Source of the DNA: Beijerinckiaceae bacterium
Lineage (GTDB): Bacteria > Pseudomonadota > Alphaproteobacteria > Rhizobiales > Beijerinckiaceae
Length of the DNA stretch: 64,000 nt
Direction of reading: 5' to 3'
Assembly: GCA_027533425.1 (NCBI GenBank)
Contig: JAPZUD010000006.1
Coordinates: forward strand, 1-64,000
A model generated the notes under the pieces. The model worked only from the letters and a program-made list of their open reading frames with translations. It did no database searches and was not told where the DNA came from. Every line of letters begins with the position of its first letter. Position 1 is the first letter of the stretch. Shown here one piece after another: positions 1-64,000 of the stretch. Made by a program: the position numbers and the translations under genes.

Positions 1-1
1 C

Positions 2-154
2 GCCGTCATCGGCAGCACCCTCGCGGTCCGGGGCGCCCATGCCCACGGTTACTATCACGGCGGCTACGCCTCGGATTGCTACCGTGTCCGCGAACGGGTC
101 TGGGACGATTACCGCGGCCGCTTCGTGGTGGTTCGCCGGACCGTCTGCCACTGA
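2..154 (+). CDS. C-terminal part of a small secreted Cys-containing protein (cut by window start)
   Basis: Frame 2 is open from the window edge to a TGA and encodes about 50 residues ending in SDCYRVRERVWDDYRGRF and a final Cys-His. The last 25 residues are nearly the same as the end of the complete gene at 460-741, so the two are tandem paralogues. By analogy the missing N-terminus should hold a signal peptide. Two conserved cysteines about 22 residues apart could form a disulphide in the periplasm. No known family or function is recognised. It is absent from the ORF track because its start lies outside the window. Confidence 0.7.
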   Translation, partial: AVIGSTLAVRGAHAHGYYHGGYASDCYRVRERVWDDYRGRFVVVRRTVCH

Positions 155-182
155 ACAACCCCGCCCCTTCAGCCCTGCCCGG

Positions 183-212
183 AACCCCGCCTCGCCCCCG
201 AGGCGGGGTTTT
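183..212 (+). terminator. Rho-independent terminator after the truncated gene
   Basis: A perfect 12-bp stem (AACCCCGCCTCG pairing with CGAGGCGGGGTT) with a CCCC loop is followed by further T residues. It lies about 30 bases after the stop codon of the preceding small gene. Confidence 0.85.
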
Positions 213-459
213 CCGTTCGGACTCGAGCAAGGGCGGCCCGCGGAGCCGCCAGCACCTGGACATCCGTCAAGCCCGGACAGCCGCAAAGGACCAGCGCCCG
301 AAAACCCGCCTTCACCCTGTGCGCAAACGCACGGCGGACCGGGATGGGCCGGTCTAGGGTCTTTTCAACGACGAGACGAAAGCCCCGCCGCCCCGAAGAC
401 CCGAAACGCCAACCGCCTGCCCCCGGACCCCGAACCCCCGAAACCCTAGGAGACCCGCC
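213..459. other. Intergenic region before the second small secreted protein
   Basis: The gap between the two paralogues is 305 bases in total. After the terminator I see no convincing coding region; the ORFs listed here are shadows with low-complexity, proline/arginine-rich translations. A Shine-Dalgarno-like AGGAG lies a few bases before the ATG at 460. A promoter for that gene should be here, but no clear -35/-10 pair stands out. Confidence 0.4.
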
Positions 460-741
460 ATGAACACCTTCAAGAAGACCCTCGCCGCCACCGCCGCCGC
501 TCTCACCATGGCCGTGGCCTTCGCCCCCGCCGCCGAAGCCAAGTTCCATCGCAACGGCTGGCTGGCCGCCGGCCTGATCGGCGGCGCCGTGATCGGCACC
601 GCGATCGCCGCGAACAATGCCCACGCCGCCCCGGTCTACCACGCGCCGGAAGTCGGCCCGGATTGCTACCGCGTCCGCGAGCGCGTCTGGGACGATTACC
701 GCGGCCGCTTCGTGACGATCCGCAAGACGGTCTGCGAATAA
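460..741 (+). CDS. Small secreted protein with a paired-Cys C-terminal motif
   Basis: The 93-residue protein starts with a classical signal peptide (MNTFKKTLAATAAALTMAVAFA, then an A-x-A-like site near APAAEAK). A short glycine-rich hydrophobic stretch GLIGGAVIGTAIAAN follows, which could be a second membrane-active segment. The tail DCYRVRERVWDDYRGRFV ends with KTVCE. The two cysteines are shared with the truncated upstream paralogue. Small exported proteins of this layout are common in Rhizobiales, but I know of no assigned function. AGGAG precedes the start and a strong terminator follows, so it is probably a single-gene transcript. Confidence 0.8.
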   Translation: MNTFKKTLAATAAALTMAVAFAPAAEAKFHRNGWLAAGLIGGAVIGTAIAANNAHAAPVYHAPEVGPDCYRVRERVWDDYRGRFVTIRKTVCE

Positions 742-798
742 GCCCCCCGTTCTCCCCCGGCGCCATCAGCCCCTGCCGATCCCGATGGCGCCTGGACT

Positions 799-836
799 GC
801 CCCGCTTCCTGCCGCTGGAAGCGGGGCTTTTTCTTT
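799..836 (+). terminator. Rho-independent terminator
   Basis: An 11-bp perfect stem, GCCCCGCTTCC pairing with GGAAGCGGGGC with a 7-base loop, is followed by TTTTTCTTTTT. It ends the transcript of the 460-741 gene. Confidence 0.9.
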
Positions 837-917
837 TTGCCGGGGCACGCTCCTGCCCTTTGCGCCTCTTCGCGCGGTCGATAAGCTGTCGCTAACTTAA
901 CGACACAGGATCGGCCG

Positions 918-2069
918 ATGGCCCTGCATTTCTCGCTCCCCGAATTCGAACGCCGCAAGCAGGCGACCCTCGCCGCCATGGCGCGCGACAAACTCGATGC
1001 GCTCTTCCTTTTCCAGCAGGAGAGCATGTTCTGGCTGACCGGCTATGACACGTTCGGGTTCTGCTTCTTCCAGTGCCTGGTGCTGAAGGCCGATGGCCGC
1101 ATGGCCCTGCTGACGCGCTCGGCCGATTACCGGCAAGCGCAGCGCACCTCGACGCTGGAGGACATCCGGATCTGGAAGGATTCCGCCACGGCCAATCCCG
1201 CCCTCGATCTTCGCGCCCTCGCGGCGGATCTCGGCCTTGCCGGCGCGCGGATCGGCGCCGAATTCGAGAGCTACGGCCTCGTTCATTCGAATGGCCGCAA
1301 GCTCGAGGCCGCCTTTGACGGATTCGCGACCCTTGTCGATGCCTCGACGATCCTCACCCGGCTCCGGGCCGTCAAATCGACCGAGGAAATCGCCTATGTG
1401 CTTGAAGCAGCTCGCTTGTCTGATGCAGCAGACAAGGCCGCGATCGACCATCTCGCCCCCGGCGCCGACGAGGGCGTGATCCTCGCCGCCCAGCACAATG
1501 CGGTCTTTGCCGCCGGCGGCGATTATCCGGCCAATGAATTCATCATCGGCTCGGGCGGCGATGCGCTGCTCTGCCGCTACAAATCCGGCCGGCGGCGTCT
1601 CGATGCAGATGACCAGATCACGCTCGAATTCGCCGGCACCGCCCGGCATTACCATGCCGCGATCATGCGGACGCATGTCGTCGGGAAGCCGAAGCCGCTG
1701 CACCGCCGCTATCATGAGGCGGCCGAGGAGGCCCTCCATGCCTGCCAGGCGGCGATGAAACCGGGCAATCCCGCCGCTGATGTCTTTGCCGCCCATGCCC
1801 GCGTGCTCGATTCGCACGGCCTCTCGGCGCATCGGCTGAATGCCTGCGGCTATTCCCTCGGCGCGAAATTCACGCCGTCGTGGATGGACTGGCCGATGTT
1901 CTTCGAGAACAACCCCTGGATCCTCGAACCCGGCATGGTCATGTTCGCGCATATGATCCTGATGGATTCGGCTTCGGAAACCGCCATGTGCCTCGGCCGG
2001 ACCTATCTCATCGAGGAAAAGGGCGCACGACCGATCAATGCATCCGATCTCGCATTGGTGATTCGATGA
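918..2069 (+). CDS. M24 (creatinase / ectoine hydrolase-like) family protein without the usual metal ligands
   Basis: The 383-residue protein has the two-domain layout of the M24B family: a creatinase-type N-domain (about 10-130, with MFWLTGYDTFGF) and a pita-bread C-domain (about 150-375, with LEPGMVM). In Xaa-Pro aminopeptidases the metal site is Asp, Asp, His, Glu, Glu. At the matching places this protein reads LEFAG and AAIMRT instead of DAG and GDITRT, GYSLG in place of the HGLGH region, and FAHMIL instead of the first Glu. It therefore looks like a metal-free C-N hydrolase of the creatinase/ectoine-hydrolase (DoeA) type rather than a peptidase. The substrate is unknown. The PAAR gene overlaps its stop codon (ATGA). 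Confidence 0.8.
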   Translation: MALHFSLPEFERRKQATLAAMARDKLDALFLFQQESMFWLTGYDTFGFCFFQCLVLKADGRMALLTRSADYRQAQRTSTLEDIRIWKDSATANPALDLRALAADLGLAGARIGAEFESYGLVHSNGRKLEAAFDGFATLVDASTILTRLRAVKSTEEIAYVLEAARLSDAADKAAIDHLAPGADEGVILAAQHNAVFAAGGDYPANEFIIGSGGDALLCRYKSGRRRLDADDQITLEFAGTARHYHAAIMRTHVVGKPKPLHRRYHEAAEEALHACQAAMKPGNPAADVFAAHARVLDSHGLSAHRLNACGYSLGAKFTPSWMDWPMFFENNPWILEPGMVMFAHMILMDSASETAMCLGRTYLIEEKGARPINASDLALVIR

Positions 2070-2386
2070 CCGTCCGCCTCGCAACCCTGGCAGCCGGAAT
2101 CCTCCTTGCGGTTGTGCCGGCGGCGGCCGCCAATGAGCCGCCGGATCTGGTCGGCGGCTCGCCCAATGTGACGATCGGTGGCCAGCCTGCCACGCGGCAG
2201 GGCGATGGTGTTTCCGGAGGAACCTCGCCGAATGTCTTCATCAACGGGCGCCCGGCAGCCATCCAGGGCAGCCGCACCGATTGCGGCGGAGTGATCGTCG
2301 GTGGCTCGTCGAATGTCTTCATCAATGGCCGGCCCGCGGCGACCGCGGGCAGCGCGACCACGCCATGCCCGCCGCGCGGGCCTTAA
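2066..2386 (+). CDS. Exported PAAR-repeat protein
   Basis: The start ATG overlaps the stop of the M24 gene (ATGA); the longer ORF-track start lies inside that gene. The 106-residue product begins with a signal peptide (MTVRLATLAAGILLAVVPAAAA) followed by repeats of the PAAR type: GGSPNVTIGGQPATRQGD, TSPNVFINGRPAAIQGS and SSNVFINGRPAATAGS. PAAR proteins normally cap the VgrG spike of type VI secretion systems and carry no Sec signal. Here there is a signal peptide and no type VI gene in the window. A periplasmic or surface role is inferred. Two cysteines (DCGG and TTPCPP) remain in the C-terminal half. Confidence 0.75.
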   Translation: MTVRLATLAAGILLAVVPAAAANEPPDLVGGSPNVTIGGQPATRQGDGVSGGTSPNVFINGRPAAIQGSRTDCGGVIVGGSSNVFINGRPAATAGSATTPCPPRGP

Positions 2387-2438
2387 CCACGTTTGCCCTG
2401 CCGTTGCGCTGCCCCCTTCCCCTGCCGGGGTCCGGACG

Positions 2439-2454
2439 TTAAAAAAGCGTTAAC
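2439..2454 (+). promoter_or_regulatory. Predicted CtrA-binding box (TTAA-N7-TTAAC)
   Basis: The sequence TTAAAAAAGCGTTAAC matches the full alphaproteobacterial CtrA consensus TTAA-N7-TTAAC exactly. It lies 23-38 bases before the lipoprotein start at 2477. TTAA is rare in this GC-rich window, which favours a real site over chance. CtrA itself is not encoded here. Confidence 0.55.
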
Positions 2455-2476
2455 AGATCGGTGAGGGAGAACCGGA

Positions 2477-3001
2477 ATGGCGCGGCGCTGGATCATGCGG
2501 GCAATGCTTGTGGCCCTGCTCCCGGTGGGGCTTGCGGCATGCCAGTCGAGCATGACGGCGATGGCCCCTGTCACAGGCGTCAGCGGATCGGCCACGCCTC
2601 TCGCCTTCGTCGCGGTTCAGGGCCCTGCCCCGGATCTCGCCCGGAAATTCGAATCGATTCTCGCCCAGGAAGCCCGCAAGCGTGGCTTCGAAGTGGTCAG
2701 CCCGGCCACGCCCGGCAATGCCCTCCGCGTGAAGACCTATCTCGATGCCTATCAGGCGGCGGATGGCAAATCCGGTTTCTCCTGGGTGCTCGACACCTCG
2801 GAAAACGGCCAGACCCGGTCAAACCGGGTGCGCGGCGCTGCGGCGCTCGGCACGGCAAGCAGCACGCCCTGGGCCTCGCTTGACGAGACGGCCATGCGCC
2901 AGATCGCGCAGATGAGCCTTGACGATCTGGCCCGCCTTTCGGCCGGGGATGTGGCGGCAGCGGCGGCCACCTCCACCGCCAGCACCAGTGAATCCGAGTG
3001 A
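2477..3001 (+). CDS. Putative lipoprotein of unknown function
   Basis: The 174-residue protein starts MARRWIMRAMLVALLPVGLAACQ, a lipoprotein signal with lipobox LAAC (Cys about 22). The mature part contains a compact domain (about 40-150) with FVAVQGPAPDLARKF and LARLSAGDV and an Ala/Thr/Ser-rich tail. It looks like a small outer-membrane or periplasmic lipoprotein, but I do not recognise a named family. GTGAGGGAGA provides a Shine-Dalgarno region, and a CtrA-type box lies just upstream, which hints at cell-cycle control. It is followed by a 165-base gap before prs. Confidence 0.75.
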   Translation: MARRWIMRAMLVALLPVGLAACQSSMTAMAPVTGVSGSATPLAFVAVQGPAPDLARKFESILAQEARKRGFEVVSPATPGNALRVKTYLDAYQAADGKSGFSWVLDTSENGQTRSNRVRGAAALGTASSTPWASLDETAMRQIAQMSLDDLARLSAGDVAAAAATSTASTSESE

Positions 3002-3166
3002 CCGGTACCGGCCGGCGTTGATTTTTGGCCACGCAAGTCTGTTCTCCTGTGCTGTAACAGGCCTGTCATGTTGAAACGCGCGGCGTCGCGCGCTACCAGC
3101 GTGACATCCGGCTGGCCTGCCTCGGGGGCAAGGGGCCGCCGGCTGGCACAAGCGGGAACCGGGATC

Positions 3167-4108
3167 ATGGACAAGATCAAGCTCGTCGCGGGCAATTCGA
3201 ACCGGCCGCTCGCCGAGGCCATCGGTGCCTATCTCCAGCAGCCTCTGGCCAAGTGCCAGGTCCGGCGTTTCGCGGACATGGAAATCTTTGTCGAAATTCA
3301 GGAGAATGTGCGCGGCGAGGATGTGTTCGTCATCCAGTCGACATCCTTCCCGACCAATGACCACCTGATGGAATTGCTGATCATCACCGATGCGCTGCGC
3401 CGCTCCTCGGCCAAGCGCATCACGGCGGTGGTTCCGTATTTCGGCTATGCCCGACAGGACCGCAAATCGGCACCGCGCACGCCGATCTCGGCCAAGCTGG
3501 TCGCCAACCTGATGACCGAGGCCGGCGCCGACCGCGTGCTGACGCTCGATCTCCACGCTGCCCAGATCCAGGGCTTCTTCGACGTGCCGGTGGACAACCT
3601 TTTCGGCGCGCCGGTCATGGTGCAGGACATCAAGTCCCGCTTCGAGGCCGGCAAGGTGATGGTGGTCTCGCCGGATGTCGGCGGCGTCGTCCGTGCCCGC
3701 GCCCTGGCCAACCGCATCAATGCCCCGCTCGCCATTGTCGACAAGCGCCGCCCGCGCGCCGGCGAATCGGAAGTCATGAACATCATCGGCGAGGTCGAGG
3801 GCTATTCCTGCATTCTCGTCGACGACATCGTCGATTCGGGCGGCACGCTCTGCAATGCGGCCGAGGCCCTGCTGGCGAACGGCGCGCGCGATGTCTCGGC
3901 CTATATCACCCATGGCGTGCTCTCGGGCGGTGCCGTGGCCCGCATCACCGCCTCGAAGCTGAAGGAACTGGTCCTGACCGATTCCATCCAGCCGACCGAG
4001 GCGGTACGCGTGGCGAAAAACATCCGCGTCATTTCCGTGGCCACGCTGCTGGGCGAGGCGATCAAGCGGACGGCGGGTGAAGAGAGCGTGTCCAGCCTGT
4101 TCGACTGA
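3167..4108 (+). CDS. prs: Ribose-phosphate pyrophosphokinase
   Basis: Transfers pyrophosphate from ATP to ribose 5-phosphate to make PRPP for nucleotide, His and Trp synthesis in the cytoplasm. The ORF track starts at 3068, but the family start is [12 protein letters not shown] at 3167, giving 313 residues, the usual length. Visible motifs include ATP/Mg-binding [18 protein letters not shown] (about 125-145) and the PRPP-binding loop [11 protein letters not shown] (about 215-225). The 165-base leader has no gene. The PPOX-family gene follows 13 bases later and is probably co-transcribed. Confidence 0.97.
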
Positions 4109-4121
4109 TCCGGGAGGCCGC

Positions 4122-4739
4122 ATGAGCGCCAGCCACGACGTGACGACCCTCGCCGAGCTGGATGCGCTCTATTCGCCGGTCAACCCGACCGCAATCCTCA
4201 AGGAAATCGACCGGATCATCCCCGAATATGCCCGCTTCATCGAGGCTGCGCCCTTCGTGGTGATCTCGACGGTCGGGCCGGAAGGGCTGGATTGCTCGCC
4301 GCGCGGGGATCCGGCCGGCTTCATCCGCATCCTCGACGAGAAGACCCTGCTCATCCCGGACCGCCGCGGCAATAACCGTGTCGACACGTTGCGCAACCTC
4401 GTCCGCGATCCGCGCATCGCGCTGCTCTTCATGATCCCCGGCATCGGCAATACGATGCGGGTCAATGGCCGCGCCCGGATCTCGGCCGATCCGGAGCTCT
4501 GCGCCAGCTTCGCCATGCGCGGCAATCCGGCGACGACGGTGATCACGGTCACCGTCGAGTCGATCTACCCGCAATGCCCGAAGGCACTGGTCCGCTCGCG
4601 GCTCTGGAACCCGGACGCGCAGATCCCCCGCTCCGCCCTGCCTTCCACCGGCGAGATGATGAAGGCGATCGACCCCGCCTTCGATGCCGAGACCTACGAG
4701 GCGGAATACCCGGCCCGGATGGAGCGCACGATCTACTGA
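4122..4739 (+). CDS. Pyridoxamine 5'-phosphate oxidase (PPOX) family protein, MSMEG_1061-like
   Basis: The 205-residue flavin-binding split-barrel protein carries [28 protein letters not shown] (about 40-70) and [13 protein letters not shown], both typical of the MSMEG_1061 subgroup of FMN/F420-type PPOX proteins. Members are predicted FMN-dependent oxidoreductases; the substrate is unknown. I chose the ATG at 4122, after GGGAGG, over the track start 4077, which lies inside prs. It sits 13 bases after prs and has no obvious functional link to it. Confidence 0.85.
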
Positions 4740-4827
4740 GGCCGGCCCTCCGGGTTGCGTGTCGGGCGTTTTTCGCCTATGGACCCGCCGTGCCGGTCTT
4801 GCACCCTTGGAGGAAGCGGCACAAACG

Positions 4828-4855
4828 CGGGGCCCAGCGCCCCGGTTTTCATTTT
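4828..4855 (+). terminator. Hairpin with T-rich tail in the rplY leader
   Basis: CGGGGC pairs with GCCCCG across a 5-base loop, followed by GGTTTTCATTTTT. It lies between the PPOX gene stop and the rplY ribosome binding site (GGAG at 4857). It could terminate the upstream transcript or act as an attenuator in the rplY leader; sequence alone does not decide between these. Confidence 0.5.
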
Positions 4856-4866
4856 TGGAGAATGCC

Positions 4867-5451
4867 ATGTCCACCATCAAGAACCTCTCGGCCACGCGCC
4901 GTGAGCGGGCCGGTAAGGGGGCCGCCCGTGCTGTTCGTCGTGAAGGCCGCGTCCCGGCCGTCATTTACGGCGCCGGCCAGCCGCCCGTTTCGATCTCGCT
5001 CGACTTCAAGGATACGAACAAGCTGATCTATGCCGGTCACTTCCTGACCACCGTGTTCGACATTGATGTCGAAGGCGAAAAGATCCGCGCCATCCCGCGC
5101 GATTATCAGCTCGACGTTGTCCGTGACTTCCCGATCCATGTCGACTTCCTCCGCCTCGGCGAAGGCGCGACCGTGCGCGTCGAGGTCCCGGTCCATGTCG
5201 TCGGCCAGGAAGCCTCGCCGGGCCTGAAGGCCGGTGGCGCACTGAACCTTGTCCGCCATACGGTCGAGTTCAATGTTCCGGCCGACAGCATCCCGGAATT
5301 TATCGAAGTCGACGTCTCGAAGGCCAAGCTTGGCGATTCGATCCACATCTCGGCGGTCAAGCTGCCGGCCGGTGCCAAGCCGGTTATCTCGGACCGTGAC
5401 TTCACCGTCGTGACGATTGCCGGCACCGGTGCCAAAGGCGGCGAAGGCTGA
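4867..5451 (+). CDS. rplY: 50S ribosomal protein L25/general stress protein Ctc
   Basis: Binds 5S rRNA in the large ribosomal subunit. The 194-residue product is the long Ctc form: an N-terminal L25 5S-rRNA-binding domain (about 1-95, VPAVIYGAG) and a C-terminal TL5/Ctc beta domain (about 100-185, [17 protein letters not shown]). The start [21 protein letters not shown] is chosen because it follows GGAG and matches family N-termini; the track start at 4684 runs through the previous gene. A strong terminator follows, so pth has its own or a read-through promoter. Confidence 0.96.
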
Positions 5452-5497
5452 TCCCTTCCGGAAGGAGGCGCCCTGACGGGCCCTCCCCTGCCAATCC

Positions 5498-5533
5498 GGC
5501 TGCCGCGCCATCCCGCGCTGCAGCCTTTTTCTT
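5498..5533 (+). terminator. Rho-independent terminator of rplY
   Basis: GGCTGCCGCGC pairs with GCGCTGCAGCC (one mismatch) around a CATCCC loop, followed directly by TTTTTCTT. It ends 15 bases before the pth start. Confidence 0.85.
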
Positions 5534-5548
5534 GAGCGGAGCCAGGCG

Positions 5549-6178
5549 ATGCATCTCCTCGTCGGCCTCGGGAATCCCGGCCCCCGCTATGCCGGGAATC
5601 GACACAATATCGGCTTCATGGCTCTCGACGCGCTGCATCGGCGCTGGCGCGGCGCGCCCTGGCGCGCCCGCTTCCAGGGCGAGGCCAGCGAGATCACCAT
5701 CGGGACAGACCGCGCCATCCTGCTCAAGCCGACCACCTTCATGAACGAGAGCGGCCGCGCGGTCGGCGAGGCGATGCGCTTCTACAAGATCCCGCTCGAC
5801 CGGGTGCTGGTCTTCCACGACGAACTCGACCTGCCGCCCGGCAAACTCCGGGTGAAGACCGGCGGCGGCAATGCGGGCCATAACGGGCTGCGTTCGATCA
5901 CCGCCCATTGCGGTAACGAGTATCCGCGCCTGCGGCTCGGCATCGGTCATCCCGGCGACAAGGCGCTCGTCCATGCCTATGTGCTCAACGATTTCGCGAA
6001 GGCCGAGGAAGGCTGGGTCGACAGCCTGTGCCGCGCCATGGCCGAGGAAGCACCCCGGCTGCTGGCAGCCGATGCGGCCGGCTTCCAGAGCAAGGTGCAT
6101 CTGGCGATGGACGCGGCTGGCCATGGCAACCCGGAAACCCTTGGCCGCCCCGCGAAAAAGACTGGACTTCCCGATTGA
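5549..6178 (+). CDS. pth: Peptidyl-tRNA hydrolase
   Basis: Hydrolyses the ester bond of peptidyl-tRNA that drops off the ribosome, recycling tRNA in the cytoplasm. The 209-residue protein shows the family signature [20 protein letters not shown] with the catalytic His in RHNIGF (about 20), plus [20 protein letters not shown] (catalytic Asp) and [12 protein letters not shown]. The C-terminal 25 residues are a variable extension. The rplY-pth-ychF order is conserved in Rhizobiales. Confidence 0.97.
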
Positions 6179-6236
6179 TCGAAGGTCAAAAGACCGCGAT
6201 TTCCTTCTTCCTGCACAGAATTGAGCGGACCACGCC

Positions 6237-7334
6237 ATGGGCTTCAAATGCGGTATCGTCGGCCTGCCGAATGTCGGCAAATCGACCCTTTTCAACGCCC
6301 TGACGCAGACGGCGGCGGCGCAGGCCGCCAATTATCCGTTCTGCACCATCGAGCCCAATGTCGGCGATGTTGCCGTGCCGGATGACCGGCTGGAAAAGCT
6401 CTCGGCGATTGCCGGCTCGAAGGAGATCATCCCGACCCGCCTGACCTTCGTCGACATTGCCGGCCTCGTGCGCGGCGCCTCGAAGGGCGAGGGCCTCGGC
6501 AACCAGTTTCTCGCCAATATCCGCGAGGTGGATGCCATCGCCCATGTGGTGCGCTGCTTCGAGGATTCCGACATCACCCATGTCGAAGGCAAGATCGACC
6601 CGATCGCCGACATCGAGACGATCGAGACGGAATTGATGCTGGCTGATCTCGACAGCCTCGAGAAGCGCATCGTCGCCATCGAGAAGAAGGCCAAAGGCAA
6701 CGACAAGGAGGCCAAGGAAACCTTCGACCTGATGAGCCGCGCACTCGTGCTGCTGCGCGAGGGCAAGCCGGCGCGGCTGGTCGAGATCAAGCCGACCGAG
6801 GCAAAGGCCTTCGACATGCTCGGCCTCCTGACCGCCAAGCCGGTCCTGTATGTCTGCAATGTCGAGGAAGCCTCGGCCGACAAGGGCAATGCCTTCTCCG
6901 CGCGCGTCTTCCAGCGGGCAAAGGAGGAAGGCGCACGCGCCGTCGTTGTTTCCGCCAAGATCGAAAGCGAGATCGCCGTCCTCGCGCCGGACGAACAGCG
7001 CGACTATCTCGAGGCGATCGGCCTCGAGGAACCCGGCCTCAACCGCGTGATCCGGGAGGGCTATGCCCTCCTCGGCCTGATCACGTATTTCACGGTCGGC
7101 CCGAAGGAAGCGCGCGCCTGGACGGTGATGGCCGGCACGAAGGCGCCGCAGGCGGCAGGCGTCATCCATACCGATTTCGAGAAGGGCTTCATCCGCGCCG
7201 AAACCGTGGCCTACGAGGATTACGTCGCGCTCAAGGGCGAAGCCGGCGCACGCGATGCCGGGAAGTTCCGTCTCGAAGGCAAGGAATATGTCGTCGCGGA
7301 TGGTGACGTGCTGCATTTCCGCTTCGCGAACTGA
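6237..7334 (+). CDS. ychF: Redox-regulated ATPase YchF (Obg/TRAFAC family)
   Basis: The 365-residue protein has P-loop GLPNVGKSTLFNAL at the N-terminus, the switch motif DIAGLVRGASKGEGLGN (about 70-85) and a C-terminal TGS domain (about 280-365). In place of the GTPase NKxD motif it has NVEE, the hallmark of YchF proteins, which prefer ATP. It associates with the ribosome and is implicated in translation and oxidative stress control. It lies 58 bases after pth in the same direction. Confidence 0.97.
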   Translation: MGFKCGIVGLPNVGKSTLFNALTQTAAAQAANYPFCTIEPNVGDVAVPDDRLEKLSAIAGSKEIIPTRLTFVDIAGLVRGASKGEGLGNQFLANIREVDAIAHVVRCFEDSDITHVEGKIDPIADIETIETELMLADLDSLEKRIVAIEKKAKGNDKEAKETFDLMSRALVLLREGKPARLVEIKPTEAKAFDMLGLLTAKPVLYVCNVEEASADKGNAFSARVFQRAKEEGARAVVVSAKIESEIAVLAPDEQRDYLEAIGLEEPGLNRVIREGYALLGLITYFTVGPKEARAWTVMAGTKAPQAAGVIHTDFEKGFIRAETVAYEDYVALKGEAGARDAGKFRLEGKEYVVADGDVLHFRFAN

Positions 7335-7338
7335 AGCG

Positions 7339-7374
7339 GCGCCAGCCAGGCCGGGCCCCCGGCCAGGTTGGCGC
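7339..7374 (+). terminator. Long stem-loop after ychF, no T tract
   Basis: GCGCCAGCCAGGCCGG can pair with CCGGCCAGGTTGGCGC (two non-Watson-Crick positions) around a 4-base loop, starting a few bases after the ychF stop. There is no U run after it, so it may be an mRNA 3'-end stabiliser or a Rho-related site rather than an intrinsic terminator. Confidence 0.4.
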
Positions 7375-7406
7375 ATCCGGAAAAATCACACAGCGACATC
7401 TTGTCA

Positions 7407-7414
7407 TTAACCAT
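7407..7414 (+). promoter_or_regulatory. CtrA half-site-like TTAACCAT upstream of the small membrane protein
   Basis: TTAACCAT, a half-site described for alphaproteobacterial CtrA, lies about 42 bases before the start at 7456 in an unusually AT-rich patch (TCATTAACCATTGCGACTTTAG, then TATATC). This patch probably contains the promoter of the small gene. A single 8-mer is weak evidence. Confidence 0.3.
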
Positions 7415-7455
7415 TGCGACTTTAGTCTATATCCCGGGCTCTCCGGGAGGTGGTC

Positions 7456-7668
7456 ATGGCTGTGATCGTCGCTGAAATCCGTTCGGTCTATTACCGTGCC
7501 TTGATGGTGCTGCTCTTTCCCTTCGTCTTCCTCTGGACCGCGCTCGAATCGGTCCCGCGGGAATGGATCAGGGGCTTTTTCGAGGGCGCGCTTCTGTCCT
7601 TCGCCATCGTCTCCACACTCGCCCTCGGGCTGGCGAGCGTGTATGGCTTGAAGATCCTGTTTTCCTGA
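7456..7668 (+). CDS. Small membrane protein of unknown function
   Basis: The 70-residue product MAVIVAEIRSVYYRALMVLL has two hydrophobic segments, about 15-32 (ALMVLLFPFVFLWTALESV) and 45-66 (ALLSFAIVSTLALGLASVYGL), joined by a short charged loop (PREWIRGFF). I use the ATG at 7456, six bases after GGGAGG; the track start at 7450 is a GTG inside that Shine-Dalgarno. It is a predicted inner-membrane hairpin protein with no recognised family. The promoter region carries a CtrA-like half-site. Confidence 0.65.
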   Translation: MAVIVAEIRSVYYRALMVLLFPFVFLWTALESVPREWIRGFFEGALLSFAIVSTLALGLASVYGLKILFS

Positions 7669-7715
7669 CGACCGGCGCGGCCCTCCCACCGGTCCTTCCG
7701 CATGGACCGGCGAAA

Positions 7716-8693
7716 ATGCGCTATTTTGAAGATTTCGAGGTCGGAACCTCGGAAGCCTATGGCTCGATCACGATCCGCGAAGACGAGATGCTCGCTTTCG
7801 CCGCGGAATTCGACCCCCAGCCCATGCATCTCGATGCGGCCTCCGAGCAGGCCCGTCGCATGGGCGGGGTGATCGCGTCCGGCTGGTATACCTGCTCGGC
7901 CAATATGCGCCTGATGGCCGACCACTTCATCCTGAACTCGGCCGGCATGGGCTCGCCCGGTGTCTCGAACCTCAAATGGGCGAGGCCCGTCCGGGCCGGT
8001 GACCGGTTGACCGGGCGGATGCATATTCTCGATCGCAAGCCCTCCACCAGCAAGCCGGATCGCGGCTTCGTGCAATATCGCTTCGACCTGCACAACCAGG
8101 ATGGCGAGCTGGTTCTCGAACAGACAAACCTGATCATGATGGGCCGCCGCGAGCCGGGCCTTGTCGAAGCGGTCCCGACCGCCATCTCGCGCCCCCCGGT
8201 CGAGACTTTCCCGCCGGAGCCGAATATCACGCGGTTCGGCCCGATCGAGGAGATCCAACCCGGCATGGTCGTCCGCTTCGGCACCTACGAGTTCACACCC
8301 GAGAGGATGCTGCGCTTTGCCCGCCGCTATGATCCGCAGGAATTCCACCTGTCGGAGGAAGCCGGCCGGAACAGCCATTTCGGCGGCCTCTCCGCCTCCG
8401 GCTGGCATACGGCCTCGGCCTGGATGGGCACCGTGATCCGCTTCTGGCAGGAGCGCGAGAAAGAAGCGCCGCTCCCCAAGCGCGGACCTGGCTTCGGCTT
8501 TACCGACCTGCACTGGATCCGCCCGGTCCTCGCTGGCGACACGCTGACCTATTTCGCGAGAATCATCGAGGCGCGGGCCTCGCAGTCGAAACCGGGTTGG
8601 GGCATCGTGACCCAGCGCAACTATGCCATCAACCAGAACGGTATTCCGGTCTTCGCCTTCACTGGCGCCGTGCTCTGGGGAACGCGGGAATGA
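7716..8693 (+). CDS. MaoC-family protein with two hotdog domains
   Basis: The 325-residue protein is a tandem of two MaoC hotdog units. Unit 1 (about 1-150) has FEDFEVG, the hydratase-like FDPQPMHLDAASE and GVIASGWYTCS. Unit 2 (about 185-325) has YDPQEFHLSEEAG and GGLSASGWHTASAWM. Such double-hotdog proteins are R-specific enoyl-CoA hydratases or dehydratases acting on CoA esters; the Asp/His pair is present in both halves. The substrate cannot be told. A stem-loop (CCGGTCC/GGACCGG) ends 5 bases before the ATG and no Shine-Dalgarno is visible. The next gene overlaps its stop (ATGA). Confidence 0.88.
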   Translation: MRYFEDFEVGTSEAYGSITIREDEMLAFAAEFDPQPMHLDAASEQARRMGGVIASGWYTCSANMRLMADHFILNSAGMGSPGVSNLKWARPVRAGDRLTGRMHILDRKPSTSKPDRGFVQYRFDLHNQDGELVLEQTNLIMMGRREPGLVEAVPTAISRPPVETFPPEPNITRFGPIEEIQPGMVVRFGTYEFTPERMLRFARRYDPQEFHLSEEAGRNSHFGGLSASGWHTASAWMGTVIRFWQEREKEAPLPKRGPGFGFTDLHWIRPVLAGDTLTYFARIIEARASQSKPGWGIVTQRNYAINQNGIPVFAFTGAVLWGTRE

Positions 8694-9322
8694 CCTCCGC
8701 CCCGCGCCTTCTGCTTACCGCCGGCCATCGCATTCTTGTCGTCATGGCCGCCACTGTAGAATACGGCCCGGCCCTTCGGGACCGGATCGCCCCGGTCATT
8801 ACGGGCCTCGGCCCGGTCGAGGCTGCAATCGGCACGACCCGCGCCTTGCAGGATTGCCTCGATCATCAGGGCCTGCCCGACATCGTGCTGTCCGTGGGCT
8901 CCGCCGGGTCCCGCCGGCTTGAACAGGGCGCTGTCTATCAGGTGAGCGCGGTTTCCTACCGCGATATGGATGCCTCGCCCCTCGGCTTCGAAAAGGGCTG
9001 CACGCCGTTTCTCGACCTTCCGGCCGAACTGGCCTTGCCACTGCGTCTGAGGGACGTACCGGCGGCGCGACTTTCCACCGGTGCCAACATCGTCTCCGGC
9101 CCGGCCTATGAGGCGATCGACGCAGATATGGTCGATATGGAGACCTATGCCGTCCTGCGCGCCTGCCAGCACTTCGGCGTGCCGTTGATCGGCCTGCGCG
9201 GCATCTCGGACGGAGCCGAGGACCTGCGCCATTATGATGACTGGACAGCCCTTCTCGGCCATCTCGATCAGGAAATGGCCGCAATCATCGACCGGCTGGA
9301 GGCTCTGCTGCTGCCGGGCTGA
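8690..9322 (+). CDS. 5'-methylthioadenosine/S-adenosylhomocysteine nucleosidase-like phosphorylase
   Basis: The 210-residue PNP/UDP-type nucleoside phosphorylase-fold protein has VLSVGSAGS (ligand loop), VDMETYAVLRAC (ribose-binding Met-Glu) and GISDGAEDLRHYDDW (catalytic Asp). These match the MTA/SAH nucleosidase family, which releases adenine. The start overlaps the maoC stop (ATGA). It converges on apt, which would convert the released adenine to AMP, a sensible pairing. I give no symbol because the exact nucleoside is not certain. Confidence 0.8.
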   Translation: MTSAPRLLLTAGHRILVVMAATVEYGPALRDRIAPVITGLGPVEAAIGTTRALQDCLDHQGLPDIVLSVGSAGSRRLEQGAVYQVSAVSYRDMDASPLGFEKGCTPFLDLPAELALPLRLRDVPAARLSTGANIVSGPAYEAIDADMVDMETYAVLRACQHFGVPLIGLRGISDGAEDLRHYDDWTALLGHLDQEMAAIIDRLEALLLPG

Positions 9323-9328
9323 GGCTGT

Positions 9329-9862
9329 TCAATGACCGTCAAAGGCGACGAGGGTCCGCACCGGCACACCCAAAGCCTCGATCTTGGCCCGCCCGCCCAG
9401 TTCCGGCAGATCGATCACGAAACAGGCCGCCTCGACCTTCGCCCCGATCTTCTGCAGCAATTGCACGGCCGCAGTGGCCGTGCCGCCGGTCGCGATCAGG
9501 TCATCGACAAGGATCACCTTCTCGCCGGGTGCAACGGCGTCGAGATGGATCTCCATTTCGTCGGTGCCGTATTCCAGTGCATAGGAAATCGAGACCGTGC
9601 GGTGCGGCAACTTGCCTTTCTTGCGGATCGGCACGAAGCCGCAGGAGAGCTGATGGGCCACTGCGCCGCCAAGGATGAAGCCGCGCGCCTCGATGCCCGC
9701 CACCTTGTCCACGCGGGCGCCGGCATAGGGCTGGACCAGCTCGTCCACGGCTCTGCGGAAGGCACGAGGATTGCCAAGCAGGGTCGAGATATCCCGGAAC
9801 TGGATACCGGGTTTCGGGTAATCCGGAATGGTCCGGATCGTATTGCGCAGGAAATCCATCAC
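9329..9862 (-). CDS. apt: Adenine phosphoribosyltransferase
   Basis: Makes AMP from adenine and PRPP in purine salvage. The 177-residue cytosolic enzyme begins [20 protein letters not shown] and contains the PRPP-binding motif [14 protein letters not shown] (about 122-135) and the adenine-site region FRDIST. It lies downstream of petC on the same strand, separated by a terminator, and converges with the nucleosidase gene 6 bases away. The apt-petCBA order is common in Rhizobiales. Confidence 0.97.
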
Positions 9863-9936
9863 TTGCCGTTTCGTCAGAAGGTCATCAGCATTTTTTCACG
9901 TCCCGCGCCGCCCTTGGCAAGCCGGAAACACGCATG

Positions 9937-9962
9937 AAAAAAGGGGCCGAAGCCCCTTTTCC
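9937..9962 (-). terminator. Terminator of the petABC operon
   Basis: AAAAGGGGC/GCCCCTTTT stem with a 4-base loop has T-rich sides on both strands. It lies 20 bases beyond the petC stop on the minus strand and before apt. It could work in both directions. Confidence 0.85.
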
Positions 9963-9982
9963 ATCATTCCCTCATGAAGGGC

Positions 9983-10855
9983 TCAATGCGCGCCCTCAAG
10001 CCGCGACCAGATCCTCTTCTTGGTGAGATAGAGCAGGCCGGCCAGCAGGATCAGCCAGAGAATCACCTTGGTGCCGGTCTGCTTGCGCTCCTCCATCTTC
10101 GGTTCAGCCGCCCACATCAGGAAGGCTGTCAGATCGCGGGAGACCTGCTCGCGCGTGACAGGCGTACCGTCGGTATAGAAGCCCGCATCATGCGGCTTGC
10201 CGGCATCGTCGAACACGGCAACCAGCGGATTGCCCATGGCAATCTTGTTGCCCGGGAAATAACGGTTCCAGTGCAGGCCCGGCTCGACCGTCACGCCCTT
10301 GGGCGGCTCCTCGTAACCGAGCAGCAGCGCGGTGATGTAGTCCACGCCCTGTTCCTGATACTGGGTCACGATATCGAACAGGTAGAACGGGAAGCCGCGC
10401 TCATAGGTACGGGCCTTGGCGATGACCGAGAAATCCGGCGGAACCGCGCCGTTATTCGCCGCCTTGGCCGCTTCCGGGTTCGGGAAGGGCTTCGGAAAGC
10501 GATCCGACGGCCGCGCCGGACGTTCGAACATCTCGCCCGCCTCGTTCGGGCCGTCCATCACCTTGTATTCCGCCGCCAGCGTCTTGACCTGGCCTTCGGT
10601 GAAGCCCGGACCACCCGGCTGCGACAGGTTGCGGAACGAAAGCTTTTCAAGGCCATGGCACGAGGCGCAAACCTCGCGATAGACCTTGAAGCCACGCTGG
10701 AGCTGCGCCCGGTCGAACGTGCCGAACGGTCCGGAGAAGCTCCATTTCTGGCGCGGCGGCTTTTCGGCCCCGCCAGCCGCGAGGGCCGGCTGGGCCAGAG
10801 CGGCGAAGCCCGAAAGGGCAAGGGCCGCGAGCAGGAAACGAGAAGACGTCGTCAT
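9983..10855 (-). CDS. petC: Cytochrome c1 of the bc1 complex
   Basis: The haem-c subunit passes electrons from the Rieske protein to cytochrome c. I use the ATG at 10855 (MTTSSRFLLAALALSGFAALA), which begins a signal peptide; the track start at 10909 overlaps petB. Haem attachment is CASCHG (about 62-67). A C-terminal anchor KVILWLILLAGLLYLTKKRIW (about 265-285) ties it to the membrane with the globular part in the periplasm. It is encoded separately from cytochrome b, not fused as in Bradyrhizobium fbcH. It is the last gene of the operon. Confidence 0.95.
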   Translation of the reverse strand: MTTSSRFLLAALALSGFAALAQPALAAGGAEKPPRQKWSFSGPFGTFDRAQLQRGFKVYREVCASCHGLEKLSFRNLSQPGGPGFTEGQVKTLAAEYKVMDGPNEAGEMFERPARPSDRFPKPFPNPEAAKAANNGAVPPDFSVIAKARTYERGFPFYLFDIVTQYQEQGVDYITALLLGYEEPPKGVTVEPGLHWNRYFPGNKIAMGNPLVAVFDDAGKPHDAGFYTDGTPVTREQVSRDLTAFLMWAAEPKMEERKQTGTKVILWLILLAGLLYLTKKRIWSRLEGAH

Positions 10856-10874
10856 GATAGGTTCCTTCCCGTCG

Positions 10875-12182
10875 TCAATGCTTCGGCGGCGCCGCATGCG
10901 CGCCGGCAATATGGCCGCTCCCCGCCGGGCCGAGCACCGAATCGGCGATCGAGGCCGGCAGCGCCTTGGGCTTCTCGATCAGGCCGAGCAGCGGCAGCGC
11001 CACGAGGAAATAGGCGAAGTAGATCGCGGTCAGGATCTGCGCGAAACCGACCATGTCGAGGATCGTCCGGCCACCGATCGAGAGCACGACCTTGTCGGTC
11101 GGCTGCGAGCCGGTATAGCCGAGCAGCACCGACACGACCACGAACGTCCAGAAGGCGAACTTGAACCACGGGCGATACTTGCCCGAACGGACCTTCGACG
11201 TGTCGAGCCAGGGCAGGAACGCGAGGATCGCGATCGAGGCAAACATGGCCACCACGCCGCCGAGCTTGTCCGGGATGGCGCGGAGGATGCCGTAGAACGG
11301 CAGGAAGTACCATTCCGGAACGATATGCGCCGGCGTCTTCAGCGGATCGGCCGGGATGTAGTTATCCGCATGGCCGAGGAAGTTCGGGTGATAGAAAACG
11401 AACCACGCGAAGAAGATCATGAAGCAGACCATGGCGAACAGGTCCTTCACGGTCGCATACGGCGTGAACGGCACCGTATCCTTCTTGTAGTTCTTCACCT
11501 CGACGCCCGACGGGTTGTTCTGGCCGACATGGTGCAGCGCCCAGACATGGAGGATGACCACGCCGAAGATCATGAACGGCAGCAGGTAATGCAGCGAGAA
11601 GAAGCGGTTCAGCGTCGGGTTGTCGACCGAGTAGCCGCCCCAGAGCCAGACCACGATGGTTTCCCCGACCACCGGAATGGCAGAGAACAGGTTGGTGATG
11701 ACGGTCGCACCCCAGAAGCTCATCTGGCCCCAGGGCAGCACGTAGCCGAGGAAGGCCGTAGCCATCATCAGCAGGAAGATCACCACGCCGAGGATCCAGA
11801 GCACCTCGCGCGGGGCCTTGTACGAGCCGTAATACATGCCACGGAAAATATGGATATAGACGGCGATGAAGAACATCGAGGCGCCGTTGGAATGCATGTA
11901 GCGCATCAGCCAGCCGTAATTGACGTCGCGCATGATGTGCTCGACCGACTGGAAGGCATGATCGACATGCGGCGTGTAATGCATGACCAGCACGATGCCG
12001 GTGACGATCTGCGACACCAGCATGAACATGAGGATGCCGCCGAAGGTCCAGAAATAGTTCAGGTTCCGCGGCACCGGATAGGATACGGCGGAATCATGCA
12101 TCAGCCGGACGATCGGGAGGCGGGCGTCGAGCCAGCGCTCGAACCCGGTCTTGGGCACATAGGTGGAATGATGCTCAGCCAT
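10875..12182 (-). CDS. petB: Cytochrome b of the bc1 complex
   Basis: The 435-residue integral membrane subunit has eight or so helices. It carries the Qo-site motif PEWYFLPFY (about 288-296) and paired histidines for the two b haems (RYMHSNG with YIHIFRG, and [10 protein letters not shown] with ILHVWALHH). N-terminal [25 protein letters not shown] is typical of alphaproteobacterial cytochrome b. The C-terminal tail is rich in Ala, Gly and His. It lies 24 bases after petA and 19 before petC. Confidence 0.97.
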
Positions 12183-12206
12183 TCGGGTCTCTCACTCTGG
12201 ATTCGC

Positions 12207-12746
12207 TCAGCCGATGCGGATTTTCGACGCGGACAGGAAGGTGAATTCCGGGATGTCCAGGTTGCGCGGCGCCGGGCCTTTGCGGATACGCCCGGCATTG
12301 TCGTAATGCGAGCCGTGGCAGGGGCAATACCAACCATTGAAATCGCCCGAGAAGCCGATCGGCACGCAGCCCAGATGGGTGCAGTTGCCATAGACGACGA
12401 CCCATTGTTCCTGCGCCTTGCCCTCGAACGCGCGGATGCGGGCCGCATCCGGCTGCGGATCCGGCAGGCCGGACGCATCATCCTTCTTGGACGCCTCGAT
12501 CTCGGCCGCCGTGCGGTGCCGGACGAAGATCGGCTTGCCACGCCATTTCAGCGTGATCGCGCGCCCTTCGGCGATCGGTGCCAGGTCGACTTCGACCGGC
12601 GCACCCGCCGCAATGGTCGACGCATCCGGTGACATCTGCGAAATCAGCGGCCAGGCCACACCGCCCACGGCGACGGCACCGGCTGCGCCGGTAGCCAGAA
12701 ACAGAAAATCACGGCGGTTCGGTTCGCTCATCGATTGATCAGCCAC
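12207..12746 (-). CDS. petA: Rieske iron-sulfur subunit of the bc1 complex
   Basis: The 2Fe-2S subunit accepts electrons from ubiquinol. Cluster ligands are in CTHLGCVP and CPCHGSHYD (about 125-150). The N-terminus has a Tat-type signal anchor (NRRDFLFLATGAAGAVAVGG). I place the start at the GTG of VADQSMSEPNRRDFL because AAGGA lies 8 bases before it; the ATG five codons later (12731) has no such site and is the alternative. The track ORF extends far upstream into trmL and is not real there. First gene of petABC; the 260-base gap to divergent trmL should hold both promoters. Confidence 0.95.
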   Translation of the reverse strand: MADQSMSEPNRRDFLFLATGAAGAVAVGGVAWPLISQMSPDASTIAAGAPVEVDLAPIAEGRAITLKWRGKPIFVRHRTAAEIEASKKDDASGLPDPQPDAARIRAFEGKAQEQWVVVYGNCTHLGCVPIGFSGDFNGWYCPCHGSHYDNAGRIRKGPAPRNLDIPEFTFLSASKIRIG

Positions 12747-13006
12747 AATCCTAATCCTTCTTTCACCCTGGCGCACCGCGACCATGGAGATGCCCGGCGA
12801 CGAGAGCCTGGCGACAGCCTCAGGAATATCCCGATGCAGATAGCATTCGGCTATCCGGATTGGAGAGGCGAATTGCCTCAGCCATCCCACCCGGTCCCGG
12901 GCGACACCCGGCCGGATCGCATATTGGAACGATCCTGAATTGCAAGGCTCATGGCACCGTCTATATCGCTTGTCCATCCCTTTCCGCGTTCCCTGGCCCC
13001 TGAACA

Positions 13007-13531
13007 ATGGTCGACCTTCGCCAAACCGCAATTCCACCATCGCCCCTGAGGCTTGCTCTGTACGAACCGGATATCCCCCAGAATGCGGGGACGCTGTTCC
13101 GGCTGGGCGCCTGCCTCGGCGTGCCGGTCGATCTGATCGAGCCGGCAGGATTTGACGCCTCCGACCGCAACCTGCGCCGCGCCGGCCTCGATTACCTGCA
13201 CCGGCTCGACCTCACGCGGCACCTCTCCTATGCCCATTTCCGGGCGGCAACCCGGGCGAAGGGCCAGCGCCTTGTACTTGCCACGACGCGCGGCGCGGTG
13301 GCGCATCACCGTTTTGCCTTCCGGCCCGGCGACATCATCATGCTCGGCCGGGAAAGCGCCGGCGTGCCGGATCCCGTGCAGGAGGATGCCGATGCGCGCA
13401 TCGTCATCCCGATGCAGCCCGGCCTGCGTTCGCTCAATGTCGCGGTTTCCGGCGCCATTCTGGTTGCGGAAGCGTTGCGCCAGCTTGACGGTTTCGCGTC
13501 GACAGATGCACAACCGGACGGGGAACTGTAA
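13007..13531 (+). CDS. trmL: tRNA (cytidine(34)-2'-O)-methyltransferase
   Basis: A SPOUT methyltransferase that modifies the wobble base of tRNA-Leu. The 174-residue protein has LALYEPDIPQNAGTLFRLGA (motif 1), FRPGDIIMLGRESAGVP (motif 2) and PMQPGLRSLNVAVSGAILVAEA (motif 3, knotted SAM site). It is divergent from petA and 23 bases upstream of hemF, a gene pair also seen in other Rhizobiales. Confidence 0.93.
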   Translation: MVDLRQTAIPPSPLRLALYEPDIPQNAGTLFRLGACLGVPVDLIEPAGFDASDRNLRRAGLDYLHRLDLTRHLSYAHFRAATRAKGQRLVLATTRGAVAHHRFAFRPGDIIMLGRESAGVPDPVQEDADARIVIPMQPGLRSLNVAVSGAILVAEALRQLDGFASTDAQPDGEL

Positions 13532-13554
13532 AGAAGACATGACACGAGGACCGC

Positions 13555-14451
13555 ATGACCCTTGCCGACCAGCCTGAACTCGTCGCCCGCCGTGCCCGCG
13601 CCTCGGAATGGTTCCTCTCTCTCCAGCAGCGCATCATGGCAGCCTTCGAGGCGGTCGAGGTCGAGGCGACAGGCCCCTTCTTCCCCGAGGCGACCCTGCC
13701 GGGCAAGGCTGAATTCAAGCCCTGGAGCCGCAACAACCATGACGGCTCGCCGGGCGGCGGCGGCACGATGGGCATGATTCGTGGCCGCGTCTTCGAGAAG
13801 GCCGGCGTGCATGTCAGCCATGTCCACGGCACTTTCGCGCCGGAATTCGCCAAGGAAATTCCCGGCGCCGACGCGGATCCGAACTTCGCGGCGACGGGCA
13901 TCTCGCTGATCGCCCATCCCTGGAACCCGCATGCGCCGACCGTGCATATGAACACCCGCTTCGTGGTGACCTCAAAAGCCTGGTTCGGCGGCGGCGCCGA
14001 TCTCACGCCGGTGCTCATGCGCCGGCGCGAGCAGGCGGACCCGGATTCGCAGGCTTTCCATGCGGCGATGAAAGTGCCCTGTGATGCACATGGCCGCGAT
14101 TATCCGCGCTACAAGGCGTGGTGCGACGACTATTTCCACCTGAAACACAGGAACGAGCCTCGCGGTATCGGCGGCATCTTCTACGATTATGTCGCCACGG
14201 GCGACTGGGAAGCCGATTTCGCCTTCACCCGGGCTGTCGGCGAGGCCTTCCTCGACGCCTATCTCCCTATCCTGCGTGCCAATATCGCCAAGCCCTGGAC
14301 CGAAGCCGATCGCGAGGAACAGCAGGTACGCCGCGGCCGCTATGTCGAGTTCAACCTGCTCTATGACCGCGGGACGATTTTTGGCCTGCGCACCGGCGGC
14401 AACGTCGAATCGATCCTGTCCTCGATGCCGCCTTCGGTCCGCTGGCCCTGA
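13555..14451 (+). CDS. hemF: Oxygen-dependent coproporphyrinogen III oxidase
   Basis: Converts coproporphyrinogen III to protoporphyrinogen IX with O2 in haem synthesis. The 298-residue cytosolic enzyme has the signatures [46 protein letters not shown] and [33 protein letters not shown]. It is next to trmL and divergent from the bc1 operon, which needs haem. It meets cca tail to tail with a 2-base gap. Confidence 0.97.
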
Positions 14452-14453
14452 TC

Positions 14454-15692
14454 TCAGCGGCCGCTCCCGCCGCCGCCGAGGAAGCGCGAGAAAAGCGCGC
14501 GCTGCTCGGCTTCCGATTCCGGTGCGCCGGCCTCGATCCAGGCCGTCCGGAAGGCAGCAAGCCGGGCGCCAACGACCGGCCCCGGGGTGAAGCCGGCAGC
14601 GAGGAAATCGCGCCCCGACACATGCAGCCGCGGATGCTTTTCCGCCGCCTCCGCCAAGGCGAGGACCCGCTCCGGCTCGGGGGAAACCGAAGCCGCCAGG
14701 GCAATGGCCTCGCCGGCGGCCAGCGGAAAATCCTCGGCGAGCCAACTGGCAAGATGCGCCGCGCCGCGGGTGATCAGATCCTCCGCCCCGGCGCATTGCT
14801 CGAGCCAGCGCTTCTCCTCGTTCGACAGCTTCAGCGCCTCCTGCAAGGCGGGGTCGACCAGCCCCTTGCGCGACAGCAGGGCCGCCAGCCGGGCCAGGAC
14901 CGGCCAGGCGAGATCCGGCCGCCGGGCCTGCAAGCCGGCCCGCGCGGCGAACCGGTCGAGATCGGCCTGGATCCCGAGCAGGTCGGGCAGGAGCCCGGCC
15001 TCGCCCATCTGCCGGAGAACCGGCAGGACATGGGCAGCCATCAGCAGCTTGAACACTTCCTGCCGGACCCGCTCGCGCGAGAGGCCGGCAAACCCGGCCC
15101 GCTGCCGGCGGATCGCCGCAAGCCCTGCCGGATCGAGCCGCCCGCCGCCATAGCGCGCCGAGAACCGGAAGAAGCGCAGGCCCCGCAGGTAATCCTCGCG
15201 CAGCCGCGTCTCCGGATCGCCGATGAAGCGAACGATCCGCGCTGCAAGATCCGCCTCGCCGCCGAAATAGTCATGGAGGCGGCCGTCCTGCCCGAGGGAA
15301 AGGGCGTTGATGGTGAAATCCCGCCGCGCGGCATCTTCCCGGAAATCACGACCGAACACCACGCGCGCATGCCGGCCATCGGTCTCGACATCGCGGCGCA
15401 GGGTCGTGACCTCGAAGCTCCGCCCCTCGCGCAGCAGCGTGATCGTGCCATGCTCGATACCGGTCGGCACCGCCTTCCAGCCTATCGCCTTGCCACGCTT
15501 GAGAGTGTCCGGCGGCTGGAGCGTGGTTGCCAGATCGACATCCTCGGTCGGCTCGCCGAGCAGCGTGTTCCGCACGATGCCGCCGACAAGGCGCGTCTCC
15601 TCGCCCGGCGGATTCAGCGCAACCATCAGGTTCGACAGGACAGGGTCCGCCAGCAGCGCCTCAAGGCGGCGAATGACGGCCCCGTCCCTCAC
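14454..15692 (-). CDS. cca: CCA tRNA nucleotidyltransferase (poly(A) polymerase family)
   Basis: A class II nucleotidyltransferase that adds or repairs the 3' CCA of tRNA. The 412-residue protein carries VGGIVRNTLLGEPTEDVDLAT with the catalytic Asp-x-Asp (about 37-58), RRDFTINAL, and DYLRGLRFFRFSARYGG, then an Ala/Leu-rich helical C-domain. The start overlaps the DUF6111 stop by four bases. Poly(A) polymerase activity is possible in this family, but alphaproteobacteria usually use it as the CCA enzyme. Confidence 0.92.
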   Translation of the reverse strand: MRDGAVIRRLEALLADPVLSNLMVALNPPGEETRLVGGIVRNTLLGEPTEDVDLATTLQPPDTLKRGKAIGWKAVPTGIEHGTITLLREGRSFEVTTLRRDVETDGRHARVVFGRDFREDAARRDFTINALSLGQDGRLHDYFGGEADLAARIVRFIGDPETRLREDYLRGLRFFRFSARYGGGRLDPAGLAAIRRQRAGFAGLSRERVRQEVFKLLMAAHVLPVLRQMGEAGLLPDLLGIQADLDRFAARAGLQARRPDLAWPVLARLAALLSRKGLVDPALQEALKLSNEEKRWLEQCAGAEDLITRGAAHLASWLAEDFPLAAGEAIALAASVSPEPERVLALAEAAEKHPRLHVSGRDFLAAGFTPGPVVGARLAAFRTAWIEAGAPESEAEQRALFSRFLGGGGSGR

Positions 15693-15952
15693 TCGACCCG
15701 TCCCGGCACGAGCTGGCCATCCTTGAAAACGGCCGGCGAATAGGCGCCCGTATGCGCTTCATCCAGCAGGCCGTAAACGACGAGGACCAGCGCCATCAGG
15801 GCCACGCCGGCCAGCGTCTGCCATTGCAGCGCCTTCCGCGTCAGGATCTTCTTGGCCGCCCGCGGATTGCGCTGCTGCCAGATCAGGAATCCCGCATAGC
15901 AGAGGAAAGGCAGGATGAAGAAGCCGGCCAGTTCGAAGACAATGCGCGCCAT
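15689..15952 (-). CDS. DUF6111-like small membrane protein
   Basis: The 87-residue protein has an N-terminal hydrophobic segment (about 5-25, VFELAGFFILPFLCYAGFLIW) and a second one (about 45-65, WQTLAGVALMALVLVVYGLL) separated by a basic loop (RAAKKILTRKALQ). It matches the small DUF6111 family that precedes cca in Rhizobiales. Function unknown. It is translationally coupled to cca (ATGA). Confidence 0.75.
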   Translation of the reverse strand: MARIVFELAGFFILPFLCYAGFLIWQQRNPRAAKKILTRKALQWQTLAGVALMALVLVVYGLLDEAHTGAYSPAVFKDGQLVPGRVE

Positions 15953-15982
15953 GAAGCCTCGTTGATAAGTGAAACTCGTTGA

Positions 15983-16624
15983 TCAGTAACGTTCCGCCAT
16001 CGACCGCAGGATCCCGGCCGTCACCCCCCAGATATAGGCATCGTGATGGTCAAGGATATAGAAGATGCGCTCCCGCCCCCGCCAGAAGATGGTCGATTGC
16101 CGGTAGCGCGCGAGATCCAGCGCCTGGGCGAGCGGCACTTCGAAGACCCGCGCCACCTCCGAAGGGTCGGGCCGGAGCGCGAGGTCGGGCTCCACCAGGG
16201 CGACCAGCGGCTGGACGCGGAACCCCGTTCCGGAGAAATAGTTCGGCAGGAATCCCAGTGGCTCCACCCGGTCGGGCGGAAGGCCGATCTCCTCCTCCGC
16301 CTCGCGAAGTGCGGCATCCACCGCCGTCTCGCCCGGCTCGATCCGGCCGCCCGGAAAGGCCACCTGCCCCGCATGCGTCGAGAGATGGCCCGAACGCTCG
16401 GTCAGCAATACGGTCGGCCCGGTCGGCCGCTTGATGACAGGATAGAGCACAGCTGCCGGCTTCGCCTTTTCCAGCATGCCCGGCTCCATCGGCAATCCGG
16501 CAATGACGTGATCGCCATAGGGTGCCGCACCGGCATGGGCGTCACGCGGCTCGGGCAACAGCAATTCGCGCGCCCGGGCCACGAAGCGCGGCAACTCGAC
16601 CGGTCGCGACATCGTGTCACGCAT
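15983..16624 (-). CDS. CoA pyrophosphatase (NUDIX hydrolase)
   Basis: Predicted to cleave CoA and its derivatives to 4'-phosphopantetheine and 3',5'-ADP. The 213-residue protein has the Nudix box GGRIEPGETAVDAALREAEE followed by EIGL (about 110-133) and the CoA-type lead LLTERSGHLSTHAGQVAFPGG. I start at ATG 16624 because GGAGG lies 6 bases upstream; it overlaps the DUF1285 stop by 8 bases. The start in the track (16720) lies inside DUF1285. ATG 16612 is an alternative. Confidence 0.9.
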   Translation of the reverse strand: MRDTMSRPVELPRFVARARELLLPEPRDAHAGAAPYGDHVIAGLPMEPGMLEKAKPAAVLYPVIKRPTGPTVLLTERSGHLSTHAGQVAFPGGRIEPGETAVDAALREAEEEIGLPPDRVEPLGFLPNYFSGTGFRVQPLVALVEPDLALRPDPSEVARVFEVPLAQALDLARYRQSTIFWRGRERIFYILDHHDAYIWGVTAGILRSMAERY

Positions 16625-17213
16625 GGCCTGCCTCCGGCACGCCGAAGACCTGCCCCCCGACAGCCAGCCCGATCCGGCCGTCGGGCAACTCGACCAGACG
16701 CTCGGCCAGATCGATCGCAAGCGCGCGGGTCAGACGGGCCCAGAGCCCGCCCCGGACCAGCACATAGGGTTTCAGCCCGCCCCCCGGCTCGACCTCGAAC
16801 CGGATCGGATGGGCGGCATCAACGGTCACGATCTCGTCGAGATTGGTCCGGAAGGCGAGGCCCGGCGCACCCTCAGACTCGATTGGCGCCATTTCCACGG
16901 CAAGAAAGGGGGCATCCTCGACCTCGATCCCTACCCGCTCGACCGGCGTGACCAGCACATGCCGGTCCTCGTCCTTGCGGAGAATGGTGGAAAACAGCTT
17001 CACCAAAGCCGGCCGCATGATCGGCGTGCCCATGTAGAACCAGCGCCCGTCCCTTGCGATGCGCATGTCGATCTCGCCGCAATAGGCCGGGTTCCAGCGT
17101 TCGACCGGAGGTAGCGCGCGACCGCCATGGGCCATGGCCGCCTCGAGAAAGCGCGAGGGCAGCCCAGATGGCAGCTCGGGAAGCAAGCCGGGAGGCGTGA
17201 GCCGGGAGTTCAT
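16617..17213 (-). CDS. DUF1285 family protein
   Basis: The 198-residue protein has PPVERWNPAYCGEIDMRIARDG, a family start, then FYMGTPIMRPALVKLFSTILRKDEDRHVLVTP. This matches DUF1285, a two-domain beta-rich family of unknown function that sits before the CoA pyrophosphatase and cca in Rhizobiales. I use ATG 17213 (MNSRLTPPG); the track start at 17933 overlaps divergent moxR. The 222-base gap to moxR must contain both promoters. Confidence 0.85.
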   Translation of the reverse strand: MNSRLTPPGLLPELPSGLPSRFLEAAMAHGGRALPPVERWNPAYCGEIDMRIARDGRWFYMGTPIMRPALVKLFSTILRKDEDRHVLVTPVERVGIEVEDAPFLAVEMAPIESEGAPGLAFRTNLDEIVTVDAAHPIRFEVEPGGGLKPYVLVRGGLWARLTRALAIDLAERLVELPDGRIGLAVGGQVFGVPEAGHA

Positions 17214-17435
17214 GGCCGTTGATGTAGGACGTAGCGCGGCAAACGCAAAGCCATTCCGCCTTGCCCCCGCCATGATTGCCCCCTCGACTGGCACCGGAAT
17301 TGCGGATCGACCTCGGGACGACCGCGCGGCACACAAAGTTGTGTACCGCAAATTCGGGGGTCGTGACGTTTCGCGCATTGCCGACCGGGCAGTGGCGTTC
17401 CAGATTGGTTTGATAGACGGCAAGGAGAATCGGCC

Positions 17436-18449
17436 ATGCGGGAAGCACCCACCTCGTCGGACCAGCCGGCGGATTTCGCCGCTTCCTTCGTGCGGATGGC
17501 AGAGGATGCCGCCGGCAATCTCGTCCGGGCCCGCGCCGAAATCGGCAAGGCCATTTTCGGGCAGGAACGCGTGATCGAGGAAGCCCTCGTCACTGTGCTT
17601 TCCGGCGGCCATGCCCTGCTGGTCGGGGTGCCCGGCCTCGCCAAGACCAAGCTTGTCGAAACCATGGGCAAGGTGCTTGGTCTTGATGCGCGCCGCGTCC
17701 AGTTCACGCCTGACCTGATGCCCTCCGACATTCTCGGCACCGAGATTCTCGAGGAGCCGACACCCGGCAAGCGCGCCTTCCGCTTCGTGAAAGGGCCCGT
17801 CTTCGCCGAATTGCTGATGGCGGATGAAATCAACCGCGCCAGCCCGCGCACCCAGTCGGCCCTGCTGCAGGCGATGCAGGAAGGGTTCGTGACGATCGCC
17901 GGGCAACGCCATGACCTGCCCAAGCCTTTCCACGTGCTGGCGACACAGAACCCGATCGAGCAGGAAGGCACCTATCCGCTGCCGGAAGCCCAGCTTGACC
18001 GCTTCCTGCTCGAAATCGATGTCGATTACCCGGACCGCGATGCCGAACGCCGCATGCTGATCGAAACCACAGGCTCGGAATCAAGCGAGATCCAGGCCGT
18101 CTTCTCGGCCGAGGGTATTCTTGCCGCGCAGCGGCTCGTCCGCCGCCTGCCGGTGGGCGACAGCATCGTCGAATCCATCCTCGATCTCGTCCGCTCGGCC
18201 CGCCCCCTGCCGGGCACGCCGCTCGCCGAGAAGCTGGTCTGGGGTCCAGGCCCGCGCGCCAGCCAGGCGCTCATGCTCGCCATCCGCGCCCGCGCCCTGA
18301 TCGATGGCCGCCTGTCGCCCTCGCTGGACGATGTCGTGGCCCTGGCCGAACCCGTCCTGAAACACAGGATGGCCCTTTCCTTCGCGGCCCGGGCGGAAGG
18401 CGAGACCATCAGCAAGATCATCCGCTCCCTGACCGACCGCTTCGCCTGA
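17436..18449 (+). CDS. MoxR-family AAA+ ATPase
   Basis: The 337-residue cytosolic AAA+ protein has Walker A GVPGLAKTKLVETM (about 68-81), Walker B LLMADEINRA (about 127-136), sensor 1 ATQNPIEQEGTYPLPEAQLDRF and an AAA lid domain at the C-terminus. MoxR ATPases act as chaperones for metal-cofactor or envelope complexes together with DUF58 and VWA proteins, exactly the partners found here. It is the first gene of a four-gene operon. Confidence 0.95.
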   Translation: MREAPTSSDQPADFAASFVRMAEDAAGNLVRARAEIGKAIFGQERVIEEALVTVLSGGHALLVGVPGLAKTKLVETMGKVLGLDARRVQFTPDLMPSDILGTEILEEPTPGKRAFRFVKGPVFAELLMADEINRASPRTQSALLQAMQEGFVTIAGQRHDLPKPFHVLATQNPIEQEGTYPLPEAQLDRFLLEIDVDYPDRDAERRMLIETTGSESSEIQAVFSAEGILAAQRLVRRLPVGDSIVESILDLVRSARPLPGTPLAEKLVWGPGPRASQALMLAIRARALIDGRLSPSLDDVVALAEPVLKHRMALSFAARAEGETISKIIRSLTDRFA

Positions 18450-18469
18450 GGGCAGCAAGGACAGCCTGC

Positions 18470-19429
18470 ATGAAGGTCGAGGAAGCCCATTCCGTTCCCC
18501 CCTTCGCCGGCAAGGTGCCCCTTTCGCTGGCGAGCGAGGCTGCCCAACTCGCCGAAGTGCTGCCGCATCTCGTGGTGGAGGCGCGGAATGTGGCCGCGCA
18601 ACTTCAGCTCGGCATCCATGGACGGCGTCGGCCTGGCCCCGGCGAGGAATTCTGGGAATTCCGGCCCTTCGTGGCCGGCGAATCCACCAGCCGGATCGAC
18701 TGGCGGCGCTCCGCCCGCGATGACCGGCTCTATGTCCGCGAACGGGAATGGGAAAGCGCCTCGGCGCATTGGCTCTGGATCGATTTCTCAGCCTCGATGC
18801 ATTTCGGCTCGCGCCTTGCCGGCCGTGCCAAACGGGATCGCGCTGTCTTGATCGGCCTGGCCCTCGCAGACCTGCTGGTCCATGCCGGCGAGCGGGTCGG
18901 CCTGCCCGGCCGCACGCATCCGATGGCCTCGCGCAACATCGTGATGCGCCTTGCCGAGGCCCTGCTCCGGCAGGACAGGTCCGGCATCGACCCGCTGACC
19001 ATGGAAGCCCTGCCGGAAAGCCTGCCGGTCAAGCGGCATGACCATGTGATCCTGATTGGTGATTTCATCATGCCGATGCCGCTTTTCGCCGAGCGGATCG
19101 CCCGGATCGCCCATCGCGGCGCCAAGGGTACGATCGTTCTCGTCCGCGATCCGGTCGAGGAGGAGTTCCCCTTTTCCGGCGAGTTCGAGTTCGAGGCTCT
19201 TGAAACAGACGAAACCTGGCGCGTCGGGGAGGCGCAGGACATCGCGCTCCGCTACCGCGAACGCATCGCCTCGATCAACGAGGAGATGCGTCGCGTGGCC
19301 CTCAGGCACGGCTTCGGCTTCGTGCGGCACCTGACGCACCGGCCCGCGGCGGAAACCCTGCTCGCGCTCGCGGCGATGATCGGCGGGCAGGTCCTGCCGG
19401 CCCATTCGGCTTTGGGGGCAACGCCATGA
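18470..19429 (+). CDS. DUF58 domain-containing protein
   Basis: The 319-residue protein has the DUF58 core GRRRPGPGEEFWEFRPFVAG and SRIDWRRSARDDRLYVRERE (about 45-90) followed by a VWA-like fold (WIDFSASMHF with a DxSxS-like metal site, and ILIGDFIMP). DUF58 proteins are encoded next to MoxR ATPases and are probably their substrates or adaptors. It lies 20 bases after moxR and overlaps the next gene by four bases. Confidence 0.93.
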   Translation: MKVEEAHSVPPFAGKVPLSLASEAAQLAEVLPHLVVEARNVAAQLQLGIHGRRRPGPGEEFWEFRPFVAGESTSRIDWRRSARDDRLYVREREWESASAHWLWIDFSASMHFGSRLAGRAKRDRAVLIGLALADLLVHAGERVGLPGRTHPMASRNIVMRLAEALLRQDRSGIDPLTMEALPESLPVKRHDHVILIGDFIMPMPLFAERIARIAHRGAKGTIVLVRDPVEEEFPFSGEFEFEALETDETWRVGEAQDIALRYRERIASINEEMRRVALRHGFGFVRHLTHRPAAETLLALAAMIGGQVLPAHSALGATP

Positions 19430-22239
19430 TCACCGGCCTGTCCTTTCTCGCTCCACTGGCCCTGATCGCGCTGGTCGCCCTGCCGGCCATCCTGTTCCTG
19501 CTGCGCATCACGCCGCCGCCGCCCCGCCGCCTGCCGCTGCCGACCCTGCCGCTGGTCAAGGACATCCTCGGCAAGGAGCGGGAACCCGCCCGCACGCCGT
19601 GGTGGCTGCTGGTCCTGCGCCTGCTCGCTGCGGCGGCGATCATCCTCGCGGTGGCCGGCCCGCGCTGGCAGCCAAGCCAGGATCTGCAGCCCGCCCCCGG
19701 CACTGGCCCGCTGATCGTGCTGGTCGATGATGGCTGGGCAGCTGCCGGCAACTGGCCGACCCGGATCTCACGGGCGCAGGCCCTGATCGAGCAGGCAGCC
19801 AGCCGCCCGGTCCAGGTGATCGGGACGAGCGAAGAGCGCCCGAGCCTCCAGCCCGAAACCGCTGCGACCGCGCTCAGCCGGCTGCTTTCCCTGCGGCCGA
19901 AGCCCCATTTCCCGCAACGCGAGGCGGCCTTCGACATGGCCCTTTCAGCTGGTGCCGATGCCAGCATCGTCTGGATCAGCGATGGAATTCGGCAGGAAGA
20001 CGAAACCCCGCGCATCGAGCGCTTCATCGCGGCGGCGGGGAACCGGCTCGATATCATCGCCATGCAGCCCTCGCCCATTCTCGCGCTTGCGGGCCTGACG
20101 CAGAATGCGGAGGGCCTCGAGGCGGTGATCCGCCGTCCCGCCACCACAGGGCAGGCCCGCCAGGGGCTGATCCGTGCCTATGACGACAAGGGCCGCCTGC
20201 TCGGCGATACGACCTTCGCGCTGGCCGCCGAGGCACGCGAGGCCACCGCCCGGTTGGCCCTCCCGATCGAGCTGGTCAATGACATCACCCGGCTCGAAAT
20301 TGCTGACGAGAAACATGCCGGCGCCGTCCACCTGCTCGATTCCGCGCATCGGCGGCGCCGCGTCGCGCTGATCTCGGGCGAGACCACCGACACTGCACAG
20401 CCGCTCGTCTCGGCGCGCTATTTCGTCAGCCGGGCGCTGCTTCCCTTCGCCGACCTGCGCGAGCCGCCGCGCGGCGTGCCGGATCCGATCGCCCGCGCGC
20501 TTGACGAGCGGCCGGACGTGCTCGTCCTTGTCGATATCGGCACGCTGGCCGGCGAGACCGCCAGCTCGATCACCCGCTTTGTCGAGAATGGCGGCATGCT
20601 GATCCGCTTCGCAGGCCCGGGCCTTGCCGCTGCCTCCGATGATCTCCTGCCGGTCAAGCTTCGCCGCGGCGGCCGGATCCTCGGTGGCGCCCTTTCGTGG
20701 GACAAGCCGCGCCGGCTCGGTGCCTATCCCGAGGCCTCGCCCTTCTTCGGTCTTGCCGCCAGCCCCGATATCCAGGTCGAGCGGCAGGTTCTGGCAGAAC
20801 CCGATGCCGAACTCAGCCGAGCCAGCTGGGCCGTCCTCGAGGATGGCACGCCGCTGGTGACGGGGATCGCCCGGGGCAAGGGGCATATCGTCCTGTTCCA
20901 TGTCACCGGCGATACAAGCTGGTCGAACCTGCCGCTGTCCGGCGCCTTCGTCGACATGCTGCGCCGGACGCTGCTGATCGCCCGGAGTGCCGGGGCCGCA
21001 GATGCAGGAACAGCAACAACCGGCCGTGAACGTCTCGCCGCCCGAAACAACCTGGACGGCTTCGGCCAGCTTGGCGGCCCCTCGCCCACAGCCCGGCCGG
21101 TCGATCCGCGTTATGCACAACCAGGCACGCTCGATCACCCGCCGGGCTTCTATGGGCCTGCCGAGGCCGGGCTCGCCGTCAATGCGCTGACCTTGGCAAC
21201 CGCCATCGAACCGATCCGTTTCGGCACGGCCCGGGTAACCCCGCTTTCGGAAGGCACGGTGTTTGATTTCCGGCCTTGGTTGATGCTGCTGGCCGTGATG
21301 CTCTTTGTGGCGGATGCGCTTGCTGTGGCCCTTCTCGGCGGCCTTGCCGGCGCCCTTCGCGGGCGTGGCCGCCTCGCCGCACGCGCGGCTGCATTTGTGC
21401 TGGGCCTCGGCCTGCTCTCGCTGGCTGTGCCGGATCAGGGGCTGGCGCAGACACAGGCCCAACCGCAATCGCCGGGCACAGACCTCCGCTCGATCCGGCA
21501 GGAAGACATCCGTTCCAGCCTCCGGCCCCGGCTCGCCTATGTGATCACCGGCGATTCCCGCGTCGACGAGGCCAGCCGGGCAGGCCTCGCCGGCTTGAGC
21601 AATATCCTGCAGCAGCGGACCTCGATCTCGCTTGACGAACCGATCGGCCTCGATCCGGCGCGTGACGAACTGGTCTTCTATTCAATGATCTACTGGCCGA
21701 TCCTTGCCGGCCAGGCGGCCCCGCAGGAACGCGCCATCCGGGCGATCGATACGTTCATGAAGCAGGGCGGGACGGTCATTTTCGATACGCGCGATGCCTT
21801 CGTGCAGCGCCCGGGCGGCATGCCGACGGCCGAAACACGGGCCCTGCGGGCCATGCTCGCCTCGCTCGATATCCCCGCTCTCGAACCTATCCCGCCGGAT
21901 CATGTTCTCACCAAGACCTTCTATCTGCTGGACCGGTTCGTCGGCCGCTATGCCGCCGGCGATACCTGGGTCGAAACGCTTTCCGGCCCGCGGGATGCCA
22001 AGACCCCCGCCCGTGCCGGCGATCGCGTCTCGCCCATCATCATCACCTCGAATGACCTTGCGGCAGCCTGGGCCGTCGATCGGCTCGGCAACCCGATGTT
22101 TCCGCTGGTGCCGGGCGAACCGCGCCAGCGCGAGATGGCGTTCCGCACCGGGGTCAACATCGTGATGTATGTGATGACAGGCAACTACAAGGCCGATCAG
22201 GTCCATGTCCCGGCTCTGCTCGAAAGGCTCGGCCAATGA
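19426..22239 (+). CDS. Large membrane protein with BatA N-terminus and DUF4159 C-terminus
   Basis: The 937-residue protein starts with an aerotolerance-regulator (BatA) type domain: helix FLAPLALIALVALPAILFLL (about 6-25), proline-rich PPPPRRLPLPTLPL, and a second helix (about 60-76). A periplasmic VWA-like and GATase1-like part follows (about 90-560). Two more helices lie near 610-665, after which there is a DUF4159 domain (about 690-937, RLAYVITGDSRVDEASRAGL and GGTVIFDTRDAF). It probably forms a complex with the DUF58 and MoxR products at the inner membrane. Operon-linked by ATGA overlaps on both sides. Confidence 0.88.
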   Translation: MITGLSFLAPLALIALVALPAILFLLRITPPPPRRLPLPTLPLVKDILGKEREPARTPWWLLVLRLLAAAAIILAVAGPRWQPSQDLQPAPGTGPLIVLVDDGWAAAGNWPTRISRAQALIEQAASRPVQVIGTSEERPSLQPETAATALSRLLSLRPKPHFPQREAAFDMALSAGADASIVWISDGIRQEDETPRIERFIAAAGNRLDIIAMQPSPILALAGLTQNAEGLEAVIRRPATTGQARQGLIRAYDDKGRLLGDTTFALAAEAREATARLALPIELVNDITRLEIADEKHAGAVHLLDSAHRRRRVALISGETTDTAQPLVSARYFVSRALLPFADLREPPRGVPDPIARALDERPDVLVLVDIGTLAGETASSITRFVENGGMLIRFAGPGLAAASDDLLPVKLRRGGRILGGALSWDKPRRLGAYPEASPFFGLAASPDIQVERQVLAEPDAELSRASWAVLEDGTPLVTGIARGKGHIVLFHVTGDTSWSNLPLSGAFVDMLRRTLLIARSAGAADAGTATTGRERLAARNNLDGFGQLGGPSPTARPVDPRYAQPGTLDHPPGFYGPAEAGLAVNALTLATAIEPIRFGTARVTPLSEGTVFDFRPWLMLLAVMLFVADALAVALLGGLAGALRGRGRLAARAAAFVLGLGLLSLAVPDQGLAQTQAQPQSPGTDLRSIRQEDIRSSLRPRLAYVITGDSRVDEASRAGLAGLSNILQQRTSISLDEPIGLDPARDELVFYSMIYWPILAGQAAPQERAIRAIDTFMKQGGTVIFDTRDAFVQRPGGMPTAETRALRAMLASLDIPALEPIPPDHVLTKTFYLLDRFVGRYAAGDTWVETLSGPRDAKTPARAGDRVSPIIITSNDLAAAWAVDRLGNPMFPLVPGEPRQREMAFRTGVNIVMYVMTGNYKADQVHVPALLERLGQ

Positions 22240-24341
22240 GTGCGGATCGCTGGAGCCTGGCCTTTTCCCCCTTCCTGCCCTGGCCTTTCCTTGCGGGTCT
22301 GGCGCTGGTCGGGCTCGTGGCGGTTGCCCTGCTGGTCTGGCGCGGCAAGCGCGGCGCGTGGATCCGCCTCGCGGCCCTCGTCCTGGTGCTGGCTGGCCTC
22401 GCCGATCCGCGCATCATCAACGAGAAGCGGGACCGGCTGACCGATATCGTCGCCATCGCCGTCGATCGCTCCGGATCGCAGACGATCGGCAATCGCCAGC
22501 AGGAAACCGAGGCTGCGCTCAAGGCGCTGACGGACACGCTGAAGGACAGGCCGAATACCGAGATCCGCCTGATCGAGGTCTTCGACCGTGAAGGCAACGG
22601 CGACGGGACGCGCCTGTTCGATGCGGTTGCCGGCGCCACGCGGGACATCCCGCAGGACCGGCTCGCCGGCGTGATCGCCATCACCGACGGCGTGGTGCAT
22701 GACATCCCGGCCGACAGGGCACGCCTGCCCTTTACCGCCCCGCTCCATGCCCTCGTGACCGGGCGGGCCGGCGAGTTCGACCGGCGAATCGAGCTTGTCG
22801 AGGCGCCACGTTTCGGCATTGTCGGGAAGGATGTGACAGTCAGCGTCCGGGTCGAGAACCAGGGCGCGCCAGCCGGCCCGGTCCGGATGACGATCCGCCA
22901 GAACGGGCAGGTTCTCGGCACGCGCAACATCATCGCCGGCGTGCCCGCGCGGCTGCCCCTGCGGATCGACCGCGCCGGCATGAACCTGTTCGAGATTTCG
23001 GTCGAGACGGCTCCGGGCGAACTGACCCCCCTCAACAACCTGCTCGCGCTGCCGATCGACGGCGTTCGCGAGAAGCTCCGCGTCCTGCTCGTCTCGGGTG
23101 AACCCCATGCCGGAGAGCGCACCTGGCGCAACCTGCTCAAGGCCGACCCCAATGTCGATCTCGTGCATTTTACCATTCTCCGCCCGCCGGAAAAGCAGGA
23201 CGGCACGCCGACGAACGAATTGTCGCTGATTGCCTTCCCGACGCGGGAACTCTTCGTCACCAAGATCTCCGAATTCGACCTGATCATCTTCGATCGCTAT
23301 TCGAACCAGACGTTCCTGCCGACGCTCTATTTCGAGAACATGGTGCGCTATGTGCGCGAAGGCGGCGCGATTCTCTTCGCGGTCGGGCCGGAAATCGTCG
23401 CACGCGGCGGATTGCTGACGACGCCCCTGCGTGAGATCATGCCGGCCGAGCCGACCGGCTCGATCGTCGAGCGGGCCTATCGCGCGGAAGTGACGGATCT
23501 CGGCCGCAAGCACCCCGTGACGCGAAACCTTGAAGGTGCAACCGGGCCGCAGGGAACGCCGGTCTGGTCGCCCTGGTTCCGGCAGATTGCCGCGCGCAGC
23601 CGCGAAGGCCAGAGCCTGCTCAACGGCATCGACAACTTGCCGCTTCTCGAATTGCGTCGCGAGGGCAAGGGCCGCGTCGGGCTCTTCCTCTCCGACCATG
23701 TCTGGCTCTGGGCCCGCGGCTATGCCGGTGGCGGCCCCTATCTCGACCTGCTTCGCCGCACGTCGCATTGGCTGATGAAGGAGCCGGAGCTGGAAGAAGA
23801 GGCGTTGCGCCTTTCTGTTGCGGCCGGCCGGATCCAGATCGAACGACGGACCATCGGCGGCCCGCCGGGTGACGCGCGGATCATCGAACCCTCTGGCGAG
23901 GCGCTGCCCGTCACGTTGAGCGAGGCGGAACCCGGGATCTGGCGTGCGGAGATTGCCATCCGGCGGGCCGGGCTCTACCGGGCCGAGAATGGCGGCCTTG
24001 TTGCTTTCGTCAATGCCGGCCAGCCCAATCCGAGGGAGTTCCGCCAGGTCGTCAGCACCGTCTCCGACCTGACGCCGATCGCCGAAGCGACCGGTGGTTC
24101 AGTGCGACGTCTCTATCCGAACGGAACGCTGGTCCTGCCCCGTCTGGTTGATATCCGCTCGGGCACCCGCTTCAGCGGCAGCGACTATATCGGCCTGCGC
24201 CCGACCGAGGCCTCCATCCTGCGTGGTGTCAGCGTCCTGCCGCTGGGGCTCGGCTTCCTTGGGCTGGGCCTCCTGCTGATCCCGATTCTCGCGACCTGGC
24301 TGGCAGAAGGGCTGCGCCGCAGGCGCCCGACCGGCGGCTGA
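22236..24341 (+). CDS. Membrane protein with VWA-like and glutamine-amidotransferase-like regions
   Basis: The 701-residue protein has two N-terminal helices (about 14-32 and 42-58), a region with VAIAVDRSGSQTIGN that resembles a VWA metal site (DxSxS, about 72-85), a CARDB-like stretch (VSVRVENQGAPAGPVRM), and a class-I glutamine-amidotransferase-like fold (DLIIFDRYSNQTF, GGAILFAVGPEIV) without an obvious catalytic Cys. A C-terminal helix (about 665-690) anchors it. It is the last gene of the moxR operon and starts inside the previous stop. Confidence 0.85.
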   Translation: MSADRWSLAFSPFLPWPFLAGLALVGLVAVALLVWRGKRGAWIRLAALVLVLAGLADPRIINEKRDRLTDIVAIAVDRSGSQTIGNRQQETEAALKALTDTLKDRPNTEIRLIEVFDREGNGDGTRLFDAVAGATRDIPQDRLAGVIAITDGVVHDIPADRARLPFTAPLHALVTGRAGEFDRRIELVEAPRFGIVGKDVTVSVRVENQGAPAGPVRMTIRQNGQVLGTRNIIAGVPARLPLRIDRAGMNLFEISVETAPGELTPLNNLLALPIDGVREKLRVLLVSGEPHAGERTWRNLLKADPNVDLVHFTILRPPEKQDGTPTNELSLIAFPTRELFVTKISEFDLIIFDRYSNQTFLPTLYFENMVRYVREGGAILFAVGPEIVARGGLLTTPLREIMPAEPTGSIVERAYRAEVTDLGRKHPVTRNLEGATGPQGTPVWSPWFRQIAARSREGQSLLNGIDNLPLLELRREGKGRVGLFLSDHVWLWARGYAGGGPYLDLLRRTSHWLMKEPELEEEALRLSVAAGRIQIERRTIGGPPGDARIIEPSGEALPVTLSEAEPGIWRAEIAIRRAGLYRAENGGLVAFVNAGQPNPREFRQVVSTVSDLTPIAEATGGSVRRLYPNGTLVLPRLVDIRSGTRFSGSDYIGLRPTEASILRGVSVLPLGLGFLGLGLLLIPILATWLAEGLRRRRPTGG

Positions 24342-24348
24342 TTGTGCG

Positions 24349-24849
24349 TCAGCTGCCGCCGCGCACCTCGCCCCGCATCGTGGCGAGCGCATCCGGCTCG
24401 AGTTCCAGCGCCAGCAGGCGCATCGGGTCAACGGGGCCAGGCAAGGTGATCTGGCCCGGCGGTACGCGCCGGTAGCCGCTGCGCTTGTAATAGGCCTCAT
24501 CCCCCACAAGGAGGATCAGCGTCGATCCCAGCGCACGGGCCGAATGGGCGCAGCGCTCCAGCAGGGCCCGGCCGATACCTTTCCCCTCGAAAGGCGGGTC
24601 GACCGTCAGCGGGCCCAGCATGAAGGCCGGCCGTGCGCCGATCCGGATCGGCGTCAGCTGGACCGCCGCCACCAGCAGCGATCCGACATGCGCGACGAAG
24701 GCAAGCCCTTCCGTCTGCCCGGCCTGTTCCCGGATGCGAAAGGCGGTCCGCGCAAAGCGGCCCGGCCCGAAGGCGCGGGCATGCAGCCGGTCGACCGCCT
24801 CGTCATCCTTCGGCTTCTGGTGGGTAATGATGAATTCGAGCCCCTGCAT
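24349..24849 (-). CDS. GNAT family N-acetyltransferase
   Basis: The 166-residue protein has the acetyl-CoA loop LTVDPPFEGKGIGRALLERC (about 80-100) and the late GNAT motif YYKRSGYRRVP. It resembles YhbS-like acetyltransferases of unknown substrate. I use ATG 24849; the track start at 24885 is a TTG and remains possible. It converges with the moxR operon and lies 42 bases after the NUDIX gene. Confidence 0.85.
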   Translation of the reverse strand: MQGLEFIITHQKPKDDEAVDRLHARAFGPGRFARTAFRIREQAGQTEGLAFVAHVGSLLVAAVQLTPIRIGARPAFMLGPLTVDPPFEGKGIGRALLERCAHSARALGSTLILLVGDEAYYKRSGYRRVPPGQITLPGPVDPMRLLALELEPDALATMRGEVRGGS

Positions 24850-24891
24850 GGGCCGCGTGATCACCGGACTTGCTGCCGCCGTCAAGCGCTT

Positions 24892-25476
24892 TCACCAGAA
24901 TGGCGAGGTCGGCCTGCCGTCAAGCCACTCCGCGAGGCGCGCGCGCGTGCCCGCCGTGGTCCCTTCCGGCAGGGCATCGAGCGGGAAGAACTGCGCCTCG
25001 GCGATCTCGCGGTCGGGCGGGCGTGGTCCGGTCTGCCGCACCTGGCGGATCCCGTAGACCGCCACATGGTCGCGCCGCGAGACATGGCGGTTCCAGTAGA
25101 TCCCGACCAGTTCCGGAGGGCTCTCGGCGACGAGATTGCCCTCCTCGCGAAGCTCCATCGCCAATGCATCCTGGAGGCTCTGGCCCCATTCCACGCCGCC
25201 GCCCGGCAGATGCCAGCCGGTCAGGTAGGTATGCCGTACAAGGAAGACCCGGCCCTCCCCGTCCAGCGCGATCGCCCGGACGCCGAGCGTCATCCCCCGG
25301 GACAGGTAGAACCAGAGATGGAGGACCCGGCGGAGAACGCGCTTCCAGAACGGGATTGGTTGCCCCTGCGGCTTCTGGAGGCTTGACGGGGAAGGGGTTA
25401 CACGCGACAGGGACGTATCGCGCCCACTGGCGTCGCGACCGGTTTCGAGGCCTGCTTGACCTTTACCCTCGCCCAT
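24892..25476 (-). CDS. NUDIX hydrolase
   Basis: The core (about 60-190) has a complete Nudix box, GGGVEWGQSLQDALAMEL followed by REEGNLV, after HLWFYLSRGMTLGVRAIALDG. The substrate is unknown. The start is uncertain. ATG 25293 would cut off the HLWFYLSRG stretch, which I expect to be conserved. The next upstream ATG, 25476, is used here and overlaps the first 21 bases of the divergent metallophosphoesterase gene. Residues before about 45 are low complexity and may not be translated. Confidence 0.8.
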   Translation of the reverse strand: MGEGKGQAGLETGRDASGRDTSLSRVTPSPSSLQKPQGQPIPFWKRVLRRVLHLWFYLSRGMTLGVRAIALDGEGRVFLVRHTYLTGWHLPGGGVEWGQSLQDALAMELREEGNLVAESPPELVGIYWNRHVSRRDHVAVYGIRQVRQTGPRPPDREIAEAQFFPLDALPEGTTAGTRARLAEWLDGRPTSPFW

Positions 25477-26367
25477 CTCTCCGATCCCCATATCGGGCCA
25501 CTTCCCCGGATCCCTTTCCGGGAGCTGCTGAACAAGCGGCTGACCGGTGCGCTCAACTGGCACAGCGCCCGAGCGACGATCCATAACATGGATGTGCTGG
25601 CCGCCATCATGGCGGACATCCTCGAGCAGGCTCCGGACCACATTGCCCTGACCGGCGACCTCGTCAATATCGGCCATGAGGATGAGTTCCCGCAGGCCCT
25701 GGCGACAACCGAAGTCCTTGGCGGGCCGGATCGCGTGAGCATCGTTCCCGGGAATCATGATGCCTATATCCGCGAATCACTGCCGGCCATGGCGGCCGTG
25801 TTCAGCCCCTTCATGTCGGGCGACACGGCTGAAAGCCACGCATTCCCCTATCTCCGCCAGCGAGGTTCCGTGGCACTGATCGGGGTCAATTCCGGCATTC
25901 CCACCTTGCCTTTCATGGCTACAGGAAAGGTTGGCCGTGCCCAGCGCCAGGCGCTCGCGGCGATGCTCGACGAAACGCGCAAGGCGGGTCTTTTCCGCGT
26001 GCTGATGATCCATCATCCGCCGGTCAGGAATGCCTCCCGCTTCGGGCGGAGCCTCAAGGACAACAAGGAATTCACGCGGCTGCTGGCCGAGCATGGTGCG
26101 GAGCTTGTGCTCCACGGCCATAATCACCGGCACTCGCTCAACGTGATCGAATCCACGTCGGGGCCGGTTCCGGTGGTCGGCGTGGGCTCGGCTTCCGCGG
26201 TACCCGGCACGCCACTGCACAAGGCGGAATATCATCTGATCCGAATCGACCCGGAAACCCGCAGCTTCGAATTGCGCCGGCGCGGCTTTGCCGGCCGGAA
26301 AAGCCAGATCGACGATCTGGGTGGCTTCTGCTTCCCGGTCATCCCGGGTTCGAGAACAAAACCTTAA
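25456..26367 (+). CDS. Metallophosphoesterase
   Basis: The 303-residue calcineurin-like phosphoesterase has all family motifs: LSDPHIGPLP, GDLVN, VPGNHD, HHPP and HGHNHRHS. Substrate unknown; cyclic-nucleotide or phospholipid diesters are typical for this group. The start is a TTG (MTFTLAHLSDPH): the frame has no other start before an upstream stop, and the family usually begins a few residues before LAHLSDPH. Confidence 0.92.
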   Translation: MTFTLAHLSDPHIGPLPRIPFRELLNKRLTGALNWHSARATIHNMDVLAAIMADILEQAPDHIALTGDLVNIGHEDEFPQALATTEVLGGPDRVSIVPGNHDAYIRESLPAMAAVFSPFMSGDTAESHAFPYLRQRGSVALIGVNSGIPTLPFMATGKVGRAQRQALAAMLDETRKAGLFRVLMIHHPPVRNASRFGRSLKDNKEFTRLLAEHGAELVLHGHNHRHSLNVIESTSGPVPVVGVGSASAVPGTPLHKAEYHLIRIDPETRSFELRRRGFAGRKSQIDDLGGFCFPVIPGSRTKP

Positions 26368-26416
26368 CCCGAATAAGCGCAAGGTATCGCCGTTTCGGAT
26401 ACTGGGGATCGACCAC

Positions 26417-26953
26417 GTGACGGCCGCGCAACCGATAGACCTCCTGAGCGAGCAGCAGCCCCCGGCTGGTGCCGATGTTTCGGCCGCGCCGGCCCCTGTC
26501 CGCCGGGTCGCGGATGCGATGGACCGGGCCGCGATCCCCTACACACTCCTGATGCTGCCCCGCCCTATGACGGCTCCCGAAGACCTCGCGGACGCCTGCG
26601 GTTGCGAGGTCAACTTCATCGTCCAGGCCATGCTGATGCGCGGGAAGGCGACGAAGAAGAATTTCCTCATCCTTCATTCCGCCGCCACCCGCGTCAATGA
26701 CCGTATTCTGGGTCCGATGGTGGGCGAAAATCTCCAACGGGCGGATGCCGATTTCACCATGCGTTTCACTGGCTTCCCGATGGGCTGTGTCCCGCCGATC
26801 GGCCATCAGAACCGGGTCCCGGTGCTCATGGATATCGGCCTGACCCGCTTTGCCCGGGTCTGGTGCCCGTCCGGGACACCCAACGCCCTGTTCTCGGTAC
26901 CGACCCTCGTCCTTGCGCGGGCCATCTCCGCCAGGATCGTCCAGTTCAACTGA
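26417..26953 (+). CDS. YbaK/EbsC-family protein (aminoacyl-tRNA deacylase domain)
   Basis: The 178-residue protein has a YbaK-like fold: VRRVADAMDRAAIPYTLLML, CEVNFIVQAMLMRGKATKKNFLILHSAATRVN and a C-terminal PVLMDIGLTRFARVWCPSGTPNALFSVP. Family members hydrolyse mischarged tRNA (Cys-tRNA-Pro, Ala-tRNA-Pro). The start is taken as GTG 26417 (VTAAQPIDLL); the track start overlaps the metallophosphoesterase. A stand-alone trans-editing role is inferred. Confidence 0.82.
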   Translation: MTAAQPIDLLSEQQPPAGADVSAAPAPVRRVADAMDRAAIPYTLLMLPRPMTAPEDLADACGCEVNFIVQAMLMRGKATKKNFLILHSAATRVNDRILGPMVGENLQRADADFTMRFTGFPMGCVPPIGHQNRVPVLMDIGLTRFARVWCPSGTPNALFSVPTLVLARAISARIVQFN

Positions 26954-27048
26954 TCTGTCCCGCTGCGGCATCCGGTCAAGGCACCCCTCTCGCCTTCGGG
27001 GATGCTTGCGCTATGGTGCCTGCCTCGAGCCCGCGGACCTGATGCAGG

Positions 27049-27927
27049 ATGATGGATTTTCTTGACGAGTACTGGCTGAGGCCTGACCCGGCCGACCCGC
27101 GCCTCTCCGAGGCTGTTTCCGGCCATGACGAGACCGGCGCGGCCATCGAGACCCGCGTCACCGTCGAGCGACCGCTGACGCTGTTTCTCAATGCACGCGA
27201 GATCGTCACCATGATGACGATCGGCGATTACCCTGAATATCTCGCGCTCGGCTACCTGCTGAACCAGAACATGCTCTCGCCGGAAACGGAAGTGACGGCG
27301 GTCGAGCATGACGAGGATCTGGATGTGGTGGTGGTCCGGACAGCGACCGAAACCGACTTTGAGGAAAAGCTGAAGAAAAAGGTCCAGACTTCCGGTTGCG
27401 CGCAGGGCACGGTCTTCGGTGACCTGATGGACGTGATCGAGAATGCGCGGCTGCCGCAAACACCGCTGCGCACATCCTGGCTTTACCACCTGACCCACAA
27501 GATCAACCAAACGCCCTCGCTCTACCTCGAATCCGGTGCGATCCATGGCAGCATTCTCGCCTGCGAGGATCGCCCGCTCGTCTATCTCGAGGATGTCGGG
27601 AGGCATAATGCAGTCGACAAGATTGCCGGCTATATGTATCGGCATGCGGTCGATCCGGCCGACAAGATCTTCTACACAACCGGCCGCCTCACCTCGGAAA
27701 TGGTGATCAAGACAGTCCGCATGGGAATACCGGTCCTGGTCTCTCGATCCGGCTTCACAGCCTGGGGTGTCGAACTGGCGCGCAAGGCCGGGCTCACACT
27801 GATCGGCCGGGCGCGGGGCAAACGCTTCATCGTTCTCTCTGGCCAGGACAGGCTGATCTACGATCAGGATCTCGCCTATATCCCCGAGGAATCGGCGCGG
27901 AACCGCCGGAAAGGTGCCGGAGAATGA
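27049..27927 (+). CDS. fdhD: Formate dehydrogenase accessory sulfurtransferase
   Basis: Transfers sulfur from a cysteine desulfurase to the molybdenum cofactor before insertion into formate dehydrogenase. The 292-residue protein has ETRVTVERPLTLFLNAREIV, YPEYLALGYLLNQ, EDVGRHNAVDKIAGY and GRLTSEMVIKTVRMGIPVLVSRS, all FdhD signatures. E. coli FdhD has a CxxC in the mobile loop; here the loop reads TSGCAQGTVF with one Cys. It overlaps mobA and lies in the formate dehydrogenase island. Confidence 0.95.
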   Translation: MMDFLDEYWLRPDPADPRLSEAVSGHDETGAAIETRVTVERPLTLFLNAREIVTMMTIGDYPEYLALGYLLNQNMLSPETEVTAVEHDEDLDVVVVRTATETDFEEKLKKKVQTSGCAQGTVFGDLMDVIENARLPQTPLRTSWLYHLTHKINQTPSLYLESGAIHGSILACEDRPLVYLEDVGRHNAVDKIAGYMYRHAVDPADKIFYTTGRLTSEMVIKTVRMGIPVLVSRSGFTAWGVELARKAGLTLIGRARGKRFIVLSGQDRLIYDQDLAYIPEESARNRRKGAGE

Positions 27928-28544
27928 GCCTGGCCTATGTCATCCTTGCCGGCGGCAGGGCCACCCGGATGGGCGGGGGCGACAAGCCATTGCAGCGCCT
28001 CGGGGACCGCGCCATTCTTGACCGGGTCATCGAGCGCCTGGCGGCACCGCCCGGACATGTTGCGCTCAATGCGAACATGGATCCCGGTCGATTTGCCGGC
28101 TACTCTCTTCCCGTTATTGCAGATGCATTTCCGGATTATCCGGGTCCGCTCGCCGGGATCCTTGCGGGCCTCGATTGGGCTGCCGGGCAGCACGGCATCA
28201 CTGACATTGTCTCTGTTCCCGGTGATTGCCCGTTCATCCCGAAGGACCTCGCATCGCGCCTGCTGGCAGGGCGCGCCGGTGCAGGCACCGGCTTTGCCTG
28301 CGCAGCATCAGGCGGCTGGACGCACCCGGTGATCGGACTCTGGCCGATTACGTGTCGTAACGACCTCCGCGAGGCTCTCGCGGCGGGTGAACGCAAGATC
28401 GACCGTTTCACCGGACGCTATGGTTGCGCCGCCGTAGAATGGCCGATCGCGGGCTATGATCCCTTCTTCAACGTGAACACCCCGGACGAATTGCTGCAGG
28501 CCGAAGCCCTGCTTCCGCTTGTCGGGGGCAGCCAAATACCCTAG
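27924..28544 (+). CDS. mobA: Molybdenum cofactor guanylyltransferase
   Basis: Attaches GMP to molybdopterin to form the bis-MGD cofactor that formate dehydrogenase needs. The 206-residue protein has the nucleotide-binding loop VILAGGRATRMGGGDKPLQR at the N-terminus, then VPGDCPFIP and a C-terminal NVNTPDELLQAE. It starts inside the fdhD stop (ATGA), so the two are translationally coupled. Confidence 0.95.
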   Translation: MSLAYVILAGGRATRMGGGDKPLQRLGDRAILDRVIERLAAPPGHVALNANMDPGRFAGYSLPVIADAFPDYPGPLAGILAGLDWAAGQHGITDIVSVPGDCPFIPKDLASRLLAGRAGAGTGFACAASGGWTHPVIGLWPITCRNDLREALAAGERKIDRFTGRYGCAAVEWPIAGYDPFFNVNTPDELLQAEALLPLVGGSQIP

Positions 28545-28593
28545 ATTTGCAATGCGTTTCACGTCGGCTCATGGCCGGACCAAGGAGAAAAAA

Positions 28594-28731
28594 ATGAAGT
28601 CTTTCGCTCTGGCGATTGCCGCGATCCTCGTCATCTCGATTGGCTCTTCGTTCGTGCTGAACGCCAATTTCCAGAAGTCAGCCGATCAGGCCTATGCCAC
28701 GACGGGTGCCCGCCTCGATCGGGCCAATTGA
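28594..28731 (+). CDS. Small single-helix membrane peptide after mobA
   Basis: The 45-residue product MKSFALAIAAILVISIGSSFVLNANFQ has one N-terminal hydrophobic helix (about 4-23) followed by a polar tail (KSADQAYATTGARLDRAN). A perfect AAGGAG lies 7 bases before the ATG, unusually strong for this window, which supports real translation. It is on the plus strand after fdhD-mobA and converges with moeA. No family is recognised, but similar small proteins occur near respiratory genes in Rhizobiales. It is shorter than the 70-residue ORF in the track. Confidence 0.65.
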   Translation: MKSFALAIAAILVISIGSSFVLNANFQKSADQAYATTGARLDRAN

Positions 28732-28734
28732 TCG

Positions 28735-29994
28735 TCAGACCATCAGGTCAGCATAGGAATAGAACGCGACAGGCTCGCCCGGCTGAACGGCGAGCCTTTC
28801 TTCTTCCAGTTCTACAAGACCATCCGTTGCGATCAGCGAGGAAATGAGGCCGGCCCCATCGCGCGGGAACCGTTGAGCTTCAAGCGCGCCCCCATGTCCG
28901 GCGATGCTCGCCCGGACATATTCGAGCCGCTCCGCCTTCTTGCGATAGGGAAACCCGGCGGGAAGCCAGCGCGGCAGCGGCCGGACCGGCCTGGCCCCGG
29001 CAAGCATGTCCAGTACCGGCCCGACAAAGCGCGCGAACGTCACCAGAACTGCTGCGGGATTCCCGGGCATGCCCAGTATGACCGCCTTTCCGAGATGGCC
29101 CATGGCGATGGGCCGGCCCGGCTTGATGGCGAGGCGCCAGAAATCCAGCCGACCGGCCTCCTCGACCGCAGAGCGGACGTGATCTTCTTCCCCGGCAGAG
29201 ACGCCGCCACTGGTCAGCAGCACATCGTGATCGCGCGAGGCCACAACCAACGCCTCAAGGATAGCGCCTCGTGAATCCGGCAGGATCCCGAGATCGGTAG
29301 CAGCGATGCCGCGGTTGCGCAGAAGAGCCATCAACATGGGTCGGTTTGCGTCCCGGATCGCACCGGGCGGCAAAAGCGCAGCATGTCCGACATCGCGCAG
29401 TTCGTCCCCTGTCGAGAAGACCGCCACGCGGAGCTGTCGCCGGGCAAGCACCTCTCCGATACCCAAAGCCGCAACTGCCGAAAGTCCTCGCGCATCCAGG
29501 CGGCTCCCCACCGGAATGACCGGCTGGCCAACCTCGAAATCCTCACCCGCCGCCCGGCTGTTGGCGCCCGGTTTGAGGCCGGGCGGCAGGATCACCGCAT
29601 CGCCGTCGAGCGACACATCTTCCTGCATGAACACCGTATCGGCGCCGGGAGGCATCATCGCCCCGGTGAAGATGCGCATGGCATGGCCAGGCAGCAATGC
29701 CGGCACGGCGAGCGCTCCGGCGGGGATGCGCCCGGCAACCGGCAGGCGCGTCGGTCCATTCGCCTGCAGGTCGACATGCCGGACTGCATAGCCATCGACC
29801 GCAGAATTGGCGAAACCCGGAACCGGCACCGGCGCCAGCAAGGTGGAAGCCAGGATGCGCCCTTGCGCGTGGGCAAGCGGCACCTGTTCGATATCTGTCA
29901 CCGGAACAAGACGGGTCGAGAGATCGTCCAGCGCCGCATTCAGCCGAAGAAGCGTGCCGCCGAAGGCAAAACAGTCGTTCGAGAGTTGCGCCAA
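28735..29994 (-). CDS. moeA: Molybdopterin molybdotransferase
   Basis: Inserts molybdate into adenylated molybdopterin. The 419-residue protein has the MoeA domains in order: ANSAVDGYAVRH (about 63-74), EDFEVGQPVIPVGSRLDARG, LLTSGGVSAGEEDHV (catalytic loop, about 255-269) and GMPGNPAAVLVTFARFVGP. It is the last gene of the long minus-strand formate dehydrogenase unit, 30 bases after mobB, and converges with the small membrane peptide. Confidence 0.95.
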   Translation of the reverse strand: MAQLSNDCFAFGGTLLRLNAALDDLSTRLVPVTDIEQVPLAHAQGRILASTLLAPVPVPGFANSAVDGYAVRHVDLQANGPTRLPVAGRIPAGALAVPALLPGHAMRIFTGAMMPPGADTVFMQEDVSLDGDAVILPPGLKPGANSRAAGEDFEVGQPVIPVGSRLDARGLSAVAALGIGEVLARRQLRVAVFSTGDELRDVGHAALLPPGAIRDANRPMLMALLRNRGIAATDLGILPDSRGAILEALVVASRDHDVLLTSGGVSAGEEDHVRSAVEEAGRLDFWRLAIKPGRPIAMGHLGKAVILGMPGNPAAVLVTFARFVGPVLDMLAGARPVRPLPRWLPAGFPYRKKAERLEYVRASIAGHGGALEAQRFPRDGAGLISSLIATDGLVELEEERLAVQPGEPVAFYSYADLMV

Positions 29995-30024
29995 TTCCGG
30001 GCTCCCCGCTGGCCGAACGGTCGA

Positions 30025-30540
30025 TCAGGCCGGAAAGATCGCGCGCATCGGCGCGGCCTTCTCCAGCGCCAGATGGGCGATGGCCGGGACATCGTCAAGA
30101 TGGACCTGCGGCAGCCCGGTCTCCGGGAAGGGCCGGTCGGTTGCGATGCCGACAATGTACGGATCGCCGGGATGCAGGGCCGGCTTGCCGTTTCCGGAGC
30201 GGAAGATTTCGACTTTCGGATGCCGTTCGCGCTTGAACCCCTCCACCAGCACCAGATCGACAGGCGCGAGCTTGCCGAGCAGGTCCTGTAATGTCCATTC
30301 CGGCCCGCCACGCAATTCATGGACCAGCGCAAAGCGGTTCGCCGAACTGACAAGAACTTCGGTCGCACCGGCCATGCGATGCTGGTAACTGTCTTTGCCC
30401 GGCTGATCGATCTCGAACCGGTGATGGGCGTGTTTCAGCGTGGATACGCGCAAGCCCTGCCCGACCAGATAGGGAACGAGTTTCGAGACCAGGGTTGTCT
30501 TGCCCGCGCCGCTCCAGCCTGCCAACCCGATGATCTTCAT
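30025..30540 (-). CDS. mobB: Molybdopterin-guanine dinucleotide biosynthesis adaptor MobB
   Basis: The 171-residue GTP-binding protein starts MKIIGLAGWSGAGKTTLVSK with a P-loop, followed by STLKHAHHRFEIDQPGKDSYQHR and DLVLVEGFKRERHPKVEIFR. MobB binds MobA and MoeA and supports Moco guanylylation. A terminator-like hairpin separates it from fdoI, so part of its transcription may come from a local promoter or read-through. Confidence 0.93.
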   Translation of the reverse strand: MKIIGLAGWSGAGKTTLVSKLVPYLVGQGLRVSTLKHAHHRFEIDQPGKDSYQHRMAGATEVLVSSANRFALVHELRGGPEWTLQDLLGKLAPVDLVLVEGFKRERHPKVEIFRSGNGKPALHPGDPYIVGIATDRPFPETGLPQVHLDDVPAIAHLALEKAAPMRAIFPA

Positions 30541-30556
30541 ACCGGCCTCCTCATGA

Positions 30557-30583
30557 AAAAAGGGCGCGAATCGCGCCCTTTTT
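30557..30583 (-). terminator. Terminator-like hairpin between fdoI and mobB
   Basis: AAAAAGGGCGCGA and TCGCGCCCTTTTT are exact inverted repeats with T-rich sides on both strands. It is 20 bases after the fdoI stop on the minus strand, so it probably lowers transcription into mobB-moeA. Confidence 0.8.
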
Positions 30584-30602
30584 CAAGCCCTCAAAGGCGG
30601 GT

Positions 30603-31610
30603 TCATTCGGCCGGCTGCGGAGCGGCATGGCCCGCCGGCCGCTTGCCCTTCATCACTTCCTCGACCCAGAGCGAGTGATGCTCCTTGGCCCAGTTGAGAT
30701 CGACCTCGCCGGAGCCCATCGCATCAAACGCGCCTTCCATGCCGACAGAGCCGATATAGATATGCGCGATAATGATGGCGATCATCACGAAGGACGTGGT
30801 GCCATGCAGCGTTGCCTGCCATTGCACGTGTTCGATCGATTCCGCTGTCGGGAAAAGCAGGTGCCAACCCGAAAGCGAGAGCAGGAAGCCTCCGACGACC
30901 ACGCTCCAGAAAATGATCTTCTGACCGCCATTGAAGCGCTTGGCGGGCGGATGACCCTTGCCGAGCAGACCACCACCGGCGGCAAACCACTGAAGATCGA
31001 CAGCGCTGGGGATATTGTCCTTCACCCAGATCAGGAAAGTCAGCAGCACACCTGCCATGAAGGCAAAGCCGACATAATTATGCACGAGCTTTGCAAAGCC
31101 GGCCCAGGCCGCGAAGGCCTCGGGGCCCATCACAGGCGCCAGCACCACCTTGCCGAAGGTGACGTTGATCCCGGTGATCGCCAGCACGATGAAGCTCGTT
31201 GCAGTCAACCAGTGGGTGAACCGGTCCAGCGCACCGAAGCGAAGGATCTTCATGCCCGACAGGCCGGCATCGATCCGGATCTTGCCGCGCATCATGTAGA
31301 AAACCACCAGCACGATGGCGATGCCGATCAGCGAGTAGGCGCCGAGCTTGGGCAGCGTCTCCTGGTTGAAGGCGCGCCAGTCACGGCCAGGCTGGATCAG
31401 GTTTGCTGCCTGCTTGTCCGGGATGGAAATGCGACCGGCAACCGGAGCACCCGGCTTGAGCGCCTGGAGAAGCTGCTCTTCCTTGACCGCCTGCGCCGTC
31501 GGATTGACGCTGGTCGGCTGCTGGGCGAGGGCGGGAAGGCTTGAAGCCCCGAGCAGGGCAACGAGACCGAAAGCGAGCGCACGAAACGCGGCGGAGAGTT
31601 TTGAAGCCAT
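30603..31610 (-). CDS. fdoI: Formate dehydrogenase gamma subunit (cytochrome b556)
   Basis: The membrane anchor passes electrons from the periplasmic FeS subunit to quinone. The 335-residue protein has a signal peptide (MASKLSAAFRALAFGLVALLG, about 1-30), a periplasmic stretch, then about five helices including one at 80-102 and the four-helix cytochrome core with His in RFTHWLTATSFIV, KLVHNYVGFAFM and IIIAHIYIGSVG. The signal peptide plus extra N-terminal domain is typical of the alphaproteobacterial FDH subfamily. It follows fdoH by 68 bases. Confidence 0.95.
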   Translation of the reverse strand: MASKLSAAFRALAFGLVALLGASSLPALAQQPTSVNPTAQAVKEEQLLQALKPGAPVAGRISIPDKQAANLIQPGRDWRAFNQETLPKLGAYSLIGIAIVLVVFYMMRGKIRIDAGLSGMKILRFGALDRFTHWLTATSFIVLAITGINVTFGKVVLAPVMGPEAFAAWAGFAKLVHNYVGFAFMAGVLLTFLIWVKDNIPSAVDLQWFAAGGGLLGKGHPPAKRFNGGQKIIFWSVVVGGFLLSLSGWHLLFPTAESIEHVQWQATLHGTTSFVMIAIIIAHIYIGSVGMEGAFDAMGSGEVDLNWAKEHHSLWVEEVMKGKRPAGHAAPQPAE

Positions 31611-31678
31611 GGTGGCCTCCTTCTCATCTCATGGTCTGGATCAGCGCGGGGTTGCCCCCGCGCACCGGCAATCGGCGG

Positions 31679-32275
31679 TCAGAGCGCCACGGTTTCCTTG
31701 TAGGCGACCTTCCATCCCCAGGCACCGGAGCCATAGCCGCGCTTGGCCACACGCTCCTTGTAGATCTGGGCGATGATGTCGCCATCGCCGGCCAGCAGCG
31801 CCTTGGTCGAGCACATTTCCGCGCAGAGCGGAAGCTTGCCCTCGGCCAGACGGTTGCGCCCGTACTTGTCGAGCTCGGCCTGGCTGCCATCGGCTTCCGG
31901 GCCGCCCGCACAATAGGTGCACTTGTCCATCTTGCCACGCGAGCCGAAGTTGCTGGTCTTCGGATATTGCGGTGCGCCGAACGGGCAGGCGTAGAAGCAG
32001 TAGCCGCAGCCGATGCAGAGATCCTTCGAGTGCAGCACCACCGCATCGGCCGTGGTGTAGAAGCAGCTCACCGGGCAGACCGACGCGCAGGGCGCATCGG
32101 TGCAGTGCATGCAGGCCATGGACACCGAGCGCTCGCCCGGCTTGCCGTCATTGATAGTCACGACACGCCGGCGGTTGATCCCCCACGGCACTTCATGCTC
32201 GTTCTTGCAGGCAGTCACGCAGGCGTTGCATTCGATGCAGCGGTCCGCGTCGCAGAGAAATTTCATGCGAGCCAT
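31679..32275 (-). CDS. fdoH: Formate dehydrogenase beta subunit (four 4Fe-4S clusters)
   Basis: The 198-residue ferredoxin-type subunit has four cysteine groups: CDADRCIECNACVTACKN, CMHCTDAPCASVCPVSC, CIGCGYCFYACPFGAP and KCTYCAGG with later CAEMC. It links the FdoG molybdopterin site to the FdoI haems. It lacks the C-terminal transmembrane anchor of E. coli FdnH/FdoH, so it must be held by its partners and exported with FdoG by the Tat pathway. Gene gap to fdoG is 15 bases. Confidence 0.96.
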   Translation of the reverse strand: MARMKFLCDADRCIECNACVTACKNEHEVPWGINRRRVVTINDGKPGERSVSMACMHCTDAPCASVCPVSCFYTTADAVVLHSKDLCIGCGYCFYACPFGAPQYPKTSNFGSRGKMDKCTYCAGGPEADGSQAELDKYGRNRLAEGKLPLCAEMCSTKALLAGDGDIIAQIYKERVAKRGYGSGAWGWKVAYKETVAL

Positions 32276-32290
32276 TGTTCACTTCCTCCC

Positions 32291-35260
32291 TTACGCGGCG
32301 CGGATCTGGCAGAGCGTGACCTTGGTTTCCTGCATCCCGGTGACGGGATCGTAGCCATAGGTCGTCACAGCGTTGACGCTTTCCCCGAGGACATACGGGT
32401 CCGTCCCCTTCGGATACTTGCCGCGCTGGTCCTCACCCTGGAACCAGCCGCCAAAGTGGAACGGCATCCAGGCAACACCCTTGCCGACACGCTCGGTGAC
32501 GAGCGCCTTCACGCGCGCCTTCGAGCCGTTCTCCGGACCGAGCACCCATACCCAGGCACCATCCCGGATACCGCGATCGGCGGCGTCGGCCGGATTGATC
32601 TCGACGAACATGTCCTGCTGCAACTCGGCCAGCCACGGGTTCGACCGGGTTTCTTCCCCGCCGCCCTCGTATTCGACCAGACGGCCGGAGGACAGGATGA
32701 TCGGGAATTCCTTCGCGATCCCCTTGTCGACAGCCGCCTTCTGCACCGTGAAGCCGATATTCGGCACGCGGAACTGGCGGAAATCCGGTCGGGTCGGATA
32801 TTGCGCAACAAGATCGGTGCGCGGCGTGTAGATCGGCTCGCGGTGGACCGGGATCGGATCGGGCAGGTTCCAGGCATTCGCACGGGCCTTGCCGTTCCCG
32901 AACGGGATACAGCCATGCTCGAGCGCAACACGCTGGATGCCGCCGGACAGGTCGATCGCCCACGACACGTTATCGGGTGCATTGCCGCCGATCCGTTCAA
33001 TCGTTGCCTTTTCGGCCTCCGTGAGGTCCTTGTCCCAGCCAAGGCGCTTCAGCATCCCGTAGGTGAATTGCGGGTAGCCGTCCTTGATCTCGGAGTCTTT
33101 GGAGAAGGAGCCCTCAGACAGGAGGTTGACCTTCTTCTTGGAACCATCGGCTTGCGGCTCTTCATATTCCACCCCGAACCGGGCGCGGAAGGTCCCGCCG
33201 CCATCCTTGACATGCAGGTTGGTGTTGTAGAGCTGGTGCGTGCCCGGATGCCGGTATTCCGGCGTCCCCCAGCACGGCCAGGGCAGGCCGTAATAATCGC
33301 CGGCGATTTCGGCCGGTGCATCCTTCGGGGCGCGCAGCGAGACCAGGTCAAACTTTTCCTGGTGCTTCATATGCGCCTTGAGACGCTCCGGAGACTGGCC
33401 GCAATAGCCGGTCGACCAGCCACCACGATTGATCTCGCGCAGGATCGACTCGGGTTCCGGCTCCATGCCGTATTTGCCCTTCACCATCGTGATGTTCTTG
33501 AACATCCGGTCGGCGAAGCCGAGCTTCTGGGCGAACTGATGCAGCACCCAGTAGTCATTGGCGCTCTCGAAGATCGGGTCGACGACCTTTTCGCCCCACT
33601 GGATCGAGCGATTCGACGCCGTACGCGAGCCTGCGCACTCGAACTGCGTGCAGATCGGCAGCAGATAGGTGCCGTTCTTGCGGTTCGAGATATGGGCGAA
33701 GGTGGTCGGATGCGGGTCAGCGACGACCAGCAGCTCGGCCTTCTCGAGGCCCTTCACCATTTCCGGCATGCGGGTGACGGTGTTGCCCCCATGACCCATC
33801 ACGAAAACGCCCTTCACGTTGTCGCGCTGGGAAACCTGATCCTTGGGCAGGCTCACGGCATCGAACCAGCGGGTCGACGGAATGCCGGGCACGCCCATCA
33901 TGGACGTTTCCTTGCCATCCGCCCCCTTCGTGACATCGAAACGGCCCTGCAACCAGGAAATCTCGGTTTCCCAGACACGCGCCCAGTGGGCCCATGCGCC
34001 GGCATCGAGCCCGTAATAGAGCGGCAGCGTCGTCACATCGAGGCCGAGATCGGTCGCGCCCTGCACGTTGCAATGGCCGCGGAAGATGTTTGCACCATTG
34101 CCGACCCCGCCGACATTGCCGGTGGCGAGGAGCAGGATGCAGAAGGCGCGGACATTCGCCGTGCCGACAGTCTTCTGGGTGGCGCCCATGCACCAGATCA
34201 GCGTGGAGGGCTTCTCGGTGGCGAAGGTCTTGGCGACGCGCTCGAGCTGGGCACCGGGAATGCCGGTGACACGCTCGACTTCCGCCGGGGTCCACTTCTC
34301 GACCTCCTTGCGGACCATGTCCATGCCGTAGACGCGCTGCTGGATGAATTCCTTGTCTTCCCAGCCGTTCTTGAAGATGTGGTGCAGCATGCCCCAGATC
34401 ACCGGAATATCGGTGCCCGGACGCATCCGCACATATTCCGTCGCATGCGCCGCGGTACGGGTCATGCGCGGATCGATGACGATCATGTTGGCGCGGTTGA
34501 CTTCCTTGCCGCTGAGCACGTGCTGCAGCGAGACCGGATGCGCTTCCGCCGGGTTGCCGCCCATGATGATCATGGTCTTGGCCTTGCGGATATCGTTGTA
34601 GGAATTGGTCTGCGCGCCATACCCCCAGGTGTTCGCGACACCGGCCACCGTGGTCGAGTGGCAGATGCGGGCCTGATGGTCGACGTTGTTCGTGCCCCAA
34701 TAGGCCGCGAACTTGCGGAACAGATAGGCACCCTCGTTCGAGAATTTCGCCGAGCCGAGGAACCAGAGCGAGTCAGCGCCGGACTTCTCGCGGATCTCCA
34801 GCATCTTCTTGGAAATCTCGTCGAAAGCGACGTCCCACGAGATGCGCTGCCATTCGCCATTGACGAGCTTCATCGGATACTTGATCCGGCGCTCGCCCTT
34901 GACCAGCTCGCGCACTGCCGCGCCCTTGGCGCAATGCGTGCCACGGTTGATCGGGCTTTCCCAGGCCGGCTCCTGGCCAACCCAGACGCCTTCCTGGACC
35001 TCGGCCTTCACCGTGCAGCCCACCGAGCAATGGGTGCACATGTTCTTCTTCATCTCGACCGGCTTGCCGGCAACCGGCATCTTGGCCTGGGCCTCGCGGA
35101 CCGAGCCGAACCCGATTGACCCGATGGCCGCGAGCCCGCCGGCCGCGAGGCCGGACCGGCGCAGGAATGCGCGACGATCGAGCCGTTCGGCACCGGTGGC
35201 GGCCAAGGCTGCAGCGAGGCCCTGGCGGGCGGCTTGCCCTTCCTTGCGCTTGATCAGCAT
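32291..35260 (-). CDS. fdoG: Formate dehydrogenase alpha subunit (molybdopterin, Cys type)
   Basis: The catalytic subunit oxidises formate to CO2 in the periplasm. The 989-residue protein begins with a Tat signal (DRRAFLRRSGLAAGGLAAIG), then a 4Fe-4S site CTHCSVGC with a later GTHCAKG. The Mo ligand is in ARICHSTTVAGVANTWG: Cys replaces the selenocysteine of E. coli FdnG, so no SelC/SECIS is needed. Bis-MGD binding regions include KAKTMIIMGGNPAEAHPVS and the C-terminal dinucleotide domain FPIILSSGRLVEYEGGG. It lies 10 bases after fdhX. Confidence 0.97.
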   Translation of the reverse strand: MLIKRKEGQAARQGLAAALAATGAERLDRRAFLRRSGLAAGGLAAIGSIGFGSVREAQAKMPVAGKPVEMKKNMCTHCSVGCTVKAEVQEGVWVGQEPAWESPINRGTHCAKGAAVRELVKGERRIKYPMKLVNGEWQRISWDVAFDEISKKMLEIREKSGADSLWFLGSAKFSNEGAYLFRKFAAYWGTNNVDHQARICHSTTVAGVANTWGYGAQTNSYNDIRKAKTMIIMGGNPAEAHPVSLQHVLSGKEVNRANMIVIDPRMTRTAAHATEYVRMRPGTDIPVIWGMLHHIFKNGWEDKEFIQQRVYGMDMVRKEVEKWTPAEVERVTGIPGAQLERVAKTFATEKPSTLIWCMGATQKTVGTANVRAFCILLLATGNVGGVGNGANIFRGHCNVQGATDLGLDVTTLPLYYGLDAGAWAHWARVWETEISWLQGRFDVTKGADGKETSMMGVPGIPSTRWFDAVSLPKDQVSQRDNVKGVFVMGHGGNTVTRMPEMVKGLEKAELLVVADPHPTTFAHISNRKNGTYLLPICTQFECAGSRTASNRSIQWGEKVVDPIFESANDYWVLHQFAQKLGFADRMFKNITMVKGKYGMEPEPESILREINRGGWSTGYCGQSPERLKAHMKHQEKFDLVSLRAPKDAPAEIAGDYYGLPWPCWGTPEYRHPGTHQLYNTNLHVKDGGGTFRARFGVEYEEPQADGSKKKVNLLSEGSFSKDSEIKDGYPQFTYGMLKRLGWDKDLTEAEKATIERIGGNAPDNVSWAIDLSGGIQRVALEHGCIPFGNGKARANAWNLPDPIPVHREPIYTPRTDLVAQYPTRPDFRQFRVPNIGFTVQKAAVDKGIAKEFPIILSSGRLVEYEGGGEETRSNPWLAELQQDMFVEINPADAADRGIRDGAWVWVLGPENGSKARVKALVTERVGKGVAWMPFHFGGWFQGEDQRGKYPKGTDPYVLGESVNAVTTYGYDPVTGMQETKVTLCQIRAA

Positions 35261-35270
35261 GGCGTTTTCC

Positions 35271-35483
35271 TCAGTAGCGATTGGTTGCGTAGTAGGTCTT
35301 CACGTGGTCGGTCTCGCGATAGCGCGCCTTCTTCTTGTCGGCGTCGTTCTCGCTGGCTGCCGCCGGCACGACAGCGGCCCCGGTCGCGGCGGCCGCAGCA
35401 GAAGCGCCTGCGAGGCCAGCCTGCAGGAAGCCGCGGCGGGAGCGGTCAATCTTCTCGGGATTGTCGTCTTTTTTCGTGCTCAT
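35271..35483 (-). CDS. fdhX: Formate dehydrogenase region Tat-target protein
   Basis: The 70-residue protein has a twin-arginine signal RSRRGFLQAGLAGASAAAAA (about 15-34) and a short mature tail rich in charged residues, ending HVKTYYATNRY. It matches the small Tat-signal proteins found next to fdoG in many FDH operons. Its role is unknown, perhaps a Tat escort or a small periplasmic subunit. It overlaps the TorD-like gene by four bases (ATGA). Confidence 0.85.
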   Translation of the reverse strand: MSTKKDDNPEKIDRSRRGFLQAGLAGASAAAAATGAAVVPAAASENDADKKKARYRETDHVKTYYATNRY

Positions 35484-36307
35484 GCGCTTGCTCCTTGGCT
35501 GGCGTCGATCGCATCGGTTTGTTCAGTCACGTCAGGATCCAGCGCGAAGGCCTCGCGCTCGATTCGCATGAATTCGAGGCCGAGTGCCCCGACCCTGCGG
35601 TAGAAATTCGCGGCATCGGCCTTGGCGAGGTCGGCAAAGAACCGCTCGGCCCAGGGCTCGATATGCCGCGCGAAGAAACGGTTCTGCTCGGTCACCTCGG
35701 CGACGAAGCGGCGGGCAATAAGCCCCGCCATCGTCTCGAGCAGGAACCCGAGATGGTCCTCCGGTTCCGACATGCCTTCGGAGCGCTCGACACCCAGACG
35801 GCGCATGTCCTGCCGCACCCGCACAAGCGGCCGCTCATACAGGAAACCTGTCAGGTAATACGAGGCATAGGGGAGCAACTCGCCCCGCCCGACACCGATG
35901 AAAAGGTCGAAATGCTCGCGCGCGATCCTGTCTGCGCCCGGCACGTCGGCCGCCTCGGCAATCGCCATGAGGGCCTGCCCCAGAGCGCTGTCATCCCCCT
36001 GCAGGCGCCGGAGGTCGATCAACACGCGCTCGTCCGGCACTTTCAGCAGGAGATGCGAAAGGAGCAGGTACAGCCGCGAGCGCGCCTCATCGATCGCGTC
36101 GAGCGGCGGGGCTTCGTCCGAATGCGGATAAAGGTCGGGGCGCAGGACATGGCGGGGAACTGAAGTGACGTTCTCGACGGCAATGACCCGCTCCGCAGGC
36201 ACACGCGTCCAGATGGAAACCGAGGGCTGCGCGATGCCAAGCAAGCGCGAGAGGGCAGAAATGCCACCTACCGCGCGAATGGCTTCCTGAAGGCCTGCGT
36301 CTCTCAT
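35480..36307 (-). CDS. TorD-family chaperone fused to an N-terminal YdaS/Cro-like helix-turn-helix
   Basis: The 275-residue protein has two parts. Residues 1-62 (LQEAIRAVGGISALSRLLGI, then AQPSVSIWTRVPAERVIAVE) look like a YdaS/Cro helix-turn-helix. Residues 70-255 are a TorD/DmsD-type all-helical chaperone (RSRLYLLLSHLLLKVPDERVL, YASYYLTGFLYERPLVRVRQDM, EPEDHLGFLLETMAGLI and HIEPWAERFFADLAKAD). TorD proteins bind Tat signals of molybdoenzymes during cofactor loading. The fusion suggests coupling of FDH maturation with DNA binding. It lies directly upstream of fdhX-fdoG. Confidence 0.85.
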   Translation of the reverse strand: MRDAGLQEAIRAVGGISALSRLLGIAQPSVSIWTRVPAERVIAVENVTSVPRHVLRPDLYPHSDEAPPLDAIDEARSRLYLLLSHLLLKVPDERVLIDLRRLQGDDSALGQALMAIAEAADVPGADRIAREHFDLFIGVGRGELLPYASYYLTGFLYERPLVRVRQDMRRLGVERSEGMSEPEDHLGFLLETMAGLIARRFVAEVTEQNRFFARHIEPWAERFFADLAKADAANFYRRVGALGLEFMRIEREAFALDPDVTEQTDAIDASQGASA

Positions 36308-36399
36308 CCCGAACCCAAGTTTGCGGCTTTTGCCGTCTTCTAAACTGGAATGGTTCGAGAGTATAGGATGGCCCTATGACGCGCAAGCATATTCATTAT

Positions 36400-37056
36400 T
36401 CAGTTTGGCAGCGCACCGCCATGCCTCCGGCGAGGGAAGATAGTTTCAAGGCTTTCATCGGCGGTTTCCTTGGCAACCATCGGCTCCTCGTCGGAATCCG
36501 CCGGGATCGCGACAATTTGCCCCGCAGCCGGCGAATCAACCACCGGAACCGGTTCGGATAGCTCGGCGCGTGTTTCGTCCTGATTCGCGGCAGGGGTTTC
36601 GGCCGGCAGCCCGGCCGCTTCATCGTCCGCCGGCGCCTCCGGATCCTTTTCGCCCATGATCCGCCGCAGCATGGTCGAGGGGTCAAACCCGGCCTCCATA
36701 GGACCGAAACCCGGCATGGCGTTGGGATCATTGAAATCCCACGCATATTCGGCAAATCGATCCGGCGCGCTCAGGATCGGGTCCAGCACCCACATCTTGC
36801 GCAGCGCGGCATTGCGCAACGCTTCCGGCACACCCTTCTGCAGGAACTGCGTGAAATCGCTCTCCGACGTCAGGGCCTCCAGCGGCGTGAGGGTCGAGAT
36901 GTCGAATTCGGGCTCTGCCTCGACGGGAAGCGCAGGCTCGCCCTCTGCCGCCGCAGACACCGATGACGGATCATCCGGAACCGGTGCGCCGGTCTCCGGC
37001 TCCGGCTTCAGCTTCCGCCGCGACCAGCGACTGAGAAATCCTTCGCCCTGGCTCAT
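36400..37056 (-). CDS. DUF3306 domain-containing protein
   Basis: The 218-residue protein begins FLSRWSRRKLKPEPE, the DUF3306 hallmark, then SALTPLEALTSESDFTQFLQ-like STLTPLEAL and VPEALRNAALRKMWVLDP and YAWDFNDPNAMPGFG. The last 90 residues are acidic, low-complexity and likely disordered. No signal peptide or helix is visible, so it is cytoplasmic. DUF3306 and DUF3305 genes lie side by side in FDH islands of proteobacteria and are presumed maturation factors of unknown chemistry. Confidence 0.88.
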   Translation of the reverse strand: MSQGEGFLSRWSRRKLKPEPETGAPVPDDPSSVSAAAEGEPALPVEAEPEFDISTLTPLEALTSESDFTQFLQKGVPEALRNAALRKMWVLDPILSAPDRFAEYAWDFNDPNAMPGFGPMEAGFDPSTMLRRIMGEKDPEAPADDEAAGLPAETPAANQDETRAELSEPVPVVDSPAAGQIVAIPADSDEEPMVAKETADESLETIFPRRRHGGALPN

Positions 37057-37059
37057 GGC

Positions 37060-37557
37060 CTAGCCTTCCTCGCCCATCGGGCGGCGCGCAAGCCGGTTCG
37101 GATCGGCCCGGTCACGCTTGCGCTTGAAGAATTCGCGCTCGACATGGTGCGTATCGACGAATTGCGCCACGAAATGGGCGATTTCCGGCACCATCGGCAC
37201 GGTATCGACAATGTTCGTACCGGTTTCGGTATGCGCCTCGCCCTCTGCCGGATCAGCTGTCACGGCAACCAGCATCAGCCCCGCCTCGGGATGCTCCTCG
37301 CGCATCGCCACCCAGAGCTTGGGCGCACCGCTCATCATATTGTCGCGGTAATTCGCCGTATCCACCGAGGCGAGGGTGATCCGCGCTGCGCCGGCATAAT
37401 AGCGCTCGCCATCCGGCAGGGTCTCGATCAGCGTCATCGGCGCGGCCTCCGGCAGACCGGGCAGGACAGCCACGGGCGACCAGGTATGGTCGATCCAGGG
37501 GCTGGCGGCCTTGCGCTTCTCGACGATGACGCCCACGGCGATGCTGTCCTCGGCCAT
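37060..37557 (-). CDS. DUF3305 domain-containing protein
   Basis: The 165-residue protein starts MAEDSIAVGVIVEKRKAASPWIDH and contains HTWSPVAVLPG and SGAPKLWVAMR, matching DUF3305. It ends with a basic segment EREFFKRKRDRADPNRLARRP. I use ATG 37557; the track start at 37821 runs into DUF6352. It sits three bases before DUF3306, consistent with a joint role in FDH assembly. Its molecular function is unknown. Confidence 0.88.
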   Translation of the reverse strand: MAEDSIAVGVIVEKRKAASPWIDHTWSPVAVLPGLPEAAPMTLIETLPDGERYYAGAARITLASVDTANYRDNMMSGAPKLWVAMREEHPEAGLMLVAVTADPAEGEAHTETGTNIVDTVPMVPEIAHFVAQFVDTHHVEREFFKRKRDRADPNRLARRPMGEEG

Positions 37558-37568
37558 TGTTCGCCTCC

Positions 37569-38585
37569 TCAGCCGGCATCCGGCGCCAGCGGCAGGCCGG
37601 CAATCAGGTTCTGTGGCTTGATGCGGACCAGCCGGTCCGCTGTGGAGCCCAGCAGCGCGAAAGCCTTCCTGCCGCGCTTGTCGGCGCGGATCCGGGCATG
37701 ATCGGGCAGGGTGAAGGTGAAGAGGGCCAGCAACCGCGCCCGCTGGTCGTCGCTCAGGGCTTCGCCGTTCCAGACGCGGTTGCCGATCGCCGTGCCCTCG
37801 GCATCCAGCGCCACGAACCACGCAAAGCGCTCCTCGGAGAAGGAATCGACCGGCGTGAAAGCGATCTCGATTCCGAGCAGATGCCGGATCCAGCGCGTCA
37901 TCGCCCGCGCCAGGGCAGGCCGGCCATGCGTGGGATTCGTCAGGTCAAAGACCAGATCATGCGCATCGCTGCGGCCGTGATAGCCCGCCGCCGTCTCGGG
38001 CGAGAGCACCTCCAGTTCCGATACGGCCGGCCCGCCGAGCATCGAGAGCAGGGGCGAATGGTCGCGCGCATGCTCGTGCTGCTCGATCGCCTCCTGATCG
38101 GCGAGGAGGACCGAACCCTCGTGGACGGTCACGCGCTGGGTGCGCCAGAAGCATTCGGCGGCGCGCAGCACATGGGCATCCTCTTCCTCGTCGAACGCGT
38201 TCCGCGCAACAAGATGCACCAGTTGCTGGAGGAAGAGCGGCGGAATGCCGGAAAGGTCGCCCCGGACCAGCGAGAGATAGGCGGCCTCGAGGGTCGGCGC
38301 GGCGAGGATCCGGTCCCGGAAGGCGAGGAACAGCCCGAGATTCTCGCGCGCATCGGCATCGGCGATCAGCGCGATCTCATCGGCTGCCACCACCTGCCGC
38401 GGCGTCTCGAGCAGGCTGGCATGCAGGCCGCGCTCGACAGGGCAGGCCTCCGCCGGAGGCACCAGTTCAGGCCGGGCGAGATAGGCGCGCAGGAAAGCAT
38501 CCGTCGCCACGAGACCGCCTCCCTCGATCCGGTCGACAAGGTGATGGCCGCTCGCCACCCAGAAATCAGGCCGTTCCGGAATCAT
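37569..38585 (-). CDS. DUF6352 family protein
   Basis: The 338-residue cytoplasmic protein starts PERPDFWVASGHHLVDR and is mostly helical, with LGLFLAFRDRILAAPTLEAAYLSLVR and VHLVARNAFDEEEDAHVLRAAECFWRTQRV. The text matches the DUF6352 family found in FDH clusters. No catalytic motif stands out. Its start overlaps the DUF6505 stop (ATGA) and it lies 11 bases before DUF3305. Confidence 0.8.
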   Translation of the reverse strand: MIPERPDFWVASGHHLVDRIEGGGLVATDAFLRAYLARPELVPPAEACPVERGLHASLLETPRQVVAADEIALIADADARENLGLFLAFRDRILAAPTLEAAYLSLVRGDLSGIPPLFLQQLVHLVARNAFDEEEDAHVLRAAECFWRTQRVTVHEGSVLLADQEAIEQHEHARDHSPLLSMLGGPAVSELEVLSPETAAGYHGRSDAHDLVFDLTNPTHGRPALARAMTRWIRHLLGIEIAFTPVDSFSEERFAWFVALDAEGTAIGNRVWNGEALSDDQRARLLALFTFTLPDHARIRADKRGRKAFALLGSTADRLVRIKPQNLIAGLPLAPDAG

Positions 38586-39127
38586 GTCCTGTCCGTTCCC
38601 TTCAGGCCGGCCATGCCGGCAAGATCGAGTTGCTCGTCGGGCGCCTCGTCGGGCACCTCCATGAAACTGAAGGCCCGCGAATGCCGTTCATCCGTTCCCG
38701 GCAGCAGGGTCCGGAAGCGCTCGACGATCTCGCCATCCTCGACCACCCGGTGGATCGCGACAAGCACGCCGGGCCCGGGCGCCGCCAGTTCCTCGGCATA
38801 GGCAACCTCGCTTTCCGCCGCCGGCAGGGCCGCCGCGAGATCGGGCGCGCCGCAGCGTGCCACAAGTTGCTCGGCCAGCTGCCGGACCAGCAGGGACCGT
38901 TCGAGATCGGTGGCTTCGACGATCGTCGCCAGGGTTGACCAGCCGAAGCTCTCCACGCCCAGCAGGCCGGAGCGAAAGGCCGAGCGTTCCTTGCCGAGCA
39001 GCCCGTCGACCGGCTGTTCCCAGAACAGGAACGTGCCCGGCACCGCCCACTCGCCGGGCTCGGCCGCGCGCGTGAACACAAAGGCATCGGAGGGATCGAG
39101 GCGGATCGTGCGCAACAATTTCGGCAT
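38582..39127 (-). CDS. DUF6505 family protein; 5' end abuts a MITE-like element
   Basis: The 181-residue product begins MPKLLRTIRLDPSDAFVFTRAAEPGEWAVPG, the family start, so I use ATG 39127. The track start at 39145 adds MSFRPK, which is encoded by the inserted element's terminal repeat. Neither ATG has a good Shine-Dalgarno; the insertion seems to have removed the native one. Function unknown; other FDH clusters carry the same gene next to DUF6352. Translation may depend on coupling to upstream reading. Confidence 0.78.
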   Translation of the reverse strand: MPKLLRTIRLDPSDAFVFTRAAEPGEWAVPGTFLFWEQPVDGLLGKERSAFRSGLLGVESFGWSTLATIVEATDLERSLLVRQLAEQLVARCGAPDLAAALPAAESEVAYAEELAAPGPGVLVAIHRVVEDGEIVERFRTLLPGTDERHSRAFSFMEVPDEAPDEQLDLAGMAGLKGTDRT

Positions 39128-39129
39128 CT

Positions 39130-39162
39130 TAGGGCGAAAACTCATAAAGGAGGCGCATTTGA
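39130..39162 (+). repeat. Left terminal inverted repeat of the MITE
   Basis: 33 bases, TAGGGCGAAAACTCATAAAG then GAGGCGCATTTGA. It pairs with the right repeat with one substitution (T/C) and one single-base indel. It contains the ATG at 39145 that could start DUF6505. Confidence 0.85.
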
Positions 39163-39364
39163 TGGGAGTTTCGGGGTGAAAATGGCCGGAACCGGCGCGC
39201 AGCCTTGACGTCCGTCAGGGCAAGCGTTGGTTTCGAGGCAGTTTCTCTCCGAAACCCCACCGGAGGCGCGGTGAATTTGAATCATCTTTCGCGTCCTTTC
39301 CCTCCCAAACCCGACGGTTTGCTTCGGGAAAGCCCACGAAACCTGATTGGCAAATTCCCTCGCG

Positions 39365-39398
39365 TCAAATGTCGCCTCCTTTATGGGTTTTCGCCCTA
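39365..39398 (-). repeat. Right terminal inverted repeat of the MITE
   Basis: 34 bases; read on the minus strand TAGGGCGAAAACCCATAAAG then GAGGCGACATTTGA. Its first three bases (TAG) are the stop codon of the lipoate/biotin-ligase-like gene. Confidence 0.85.
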
Positions 39399-40139
39399 GC
39401 CCCGCGGTTCGTTGAGCAGCGGATCGAACCAGTCCGGCCGCGCCAGGGCGGGCACCAGCTTTTCCCGCGCCTGCGCCTCGCCGCCCGGGCCCTGGATCAG
39501 CAGGTCGCCATTCTCGTCGATGCCGCGCCGGCCCCTGGACTCACCCTTCTCGAGGAACGAGAGATAGCGTGGCCCGATGCCGGAAAAACCGCGCTCCTGC
39601 CAGGAATCGACCTCGACGAGAAAATGCCGCGAGAACGAGGCGGCGAATGCCGGCGGGTTCCACGCCTCGAACCCCTCGTCATCCAGCGTGGTGATTTCGG
39701 GCGCAAGGCCGACGCCGAGTTCGCGCACGCCCCCGGCCCGCACCATCGCGCCGAAGACCAGCCAGTCCGGCGTCGCCTGGTCCTCCGCCCCCGGCGGATG
39801 GCCGAGTCGCCCCCCGCCGACCAGCGCGCCATCGAAATAGAGCGAGCCGGGATAGCGGATCGTGATCGGCTTTTCCGGCGGAGAGAGCACCGAAAGCGCC
39901 TCCGCGAGGGCATTCATTCCGGCAAAGAAGATTTTCCGTGCCAGCCATAATGGCTCTTCGGGTTCGAGCACCAGGGCGAATTCGATCAGCTCGAAACGGC
40001 CGACATAGTAGAGGCTGCCCGCGCCGCGATGGGCATCCCCCGTCGCGCTGGCCCCGGCCACGGCCGCCTGGAAGGCGTCTTCGCGCTCGCGGAGGCGGAT
40101 CGGGGTGATCAGGGGCGGAAAACGTGCAATATCGTCCAT
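39396..40139 (-). CDS. Biotin/lipoate A/B protein ligase family protein (DUF4444-type)
   Basis: The 247-residue protein starts MDDIARFPPLITPIRLRERED and carries the ligase-like fold: LWLARKIFFAGMNALAEALS, ITIRYPGSLYFDGALVGGGRLG and a C-terminal DUF4444-like part (SRHFLVEVDSWQERGFSGIG, RRGIDENGDLLIQGPGG). The canonical RRxGGG lipoyl-AMP loop is not seen, so true ligase activity is doubtful. Its stop codon TAG comes from the MITE edge. I start at ATG 40139; the longer track start enters the divergent gene. First gene of the minus-strand FDH accessory unit. Confidence 0.78.
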   Translation of the reverse strand: MDDIARFPPLITPIRLREREDAFQAAVAGASATGDAHRGAGSLYYVGRFELIEFALVLEPEEPLWLARKIFFAGMNALAEALSVLSPPEKPITIRYPGSLYFDGALVGGGRLGHPPGAEDQATPDWLVFGAMVRAGGVRELGVGLAPEITTLDDEGFEAWNPPAFAASFSRHFLVEVDSWQERGFSGIGPRYLSFLEKGESRGRRGIDENGDLLIQGPGGEAQAREKLVPALARPDWFDPLLNEPRG

Positions 40140-40303
40140 GGTCCAGCTTTCGAGGCCGTTGTTGTTCCGGAAGGCCTGCCGGGGATCGGGAGGTGCCCCG
40201 AAGATCCCCCCTTGCTTCCGGCGAGACATTCTTATTTGAAGACATTCCAAAAAAGACAAGAGCGGGTGATCAAGACACCCGACCGGAGAGGAGCCGGCAC
40301 CGC

Positions 40304-42370
40304 ATGCCCCCCAGCGCACCCGAAGGCACGCAGATGGACGGCAAGGCGCCGCAGATCGTGGTCTGCTCCTGCGAGAAAACCTTCGTTCCCGACCTCGCGG
40401 CCATGGCGGCCGGCCTCGGCCTCGCCGAAGGTTCGATCGCGGGCTGCTCGAATCTCTGCGGCGCCGAGCAGGACCGGCTCGCCCGGCTGGCCGCCGGCAC
40501 CGGCGGGCTGGTCGTTGCCTGCCGGCAGGAAGAGGCGACGCTCCGCGGCGTGCTCGAGGATGCCGGCTATTCCGGCAGCCAGACCTATCTCGATATCCGC
40601 AATGCCGGTGGCTGGTCGACCGAGAGCGCCGCAGCCGGGCCGAAAATGGCGGCTTTGCTCGCCGGCTCGATGCTCGAGCCACCGGCCCTGCCCTTCGTCA
40701 CGCTCGAGAGCCAGGGCGTGACCCTTGTCTACGGCACCGATGCCACGGCCATCGATGTCGCCCGGCGCCTCGCCGACACGCTCGACGTCACGGTCATCCT
40801 GCGCAGCCCGAAAGAGGTCGCGCCGCCGGCCAGACGGGAATTCCCGATCGCGCGCGGCCGCATCCGCCAGGCCAGCGGCCATCTCGGCGCCTTCCAGCTG
40901 GTCGTCGACGACTTCGCGCTTTCGCTGGCCTCCTCCCGTGCGGCTCTGGCTTTCGGTGATCCGCGCGACCAAGCCCGCTCGACCTGCGACCTCATCCTCG
41001 ATGTCACGGGAGACCGGCCGCTTTTCCCGGCCGATGACCTGCGGGACGGCTATCTCCGCGCCGACCCGCGGGATCCGGTCGCGCTCGACCGGCTGGTGAC
41101 CCGCGCGAAGGATCTCGTCGGCACATTCGACAAGCCGAAATACATCACCTTCGATTCCGGCCTCTGTGCCCATTCGCGCTCGACCATCACGGGATGCACG
41201 CGCTGCCTCGAGATCTGCCCGACAGGGGCCATCACACCGGCGGGAGACCATGTCTCGATCGATCCGCAGATCTGCGCCGGCTGCGGCGGCTGCGCCTCCG
41301 TCTGCCCGACCGGCGCGGCCAGCTATGCGCTGCCGGCGACGGATTACGTCCTGAAGAAGGTGCGGACCATGCTCCGCGCCTATGACCAGGCTGGCGGCCG
41401 TGATGCGACTCTGCTGTTCCACGATGCGGAACACGGCGAACCGATGATCGATGCCCTTGCCCGCTTCGGCGATGGCCTGCCTGCGCGCGTCATCCCCGTT
41501 GCACTCAACGAGGTGACACAGCTCGATCTGGCGGAAGTCGCCGGCAGTTTCGCCTACGGCGCCGCCGCCATCGCGGTGTTGACACACGCGAAACCAAGGC
41601 ACGACATCACCCCGCTGGTCAGGCTCGGCGAAACGCTGGCAAGCCTGCTCCCGGCGCTCGGCCATGCGCCGGAAGCCTTCGCCGTGATCAGCACCGACGA
41701 TCCCGATGCCCTGCTGGCGGGCCTCCGCGCCCTGCCGTCCGGCAGCAAGACGGGCAAGGCCAGCTTCCTGCCGCTCGGCGCGAAACGCCCGCTCACCATG
41801 CTCGCCCTGCGGGAATGGCATGCGGTCGCACCGGAGCGGCCGGCAGTGGTGCCGCTCGCCAAAGGCGCCGGCTTCGGCAAGGTCGAGGTCAACGCGGAAG
41901 GTTGCACGCTCTGCCTGTCCTGCGTCTCGACCTGCCCGGTCGATGCGCTCAGCGCCAATCCGGACCGGCCCGAACTGCGCTTCCAGGAGGATCTCTGCGT
42001 GCAATGCGGCCTCTGCCAGGCCACCTGCCCGGAAAAGGTCATTACCCTCGTTCCGCAACTCGATTTCACCCGGATCAATGCCAGCCCGGTCACGCTGAAG
42101 CACGAGGAACCCTATCCCTGCGACAAATGCGGCAAGCTCTTTGGCACGCGCTCGACCATCGAGAAGATCAAGACCAAGCTCGGTGGCAAGCACTGGATGT
42201 TCTCGGGCCCGAATGCCGACCGGCTGAAGCTGATCGGCTATTGCGATGATTGCCGCATCGAGACGGCCACGCTGCAGGGCTTCGACCCCTATGCCGGCCC
42301 GGAGCGCCCGCGCGTCCGGACGACCGAGGATTACTTCCGGGCCCATCCCGAGGATCCGGACAAGAGCTGA
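40304..42370 (+). CDS. Large multi-cluster 4Fe-4S ferredoxin-type protein
   Basis: The 688-residue cytoplasmic protein has four 4Fe-4S motifs: CTRCLEICPTGAI and CAGCGGCASVCPTGA (about 300-350) and CTLCLSCVSTCPVDA and CVQCGLCQATCPEKV (about 535-580). Near the C-terminus two CxxC pairs (YPCDKCGKLFG and YCDDCR) resemble a zinc ribbon. The N-terminal part has cysteines in VVCSCEKTF and GCSNLCGAEQD. It probably moves electrons or supports FDH assembly; it is divergent from the FDH accessory genes with a 164-base shared promoter region. I use ATG 40304. Confidence 0.85.
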   Translation: MPPSAPEGTQMDGKAPQIVVCSCEKTFVPDLAAMAAGLGLAEGSIAGCSNLCGAEQDRLARLAAGTGGLVVACRQEEATLRGVLEDAGYSGSQTYLDIRNAGGWSTESAAAGPKMAALLAGSMLEPPALPFVTLESQGVTLVYGTDATAIDVARRLADTLDVTVILRSPKEVAPPARREFPIARGRIRQASGHLGAFQLVVDDFALSLASSRAALAFGDPRDQARSTCDLILDVTGDRPLFPADDLRDGYLRADPRDPVALDRLVTRAKDLVGTFDKPKYITFDSGLCAHSRSTITGCTRCLEICPTGAITPAGDHVSIDPQICAGCGGCASVCPTGAASYALPATDYVLKKVRTMLRAYDQAGGRDATLLFHDAEHGEPMIDALARFGDGLPARVIPVALNEVTQLDLAEVAGSFAYGAAAIAVLTHAKPRHDITPLVRLGETLASLLPALGHAPEAFAVISTDDPDALLAGLRALPSGSKTGKASFLPLGAKRPLTMLALREWHAVAPERPAVVPLAKGAGFGKVEVNAEGCTLCLSCVSTCPVDALSANPDRPELRFQEDLCVQCGLCQATCPEKVITLVPQLDFTRINASPVTLKHEEPYPCDKCGKLFGTRSTIEKIKTKLGGKHWMFSGPNADRLKLIGYCDDCRIETATLQGFDPYAGPERPRVRTTEDYFRAHPEDPDKS

Positions 42371-42373
42371 TCG

Positions 42374-43660
42374 TCAGCGCGTGGCCTTGTCGAGGAAATC
42401 GACGAGCGCCTCGAGATCGGCGGGGTCACGCACCTGCTGCTCCGGCATCTTGGTGCCGGGCGTATAGGCCATCGGCCCGAGGGTGAAGAGCTTGGCGATG
42501 GTCTCGCGGCTCCAGACGATGTCCATCGCGGTCAACGCCGGCGAATAGGCATAGCCCGGTGCCGTGGCGATCCGCCGCCCCATCACGCCATGCAGCGTCG
42601 GGCCCGCGCGGTTGCCGTCATCCGGCGTCAGTGTATGGCAGGCGATGCAGGCCTTGAACACCTCCGCACCGCGATGCTGGGCGAAGCGCTGGATCAGGGC
42701 ATCGGTCTGGTCCGCAAGTACCGGATTGACCGGTTCGCCCGTCGCCACCAGCCAGCGGCGGACCAGCCGGTCCGCCCCGCCGGTCAGGATCTCGCGTCCA
42801 TCCGCCGAGAAGGCGAGCGACCAGAGCGGGAAGGCCGGCCCCGCCATCCGCCGGAAAACCTTGCGCTGGCCACGCTCGATCATCACCAGCGCGCCGCGGA
42901 AGCCGGCAACAGCCACGAGATCCGCCTTCGGCTCGACCGCCAGCGCAACAATCGGCACCTCGACGACAGGCATGGCCTCGAAGGCGCCGCTGGCCGGATC
43001 GATGAAGCGCAGCTGCCCGTCCGCCCCCGCAGCGAGAATCTCGCCACCGAGAATGGCCAACGTGTTCACCGGCAGGCCGATCTCCACCTGCAACGGGCTG
43101 CCGCCATTCCGGAGGATGCGCACGAGACCATCATAACCGGCGGTCACCAGCGTCCCGTCGGGCAGGAAAGCCACGGCATTGACCGGCCCGCGATGCCCCT
43201 CGACCCGCTGCGCCTCGCCGCCGGCCAGCGGCCAGAGCCGCACCGTGCCATCCCAGCTGGCAGAGGCGAGAACTTGCCCGTCCGGCGCGAGGGCAAGGCC
43301 GGCAATCGGCCCGCCATGGCCCTCGAGCACGCGATGCGGCAGGCTCTCGCCCGGGCGCCAGAGCGCGATCCGGCGATCCTCGCCGGCACTGGCGAACCCG
43401 CCATCCGGCAGACGCAGCACAGCATTGACCGCGCCGTCATGGAAGCGGTGGACCAGCAGGGCCCGCCCGGTCGCGAGGTCCCAACGGATGACGGTCGTAT
43501 CGAAACTGCCCGTGACCGCTTCGCCCGCCCCGATGGCAATGGTCCGGACCGGCCCGCCATGGCCGCGCAGGTCCGCAGAGCCAGCAGGTGCCCCGCCACC
43601 GGCGAGAGTGGCAGCAATCAGCAGGAAAAACGAGGCACGGCCTCTCGACGTCGACGACAT
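42374..43660 (-). CDS. WD40-repeat protein fused to a cytochrome c domain
   Basis: The 428-residue protein has a signal peptide (about 1-29), then at least six WD40-type repeats (about 30-310, e.g. RGHGGPVRTIAIG, EGHGGPIAGLALAPDG, EGHRGPVNAVAFLPDG). A C-terminal class I cytochrome c follows (about 320-428) with haem site CIACH and an axial Met in GTKMPEQ. Exported, so the haem sits in the periplasm. The propeller may dock the cytochrome to a partner. It converges with the ferredoxin gene (3 bases) and is divergent from tusA. Confidence 0.9.
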   Translation of the reverse strand: MSSTSRGRASFFLLIAATLAGGGAPAGSADLRGHGGPVRTIAIGAGEAVTGSFDTTVIRWDLATGRALLVHRFHDGAVNAVLRLPDGGFASAGEDRRIALWRPGESLPHRVLEGHGGPIAGLALAPDGQVLASASWDGTVRLWPLAGGEAQRVEGHRGPVNAVAFLPDGTLVTAGYDGLVRILRNGGSPLQVEIGLPVNTLAILGGEILAAGADGQLRFIDPASGAFEAMPVVEVPIVALAVEPKADLVAVAGFRGALVMIERGQRKVFRRMAGPAFPLWSLAFSADGREILTGGADRLVRRWLVATGEPVNPVLADQTDALIQRFAQHRGAEVFKACIACHTLTPDDGNRAGPTLHGVMGRRIATAPGYAYSPALTAMDIVWSRETIAKLFTLGPMAYTPGTKMPEQQVRDPADLEALVDFLDKATR

Positions 43661-43723
43661 GCCTCAACATATGCGAAGGGGTTTCGGGACGGGAAGATCC
43701 AACTTGCCACAGGGGGCCATCGC

Positions 43724-43948
43724 GTGAGCGGAACAACACTCGACCTGATGGGGCTGAAATGCCCCCTGCCCGCCCTCAAGACACGCAAGGCCCTGAAGGG
43801 CCTGCCGCCGGGCACGCGCCTCGTCGTCACGGCGAATGATCCGCTGGCCGAGATCGATATCCCCAACCTCATCCGCGAAACCGGCGACACGTTGGTCTCG
43901 AGCCGGCGTGAACCGGATCGCCTCGTCTTCGAGATCGAGAAGGCCTGA
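43724..43948 (+). CDS. TusA-like sulfurtransferase
   Basis: The 74-residue sulfur carrier starts at a GTG (VSGTTLDLMGLKCPLPALKT) after AGGGGG. It has the TusA persulfide Cys in MGLKCPLPALKTRKALKG and the typical small alpha/beta fold. TusA proteins pass sulfur in tRNA thiolation and Moco sulfuration, and in the YeeD/TsuB form they work with the YeeE/YedE thiosulfate transporter, which lies 1.5 kb downstream. A role with FdhD or the transporter is inferred from context. The much longer track ORF is not real upstream. Confidence 0.88.
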   Translation: MSGTTLDLMGLKCPLPALKTRKALKGLPPGTRLVVTANDPLAEIDIPNLIRETGDTLVSSRREPDRLVFEIEKA

Positions 43949-43957
43949 ACCGGCTGC

Positions 43958-45334
43958 TCAATGCGCCGGCTGGGCGAAAGCCAAAGCCGCCGCAACCGCG
44001 AGGATCCCGCGCGGCCGTGCCTCGGCCTGCATCAGCCGGCCCAGCCTTTCGCTGGCGAAGCGGTTCTGCCCGGCCCGTTCGGCCAGTCGCTTCGAGAGGA
44101 TCGCCCGGGCGAGCCGGGGCTCGCCCGAACGCAGCGCGCTCTCGATCAGGACCTGCTCGAAAACATCCCGCTGCGCGTCGCTCCCGCCGATGAGCACGAG
44201 GCTTGCACGGGCCGGGAGCAGATGCTCGAGCGCCTCGCCTGCATGCCCGTTCCGGAACGCCATCAATCCCCGGGCGACAAGGCCCCCTGCCCGCCGCGCG
44301 GCAAGCCCCTGCGAGGCATGGCTCGGCACAGAGCCGGCCAGCGATTCAGCCAGCCGGCCTGCAGCCTCATCCCGCCCGGCGCCGAGCAGCGCTAGCAGGT
44401 AATGCAGATCTGCGAAAACCAGCGACCGATCCTCAAGGCGCGCCTCGGCCTTGTCCGCCAGTTCTTCCCAACGCGTTCCGACATCGACGCCGTCGAGGCC
44501 GAGCCGGCTCAACAGCGAAGCGGCATTCGCGATATCCCGGAAATCATCGGTCTTCTCGGAGCGGATCTTCTCGTCATACAGGGCGAGCACCTCGCCGACC
44601 TGCCCTTTTTCCAGCCGGAACAAGGCAAGATGCCAGAAGAGATGGCCGCCGAAATTGTTGCAATGACCGAATTGATGGTCGCGCCCCTCGATCCAGCGGA
44701 TGCCGTCATCGATCCGCCCGGTCATCTCGTGAACATGGCTGACGGCATGAAGCCCCCAGGCATCGCGGGTCTCCATCGCCACAGCGCGCCGGCCAACCTG
44801 TTCGGCGGCAGCGTAATGGCCGTTCTCCTCCAGCGCGAAGGCATGGCAGCCCAGCATGAACCCGTAATCCGGATGATCGGCCGGAAGCGCCCGCAAGGCC
44901 CGTTCGATCGAGCGTAGCAGGCCGGGCTTGTCGCCGAGCATGAAGCGCAGCGCATGGGACAGCTTGATCGCGAGCGTATCGGCAGGGTTGTTGCGGATCA
45001 CGGCTTCAAGCTGGTCGATCGCAGCCCACCACGCGCCATGCGCTGCAGCGGACGCAGCCTCGACGAAAGCCCGTTCGCCGGTCAAAGGGCTTGAGGGCAG
45101 CAACTCCACCGCTCGGGCCGAGATGTCCTGTGCAGGGGAATGCAACTCACGCTTTGCCAGCAACGTCAGCATCATCGCCTTGGTGGCATGGGCCCGCGAC
45201 GAAGCAGGCTCGGCATCCAGCCATTGCTGAAGCAGGGCGGGCGTTTCGCGGCCATGAGAGAGGAAAGCCTGCGTGACCGCCCTTTCGTGGCTCAGGCTTT
45301 CGTCGCTCATTTTGATCTGCCTGATGGCGGACAT
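43958..45334 (-). CDS. TTC38-like tetratricopeptide repeat protein
   Basis: The 458-residue cytoplasmic protein is all helical, with degenerate TPR-like repeats (ALPADHPDYGFMLGCHAFAL, EENGHYAAAEQVGRRAVAME and GLHAVSHVHEMTGRIDDGIR) and the phrase NNFGGHLFWHLALFRLEKGQ, characteristic of the TTC38 family. Function unknown. ATG 45334 follows GGGGAGA; the track start at 45475 is too far upstream. It lies between tusA and the YeeE/YedE gene on the opposite strand. Confidence 0.8.
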   Translation of the reverse strand: MSAIRQIKMSDESLSHERAVTQAFLSHGRETPALLQQWLDAEPASSRAHATKAMMLTLLAKRELHSPAQDISARAVELLPSSPLTGERAFVEAASAAAHGAWWAAIDQLEAVIRNNPADTLAIKLSHALRFMLGDKPGLLRSIERALRALPADHPDYGFMLGCHAFALEENGHYAAAEQVGRRAVAMETRDAWGLHAVSHVHEMTGRIDDGIRWIEGRDHQFGHCNNFGGHLFWHLALFRLEKGQVGEVLALYDEKIRSEKTDDFRDIANAASLLSRLGLDGVDVGTRWEELADKAEARLEDRSLVFADLHYLLALLGAGRDEAAGRLAESLAGSVPSHASQGLAARRAGGLVARGLMAFRNGHAGEALEHLLPARASLVLIGGSDAQRDVFEQVLIESALRSGEPRLARAILSKRLAERAGQNRFASERLGRLMQAEARPRGILAVAAALAFAQPAH

Positions 45335-45504
45335 CGCATTCTCCCCGGGTCCGGAGGGCGCCTGCCCTCGCCCGGACACCATGCCTGTCTGGGGGCGAAC
45401 CCGCTTCACACAAGCGCTCGCGGCTGGATCAAGGCTTTGTGAGACGGTGAAATCGAGCGCAAAAATCCTTCTCAAAGAACAAAACGGAGGCTAAAGAGAA
45501 CAAA

Positions 45505-46683
45505 ATGGAGCATCCCATGGCCTCACCCGCCTTCGCCCTGCCCGCTGGTCGACATGCCCGACAGGCGCTTCTTGTTGCCCTGCCGCTTGCCCTGCTGTTC
45601 ACACTCGCGGCCTTGCAGGGAGGCAGCCTTGTCATGACCATGGGCGTGATCGGCGTTTTCGCCGGGCTGGCGCTCTACCATGCCAGCTTCGGCTTCACCG
45701 CCGCCTGGCGCCGCTTCATCCTCCAGCGGCAAAGCGCCGGCCTCCGGGCCCAGCTGCTCATGCTCGCCGTGACCTGCCTCGTCTTCTTCCCGCTGATCGG
45801 CGCCGGCACCGCCTTCGGTCGCCCGGTCGGCGGTTTCGTCTTCCCGATCGGGCTGGCGCTGGTCACGGGGGCCTTCCTGTTCGGGATCGGCATGCAGCTC
45901 GGCGGCGGCTGCGGTTCGGGCACGCTGTTCACGATCGGCGGCGGTTCGACCCGGATGGTCATCACGCTCGCCTTCTTCATTCTCGGCAGCACCCTCGCCA
46001 CTGCCTTTTCGGCAAGCTGGATGGCATGGCCGGCCCTACCACCCGTCTCGGTGATCGGCACATTCGGCGCATGGTCCGGCCTCGCGCTGGTGCTTGCCGG
46101 GCTTGCAGGCCTGTTCCTGCTGGTCCGCCGGGTCGAGATCGCGCGTCATGGCGCGGCCGCCCCGATCACCGCTCCGGCGACGCAATGGTTGACCGGCCCA
46201 TGGTCGCTGGTCGCCGGCGCGCTGGCGCTCGCCTTGGTCAACATCCTTGTGCTGCTCACCTGGGGCTGGCCCTGGGGCATCACCAGCGCTTTCGCGCTCT
46301 GGGGCTCGAAACTGGCGGCCCTGATCGGCTTCGCGCCGGCCAGCTGGCCCTATTGGCAGGGGCAGGAATCGGCCCTGTCGGCCTCGGTCTTTGCCGATCC
46401 GGTTTCCGTGATGGATTTCGGGCTCATTCTCGGCGCGATGGTTGCCGCGATCCTCGCCGGCAAATTCCGGCCGGTCCTCGCCATTCCCGCCCGGTCGCTG
46501 GCCGCGGCGATCCTCGGCGGTCTTCTGCTCGGCATCGGCGCCCGGCTGGGCACGGGCTGCAATATCGGCGCGTTTTTCTCCGGCATCGCCTCCGGCAGCC
46601 TGCATGGCTGGGTCTGGCTGGTCTTCGCCTTTGCCGGCAACGTCGTCGGCACGCATCTGCGGCCGCTCTTCCGGCTGGATTGA
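45505..46683 (+). CDS. YeeE/YedE family (thiosulfate-type) membrane transporter
   Basis: The 392-residue membrane protein has roughly ten helices and the two conserved Cys motifs of YeeE/TsuA transporters, GGGCGSGTLFTIGGG (about 135) and RLGTGCNIGAFFSGI (about 350), which guide thiosulfate through the protein. With the nearby TusA-like protein it would form a sulfur uptake or trafficking pair. It converges with the OpgC-like gene 6 bases away. An ATG at 45517 (MASPAF) is an alternative start. Confidence 0.9.
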   Translation: MEHPMASPAFALPAGRHARQALLVALPLALLFTLAALQGGSLVMTMGVIGVFAGLALYHASFGFTAAWRRFILQRQSAGLRAQLLMLAVTCLVFFPLIGAGTAFGRPVGGFVFPIGLALVTGAFLFGIGMQLGGGCGSGTLFTIGGGSTRMVITLAFFILGSTLATAFSASWMAWPALPPVSVIGTFGAWSGLALVLAGLAGLFLLVRRVEIARHGAAAPITAPATQWLTGPWSLVAGALALALVNILVLLTWGWPWGITSAFALWGSKLAALIGFAPASWPYWQGQESALSASVFADPVSVMDFGLILGAMVAAILAGKFRPVLAIPARSLAAAILGGLLLGIGARLGTGCNIGAFFSGIASGSLHGWVWLVFAFAGNVVGTHLRPLFRLD

Positions 46684-46689
46684 CGGGCG

Positions 46690-47862
46690 TCATTCCGCCG
46701 GGTGAGGGTAAACTGCGGCCACGGGCGCCGAGGTCACCGCCGCCGCACGGCGTGTTTTCGCTCCCTCGGCACCGCCCTTGTAGCGTCGCGCGAGGGCCGC
46801 GACGAGGATCAGCCCGGCAAAGCCGCCAAGATTGACCAAGGCCGTCGGCAGAACGCCGCGTCCGGTCATGTCCAGCACCATGCCGCCGAGCCAGGCCAGC
46901 ACGATCCCGGCCATGAAGGTCGCCAGCGCCTGCTGGCCGACCAGCACGATTGGCGCGGCCCGATGGAGCCGATCGCGATAGGGTTCCACCAGCACCAGCG
47001 CGACATAGGCACTGGCGAGGAAATGGAGGTAGAGCGGCAGAACGAGATTGGTCTTCCCGTCCGGCGGCACCAGTGCACCATGGATCGCGCCGAGCAGCGT
47101 GACATTCTCGGTGAAGGCCCAGAAATTCATCGGGACGGAGACGATCAGGAAGGCGAGGCAGAGCCGGAACAGCCAGCCACGCTCAAGCGCCGGCGCCCGC
47201 AGCCATCCCATGCCGAAGGCGAAGCCGGTGAAGAACACCGCCTGCCAGGCAAACGGGTTGAAGAACCAGACCATGCCGGGGGATTGCCCGCCCGGCAGGT
47301 TGAAGCCGGTCACCTGCACCATCAGCCACAGGCTGGCCATCAGCCCGAGGGGCAGCCAGGGCGAGAGGCGGCCAAGCAACGCCATGGCCGGCAGCATGGC
47401 CAGCAGCACGAGATACATCGGCAGGATGTCGAGGAAGGCCGGCGTGAAGCCGAGCGCGACAAGGTTCAGCAGGCCATCGGCCGGCTGGGCGAGGAACCAG
47501 TCAAGCCCGAGTTGGCGTGCATAGTCGATGCCGGTCAGACGCGCTGCGGCAAGGCTGAGCGTGATCATGACAAGCGCCAGCCCGATATGCGCCCAATAGA
47601 CCTGCCAGATCCGGAAGGCGACGCGCTGCAGCCCGGCGAGCGCGCCTTTACGTTCGAAAACCCGGCCGAACGCATAGGCAGAGGCGAGGCCCGAGCAGAA
47701 GACGAAAAGCTCGCCGGCCGAGGAAAAACCGAACCGTGCGGGGATGAAGAGGAACCACGAATTGCCGGGCATATGGGCGATGAAGATGATGAACATCGCC
47801 AGCCCCCGGAAGAAATCGAGGCGGACATCGCGTTGGCCGGGAAGGGTGGCGGTCTGGGTCAT
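46690..47862 (-). CDS. OpgC domain-containing acyltransferase-like membrane protein
   Basis: The 390-residue protein has about ten helices and the OpgC/acyltransferase start RDVRLDFFRGLAMFIIFIAH, followed by AGELFVFCSGLASAYAFGRV. OpgC succinylates periplasmic glucans; related family members acylate other surface glycans. The substrate is not evident. ATG 47862 is taken (MTQTATLPGQ); it is one base from the stop of the thiamine-diphosphate enzyme gene, so the two are co-transcribed. Confidence 0.88.
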   Translation of the reverse strand: MTQTATLPGQRDVRLDFFRGLAMFIIFIAHMPGNSWFLFIPARFGFSSAGELFVFCSGLASAYAFGRVFERKGALAGLQRVAFRIWQVYWAHIGLALVMITLSLAAARLTGIDYARQLGLDWFLAQPADGLLNLVALGFTPAFLDILPMYLVLLAMLPAMALLGRLSPWLPLGLMASLWLMVQVTGFNLPGGQSPGMVWFFNPFAWQAVFFTGFAFGMGWLRAPALERGWLFRLCLAFLIVSVPMNFWAFTENVTLLGAIHGALVPPDGKTNLVLPLYLHFLASAYVALVLVEPYRDRLHRAAPIVLVGQQALATFMAGIVLAWLGGMVLDMTGRGVLPTALVNLGGFAGLILVAALARRYKGGAEGAKTRRAAAVTSAPVAAVYPHPAE

Positions 47863-47863
47863 C

Positions 47864-49486
47864 TCAGAAGGCTCCCTGATAAGCATCCGGCGCAATCCGG
47901 GCGGCAATGAGGCTGAACCGGTCGCGTCGCGCCAGCGCGGCAGTGAAGGCGGCGCCCAGGGCCTCGCGGGACTCGACGGCCACGCCGGCGCCGCCAAAGG
48001 CCGCGGCGACGGCTGCGAAATCCGTGCCGCCGAACCGGACTCCGGCCTCTTTCCTCCCCGAAGCGCGCTGCTTCAGGTCGATCAGCGCAAGCCGCTCATC
48101 CTGCAGCACCACCACGATGACCGGCAGGCCAAGATCCCGCGCCGTGGCGAGCTCGCCGATGCCCATTTCCAGCCCGGCATCTCCGACAAAGGCGATGACC
48201 GGCCGGTCCGGTTCGGCCATCTGCATGCCGAGCGCAAGCGGCAGCGCGCAGCCCATCGTGCAGAGCGCCGAGGATTGCACGAGATCGCGCGGGGCATGGC
48301 AGCGCCAGATCTGGCTGAGCAGGATCCGGTGCGCCCCCGAATCCGCGCTGGCCAGCGTATTGTCCGGGGCCAGAGCGCGAATCGTGTGGAACACCGCATG
48401 CGGCCCCCAGTCGGGCGCGTCGGGAAAGGCTTCGGCCAACGAGTGCCGGAGCGCTGCGGCCCAGGAGGGAGCCGGCTTCTGGTCCGCTTCCGGCATCAGC
48501 TTGGCAAGGATCAGGCCGACATCCCCGACCAGCGCCAGATCGGCGCGATGCATCTGGTGCTGCGGCACGGTGGCGGCCACATCGATCACCGGCACGCCGG
48601 GGGGGAACGGATCACGCCAGTTGATGCGCATCTCGATCGGATCATAGCCGGCCAGCAGGATGCAATCCGCCTCGGCCAGGGCCGGCAGGAGCAGACGGTC
48701 GGCCCTGGGCGAAAGGCCGGCCCCGCCGAGAACCAGCGGATGACGTTCGTCGACCAGCCCCTTGGCCTTGTAGCTCGTGACAAGCGGCGCGCCGAACGCC
48801 TCGATGAAAGCCCGGAGCGCGGCGCCGGCATGATGGTTCACGGCATCGACCCCCGCGACGACGATCGGCCGGCGCGCCGAAGCGAGCAATGCCCGCGCCC
48901 GGTCAAGATCGTCAGGGGCCGGCAGGCCAGGCGCAGCGGCGGGCCGGAAGAAGGCATCGGCCGGCTCCTCGCCTTCTGCGACAGCAATCGGCACGTCGAC
49001 ATGGACAGGCCCCGGCTGGCCACTGGTGGCGATCTGGATGGCCCGGTCAATGACCCGATGCACCGCGCCGCGGCTGGCCGAAAGACTGGCCTTGGTGATC
49101 GGCCGGAACAGGGCCTGATGATCGAAAACCTGATGGGTGTAGCTCTCTGCTTCGGCGGCATCGACGCGCCCCGTCAGCACGATCAGCGGCACGCGGTCCT
49201 GCAGCGCATTGGCGACAACATTGACCGCATTGGCCGCACCTGGCCCCAGCGTCGCGACAAGAATGCCCGGCGCCATGGGAGCTGCGGGATCGGCGAGGCT
49301 CTGGCGGTGCCAGTAGCCCTCGGCCATGAAGCCGGCGGCGTTCTCGTGTTTGGTCAGCACGAACCGGATCCCGGCTGCCTCCAGCCCCTCGACCAGCGCC
49401 AGCACCTCGCCGCCGGGCATGCCAAAGGCGAGGCGGCAACCCTGCCGGGCAAGGCGGGTTGCGAGTATGTCGGCTCCGGATGGCAT
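47864..49486 (-). CDS. Thiamine-diphosphate-dependent enzyme (acetolactate synthase-like)
   Basis: The 540-residue protein has the three ThDP-fold domains: N-terminal PYR (VLTKHENAAGFMAEGYW with the activating Glu), a central domain, and C-terminal PP (VGDAGLEMGIGELATARDLG). The Mg motif starts GDAG, but the usual NN end is replaced by QD in VVLQDERLALI. It resembles IlvB-like decarboxylases and carboligases of unassigned substrate; sulfopyruvate decarboxylase or sulfoacetaldehyde acetyltransferase cannot be claimed. ATG 49486 follows GGGAGA. Confidence 0.85.
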   Translation of the reverse strand: MPSGADILATRLARQGCRLAFGMPGGEVLALVEGLEAAGIRFVLTKHENAAGFMAEGYWHRQSLADPAAPMAPGILVATLGPGAANAVNVVANALQDRVPLIVLTGRVDAAEAESYTHQVFDHQALFRPITKASLSASRGAVHRVIDRAIQIATSGQPGPVHVDVPIAVAEGEEPADAFFRPAAAPGLPAPDDLDRARALLASARRPIVVAGVDAVNHHAGAALRAFIEAFGAPLVTSYKAKGLVDERHPLVLGGAGLSPRADRLLLPALAEADCILLAGYDPIEMRINWRDPFPPGVPVIDVAATVPQHQMHRADLALVGDVGLILAKLMPEADQKPAPSWAAALRHSLAEAFPDAPDWGPHAVFHTIRALAPDNTLASADSGAHRILLSQIWRCHAPRDLVQSSALCTMGCALPLALGMQMAEPDRPVIAFVGDAGLEMGIGELATARDLGLPVIVVVLQDERLALIDLKQRASGRKEAGVRFGGTDFAAVAAAFGGAGVAVESREALGAAFTAALARRDRFSLIAARIAPDAYQGAF

Positions 49487-49590
49487 GGCATTCTCCCTGC
49501 CGCTTTCCTTGCCTGATGCCGGTATCACCCGCATTTCGCAATTGCGTGAACGGTGATGGCGCGTGAAAACAGGGGGAGAAGGAGATTCCC

Positions 49591-50370
49591 ATGCCGCGCT
49601 TTGCCGCCAACCTCACCATGATGTTCAACGAGGTGCCGTTCCTCGAGCGTTTCGGCCGGGCGGCGGCAGCCGGGTTCGAGTCCGTGGAATTCCTGTTCCC
49701 GTACGAATTCGCGCCCGAAGCCGTCGCCACCGAACTCCGCCGGCATGGCCTGACGCTCGCCCTGTTCAACCTGCCCCCGGGCAACTGGGCAGGCGGCGAG
49801 CGCGGCATCGCGGCGCTGGCAGGCCGCGAGGATGAATTCCGGCAGGGGCTGATCACCGCACGGGCTTATGCCGAGGCGACCGGCGTGCGCCGCGTCCACA
49901 TGATGGCCGGCCTTGCCTCGCCGGATGATGCGGCAGCTGTGGCGCGCTATGAGGCCGCCATCCGCGAGGCTGCTTCCTTCTTCGCGCCGATGGGGATCGA
50001 CGTGCTGCTCGAACCGCTCAACCGGCGCGACGTGCCAGGCTACCTGCTCGACGATTTCGGCCGGGCCGCCGCGTTGATCCGCCGGCTGGGCTTGCCCAAC
50101 GTCAAGCTGCAATTCGATATCTACCATTGCCAGATCCTGCATGGCGACATCACCATGCGGTTGCGGGACATGTTCCCGATCATCGGCCACATCCAGACCG
50201 CCAGCATCCCGCTGCGCAACGAGCCCGGCAGCGGCGAGCTCAACGATGCGGCCATCTTCGCGGAACTGGAGCGGCTGGGCTATGCCGGCTTCATCGGCTG
50301 CGAATATCGCCCGGCCAATGGCACCGAGGCCGGCCTCGGCTGGTTCGCGCCCTATCGCCCCCGCGGCTGA
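49591..50370 (+). CDS. Hydroxypyruvate isomerase / 2-oxo-tetronate isomerase-like TIM barrel
   Basis: The 259-residue xylose-isomerase-like TIM barrel starts MPRFAANLTMMFNEVPFLER. Catalytic-type Glu residues sit in VLLEPLNRRDVPGYLL (about 145) and GCEYRPANGTEAGLGW (about 240), with metal ligands in QFDIYHCQILHGD. This matches the Hyi/OtnI family. The exact sugar acid is unknown. It is divergent from the thiamine-diphosphate enzyme, suggesting a shared pathway around hydroxypyruvate or tartronate semialdehyde, which is inference. Confidence 0.87.
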   Translation: MPRFAANLTMMFNEVPFLERFGRAAAAGFESVEFLFPYEFAPEAVATELRRHGLTLALFNLPPGNWAGGERGIAALAGREDEFRQGLITARAYAEATGVRRVHMMAGLASPDDAAAVARYEAAIREAASFFAPMGIDVLLEPLNRRDVPGYLLDDFGRAAALIRRLGLPNVKLQFDIYHCQILHGDITMRLRDMFPIIGHIQTASIPLRNEPGSGELNDAAIFAELERLGYAGFIGCEYRPANGTEAGLGWFAPYRPRG

Positions 50371-50386
50371 GCGCCAGGGAACCGGC

Positions 50387-51688
50387 TTACCGGAAGATCA
50401 GCGAAAGCCGGGCCTGCATATCCTGCAGGGCGGCTTCGGCCGTCTTCGACCCGGCCATGAAGGCCGACAGGTTGGTCCGGACAATATCCGACACTTCGGA
50501 ATAGCGTGCGCTCTGCGGCCGCAGGCGCGCCACGGCCAGCACGGCCCCCATCTGGCCGAGGAAGGGCCGCGCCGCCACGATGGTAGCATCCTGATAGGGC
50601 CCGGTCTGGGCGGGCAGGTCACCGAGTTCGGCCTGCAGCCGGGCCGCCTCGGGCGAAGCGAGATAGCGCAGGAAAGCCAGGGCCTCGACCTTCCGCCCTG
50701 AAAAGGCCGTCACGCCCACCATCCAGCCGCCGGCGCAACTGGAGGCGCGATCCTCCGTCTCGCCGGGAACCGGCACCAGCCGCACCTTGCCGGCCACGAC
50801 GCTGTCAATGTCGGTCTGCATCCTCTGCCACGCATAGCTCCAGCCATGTCCGAAGACGAGCGACCCGGCCTGCATCGCAAGGCGGATGCGCTCCGGGTGG
50901 CCTTCGCCCGGCGGGACTGGAAGGAGCTTAGCATCCTTGAGCGCCTGGAGGCCCTGCAGGGCGCGGCGGGCAGGATCGGTCAGCAGGGCCGGCTTGCCTT
51001 CGGTGACGAGATCATGCCCGGTGCCCCAGAGCGCCATCGCCGCCGTGCAGACACTGCTTTCGACCGGCGCCGAGGAGAGATCGATCGCTCGCAGGGTTGG
51101 CTGGTTCTCGGCGGCAAGAATCCGGGTTGCCGCCTCGCGAAGCGCGGCCTGTGTCGTCGGCACCGCAAGGCCGTGCTTCTCGAGGAGATCACCACGCACG
51201 AGCATGGCCTGGGCATCGGCGGAATAGGGCACGGCCATCAGCCGGCCGCCGGCAAGTGCTGCTTGCCGGTAGGCCGGGAACAGCCGGGCGAGCAAGGCCT
51301 CGCGCTCCGGACCGAACAGGCCGTCCAGCGGCTCAAGCCATTGCCCCAATGCCCATTGCGGGATCCGCAGAACATCGACCATCACCAGATCGACACCGGC
51401 ATCGCGGGCACCGAGCAGCGCATTGAGCGCCTGCTGCTGGCTTTCCAGCGTAGCGCCGCCGGTCTCGATCTCGATCGTCAGACCCGGTCGCGCCTGGCTA
51501 TAGGCATTCGCCAGTGCGCGCAGGACATCGATCTTCGGGAAATTGGCCGCGAAAACCTTGAGATGGGTCTGGGCCAGGGCTTGTCCCGTGAAGGCCAGCA
51601 AGGCAAGAAAAAGGCCGGCCAGGACACCGGCAAGCCGGGCTGTCCCCGACCCCCGCCATGCCGATGCTTCCGTTTCGTCCTTCCGCAT
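50387..51688 (-). CDS. Extracellular solute-binding protein (ABC type, sugar-like)
   Basis: The 433-residue protein has a signal peptide (RLAGVLAGLFLALLAFTGQALA, about 18-40) and the bilobed family 1 binding-protein fold, with DVLRALANAYSQARPGLTIEIE, LVMVDVLRIPQWA and GHGWSYAWQRMQTDID. Such proteins deliver sugars or related solutes to ABC permeases, but none is encoded nearby. ATG 51688 follows GGGAGG; the track start at 52642 is inside the kinase. It is divergent from the PfkB kinase. Confidence 0.85.
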   Translation of the reverse strand: MRKDETEASAWRGSGTARLAGVLAGLFLALLAFTGQALAQTHLKVFAANFPKIDVLRALANAYSQARPGLTIEIETGGATLESQQQALNALLGARDAGVDLVMVDVLRIPQWALGQWLEPLDGLFGPEREALLARLFPAYRQAALAGGRLMAVPYSADAQAMLVRGDLLEKHGLAVPTTQAALREAATRILAAENQPTLRAIDLSSAPVESSVCTAAMALWGTGHDLVTEGKPALLTDPARRALQGLQALKDAKLLPVPPGEGHPERIRLAMQAGSLVFGHGWSYAWQRMQTDIDSVVAGKVRLVPVPGETEDRASSCAGGWMVGVTAFSGRKVEALAFLRYLASPEAARLQAELGDLPAQTGPYQDATIVAARPFLGQMGAVLAVARLRPQSARYSEVSDIVRTNLSAFMAGSKTAEAALQDMQARLSLIFR

Positions 51689-51781
51689 GCGACAACCTCC
51701 CGGACGGGTGATGGCAGGATTCCCCGCCCTGTTCAATGCCGGGCCGGATACCGGACACCCGCATGCAAGGAAGGACAGGCC

Positions 51782-52699
51782 ATGCGCAGCCTGATGACCA
51801 TCGGCATCGTGGTCCTTGATGAAGTGCTGACAATCCCGCTGGCGCTCAAGCCGGGCGAGAAGCATCGCGCGATCCGGTCCGACAGCGTGATGGGCGGCAA
51901 TGCCGCGAACGCCGCTCTGGCGATCGCCCGGCTGGGTGGAAAAGCCTGTCTGGTCGCGCGGATCGGCGACGATGCCAGCGGCCGGATCGTGCGGCAGAAA
52001 CTGGCCGAATTCGGCATCGACGATTCGCTCTCCCCGCCGATGGCCGGGATCGTCACGTCGCGGTCGAGCATCATCATCGAACCGGGCGGTGACCGGACGA
52101 TCGTCAACTATCTCGATCCCCGCATGCCGGACCGCCCGGACTGGCTTCCCGCTTGCCTGCCAGCCGGAACGGCGGCGGTCCTGGGTGATACCCGCTGGGA
52201 AACGGGGGCCGGCCACCTGTTCGACCTTGCCCGCCAGGCCGGGATCCCGGCCGTGTTCGACGGCGACCGCGCTCCGCAGGATCGCAGCCTGCTGGCGCGG
52301 GCAAGCCACGTGATCTTTTCCGCCATAGGGTTGCGTGAGGCCACCGGCATGCCGGATCTCCACCAGGGCCTGCTGGCCATCAGGCGCGAAAGCGAAAGCT
52401 TCCTTGCGGTCACGGATGGTGGCGATGGCGTGCTCGCGCTGCTCCCGGACGGCCTCTGGCACGTTCCCTCCCTGGATATCCGTGCCGTCGATACGCTCGG
52501 TGCCGGCGATGTCTGGCATGGCGCCTTCGCCTGGGCGCTGACCGAGCGGCTTGACCTGCTGGATGCCATCCAATGGGCGAATGTCACCGCCGCCCTGAAA
52601 TGCCTGAAGCCCGGGGGGAGTTCCGGTGCGCCGGAGCGGCACGAGGTCGAGGCTGCCCTGCCCGGCCTGCCGGCACCGAGGCGCCTCGTTGCTATCTGA
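51782..52699 (+). CDS. PfkB-family carbohydrate kinase
   Basis: The 305-residue ribokinase-fold protein has the substrate-side GGNAANAALAIARLGG (about 38-53) and the catalytic anion-hole signature DTLGAGDVWHGAFAWAL (about 237-253). It phosphorylates a sugar or sugar acid. In sulfosugar pathways PfkB enzymes act on sulfofructose or keto-deoxy-sulfogluconate, and the adjacent sulfolactate operon makes this worth testing, but no aldolase is present here. Its 3' end overlaps the convergent gntR gene by 8 bases. Confidence 0.88.
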   Translation: MRSLMTIGIVVLDEVLTIPLALKPGEKHRAIRSDSVMGGNAANAALAIARLGGKACLVARIGDDASGRIVRQKLAEFGIDDSLSPPMAGIVTSRSSIIIEPGGDRTIVNYLDPRMPDRPDWLPACLPAGTAAVLGDTRWETGAGHLFDLARQAGIPAVFDGDRAPQDRSLLARASHVIFSAIGLREATGMPDLHQGLLAIRRESESFLAVTDGGDGVLALLPDGLWHVPSLDIRAVDTLGAGDVWHGAFAWALTERLDLLDAIQWANVTAALKCLKPGGSSGAPERHEVEAALPGLPAPRRLVAI

Positions 52700-53441
52700 G
52701 GCCGCTCACATAGTGGCAATGGCGCGTGTCGCAGAGCGAGTAACGCCATTCCACCGGCTTGCCATCGAGATCCAGCGCCACCCGGTCGATGGCGAGGATC
52801 GGTGTTCCCTCCGGAATGCCGAGCAGCACGGCATCCTCTGCCGGCGCCGCCATGGCGCGGAGCGATTCATCGCCACCGGCAATGGTGATGCCGTAATCCG
52901 ACGCGAAATGATCGTACAGATTGTTGGGTATGTCCGCCTGGTTGACGAGGCCGGGGAACCGCTCCAGCGGCAGCGCGAGATATTCCGAAATGGTCGGCCG
53001 GCCATTAAGCGAGCGGACCCGCGCAATGCGGATGACGCTGTCACCAGGACGCAGCGCCAGCCGCGCCACTTCCTCAGGGCTCGCCGTCGCGGTCTCGACA
53101 CGGCGGAGATGGCTTTCGGGAAAGACGGGAATGCCGGTCTCGGGCACGATCTTGAAGAACTGGAACAGGATCCGGCTCTCGTCATGCCGGGCGACAAACG
53201 TGCCGCGCCCCTGCCGCCGCACGAGCAGGCGATCGGCGGTCATCTCGTCCAGGGCCTTGCGAACGGTGCCCTGGCTGACGCCGAGCTCTGCCGCGATCTG
53301 CATCTCGGAGGGCAGGATTTCACCCGGCTGCCAGAAACGCTCGGCAATACGCCGCACAAGCAGTGACTTGACCTGCCGGTAGAGCGGCAGGAACCCCGGT
53401 GTGCCGCGGGCTTCATCCTGAGAACTTGTCTTCTCGTTCAT
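52692..53441 (-). CDS. GntR family (HutC/UTRA) transcriptional regulator
   Basis: The 249-residue protein has an N-terminal winged helix (about 15-85, ILPSEMQIAAELGVSQGTVR then KALDEMTADRLLVRRQGRGTFV) and a C-terminal UTRA ligand domain (about 95-245). It is divergent from the suyA-like operon, so it most likely represses that operon and is released by a sulfonate or sugar acid. I use ATG 53441; a GTG at 53450 is possible. The intergenic region holds a good HutC-type palindrome. Confidence 0.9.
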   Translation of the reverse strand: MNEKTSSQDEARGTPGFLPLYRQVKSLLVRRIAERFWQPGEILPSEMQIAAELGVSQGTVRKALDEMTADRLLVRRQGRGTFVARHDESRILFQFFKIVPETGIPVFPESHLRRVETATASPEEVARLALRPGDSVIRIARVRSLNGRPTISEYLALPLERFPGLVNQADIPNNLYDHFASDYGITIAGGDESLRAMAAPAEDAVLLGIPEGTPILAIDRVALDLDGKPVEWRYSLCDTRHCHYVSGLR

Positions 53442-53443
53442 GA

Positions 53444-53479
53444 TTGACACTCTAACAAGTCTTATGTCTTATACAAGAC
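53444..53479 (+). promoter_or_regulatory. Promoter with overlapping GntR operator upstream of the sulfolactate operon
   Basis: TTGACA (53444-53449) is a -35 candidate with TCTTAT or TTATAC 17-19 bases further as the -10. The -10 overlaps the palindrome GTCTTATACAAGAC (53466-53479), which contains CTTATACAAG, close to the HutC-type consensus, and a direct copy of GTCTTAT lies just before it. Repressor binding would block the plus-strand promoter and might autoregulate gntR. Confidence 0.6.
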
Positions 53480-53570
53480 CTGAGCGTTCGAAGCCCTGAT
53501 CCGTCACGGTGCCGGTACGCCACCATCCCCCCAAGCGCCCGAGGGCGTATCGCGAGGAAGGCATAGAGCC

Positions 53571-53858
53571 ATGACCATTCCCCATCTTCTTGTCCATGAA
53601 CACAAGGACACCGTGGGCGTTGTCGTTGTCGAAAACCTCAAGGCCGGCACCGAGATGCTCGCCGTGGTGACCGCCGACAATTCCAGCTTCTCGGTGGCCT
53701 CGCGGGCCGACATCCCGATCGGCCACAAGGTCGCGCTGAAGGATATCCGCAAGGGCGATACCATCTGGAAATACGGACAGGACATCGGCAAGGCCGTGGC
53801 GGATATCGCCAAGGGCGAACATGTCCACGTGCATAACGTCAAGACCAAGCGCTGGTGA
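53571..53858 (+). CDS. suyA: UxaA-family lyase small subunit, probable (R)-sulfolactate sulfo-lyase alpha subunit
   Basis: The 95-residue SAF-domain protein ([42 protein letters not shown]) is the small subunit of a UxaA-type two-component lyase. The same family covers altronate/galactarate dehydratase and sulfolactate sulfo-lyase SuyA. The sulfolactate reading is favoured because the large subunit, an exporter of the YeiH type and a pair of dehydrogenases matching the SlcC/ComC racemising system follow in one operon. Substrate assignment is inference. Confidence 0.75.
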
Positions 53859-53871
53859 CAGGAGAACCGAC

Positions 53872-55164
53872 ATGGCAAGCGCCCCGATCGTTGCGAATTT
53901 CTCCCTGAACCGGAACAAGCTCAAGCCCGTCAAGGGCCGCTGGATCGAAGCCCCGTCCTTCAAGGCGCCGATGCGCCGGAAGCGCCGGGCCGATGCCGCG
54001 ATGGACCATTTCTTCGGCTGGCGCCGCGAGAATGGCCGCGTCGGCGTCCGGAACCACGTCGTCCTGCTGCCGCTGGATGACCTCTCGAACGCGGCCTGCG
54101 AGGCCGTGGCGAACAATATCAAGGGCACGATGGCCCTGCCGCACGCCTATGGCCGCCTGCAATTCGGCGCGGATCTCGACCTGCATTTCCGGACGCTGAT
54201 CGGCACCGGCTCGAACCCCAACGTCGCGGCCGTCATCGTCATCGGCATCGAGGACAGCTGGACCAAGGTGGTGGTCGAGGGCATCGCGAAGACCGGCAAG
54301 CCGGTTGTGGGCTTCGGCATCGAGGGCCATGGCGATATCGCGGTTATCGCGAAGGCCTCCTACGTCGCCAAGGAATTCGTGCAATGGGCCAGCGAGCTCC
54401 AGCGCGAGAAATGCGACATTTCGGAATTGTGGGTCTCGACCAAATGCGGCGAGAGCGACACCACGACCGGGCTCTCCTCCTGCCCGACCGTCGGCAACAT
54501 GTATGACAAGCTGATCCCCAAGGGCATCTACGGCGTTTTCGGCGAGACGTCCGAGATCACCGGCGCCGAGCATCTCTGCAAGGCCCGCGCCGCGACGCCG
54601 GAGGTCGGCGAACGCTGGTACAAGATGTGGAAAGCCTATCAGGACGATGTCATCGAGGCCCACAAGACCTCGGACCTCTCCGACAGCCAGCCGACCAAGG
54701 GCAACATTGCCGGCGGTCTGACGACCATCGAGGAAAAGGCCCTCGGCAATCTCGAGAAGATCGGCCGCGAGTGCAAATATATCGACATTCTCGACCCGGC
54801 CGAAGCGCCGGCGAAGGGGCCTGGCCTCTATTTCATGGACACGTCCTCCGCCGCGGCGGAATGCGTGACCCTGATGGCGGCGGGCGGCTATGTCGTGCAC
54901 ACCTTCCCGACCGGTCAGGGCAACGTGATCGGCAACCCGATCGTTCCGGTGATCAAGATCACCGGCAACCCGAAGACCATGCGCACCATGCCGGAACATA
55001 TCGACGTGGATGTCTCCGGCATCCTCCGGCGGGATCTCACGATCCCCGAAGCCGGCGACGCGCTGATCGCTTCGATCATCCGCACCGCGAATGGCCGCCT
55101 GACCGCTGCCGAAGCGCTCGGCCATCGGGAATTCGTCATGACCAAGCTCTATCGCTCGGCCTGA
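53872..55164 (+). CDS. suyB: UxaA-family lyase large subunit, probable (R)-sulfolactate sulfo-lyase beta subunit
   Basis: The 430-residue protein has the UxaA core: [20 protein letters not shown] (about 50-70), [40 protein letters not shown] and [20 protein letters not shown]. Cysteines in TKCGES and SSCPT are likely FeS or metal ligands. The first 45 residues are a basic extension. Predicted reaction: (R)-3-sulfolactate to pyruvate and sulfite. ATG 53872 follows CAGGAGA; 13 bases after suyA. Altronate/galactarate-type activity is the alternative. Confidence 0.78.
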
Positions 55165-55167
55165 CGC

Positions 55168-56223
55168 ATGCCTGACGCAACGGTATCGCCGGGCGCCCCG
55201 CGCCCGGCGGCGTGGTTGCCCGGCCTCGCCCTTGCGCTGGCCGTGGCACTGGCCGCCATGGCCCTCGAACCCTGGCTGCGCCGGACTTTCGGCGCCAGCC
55301 TTCCGGGGATGGTGCTGGCACTGGTCATCGGCATCCTGCTGCACCCGATCGCGAAGCGGCCGGTCTTCAAGGCCGGTTTCGACCTCGCCGTGAAACGCCT
55401 GCTCCGCTACGCCATTGCCCTGCTCGGCCTGCGCATTGCCCTGTCCGACATTGCCGGCCTCGGCTGGCCGGCCGCCCTGCTCGCCATCGCGGCCATGGCC
55501 TGCACGGTCGCCGGCGCAATGATGCTGGCGCGCCTGCTCGGGCTGGCACGCGGCTACGGCGCGCTGGCTGGCGCGGCCTGCGCGGTCTGCGGCGCCTCGG
55601 CCACGCTCGCCACCGCCACGGTGGTCCCGGATTACAGGCAGAAAGCCGCCGATATCGCCTTCACCGTGGTCATGGCGAATGCCCTCTCCACCGTTGTCAT
55701 GATCGCCTATCCTCCGATCGCGGTGGCCCTCGGCCTCGACATCCGCGAGACTGGCCTTTTCCTTGGCCTAACCATCCACGACATGGCGCAGGTCGTCGGC
55801 GCCGGCTACGCCATGTCCGAGCCGATCGGCAACAATGCCGTGATCATCAAGCTCTTCCGCGTCTTCCTGCTCCTTCCGGTCGTGCTCGGCATCGGATGGG
55901 TGCTGGCCCGGCAGGAAGGCGGTGACGGCGCGGCGCAGGCCAAGGTTCCCCTGCCCGGCTTCGCGCTGGTCTTCCTCATTCTGGTCGTCGTCAATTCGGT
56001 CCTTCCGGGCACGGCGCTCGCGGCACAGTATGCAAGCGTCAAGGGCGTGCTATCCTCGATTTCCGGCTGGCTGATGATGATCGCGATCGCCGCACTCGGC
56101 CTCGGCACCTCTGCCGGCGCCGTCATGGCCACGGGCTGGCGCCACCTCACCGTTTTCGTCGGCGCCACCTTGATCATCCTGGCGCTGGCCCTGGCCGGCA
56201 TTTTCGCGATGAGGATCCTGTGA
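55168..56223 (+). CDS. YeiH/UPF0324 family putative sulfate/sulfite exporter
   Basis: The 351-residue membrane protein has about ten helices and UPF0324 motifs: FGASLPGMVLALVIGILLHP, RYAIALLGLRIALSDIAGLG, GAACAVCGASATLATATVVP and HDMAQVVGAGYAMSEPIGNN. Family members are annotated as putative sulfate exporters. After C-S cleavage, sulfite must leave the cytosol, so its place right after suyB (3 bases) fits export of that product. It overlaps the next gene by GTGA. Confidence 0.88.
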   Translation: MPDATVSPGAPRPAAWLPGLALALAVALAAMALEPWLRRTFGASLPGMVLALVIGILLHPIAKRPVFKAGFDLAVKRLLRYAIALLGLRIALSDIAGLGWPAALLAIAAMACTVAGAMMLARLLGLARGYGALAGAACAVCGASATLATATVVPDYRQKAADIAFTVVMANALSTVVMIAYPPIAVALGLDIRETGLFLGLTIHDMAQVVGAGYAMSEPIGNNAVIIKLFRVFLLLPVVLGIGWVLARQEGGDGAAQAKVPLPGFALVFLILVVVNSVLPGTALAAQYASVKGVLSSISGWLMMIAIAALGLGTSAGAVMATGWRHLTVFVGATLIILALALAGIFAMRIL

Positions 56224-57158
56224 GCACGATCATTGTCACCGAATTTATGGATGAGGCCGCTGTGGCGCGCCTCGCCGCCCGCCACGACACGCTCTACGAC
56301 CCTGCGCTTGTCGATGATCCGGCCCGCCTAGCCGCCCTGCTGCCGGCAGCGCGCGCCCTGATCGTCCGCAACCGCACGCAGGTCCGCCCGGCCTTGCTGG
56401 CGGCCGGCCCGCGTCTCGAGGCCATCGGCCGGCTCGGCGTCGGGCTCGACAATATCGACGTGGCCGCCTGCAAGGACCGTGGCATCGCGGTTTATCCCGC
56501 CACCGGCGCGAATGATCTCGCGGTGGCCGAATGGGTCATCGCCTCGACGCTGATCCTGCTGCGTGGCGCCTATGGCGCGACGGGGGACGTGATCGCCGGC
56601 ACCTGGCCGCGCCAGCGGCTGATGGGCCGCGAGGCCTCCGGCCGTGTCATGGGGCTGGTCGGGTTCGGCGCCATTGCCCGCGAGGTCGCGCAGCGCGCCC
56701 GGGCGCTCGGCATGGAGGTCATCGCCTATGATCCCTTCCTGTCCGATGCCGATCCCTGCTGGTCCATGGCGCGCCGGCACGGCCTCGAGCCACTCCTGCG
56801 CGAGGCGGATGTCGTCTCGCTCCATGTCCCGCTGACGGACGAGACCCGGAACCTCATCGATGACCTCCGCCTGCGCCGCATGCGACCGGATGCGATCCTG
56901 CTCAATGCGGCGCGTGGCGGCGTCGTCGACGAGCCGGCCCTGGCTGCCGCCCTGCGCGAAGGGCGGCTGGGCGGCGCAGCGCTCGATGTCTTCGACGAGG
57001 AACCGCTCACGGCGGCGCGCGGTACGGTTTTTACCGGTTGCCCCAACCTCATCCTGACGCCGCATATTGCCGGCGTGACGCAGGAATCGAACCGGCGCGT
57101 CTCCGATCTCATCGCCACGCGCATCCTCGACCATCTCGGGAACGGGAAAGCTGGCTGA
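56220..57158 (+). CDS. slcC: D-2-hydroxyacid dehydrogenase, probable (S)-sulfolactate dehydrogenase
   Basis: The 312-residue NAD-binding enzyme begins with a GTG overlapping the exporter stop. It has the Rossmann motif GLVGFGAIAREVAQRARALG (about 142-161) and the catalytic triad Arg in LLNAARGGVVDEPAL, Glu in DVFDEEPL and His in LTPHIAGVTQES. It would oxidise (S)-sulfolactate to sulfopyruvate, as SlcC does in Chromohalobacter. Phosphoglycerate- or glyoxylate-type reductase activity is the alternative if the operon has another substrate. Confidence 0.75.
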   Translation: MSTIIVTEFMDEAAVARLAARHDTLYDPALVDDPARLAALLPAARALIVRNRTQVRPALLAAGPRLEAIGRLGVGLDNIDVAACKDRGIAVYPATGANDLAVAEWVIASTLILLRGAYGATGDVIAGTWPRQRLMGREASGRVMGLVGFGAIAREVAQRARALGMEVIAYDPFLSDADPCWSMARRHGLEPLLREADVVSLHVPLTDETRNLIDDLRLRRMRPDAILLNAARGGVVDEPALAAALREGRLGGAALDVFDEEPLTAARGTVFTGCPNLILTPHIAGVTQESNRRVSDLIATRILDHLGNGKAG

Positions 57159-57196
57159 ACCCAGCCACAACCCGTTGCCTCCGGAAGGAATCTGCC

Positions 57197-58195
57197 ATGT
57201 CCGAGCGCATCCTCACCCTTGAGCAAGCCGAGGCCCTCGCCGCTGCGGCCTTCATCCGCTGCAGCACGCGGCCCGAAACAGCGAACATCGTCGCGCGGGC
57301 CCTCGTAGCCGCCGAGGCCGACGGACTGAAAGGCCATGGCCTGTCCCGCGTGCCGAGCTATGCCGCGCAGGCCCGAAAGGGGAAGATCCGCGGCGATGCG
57401 GAGCCCCGCCTCGAAATGGTCACGCCGGCCCTGGGCCGGATCGATGCCGGCTTCGGCTTTGCCTATCCCGCTTTGGCTTTGGCCGAGGCGATGCTCGCCG
57501 AACATGCCCCGATGATGGGCCTTGCCGCCGCCGCTATCCGGCGCTCGCATCATTGCGGCGTGGCCGGCGCGCCGGTCGAACGGTTGGCCGAGAAGGGCCT
57601 CGTCGCGATGCTCTTCGCCAACACCCCTGCCGCCATGGCGCCCTGGGGCGGCAGCCGCGCGACCTTCGGCACGAACCCGCTCGCCTTTGCCTGCCCGTTG
57701 CCGGGCGAACCGCCGATCGTGGTCGATCTCTCGCTGTCCAAGGTCGCGCGCGGCAACATTCTTGCGGCGAAACAGAAGGGCCAGCCCATTCCGGAGGGCT
57801 GGGCCCTGGATGCCGAGGGCCGGCCGACCACCGATGCCGAGGCCGCGCTCAAGGGCACGATGCTGCCGCTCGGCGACGCCAAGGGCACCGCACTGGCGCT
57901 GATGATCGAATTGCTCGCGGCCGGCCTCACCGGCGCCCGTTTCGCCGCCGATGCGACCTCGTTTCTTGATGACAAGGGCGATCCGCCGGCCACCGGCCAG
58001 TTGCTCCTCGCCTTCGATCCGGCTTTGTTCGGTGGCGAGGGCACGCTCGCCCATTTCGCCCGGCTCGCCGAACAGATCCGCAGCCAGCCCGGCGCCCGCC
58101 TGCCCGGATCGCGCCGGCTCGCCCTCCGCGCCAAGGCGCAAAAAAGCGGATTGGCGGTGGCGGAAGCTCTCGTCTCGGAGATCGAGGCGCTGTAA
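57197..58195 (+). CDS. comC: LDH2-type malate/lactate dehydrogenase, probable (R)-sulfolactate dehydrogenase
   Basis: The 332-residue protein of the malate/L-lactate (LDH2/MDG2) family has GLSRVPSYAAQARKGKIRG, the catalytic His in IRRSHHCGVAGAPVERLA and GGSRATFGTNPLAFACPLPG. ComC reduces sulfopyruvate to (R)-sulfolactate; with SlcC it turns the S form into the R form needed by SuyAB. The start after GGAAGGAA matches family N-termini. 38 bases after slcC. Other 2-keto-acid substrates cannot be excluded. Confidence 0.75.
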   Translation: MSERILTLEQAEALAAAAFIRCSTRPETANIVARALVAAEADGLKGHGLSRVPSYAAQARKGKIRGDAEPRLEMVTPALGRIDAGFGFAYPALALAEAMLAEHAPMMGLAAAAIRRSHHCGVAGAPVERLAEKGLVAMLFANTPAAMAPWGGSRATFGTNPLAFACPLPGEPPIVVDLSLSKVARGNILAAKQKGQPIPEGWALDAEGRPTTDAEAALKGTMLPLGDAKGTALALMIELLAAGLTGARFAADATSFLDDKGDPPATGQLLLAFDPALFGGEGTLAHFARLAEQIRSQPGARLPGSRRLALRAKAQKSGLAVAEALVSEIEAL

Positions 58196-58249
58196 GGGAG
58201 GCGTGAGGGGATCATTTCGCCACCGCCCGGCGGCTGGCAGGAGATCGAC

Positions 58250-59701
58250 ATGCTGACCAAACTCGAATTCAAGAAGCAGGCCATCCTCGTGGATGGCCAG
58301 TGGATCGCGGCCGATTCCGGTCGGACGATCGCCGTCACCGATCCCGCCACCGGCGAGACGATCGGCACCATCCCGAATGCCGGCCAGGCGGAAACGCGCC
58401 GCGCCATCGAGGCTGCCCATGCCGCCTTCCCGGCCTGGCGGGCCAGGACCGCCGCCGAACGCGCGGCCCTGCTGCTCAAGCTGGCTGAGCTCATCCGCCA
58501 GAACAGTGAGGCTTTGGCTCATCTGCTCACGCAGGAACAGGGCAAGCCGCTGGCCGAGGCGCGCGGCGAGATCGGCAGCTCGGCCGCCTATGTGCAATGG
58601 TTCGCCGAGGAGGCCCGCCGCGCCTATGGCGAGGTCGTGCCCTCGCCCTGGGCCGACCGGCGCATTCTCGTCACGCGGGAGCCGGTCGGCGTGGTCGGCG
58701 CGATCACGCCCTGGAACTTCCCGTCCTCGATGATCGGCCGGAAGCTCGGCGCCGCCCTCGCCGCCGGCTGCACCATCGTGATCAAGCCGGCGGATCTCAC
58801 CCCCTACTCGGGCCTCGCCTGGGGCGTGCTCTGCGCCGAAGCCGGCATCCCGGCGGGGGTGGTGAACATCGTCACCGGCGACGCCCCCGCAATCGGCGCC
58901 GAACTGACATCCAACCCGCTCGTCCGCAAGATCACCTTCACCGGGTCAACGCCGGTCGGCAAGCTCCTCGCCCAGCAGAGCGCCGGCACGATGAAGCGCA
59001 TCTCGATGGAGCTTGGCGGCAATGCGCCCTTCATCGTCTTTGACGATGCCGATCTCGAGCGCGCGGTGCAGGGCGCGCTTCAGGCCAAGTACCGCAATGC
59101 CGGCCAGACCTGCGTCTGTACCAATCGCTTCTATGTGCAGGCCGGCATCCATGATGCCTTCGCGCGCCGCTTCGCCGAGGAAGTGGCGAAAATGCGCGTC
59201 GGCAGCGGGTTCGAGACCGGCGTGCAGATCGGCCCGCTGATTGATAGCCGCGCCCTGGCCAAGGTGAAGGCCCATCTGGATGATATCCTTGCCCGCGGCG
59301 GCGAGGTCGTCACCGGCGGCAAGGGCCATGCGCTTGGCGGGACCTTCTTCGAACCGACCGTCGTCAAGAACGTGCCGCAGGGCGCCCGCGTCGCCACCGA
59401 GGAAACCTTCGGCCCGCTCGCCCCGATCTTCCGTTTCGAGACGGAAGCCGAGGTAATCGGCCTCGCCAATGCCACGGAATACGGCCTCGCTGCCTATTTC
59501 TACACGCGCGATCTCGCCCGCGCCTTCCGCGTTTCGGAAGCGCTGAAATACGGCATGGTCGGCGTGAACGAGGGGCTGATCACCACCGAGGTCGCGCCTT
59601 TCGGCGGCGTGAAGGAAAGCGGCGTCGGCCGCGAGGGCTCGCGCCACGGCCTCGAGGATTATCTCGACATGAAATATGTCTGCCTCGGCGGGATCGCCTG
59701 A
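58250..59701 (+). CDS. NAD(P)-dependent aldehyde dehydrogenase, candidate sulfolactaldehyde dehydrogenase
   Basis: The 483-residue GabD-like enzyme has the catalytic Glu in MELGGNAPFIVFDDADL, the nucleophilic Cys in NAGQTCVCTNRFYV and GSTPVGKLLAQQS. It is of the succinate-semialdehyde dehydrogenase group, the group used as sulfolactaldehyde dehydrogenase in sulfo-Entner-Doudoroff pathways. In this operon it could feed sulfolactate into SuyAB from sulfolactaldehyde. Context is the only support for that substrate. It lies 54 bases after comC. Confidence 0.85.
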   Translation: MLTKLEFKKQAILVDGQWIAADSGRTIAVTDPATGETIGTIPNAGQAETRRAIEAAHAAFPAWRARTAAERAALLLKLAELIRQNSEALAHLLTQEQGKPLAEARGEIGSSAAYVQWFAEEARRAYGEVVPSPWADRRILVTREPVGVVGAITPWNFPSSMIGRKLGAALAAGCTIVIKPADLTPYSGLAWGVLCAEAGIPAGVVNIVTGDAPAIGAELTSNPLVRKITFTGSTPVGKLLAQQSAGTMKRISMELGGNAPFIVFDDADLERAVQGALQAKYRNAGQTCVCTNRFYVQAGIHDAFARRFAEEVAKMRVGSGFETGVQIGPLIDSRALAKVKAHLDDILARGGEVVTGGKGHALGGTFFEPTVVKNVPQGARVATEETFGPLAPIFRFETEAEVIGLANATEYGLAAYFYTRDLARAFRVSEALKYGMVGVNEGLITTEVAPFGGVKESGVGREGSRHGLEDYLDMKYVCLGGIA

Positions 59702-60324
59702 TGCGGGACGAGACGGAGGCGCTGCCGGTCAGCCGGCACGCACTCTACGAAGACGCGCTGGCCATCGCCATGGCCACGCTCTTCGTGGCGGTCGGCATCG
59801 CCTTCTACGAAAAGGCGATGCTCGTCACCGGCGGGACCGCCGGCCTCGGGCTGCTGATCCACCATGCGACCGGCCTCGGCTTCTGGCTGGTCTTCTCGCT
59901 GGTCAACCTGCCTTTCTACGCGCTGGCGACCTGGCGGATGGGCTGGCGCTTTGCCGCGCGCACCTTCCTCGCCGTGACACTGGTGTCGCTCTATGCGCGC
60001 TGGCTGCCGGACTGGGTCGGCTTCGCCCGGCTTGACCCGGTCTTCGCGACCATTCTCGGCGGCGGGCTGATGGGCAATGGCCTGCTGATGCTGTTCCGGC
60101 ATCGGACGGCGCTTGGCGGCATCAATGTGCTCGCGATGTTCCTGCAGGAGCGGTTGGGCTGGCGCGCCGGCTATGTGCAGCTCGGCCTCGACATGATCAT
60201 CCTCACCGCCGCCTTCTTCGTGTTGAACCCGGCGGGTATCGCGCTATCGATCCTCGGGGCTGTGGTCGTCAACCTGATCCTCGCGATCAACCATCGGCCC
60301 GGACGTTACCTCGGCATGTCGTGA
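59701..60324 (+). CDS. YitT family membrane protein
   Basis: The 207-residue protein has five or six helices (about 20-40, 58-75, 85-100, 118-132, 155-175, 178-195) and YitT-type text: VGIAFYEKAMLVTGGTAGLG, TGLGFWLVFSLVNLPFYAL and GGGLMGNGLLMLFRHRTALGG. YitT proteins are of unknown function, possibly transporters. It overlaps the aldehyde dehydrogenase stop by one base (TGATG), so it belongs to the sulfolactate operon; an uptake or efflux role for a sulfonate is a guess. Confidence 0.87.
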   Translation: MRDETEALPVSRHALYEDALAIAMATLFVAVGIAFYEKAMLVTGGTAGLGLLIHHATGLGFWLVFSLVNLPFYALATWRMGWRFAARTFLAVTLVSLYARWLPDWVGFARLDPVFATILGGGLMGNGLLMLFRHRTALGGINVLAMFLQERLGWRAGYVQLGLDMIILTAAFFVLNPAGIALSILGAVVVNLILAINHRPGRYLGMS

Positions 60325-60325
60325 A

Positions 60326-60351
60326 CCGGGAGCCGGCGAACCGGCCCCCGG
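60326..60351. terminator. Hairpin between two convergent genes
   Basis: CCGGGAGCCGG pairs with CCGGCCCCCGG (one mismatch) over a CGAA loop. There is no T run. It sits in the 36-base gap between yitT and the convergent TTT binding-protein gene. Confidence 0.5.
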
Positions 60352-60360
60352 AGGTCTCGA

Positions 60361-61359
60361 TCAATCGGCATAGACGCCGGCGCCATCGATGATCTTCTTC
60401 CATGCCGCGATCTCCGACACGAGATGCTTGCCAAGGAAGGCCGGGTCGGCCTGGGCATCCGTGGCCACGTCGGTCGAGAGCTGCGCGAGCCGTTGCAGGA
60501 TGACCGGATCCTTCAGGGCTTCCTTCAGCGCCTTGTTGAGCTGGCTGATCACCGCCGGCGGGGTGCCTTTCGGCGCATAGAGCCCGTGCCAGACCGTCGC
60601 ACGGAAGCCGGGCAGGCCCGAGGCCGCAAGCGTCGGCAGGTTGAGCCCCTTGACCGGTTCGGTCGAGGTCACGGCGTAGGCCTTGATGACATTGCCCTGG
60701 ATCTGCGGCAGCGCGGAAGTGATCTGGTCACAGAGAACGTCGACCTTTCCGGAGACAAGATCATTCATCGCCGGCCCGGTGCCGCGATAGGGGATCTGCG
60801 TCATCTTCACGCCGAGCTGGCCCATCAGCATCAGCCCGCACAGATGCGAGCCGGACCCGACGCCGGCATGGGCGTAGGAAACCTTCTCGCCATCCGCCTT
60901 CAGCTTGGCGAAGAGCTGCGGCAGCGAATCCGTGCCGAGATCCTTCCGGCTGACCAGCACAAACGCGCCATCCGTCATCATCCCGACCGGCGCGAAATCC
61001 GCGATCGGGTCATAGGGCAACTTGCGGTAGAGTGTCGCCGTCGTGGCGTGGCTGATATGCGAGACCAGCAGCGTGTGGCCATCCGGATCGGCCTTCGCGA
61101 CCCGGGCAATCCCGACCGTCGAACCGGCGCCTGCGACGTTCTCGACGATGATCTGGCCGCCGATTTTCTGGCTCATCGATGCGGCAAAAAGGCGCGCAAT
61201 CGTATCGCTGGGCCCGCCGGCCGCGAAGGGCACGACAAACGTGATCGGCTTGGTCGGAAAGGCCTGCGCCGCACCCTGGACCAGGAATCCGCAGAGAAGC
61301 ACCGATGTGATTCGCATCAGGCTGGTTCGAAGGCGTGAAAAAGCGGGTCGGTTCTGCAT
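60361..61359 (-). CDS. Tripartite tricarboxylate transporter (Bug-type) binding protein
   Basis: The 332-residue periplasmic protein has a signal peptide (about 14-33, LMRITSVLLCGFLVQGAAQA) and the Bug fold: PTKPITFVVPFAAGGPSDTI, GQIIVENVAGAGSTVGIARV and GLYAPKGTPPAVISQLNKAL. Perfect GGAGG precedes ATG 61359. Bug proteins bind carboxylates; the TTT system SlcHFG carries sulfolactate in Chromohalobacter. No TctA/TctB membrane genes are in the window, so either they are elsewhere or the protein is an orphan sensor. Confidence 0.9.
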   Translation of the reverse strand: MQNRPAFSRLRTSLMRITSVLLCGFLVQGAAQAFPTKPITFVVPFAAGGPSDTIARLFAASMSQKIGGQIIVENVAGAGSTVGIARVAKADPDGHTLLVSHISHATTATLYRKLPYDPIADFAPVGMMTDGAFVLVSRKDLGTDSLPQLFAKLKADGEKVSYAHAGVGSGSHLCGLMLMGQLGVKMTQIPYRGTGPAMNDLVSGKVDVLCDQITSALPQIQGNVIKAYAVTSTEPVKGLNLPTLAASGLPGFRATVWHGLYAPKGTPPAVISQLNKALKEALKDPVILQRLAQLSTDVATDAQADPAFLGKHLVSEIAAWKKIIDGAGVYAD

Positions 61360-61528
61360 CGTTTCCTCCGATATGGTCGACGGCCCGGTGCCTTTTCGGC
61401 GCTCTTCGGTTGGGCGGGTCCGTCCTGAGACTTGAAGTTTCGGCAAAGGCGATAAAGCATGCAAGAGTTTCGTGGTCCGGATCTCTCGGGATCTGAACCC
61501 TCCGTCGTCCATTCCGGTCCCGGGTCCC

Positions 61529-63010
61529 ATGCGTCGCAACCTTCGCTTCATCTTCCAGGGTTCGCTGGTCGAACTGAATGAGATCGACCCGAACCGCATG
61601 CTGCTGGAATGGCTGCGCGAGACCCGTCGCGCCACCGGCACCAAGGAAGGCTGCAACGAGGGCGATTGCGGGGCCTGCACCGTGATCCTCGCCCGCTGGC
61701 AGGGCGATGCCGTGCGCTACCAGCCGGTCAATGCCTGCATCCTGCTGCTCGGCATGGTCGATGGCTGCGAGGTCCTGACGGTCGAGGATCTCGCCAAGGG
61801 CGGTGCGCTGCATCCGGTCCAGCAGGCGATGGCGCGTCATCACGGCGCGCAATGCGGCTTCTGCACGCCTGGCATTGTGATGAGTCTTGTCGCCGCTTAT
61901 CTGGCCGAGCCGCGCCCGGTCTCGCGCGAGACCATCGCCGAATGCCTTGCCGGCAATCTCTGCCGCTGCACCGGCTATCGCCCGATCTTCGATGCCGCGG
62001 CGGAAGCGCTGGCCGATCCTGTCCCCGAAAATGCCGGCTTCGGCATTCCGGACAAGGCGGTGGCCCTCCGCGCACTCGCAGACGGACGAGACCTCATTCT
62101 CGGCCATGATGACCGGTTCTTCGCGGCACCGGCGCAACTCGATACCCTCGCGGAGATGGCGGCCAGCCATCCAGAGGCCACTCTGGTCAGCGGCGCGACC
62201 GATGTCGGTCTCTGGATCACCAAGAAGCTGCAGGACCTGCCGAAGATCATCGCCCTCAACCGCATCGAGGGCCTGAAGACCATTGCCGAGGACGAGACCA
62301 CGCTCTTCCTCGGTGCCGGGGTTACCCATGCCGGGGCCATGCCGGCGCTTGGCCGGATCGATCCCGATCTCGACACGCTGATGAAGCGCTTTGCCTCGCG
62401 GCAGGTGCGCGCCTCGGGCACGATCGGCGGGAACATCGCCAATGGCTCGCCGATCGGTGATCTCGCCCCGGCGCTGATCGCCCTCGGCTGTACCCTCCAT
62501 CTCCGATATGGCGCCGAGAGCCGTGACCTGCCGCTCGAGGATTTCTTCATCGCCTACGGGAAACAGGATCGCCGGCCCGGCGAATGGGTCAGCGGCCTCA
62601 CGATCACCAAGCCGGGGCATGGCAGCCATTTCCGTTGCTTCAAGATCTCGAAACGCACCGACGAGGATATCTCCACCGTGATGGGTGCCTTCCGGATCGA
62701 ACTGGATGCCGAGCGCCGCATCGTCGCGGCGCGCATCGCCTATGGCGGCATGGCCGCAACGCCGCGCCGCGCGGCGAAGGCAGAGGCGGCCCTGGTCGGC
62801 CTGCCGATCGCCGCCCCGGCCGAATGGGCCGCCGCCCTGCGGGCGCTCGCAGAGGATTTCCAGCCGATCAGCGACATGCGCGCCACAGCCGGCTACCGCT
62901 CCCGCGTGGCCCGCGCCCTGCTTGGCAAGGCCCTGACTGAAATCGGCGGGGCGCGCAGCCTGACGCGGATCCAGCCGCGCGGCTCCGTCGCGGAGGCGGC
63001 CCATGTCTGA
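61529..63010 (+). CDS. xdhA: Xanthine dehydrogenase small subunit (2Fe-2S and FAD)
   Basis: The 493-residue cytoplasmic subunit has two 2Fe-2S domains, CNEGDCGACTVILARW (about 39-54) and CGFCTPGIVMSL with CLAGNLCRCTGYRP (about 105-150), then an FAD domain (about 190-360, LVSGATDVGLWITKKLQDLP) and the CODH flavoprotein C-domain. It moves electrons from the Mo site of XdhB to NAD+. I start at ATG 61529 (MRRNLRFIFQGS). It is divergent from the Bug gene, with a 169-base shared promoter region. Confidence 0.94.
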   Translation: MRRNLRFIFQGSLVELNEIDPNRMLLEWLRETRRATGTKEGCNEGDCGACTVILARWQGDAVRYQPVNACILLLGMVDGCEVLTVEDLAKGGALHPVQQAMARHHGAQCGFCTPGIVMSLVAAYLAEPRPVSRETIAECLAGNLCRCTGYRPIFDAAAEALADPVPENAGFGIPDKAVALRALADGRDLILGHDDRFFAAPAQLDTLAEMAASHPEATLVSGATDVGLWITKKLQDLPKIIALNRIEGLKTIAEDETTLFLGAGVTHAGAMPALGRIDPDLDTLMKRFASRQVRASGTIGGNIANGSPIGDLAPALIALGCTLHLRYGAESRDLPLEDFFIAYGKQDRRPGEWVSGLTITKPGHGSHFRCFKISKRTDEDISTVMGAFRIELDAERRIVAARIAYGGMAATPRRAAKAEAALVGLPIAAPAEWAAALRALAEDFQPISDMRATAGYRSRVARALLGKALTEIGGARSLTRIQPRGSVAEAAHV

Positions 63011-64000
63011 GACATCGCTCGACGGAATGCCGCAGGAAGGCGCGCCCGCCCTGCTGGAAGTGGTGCACCAGCCGCTCCCGCATGACAGCGCGCTCCGCCA
63101 TGTCCAGGGCAATGCGCCCTATATCGACGATATTCTCGAACCGGAGGGAACGCTGCATCTCGCCATTGGCATGGCGCCGATTGCTGCAGGCGAGATCCTG
63201 GCGCTCGATCTCTCGGCGGTCCGGGCCGCACCGGGAATCGTGGCGGTGCTGACGGCGGAGGATATCCGGGGCAAGAACGATGTTTCGCCGGCTCTCGGTG
63301 ACGAACCGATGCTGGCCGCGCGCGAGATCAGTTTCCATGGCCAGCCGGTCTTCCTTGTCGCCGCCACCTCGCGCAAGGCAGCCCGGCTCGCGAGCCGGCT
63401 CGCGCGGTTCGAGACGCGTGCCGAAACGCCGGTTGTCTCGGTGGCGGATGCCCGTCAGGCCGGCGGCACGGTACTGCCGGATTATGCCTGGGAGCGCGGC
63501 GATGCCGCGGCCGCCCTCGCCGAAGCCCCGCACCGGCTCGAGGGTGAACTCGAAATCGGCGGGCAGGAGCATTTCTACCTCGAGGGCCAGATCGCCTTCG
63601 CCATCCCCGGCGAGGATGGCGACATGTTCGTCCATTCCTCGACCCAGCACCCGAGCGAGGTCCAGCATATCGTCGCCCGGGTCATGGGCACGGCCGATCA
63701 TGCGGTCACGGTGGAATGCCGGCGCATGGGCGGCGGCTTCGGCGGCAAGGAAAGCCAGGCCAGCCATTGGGCAGCCCTCGCCGCCTTCGCGGCGCAGGTG
63801 ACCGGGCGGCCCTGCAAGCTGCGGCTCGACCGCGACGACGATTTCGCCCTGACCGGCAAGCGGCACGATTTCCTCTCGGCCTATGCGGTGGGTTTCGACG
63901 GAACGGGCCTGATCCGCGCGCTCGATATCCGGCACGATGCCCGCTGCGGCTATTCGGCCGATCTCTCGCTCGGCGTCATCGACCGGACCATGTTCCATAC
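63003..64000 (+). CDS. xdhB: Xanthine dehydrogenase large subunit, N-terminal part (cut by window end)
   Basis: The ORF begins at ATG 63003 (MSETSLDGMPQEG), overlapping the xdhA stop by 8 bases, and stays open to the window edge (332 codons), so it is missing from the ORF track. It shows the molybdopterin-subunit text LPHDSALRHVQGNAPYIDDI, GGQEHFYLEGQIAFAIPGED, HSSTQHPSEVQHIV and CRRMGGGFGGKESQ. This is the hypoxanthine/xanthine-oxidising Moco subunit. Its cofactor shares Mo insertion steps (MoeA) with the formate dehydrogenase. Confidence 0.93.
   Translation, partial: MSETSLDGMPQEGAPALLEVVHQPLPHDSALRHVQGNAPYIDDILEPEGTLHLAIGMAPIAAGEILALDLSAVRAAPGIVAVLTAEDIRGKNDVSPALGDEPMLAAREISFHGQPVFLVAATSRKAARLASRLARFETRAETPVVSVADARQAGGTVLPDYAWERGDAAAALAEAPHRLEGELEIGGQEHFYLEGQIAFAIPGEDGDMFVHSSTQHPSEVQHIVARVMGTADHAVTVECRRMGGGFGGKESQASHWAALAAFAAQVTGRPCKLRLDRDDDFALTGKRHDFLSAYAVGFDGTGLIRALDIRHDARCGYSADLSLGVIDRTMFH

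Follow-up and report, generated by a model that had tools for sequence, protein, structure and literature searches.

A predicted three-half-site operator of a GntR/UTRA regulator at the sulfolactate genes of a Beijerinckiaceae bacterium and its apparent second copy at sulfosugar genes

The region between the divergent genes gntR and suyA of a Beijerinckiaceae bacterium carries a 21-bp sequence (positions 53459–53479, plus strand), which comparison with related loci strongly indicates to be the operator of the adjacent GntR/UTRA regulator. It comprises three half-sites, GTCTTAT, GTCTTAT, and ACAAGAC, and its core, TCTTATNNAAGA, is found on one strand in all 47 divergent gntR–suyA intergenic regions, supporting the original prediction that the neighboring regulator controls the sulfolactate genes from this site. 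The site was analyzed in a window, i.e., the whole stretch of 64,000 nucleotides, against relatives drawn from 298 genomes of the family Beijerinckiaceae and from GTDB contigs; removal of loci with similar flanks left 32 non-redundant ones. A second copy of the operator lies on another contig of the same genome, here called C7, and judging from the gene neighborhoods the regulon looks like a joint sulfosugar–sulfolactate one, with two loci in this genome.

gntR (52692–53441, minus strand), which starts with ATG at 53441 or possibly farther upstream with GTG at 53450, codes for a protein of the HutC subfamily of the GntR family, containing both the GntR (PF00392, 1e-19) and the UTRA (PF07702, 1.2e-29) domain. 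The region 53430–53580 separates it from suyA (53571–53858, ATG at 53571), the first of a series of plus-strand genes. suyA codes for a SAF-domain subunit and suyB (53872–55164) for a subunit with two GD_AH domains (Pfam GD_AH_C, 4.7e-82). They are followed by genes for a putative exporter of the PF03601 (YeiH) family, SuyZ-like but below the NCBIfam cut-off (55168–56223), a SlcC-like 2-hydroxyacid dehydrogenase assigned by Pfam (56220–57158), a ComC-like Ldh_2 protein whose nearest NCBIfam, L-sulfolactate dehydrogenase, is matched below its cut-off (57197–58195), and an aldehyde dehydrogenase of the SSADH subfamily (Pfam Aldedh), a candidate sulfolactaldehyde dehydrogenase (58250–59701). With its SAF and GD_AH subunits and with slcC and comC nearby, SuyAB looks like a sulfolactate sulfo-lyase predicted to cleave (R)-sulfolactate; SlcC, ComC, and SuyAB form the set described for sulfolactate desulfonation (PMC12421959). 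A gene for a TctC-type tripartite tricarboxylate receptor (60361–61680) adjoins the operon, and several relatives (L130, L132, L136, L138) also have TctC-like genes close to gntR or suyA; the receptor is possibly a component of a sulfolactate importer. On the other side of the regulator gene, and convergent with it, lies a gene for a PfkB kinase (51782–52699, plus strand; best PDB match sulfofructose kinase 7ag6, 1.9e-50), and beyond it one for a solute-binding protein (50387–51690, minus strand, start approximate; best PDB match the sulfoquinovosyl-glycerol-binding protein SmoF, 7nbz, 1.2e-60). This segment (50387–52699) has no adjoining ABC permease genes, a complete SmoF-like importer being encoded on C7, and no operator was found between the SmoF-like gene and the PfkB gene of the window.

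The original prediction placed a palindrome and an additional direct GTCTTAT between gntR and the lyase genes, and both are present as described. The inner palindrome, GTCTTATACAAGAC (53466–53479, plus strand), matches in six of its seven pairs and contains the conserved core, a common form among relatives being the perfect palindrome GTCTTATATAAGAC. The extra left half-site (53459–53465, plus strand) together with the start of GTCTTATACAAGAC forms a perfect tandem 7-mer. Among the 32 non-redundant loci, the 12-bp core has a mean information content of 1.86 bits per column vs. 0.20 in its surroundings, and an additional TCTTAT 7 bp to the left of the core is exact in 15 and has at most two mismatches in 26, compared with none at the control position; a mirror half-site to the right of the core is absent from these loci. 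The same 21-bp layout, with a left half-site, a second left one 7 bp on, and a single right half-site, is common to the window and to the sulfosugar sites described below. The suyA sites have an intact inner palindrome; in several sulfosugar sites the better palindrome is the outer one, GTCTTRT-N7-AYAAGAC. The operator may offer two overlapping dimer registers, or accommodate a dimer and an extra subunit; GntR regulators are known to have additional half-sites at a distance of 7–12 nt from the centre (PMC4494728). Exact copies of GTCTTATACAAGAC also occur before the gene for a ribosome-hibernation factor in two genomes having gntR and lacking suyB (L124:3964 and L125:4013), and motif matches were noted in G004/G046 before a ribosome-hibernation gene and in G081 at a tRNA synthetase gene.

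The operator overlaps what is likely the promoter region of both gntR and suyA, the promoter positions being putative. On the plus strand, TTGACA (53444–53449) is a candidate –35 element of suyA, and 15 of the 32 loci have TTGAC at 16–23 nt ahead of the core, nine of them at the window position. The TTGACA upstream of the site is as stated in the original prediction. The overlap of the operator with a suyA –10 element is not established, since the possible –10, TATACA (53470–53475), is separated from TTGACA by 20 nt, outside the usual range, and no suyA promoter was called in a sigma-70 consensus scan. The window and eight other loci share this 20-nt spacing, six have 13–19 nt, and the remaining loci, about half of the 32, lack TTGAC. 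On the minus strand, a candidate gntR promoter comprises TTGTAT (53471–53476) and, 16 nt from it, TAGAGT (53449–53454), as –35 and –10, respectively, and ends beside the gntR start codon. Inspection by eye shows TTGTAT also in relatives arranged like the window, and TANNNT in most of these. This recurrent candidate promoter and the second genomic operator are both additions to the original reading. In a group of loci (L039, L043, L052, and similar ones) the gntR start codon nearly abuts the palindrome, suggesting a leaderless or near-leaderless gntR mRNA.

Probably, the regulator is an autoregulating UTRA-type repressor jointly controlling sulfosugar uptake and cleavage and sulfolactate desulfonation; the motif and its links to the regulator and to both gene sets come from comparison, with repression, effector, and promoters proposed on top of them. 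A GntR dimer would bind at the inner palindrome with assistance from the third half-site and, when bound, would extend over the start regions of the two divergent genes; repression of suyAB-suyZ-slcC-comC-aldh and of gntR itself is proposed to follow. A sulfonate metabolite of the pathway would then bind the UTRA domain and release GntR from the DNA. The same regulator would occupy the C7 site, between genes for a sulfoquinovose-type ABC importer and those for a sulfofructose-phosphate-type aldolase and an isomerase, and with one regulator at both sites sulfosugar uptake and cleavage would be switched on together with sulfolactate desulfonation. It is unlikely that the protein is instead an activator, or a dual regulator, which on binding remodels in the MerR-type fashion a suyA promoter whose spacer is too long to function unaided. 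The recurrence of the 20-nt spacing in nine of the 15 loci having TTGAC would fit such a mode of action, as would the failure of the sigma-70 scan to call an ordinary promoter, but other loci have spacings of 16, 18, or 19 nt, TTGAC is missing in about half, and the structurally studied UTRA relatives, NagR and DasR, are repressors (PMC4333415, PMC4918961).

The assignment of the motif to this regulator draws on co-occurrence within the family. The 14-mer RTCTTATRYAAGAY is present in 50 of 59 genomes having gntR and suyB and in 14 of the 239 others (Fisher p 1.7e-34), a p-value that, like the other one given here, overstates independence, because the genomes are related. That another transcription factor binds the motif is improbable to a still greater degree: 11 genomes, out of 233 without this gntR, do carry the motif, but it is found in 53 of the 65 with the gene, fits the SdhR code discussed below, and adjoins related GntR genes in other classes. 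Yet less credence can be given to the possibility that the site serves gntR autoregulation only, the sulfolactate genes being controlled elsewhere. Such a role would suit a site that abuts the gntR start codon and is spanned by the candidate gntR promoter. It is contradicted by seven loci (L134, L135, L136, L137, L138, L141, L142) in which gntR is not divergent from suyA, in one of them being some 132 kb away, and the motif is kept just upstream of suyA, which indicates that it serves the regulation of suyAB and not autoregulation alone. A chance palindrome can be dismissed: at least six of seven pairs were matched in 408 of 3000 (14%) dinucleotide shuffles of the 120-nt gntR–suyA intergenic region, so the palindrome by itself is insignificant, and a perfect tandem 7-mer arose in 13 of 3000 (0.4%), but the conservation across all 47 divergent loci establishes that the site is real.

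The regulator thus taken to bind the site has the domains of the HutC subfamily, and from its UTRA domain a resemblance of the site to the HutC-type consensus had been predicted. This resemblance was not borne out. In the HutC operator consensus, NyGTMTAKACNy, GT and AC are as a rule separated by 4 nt (PMC4494728), while the separation in the window site is 10 nt; a match to GTMTAKAC around a central TA was therefore rejected on geometry. The code of the site is that of SdhR, named in the same source (PMC4494728, citing Suvorova 2012) as an exception in the HutC subfamily, with the motif TCTTATGTCTTATATAAGACATAAGA. In the form given there, this motif includes the arrangement of the window with a difference of one base: both have the same core and the same extra TCTTAT half-site, and of the SdhR-type core TCTTATATAAGA the window carries the variant TCTTATACAAGA, with one mismatch, many relatives having TCTTATATAAGA itself. 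The window operator differs from the SdhR motif as quoted there in having a single additional half-site, located toward gntR, and the suy sites in general possess the left box and lack the right one.

A scan of 399 genomes of the phylum for the SdhR 26-mer, with up to three mismatches allowed, gave matches in 20 genomes and none with the control. Such 26-mers are located near genes for isocitrate dehydrogenase, malate dehydrogenase, and isocitrate lyase in other Pseudomonadota, often with a related GntR gene beside them (L145, L147, L151, L155, L158), and most of the sites inspected adjoin GntR proteins 39–43% identical to the window protein. The suy-linked and SdhR-like regulators have the recognition helix VSQGTVRKA in common; it differs in the UTRA paralogs encoded by the window genome. 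In a tree, most suy-linked and SdhR-like proteins group together, apart from these paralogs, with moderate support; some branches are long, among them those of the Paracoccus regulators, which for this reason are not safely placed. By its sequence the operator is a new example of the known SdhR-type operator class, the SdhR-like regulators themselves being candidates by site and homology. The targets are different: the window site serves sulfonate genes, in contrast to the malate dehydrogenase, isocitrate dehydrogenase, and isocitrate lyase genes near the SdhR-type sites. The two operators taken as real among the matches in the genome under study adjoin sulfonate genes, and the window regulator was not filed as SdhR.

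The second of these operators was reached by way of a relative. In the genome G084 (L130, L168) the operator occurs twice, between gntR and suyA and between the genes of a SmoF-like ABC importer and that of a PfkB kinase, the latter followed by genes for a DeoC/LacD aldolase and a fucose-isomerase-like protein. The best matches of this aldolase are a DUF2090 protein and tagatose-bisphosphate aldolases; sulfofructose-phosphate aldolase YihT was matched as well. A search of the window bacterium's own genome with the aldolase and the isomerase led to contig C7, where an operator near-match, C7:236770, was already on the list. On the strand of the aldolase gene its sequence is GTCTTATAACTTATATAAGAC, which likewise includes the extra half-site and has one core mismatch, and the site is situated between the aldolase gene and divergent genes for an ABC ATPase, a SmoF-like binding protein (7.9e-122), and two permeases. 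The whole segment, C7:234237–242517 (L172:6238–14518), codes for the isomerase-like protein, the DeoC/LacD aldolase, the SmoF-like ABC importer, and an aldose epimerase, with the operator in the divergent promoter, and from this gene content is a probable sulfoquinovose cluster.

The search of the genome for other copies of the motif, envisaged in the original prediction as a way to the regulon, thus yielded a second operator, although taken together the near-matches in this genome were not above control. They were accordingly rejected as a regulon, and the C7 site alone was kept because the independent gene searches landed beside it. In the family, 19 genomes have both the regulator and the aldolase, and 13 of them carry a site near the aldolase or the kinase, compared with none of six genomes lacking the regulator (p 0.005, among related genomes); the other six with both genes lack the second site. 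The five closest genomes share most of the sequence around the C7 site and therefore count for hardly more than one event, more distant support coming from G065, G019, G014, G109, G131, G002, G025, and G084.

Sulfolactate is the sulfonate analogue of malate and is for this reason the first candidate for the effector; we regard it as the most likely one, with sulfolactaldehyde or a sulfosugar phosphate also possible. R141, R143, and E153 of the UTRA domain keep the spacing of Arg133, Arg135, and Glu145 of the NagR effector site, from which their equivalence is deduced. R143 is invariant among the suy-linked proteins and mostly replaced by Leu in the SdhR-like ones, a pattern that would suit an anionic ligand. 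More tentatively, a regulator with the DNA code of the SdhR-type regulators of central metabolism may have been recruited to sense sulfolactate, the operator code being kept and the sensor domain and the regulon changed, so as to span the whole pathway between the import of the sulfosugar and the release of sulfite. Two overlapping dimer registers, the inner of 14 bp and the outer of 21 bp, would then result from the third half-site, several sulfosugar sites favoring the outer one.

Sulfoquinovose, a plant sulfosugar, is made by photosynthetic organisms at a very large scale, and sulfolactate is among the products of its degradation. The present analysis provides a precise, widely conserved predicted operator and a regulon of two loci, for whose testing a single purified protein would suffice, and possibly a case of a regulator group that changed its pathway and kept its DNA code. 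The nearest solved relatives of the regulator by sequence are DasR and NagR, repressors of the HutC subfamily with the same GntR and UTRA architecture, which differ from it in their operator and in having amino-sugar phosphates as effectors. The suyAB/slcC/comC sulfolactate desulfonation clusters of Paracoccus and Chromohalobacter comprise the same gene set as the window, and the Paracoccus relatives likewise have a divergent gene for a UTRA GntR with a related site. A regulator gene, suyR, has been named in the literature (PMC6018796), and our literature search for an operator of SuyR or SlcR returned the gene name only; in the available part of a recent review of sulfoquinovose catabolism (PMC12890257) the words regulator and repressor do not appear. 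The sulfoquinovose regulator of E. coli, CsqR/YihW (PMC10991401), is different from the GntR/UTRA regulator described here. By similarity, the sulfosugar genes resemble those of the sulfo-EMP and sulfo-EMP2 clusters in the SmoF-like binding protein, the sulfofructose-kinase-like PfkB, the DeoC/LacD aldolase, the fucose-isomerase-like enzyme, and the aldose epimerase. Unlike in the known sulfo-EMP clusters, however, the sulfosugar module here appears, from the sites found, to share its operator with the sulfolactate lyase.
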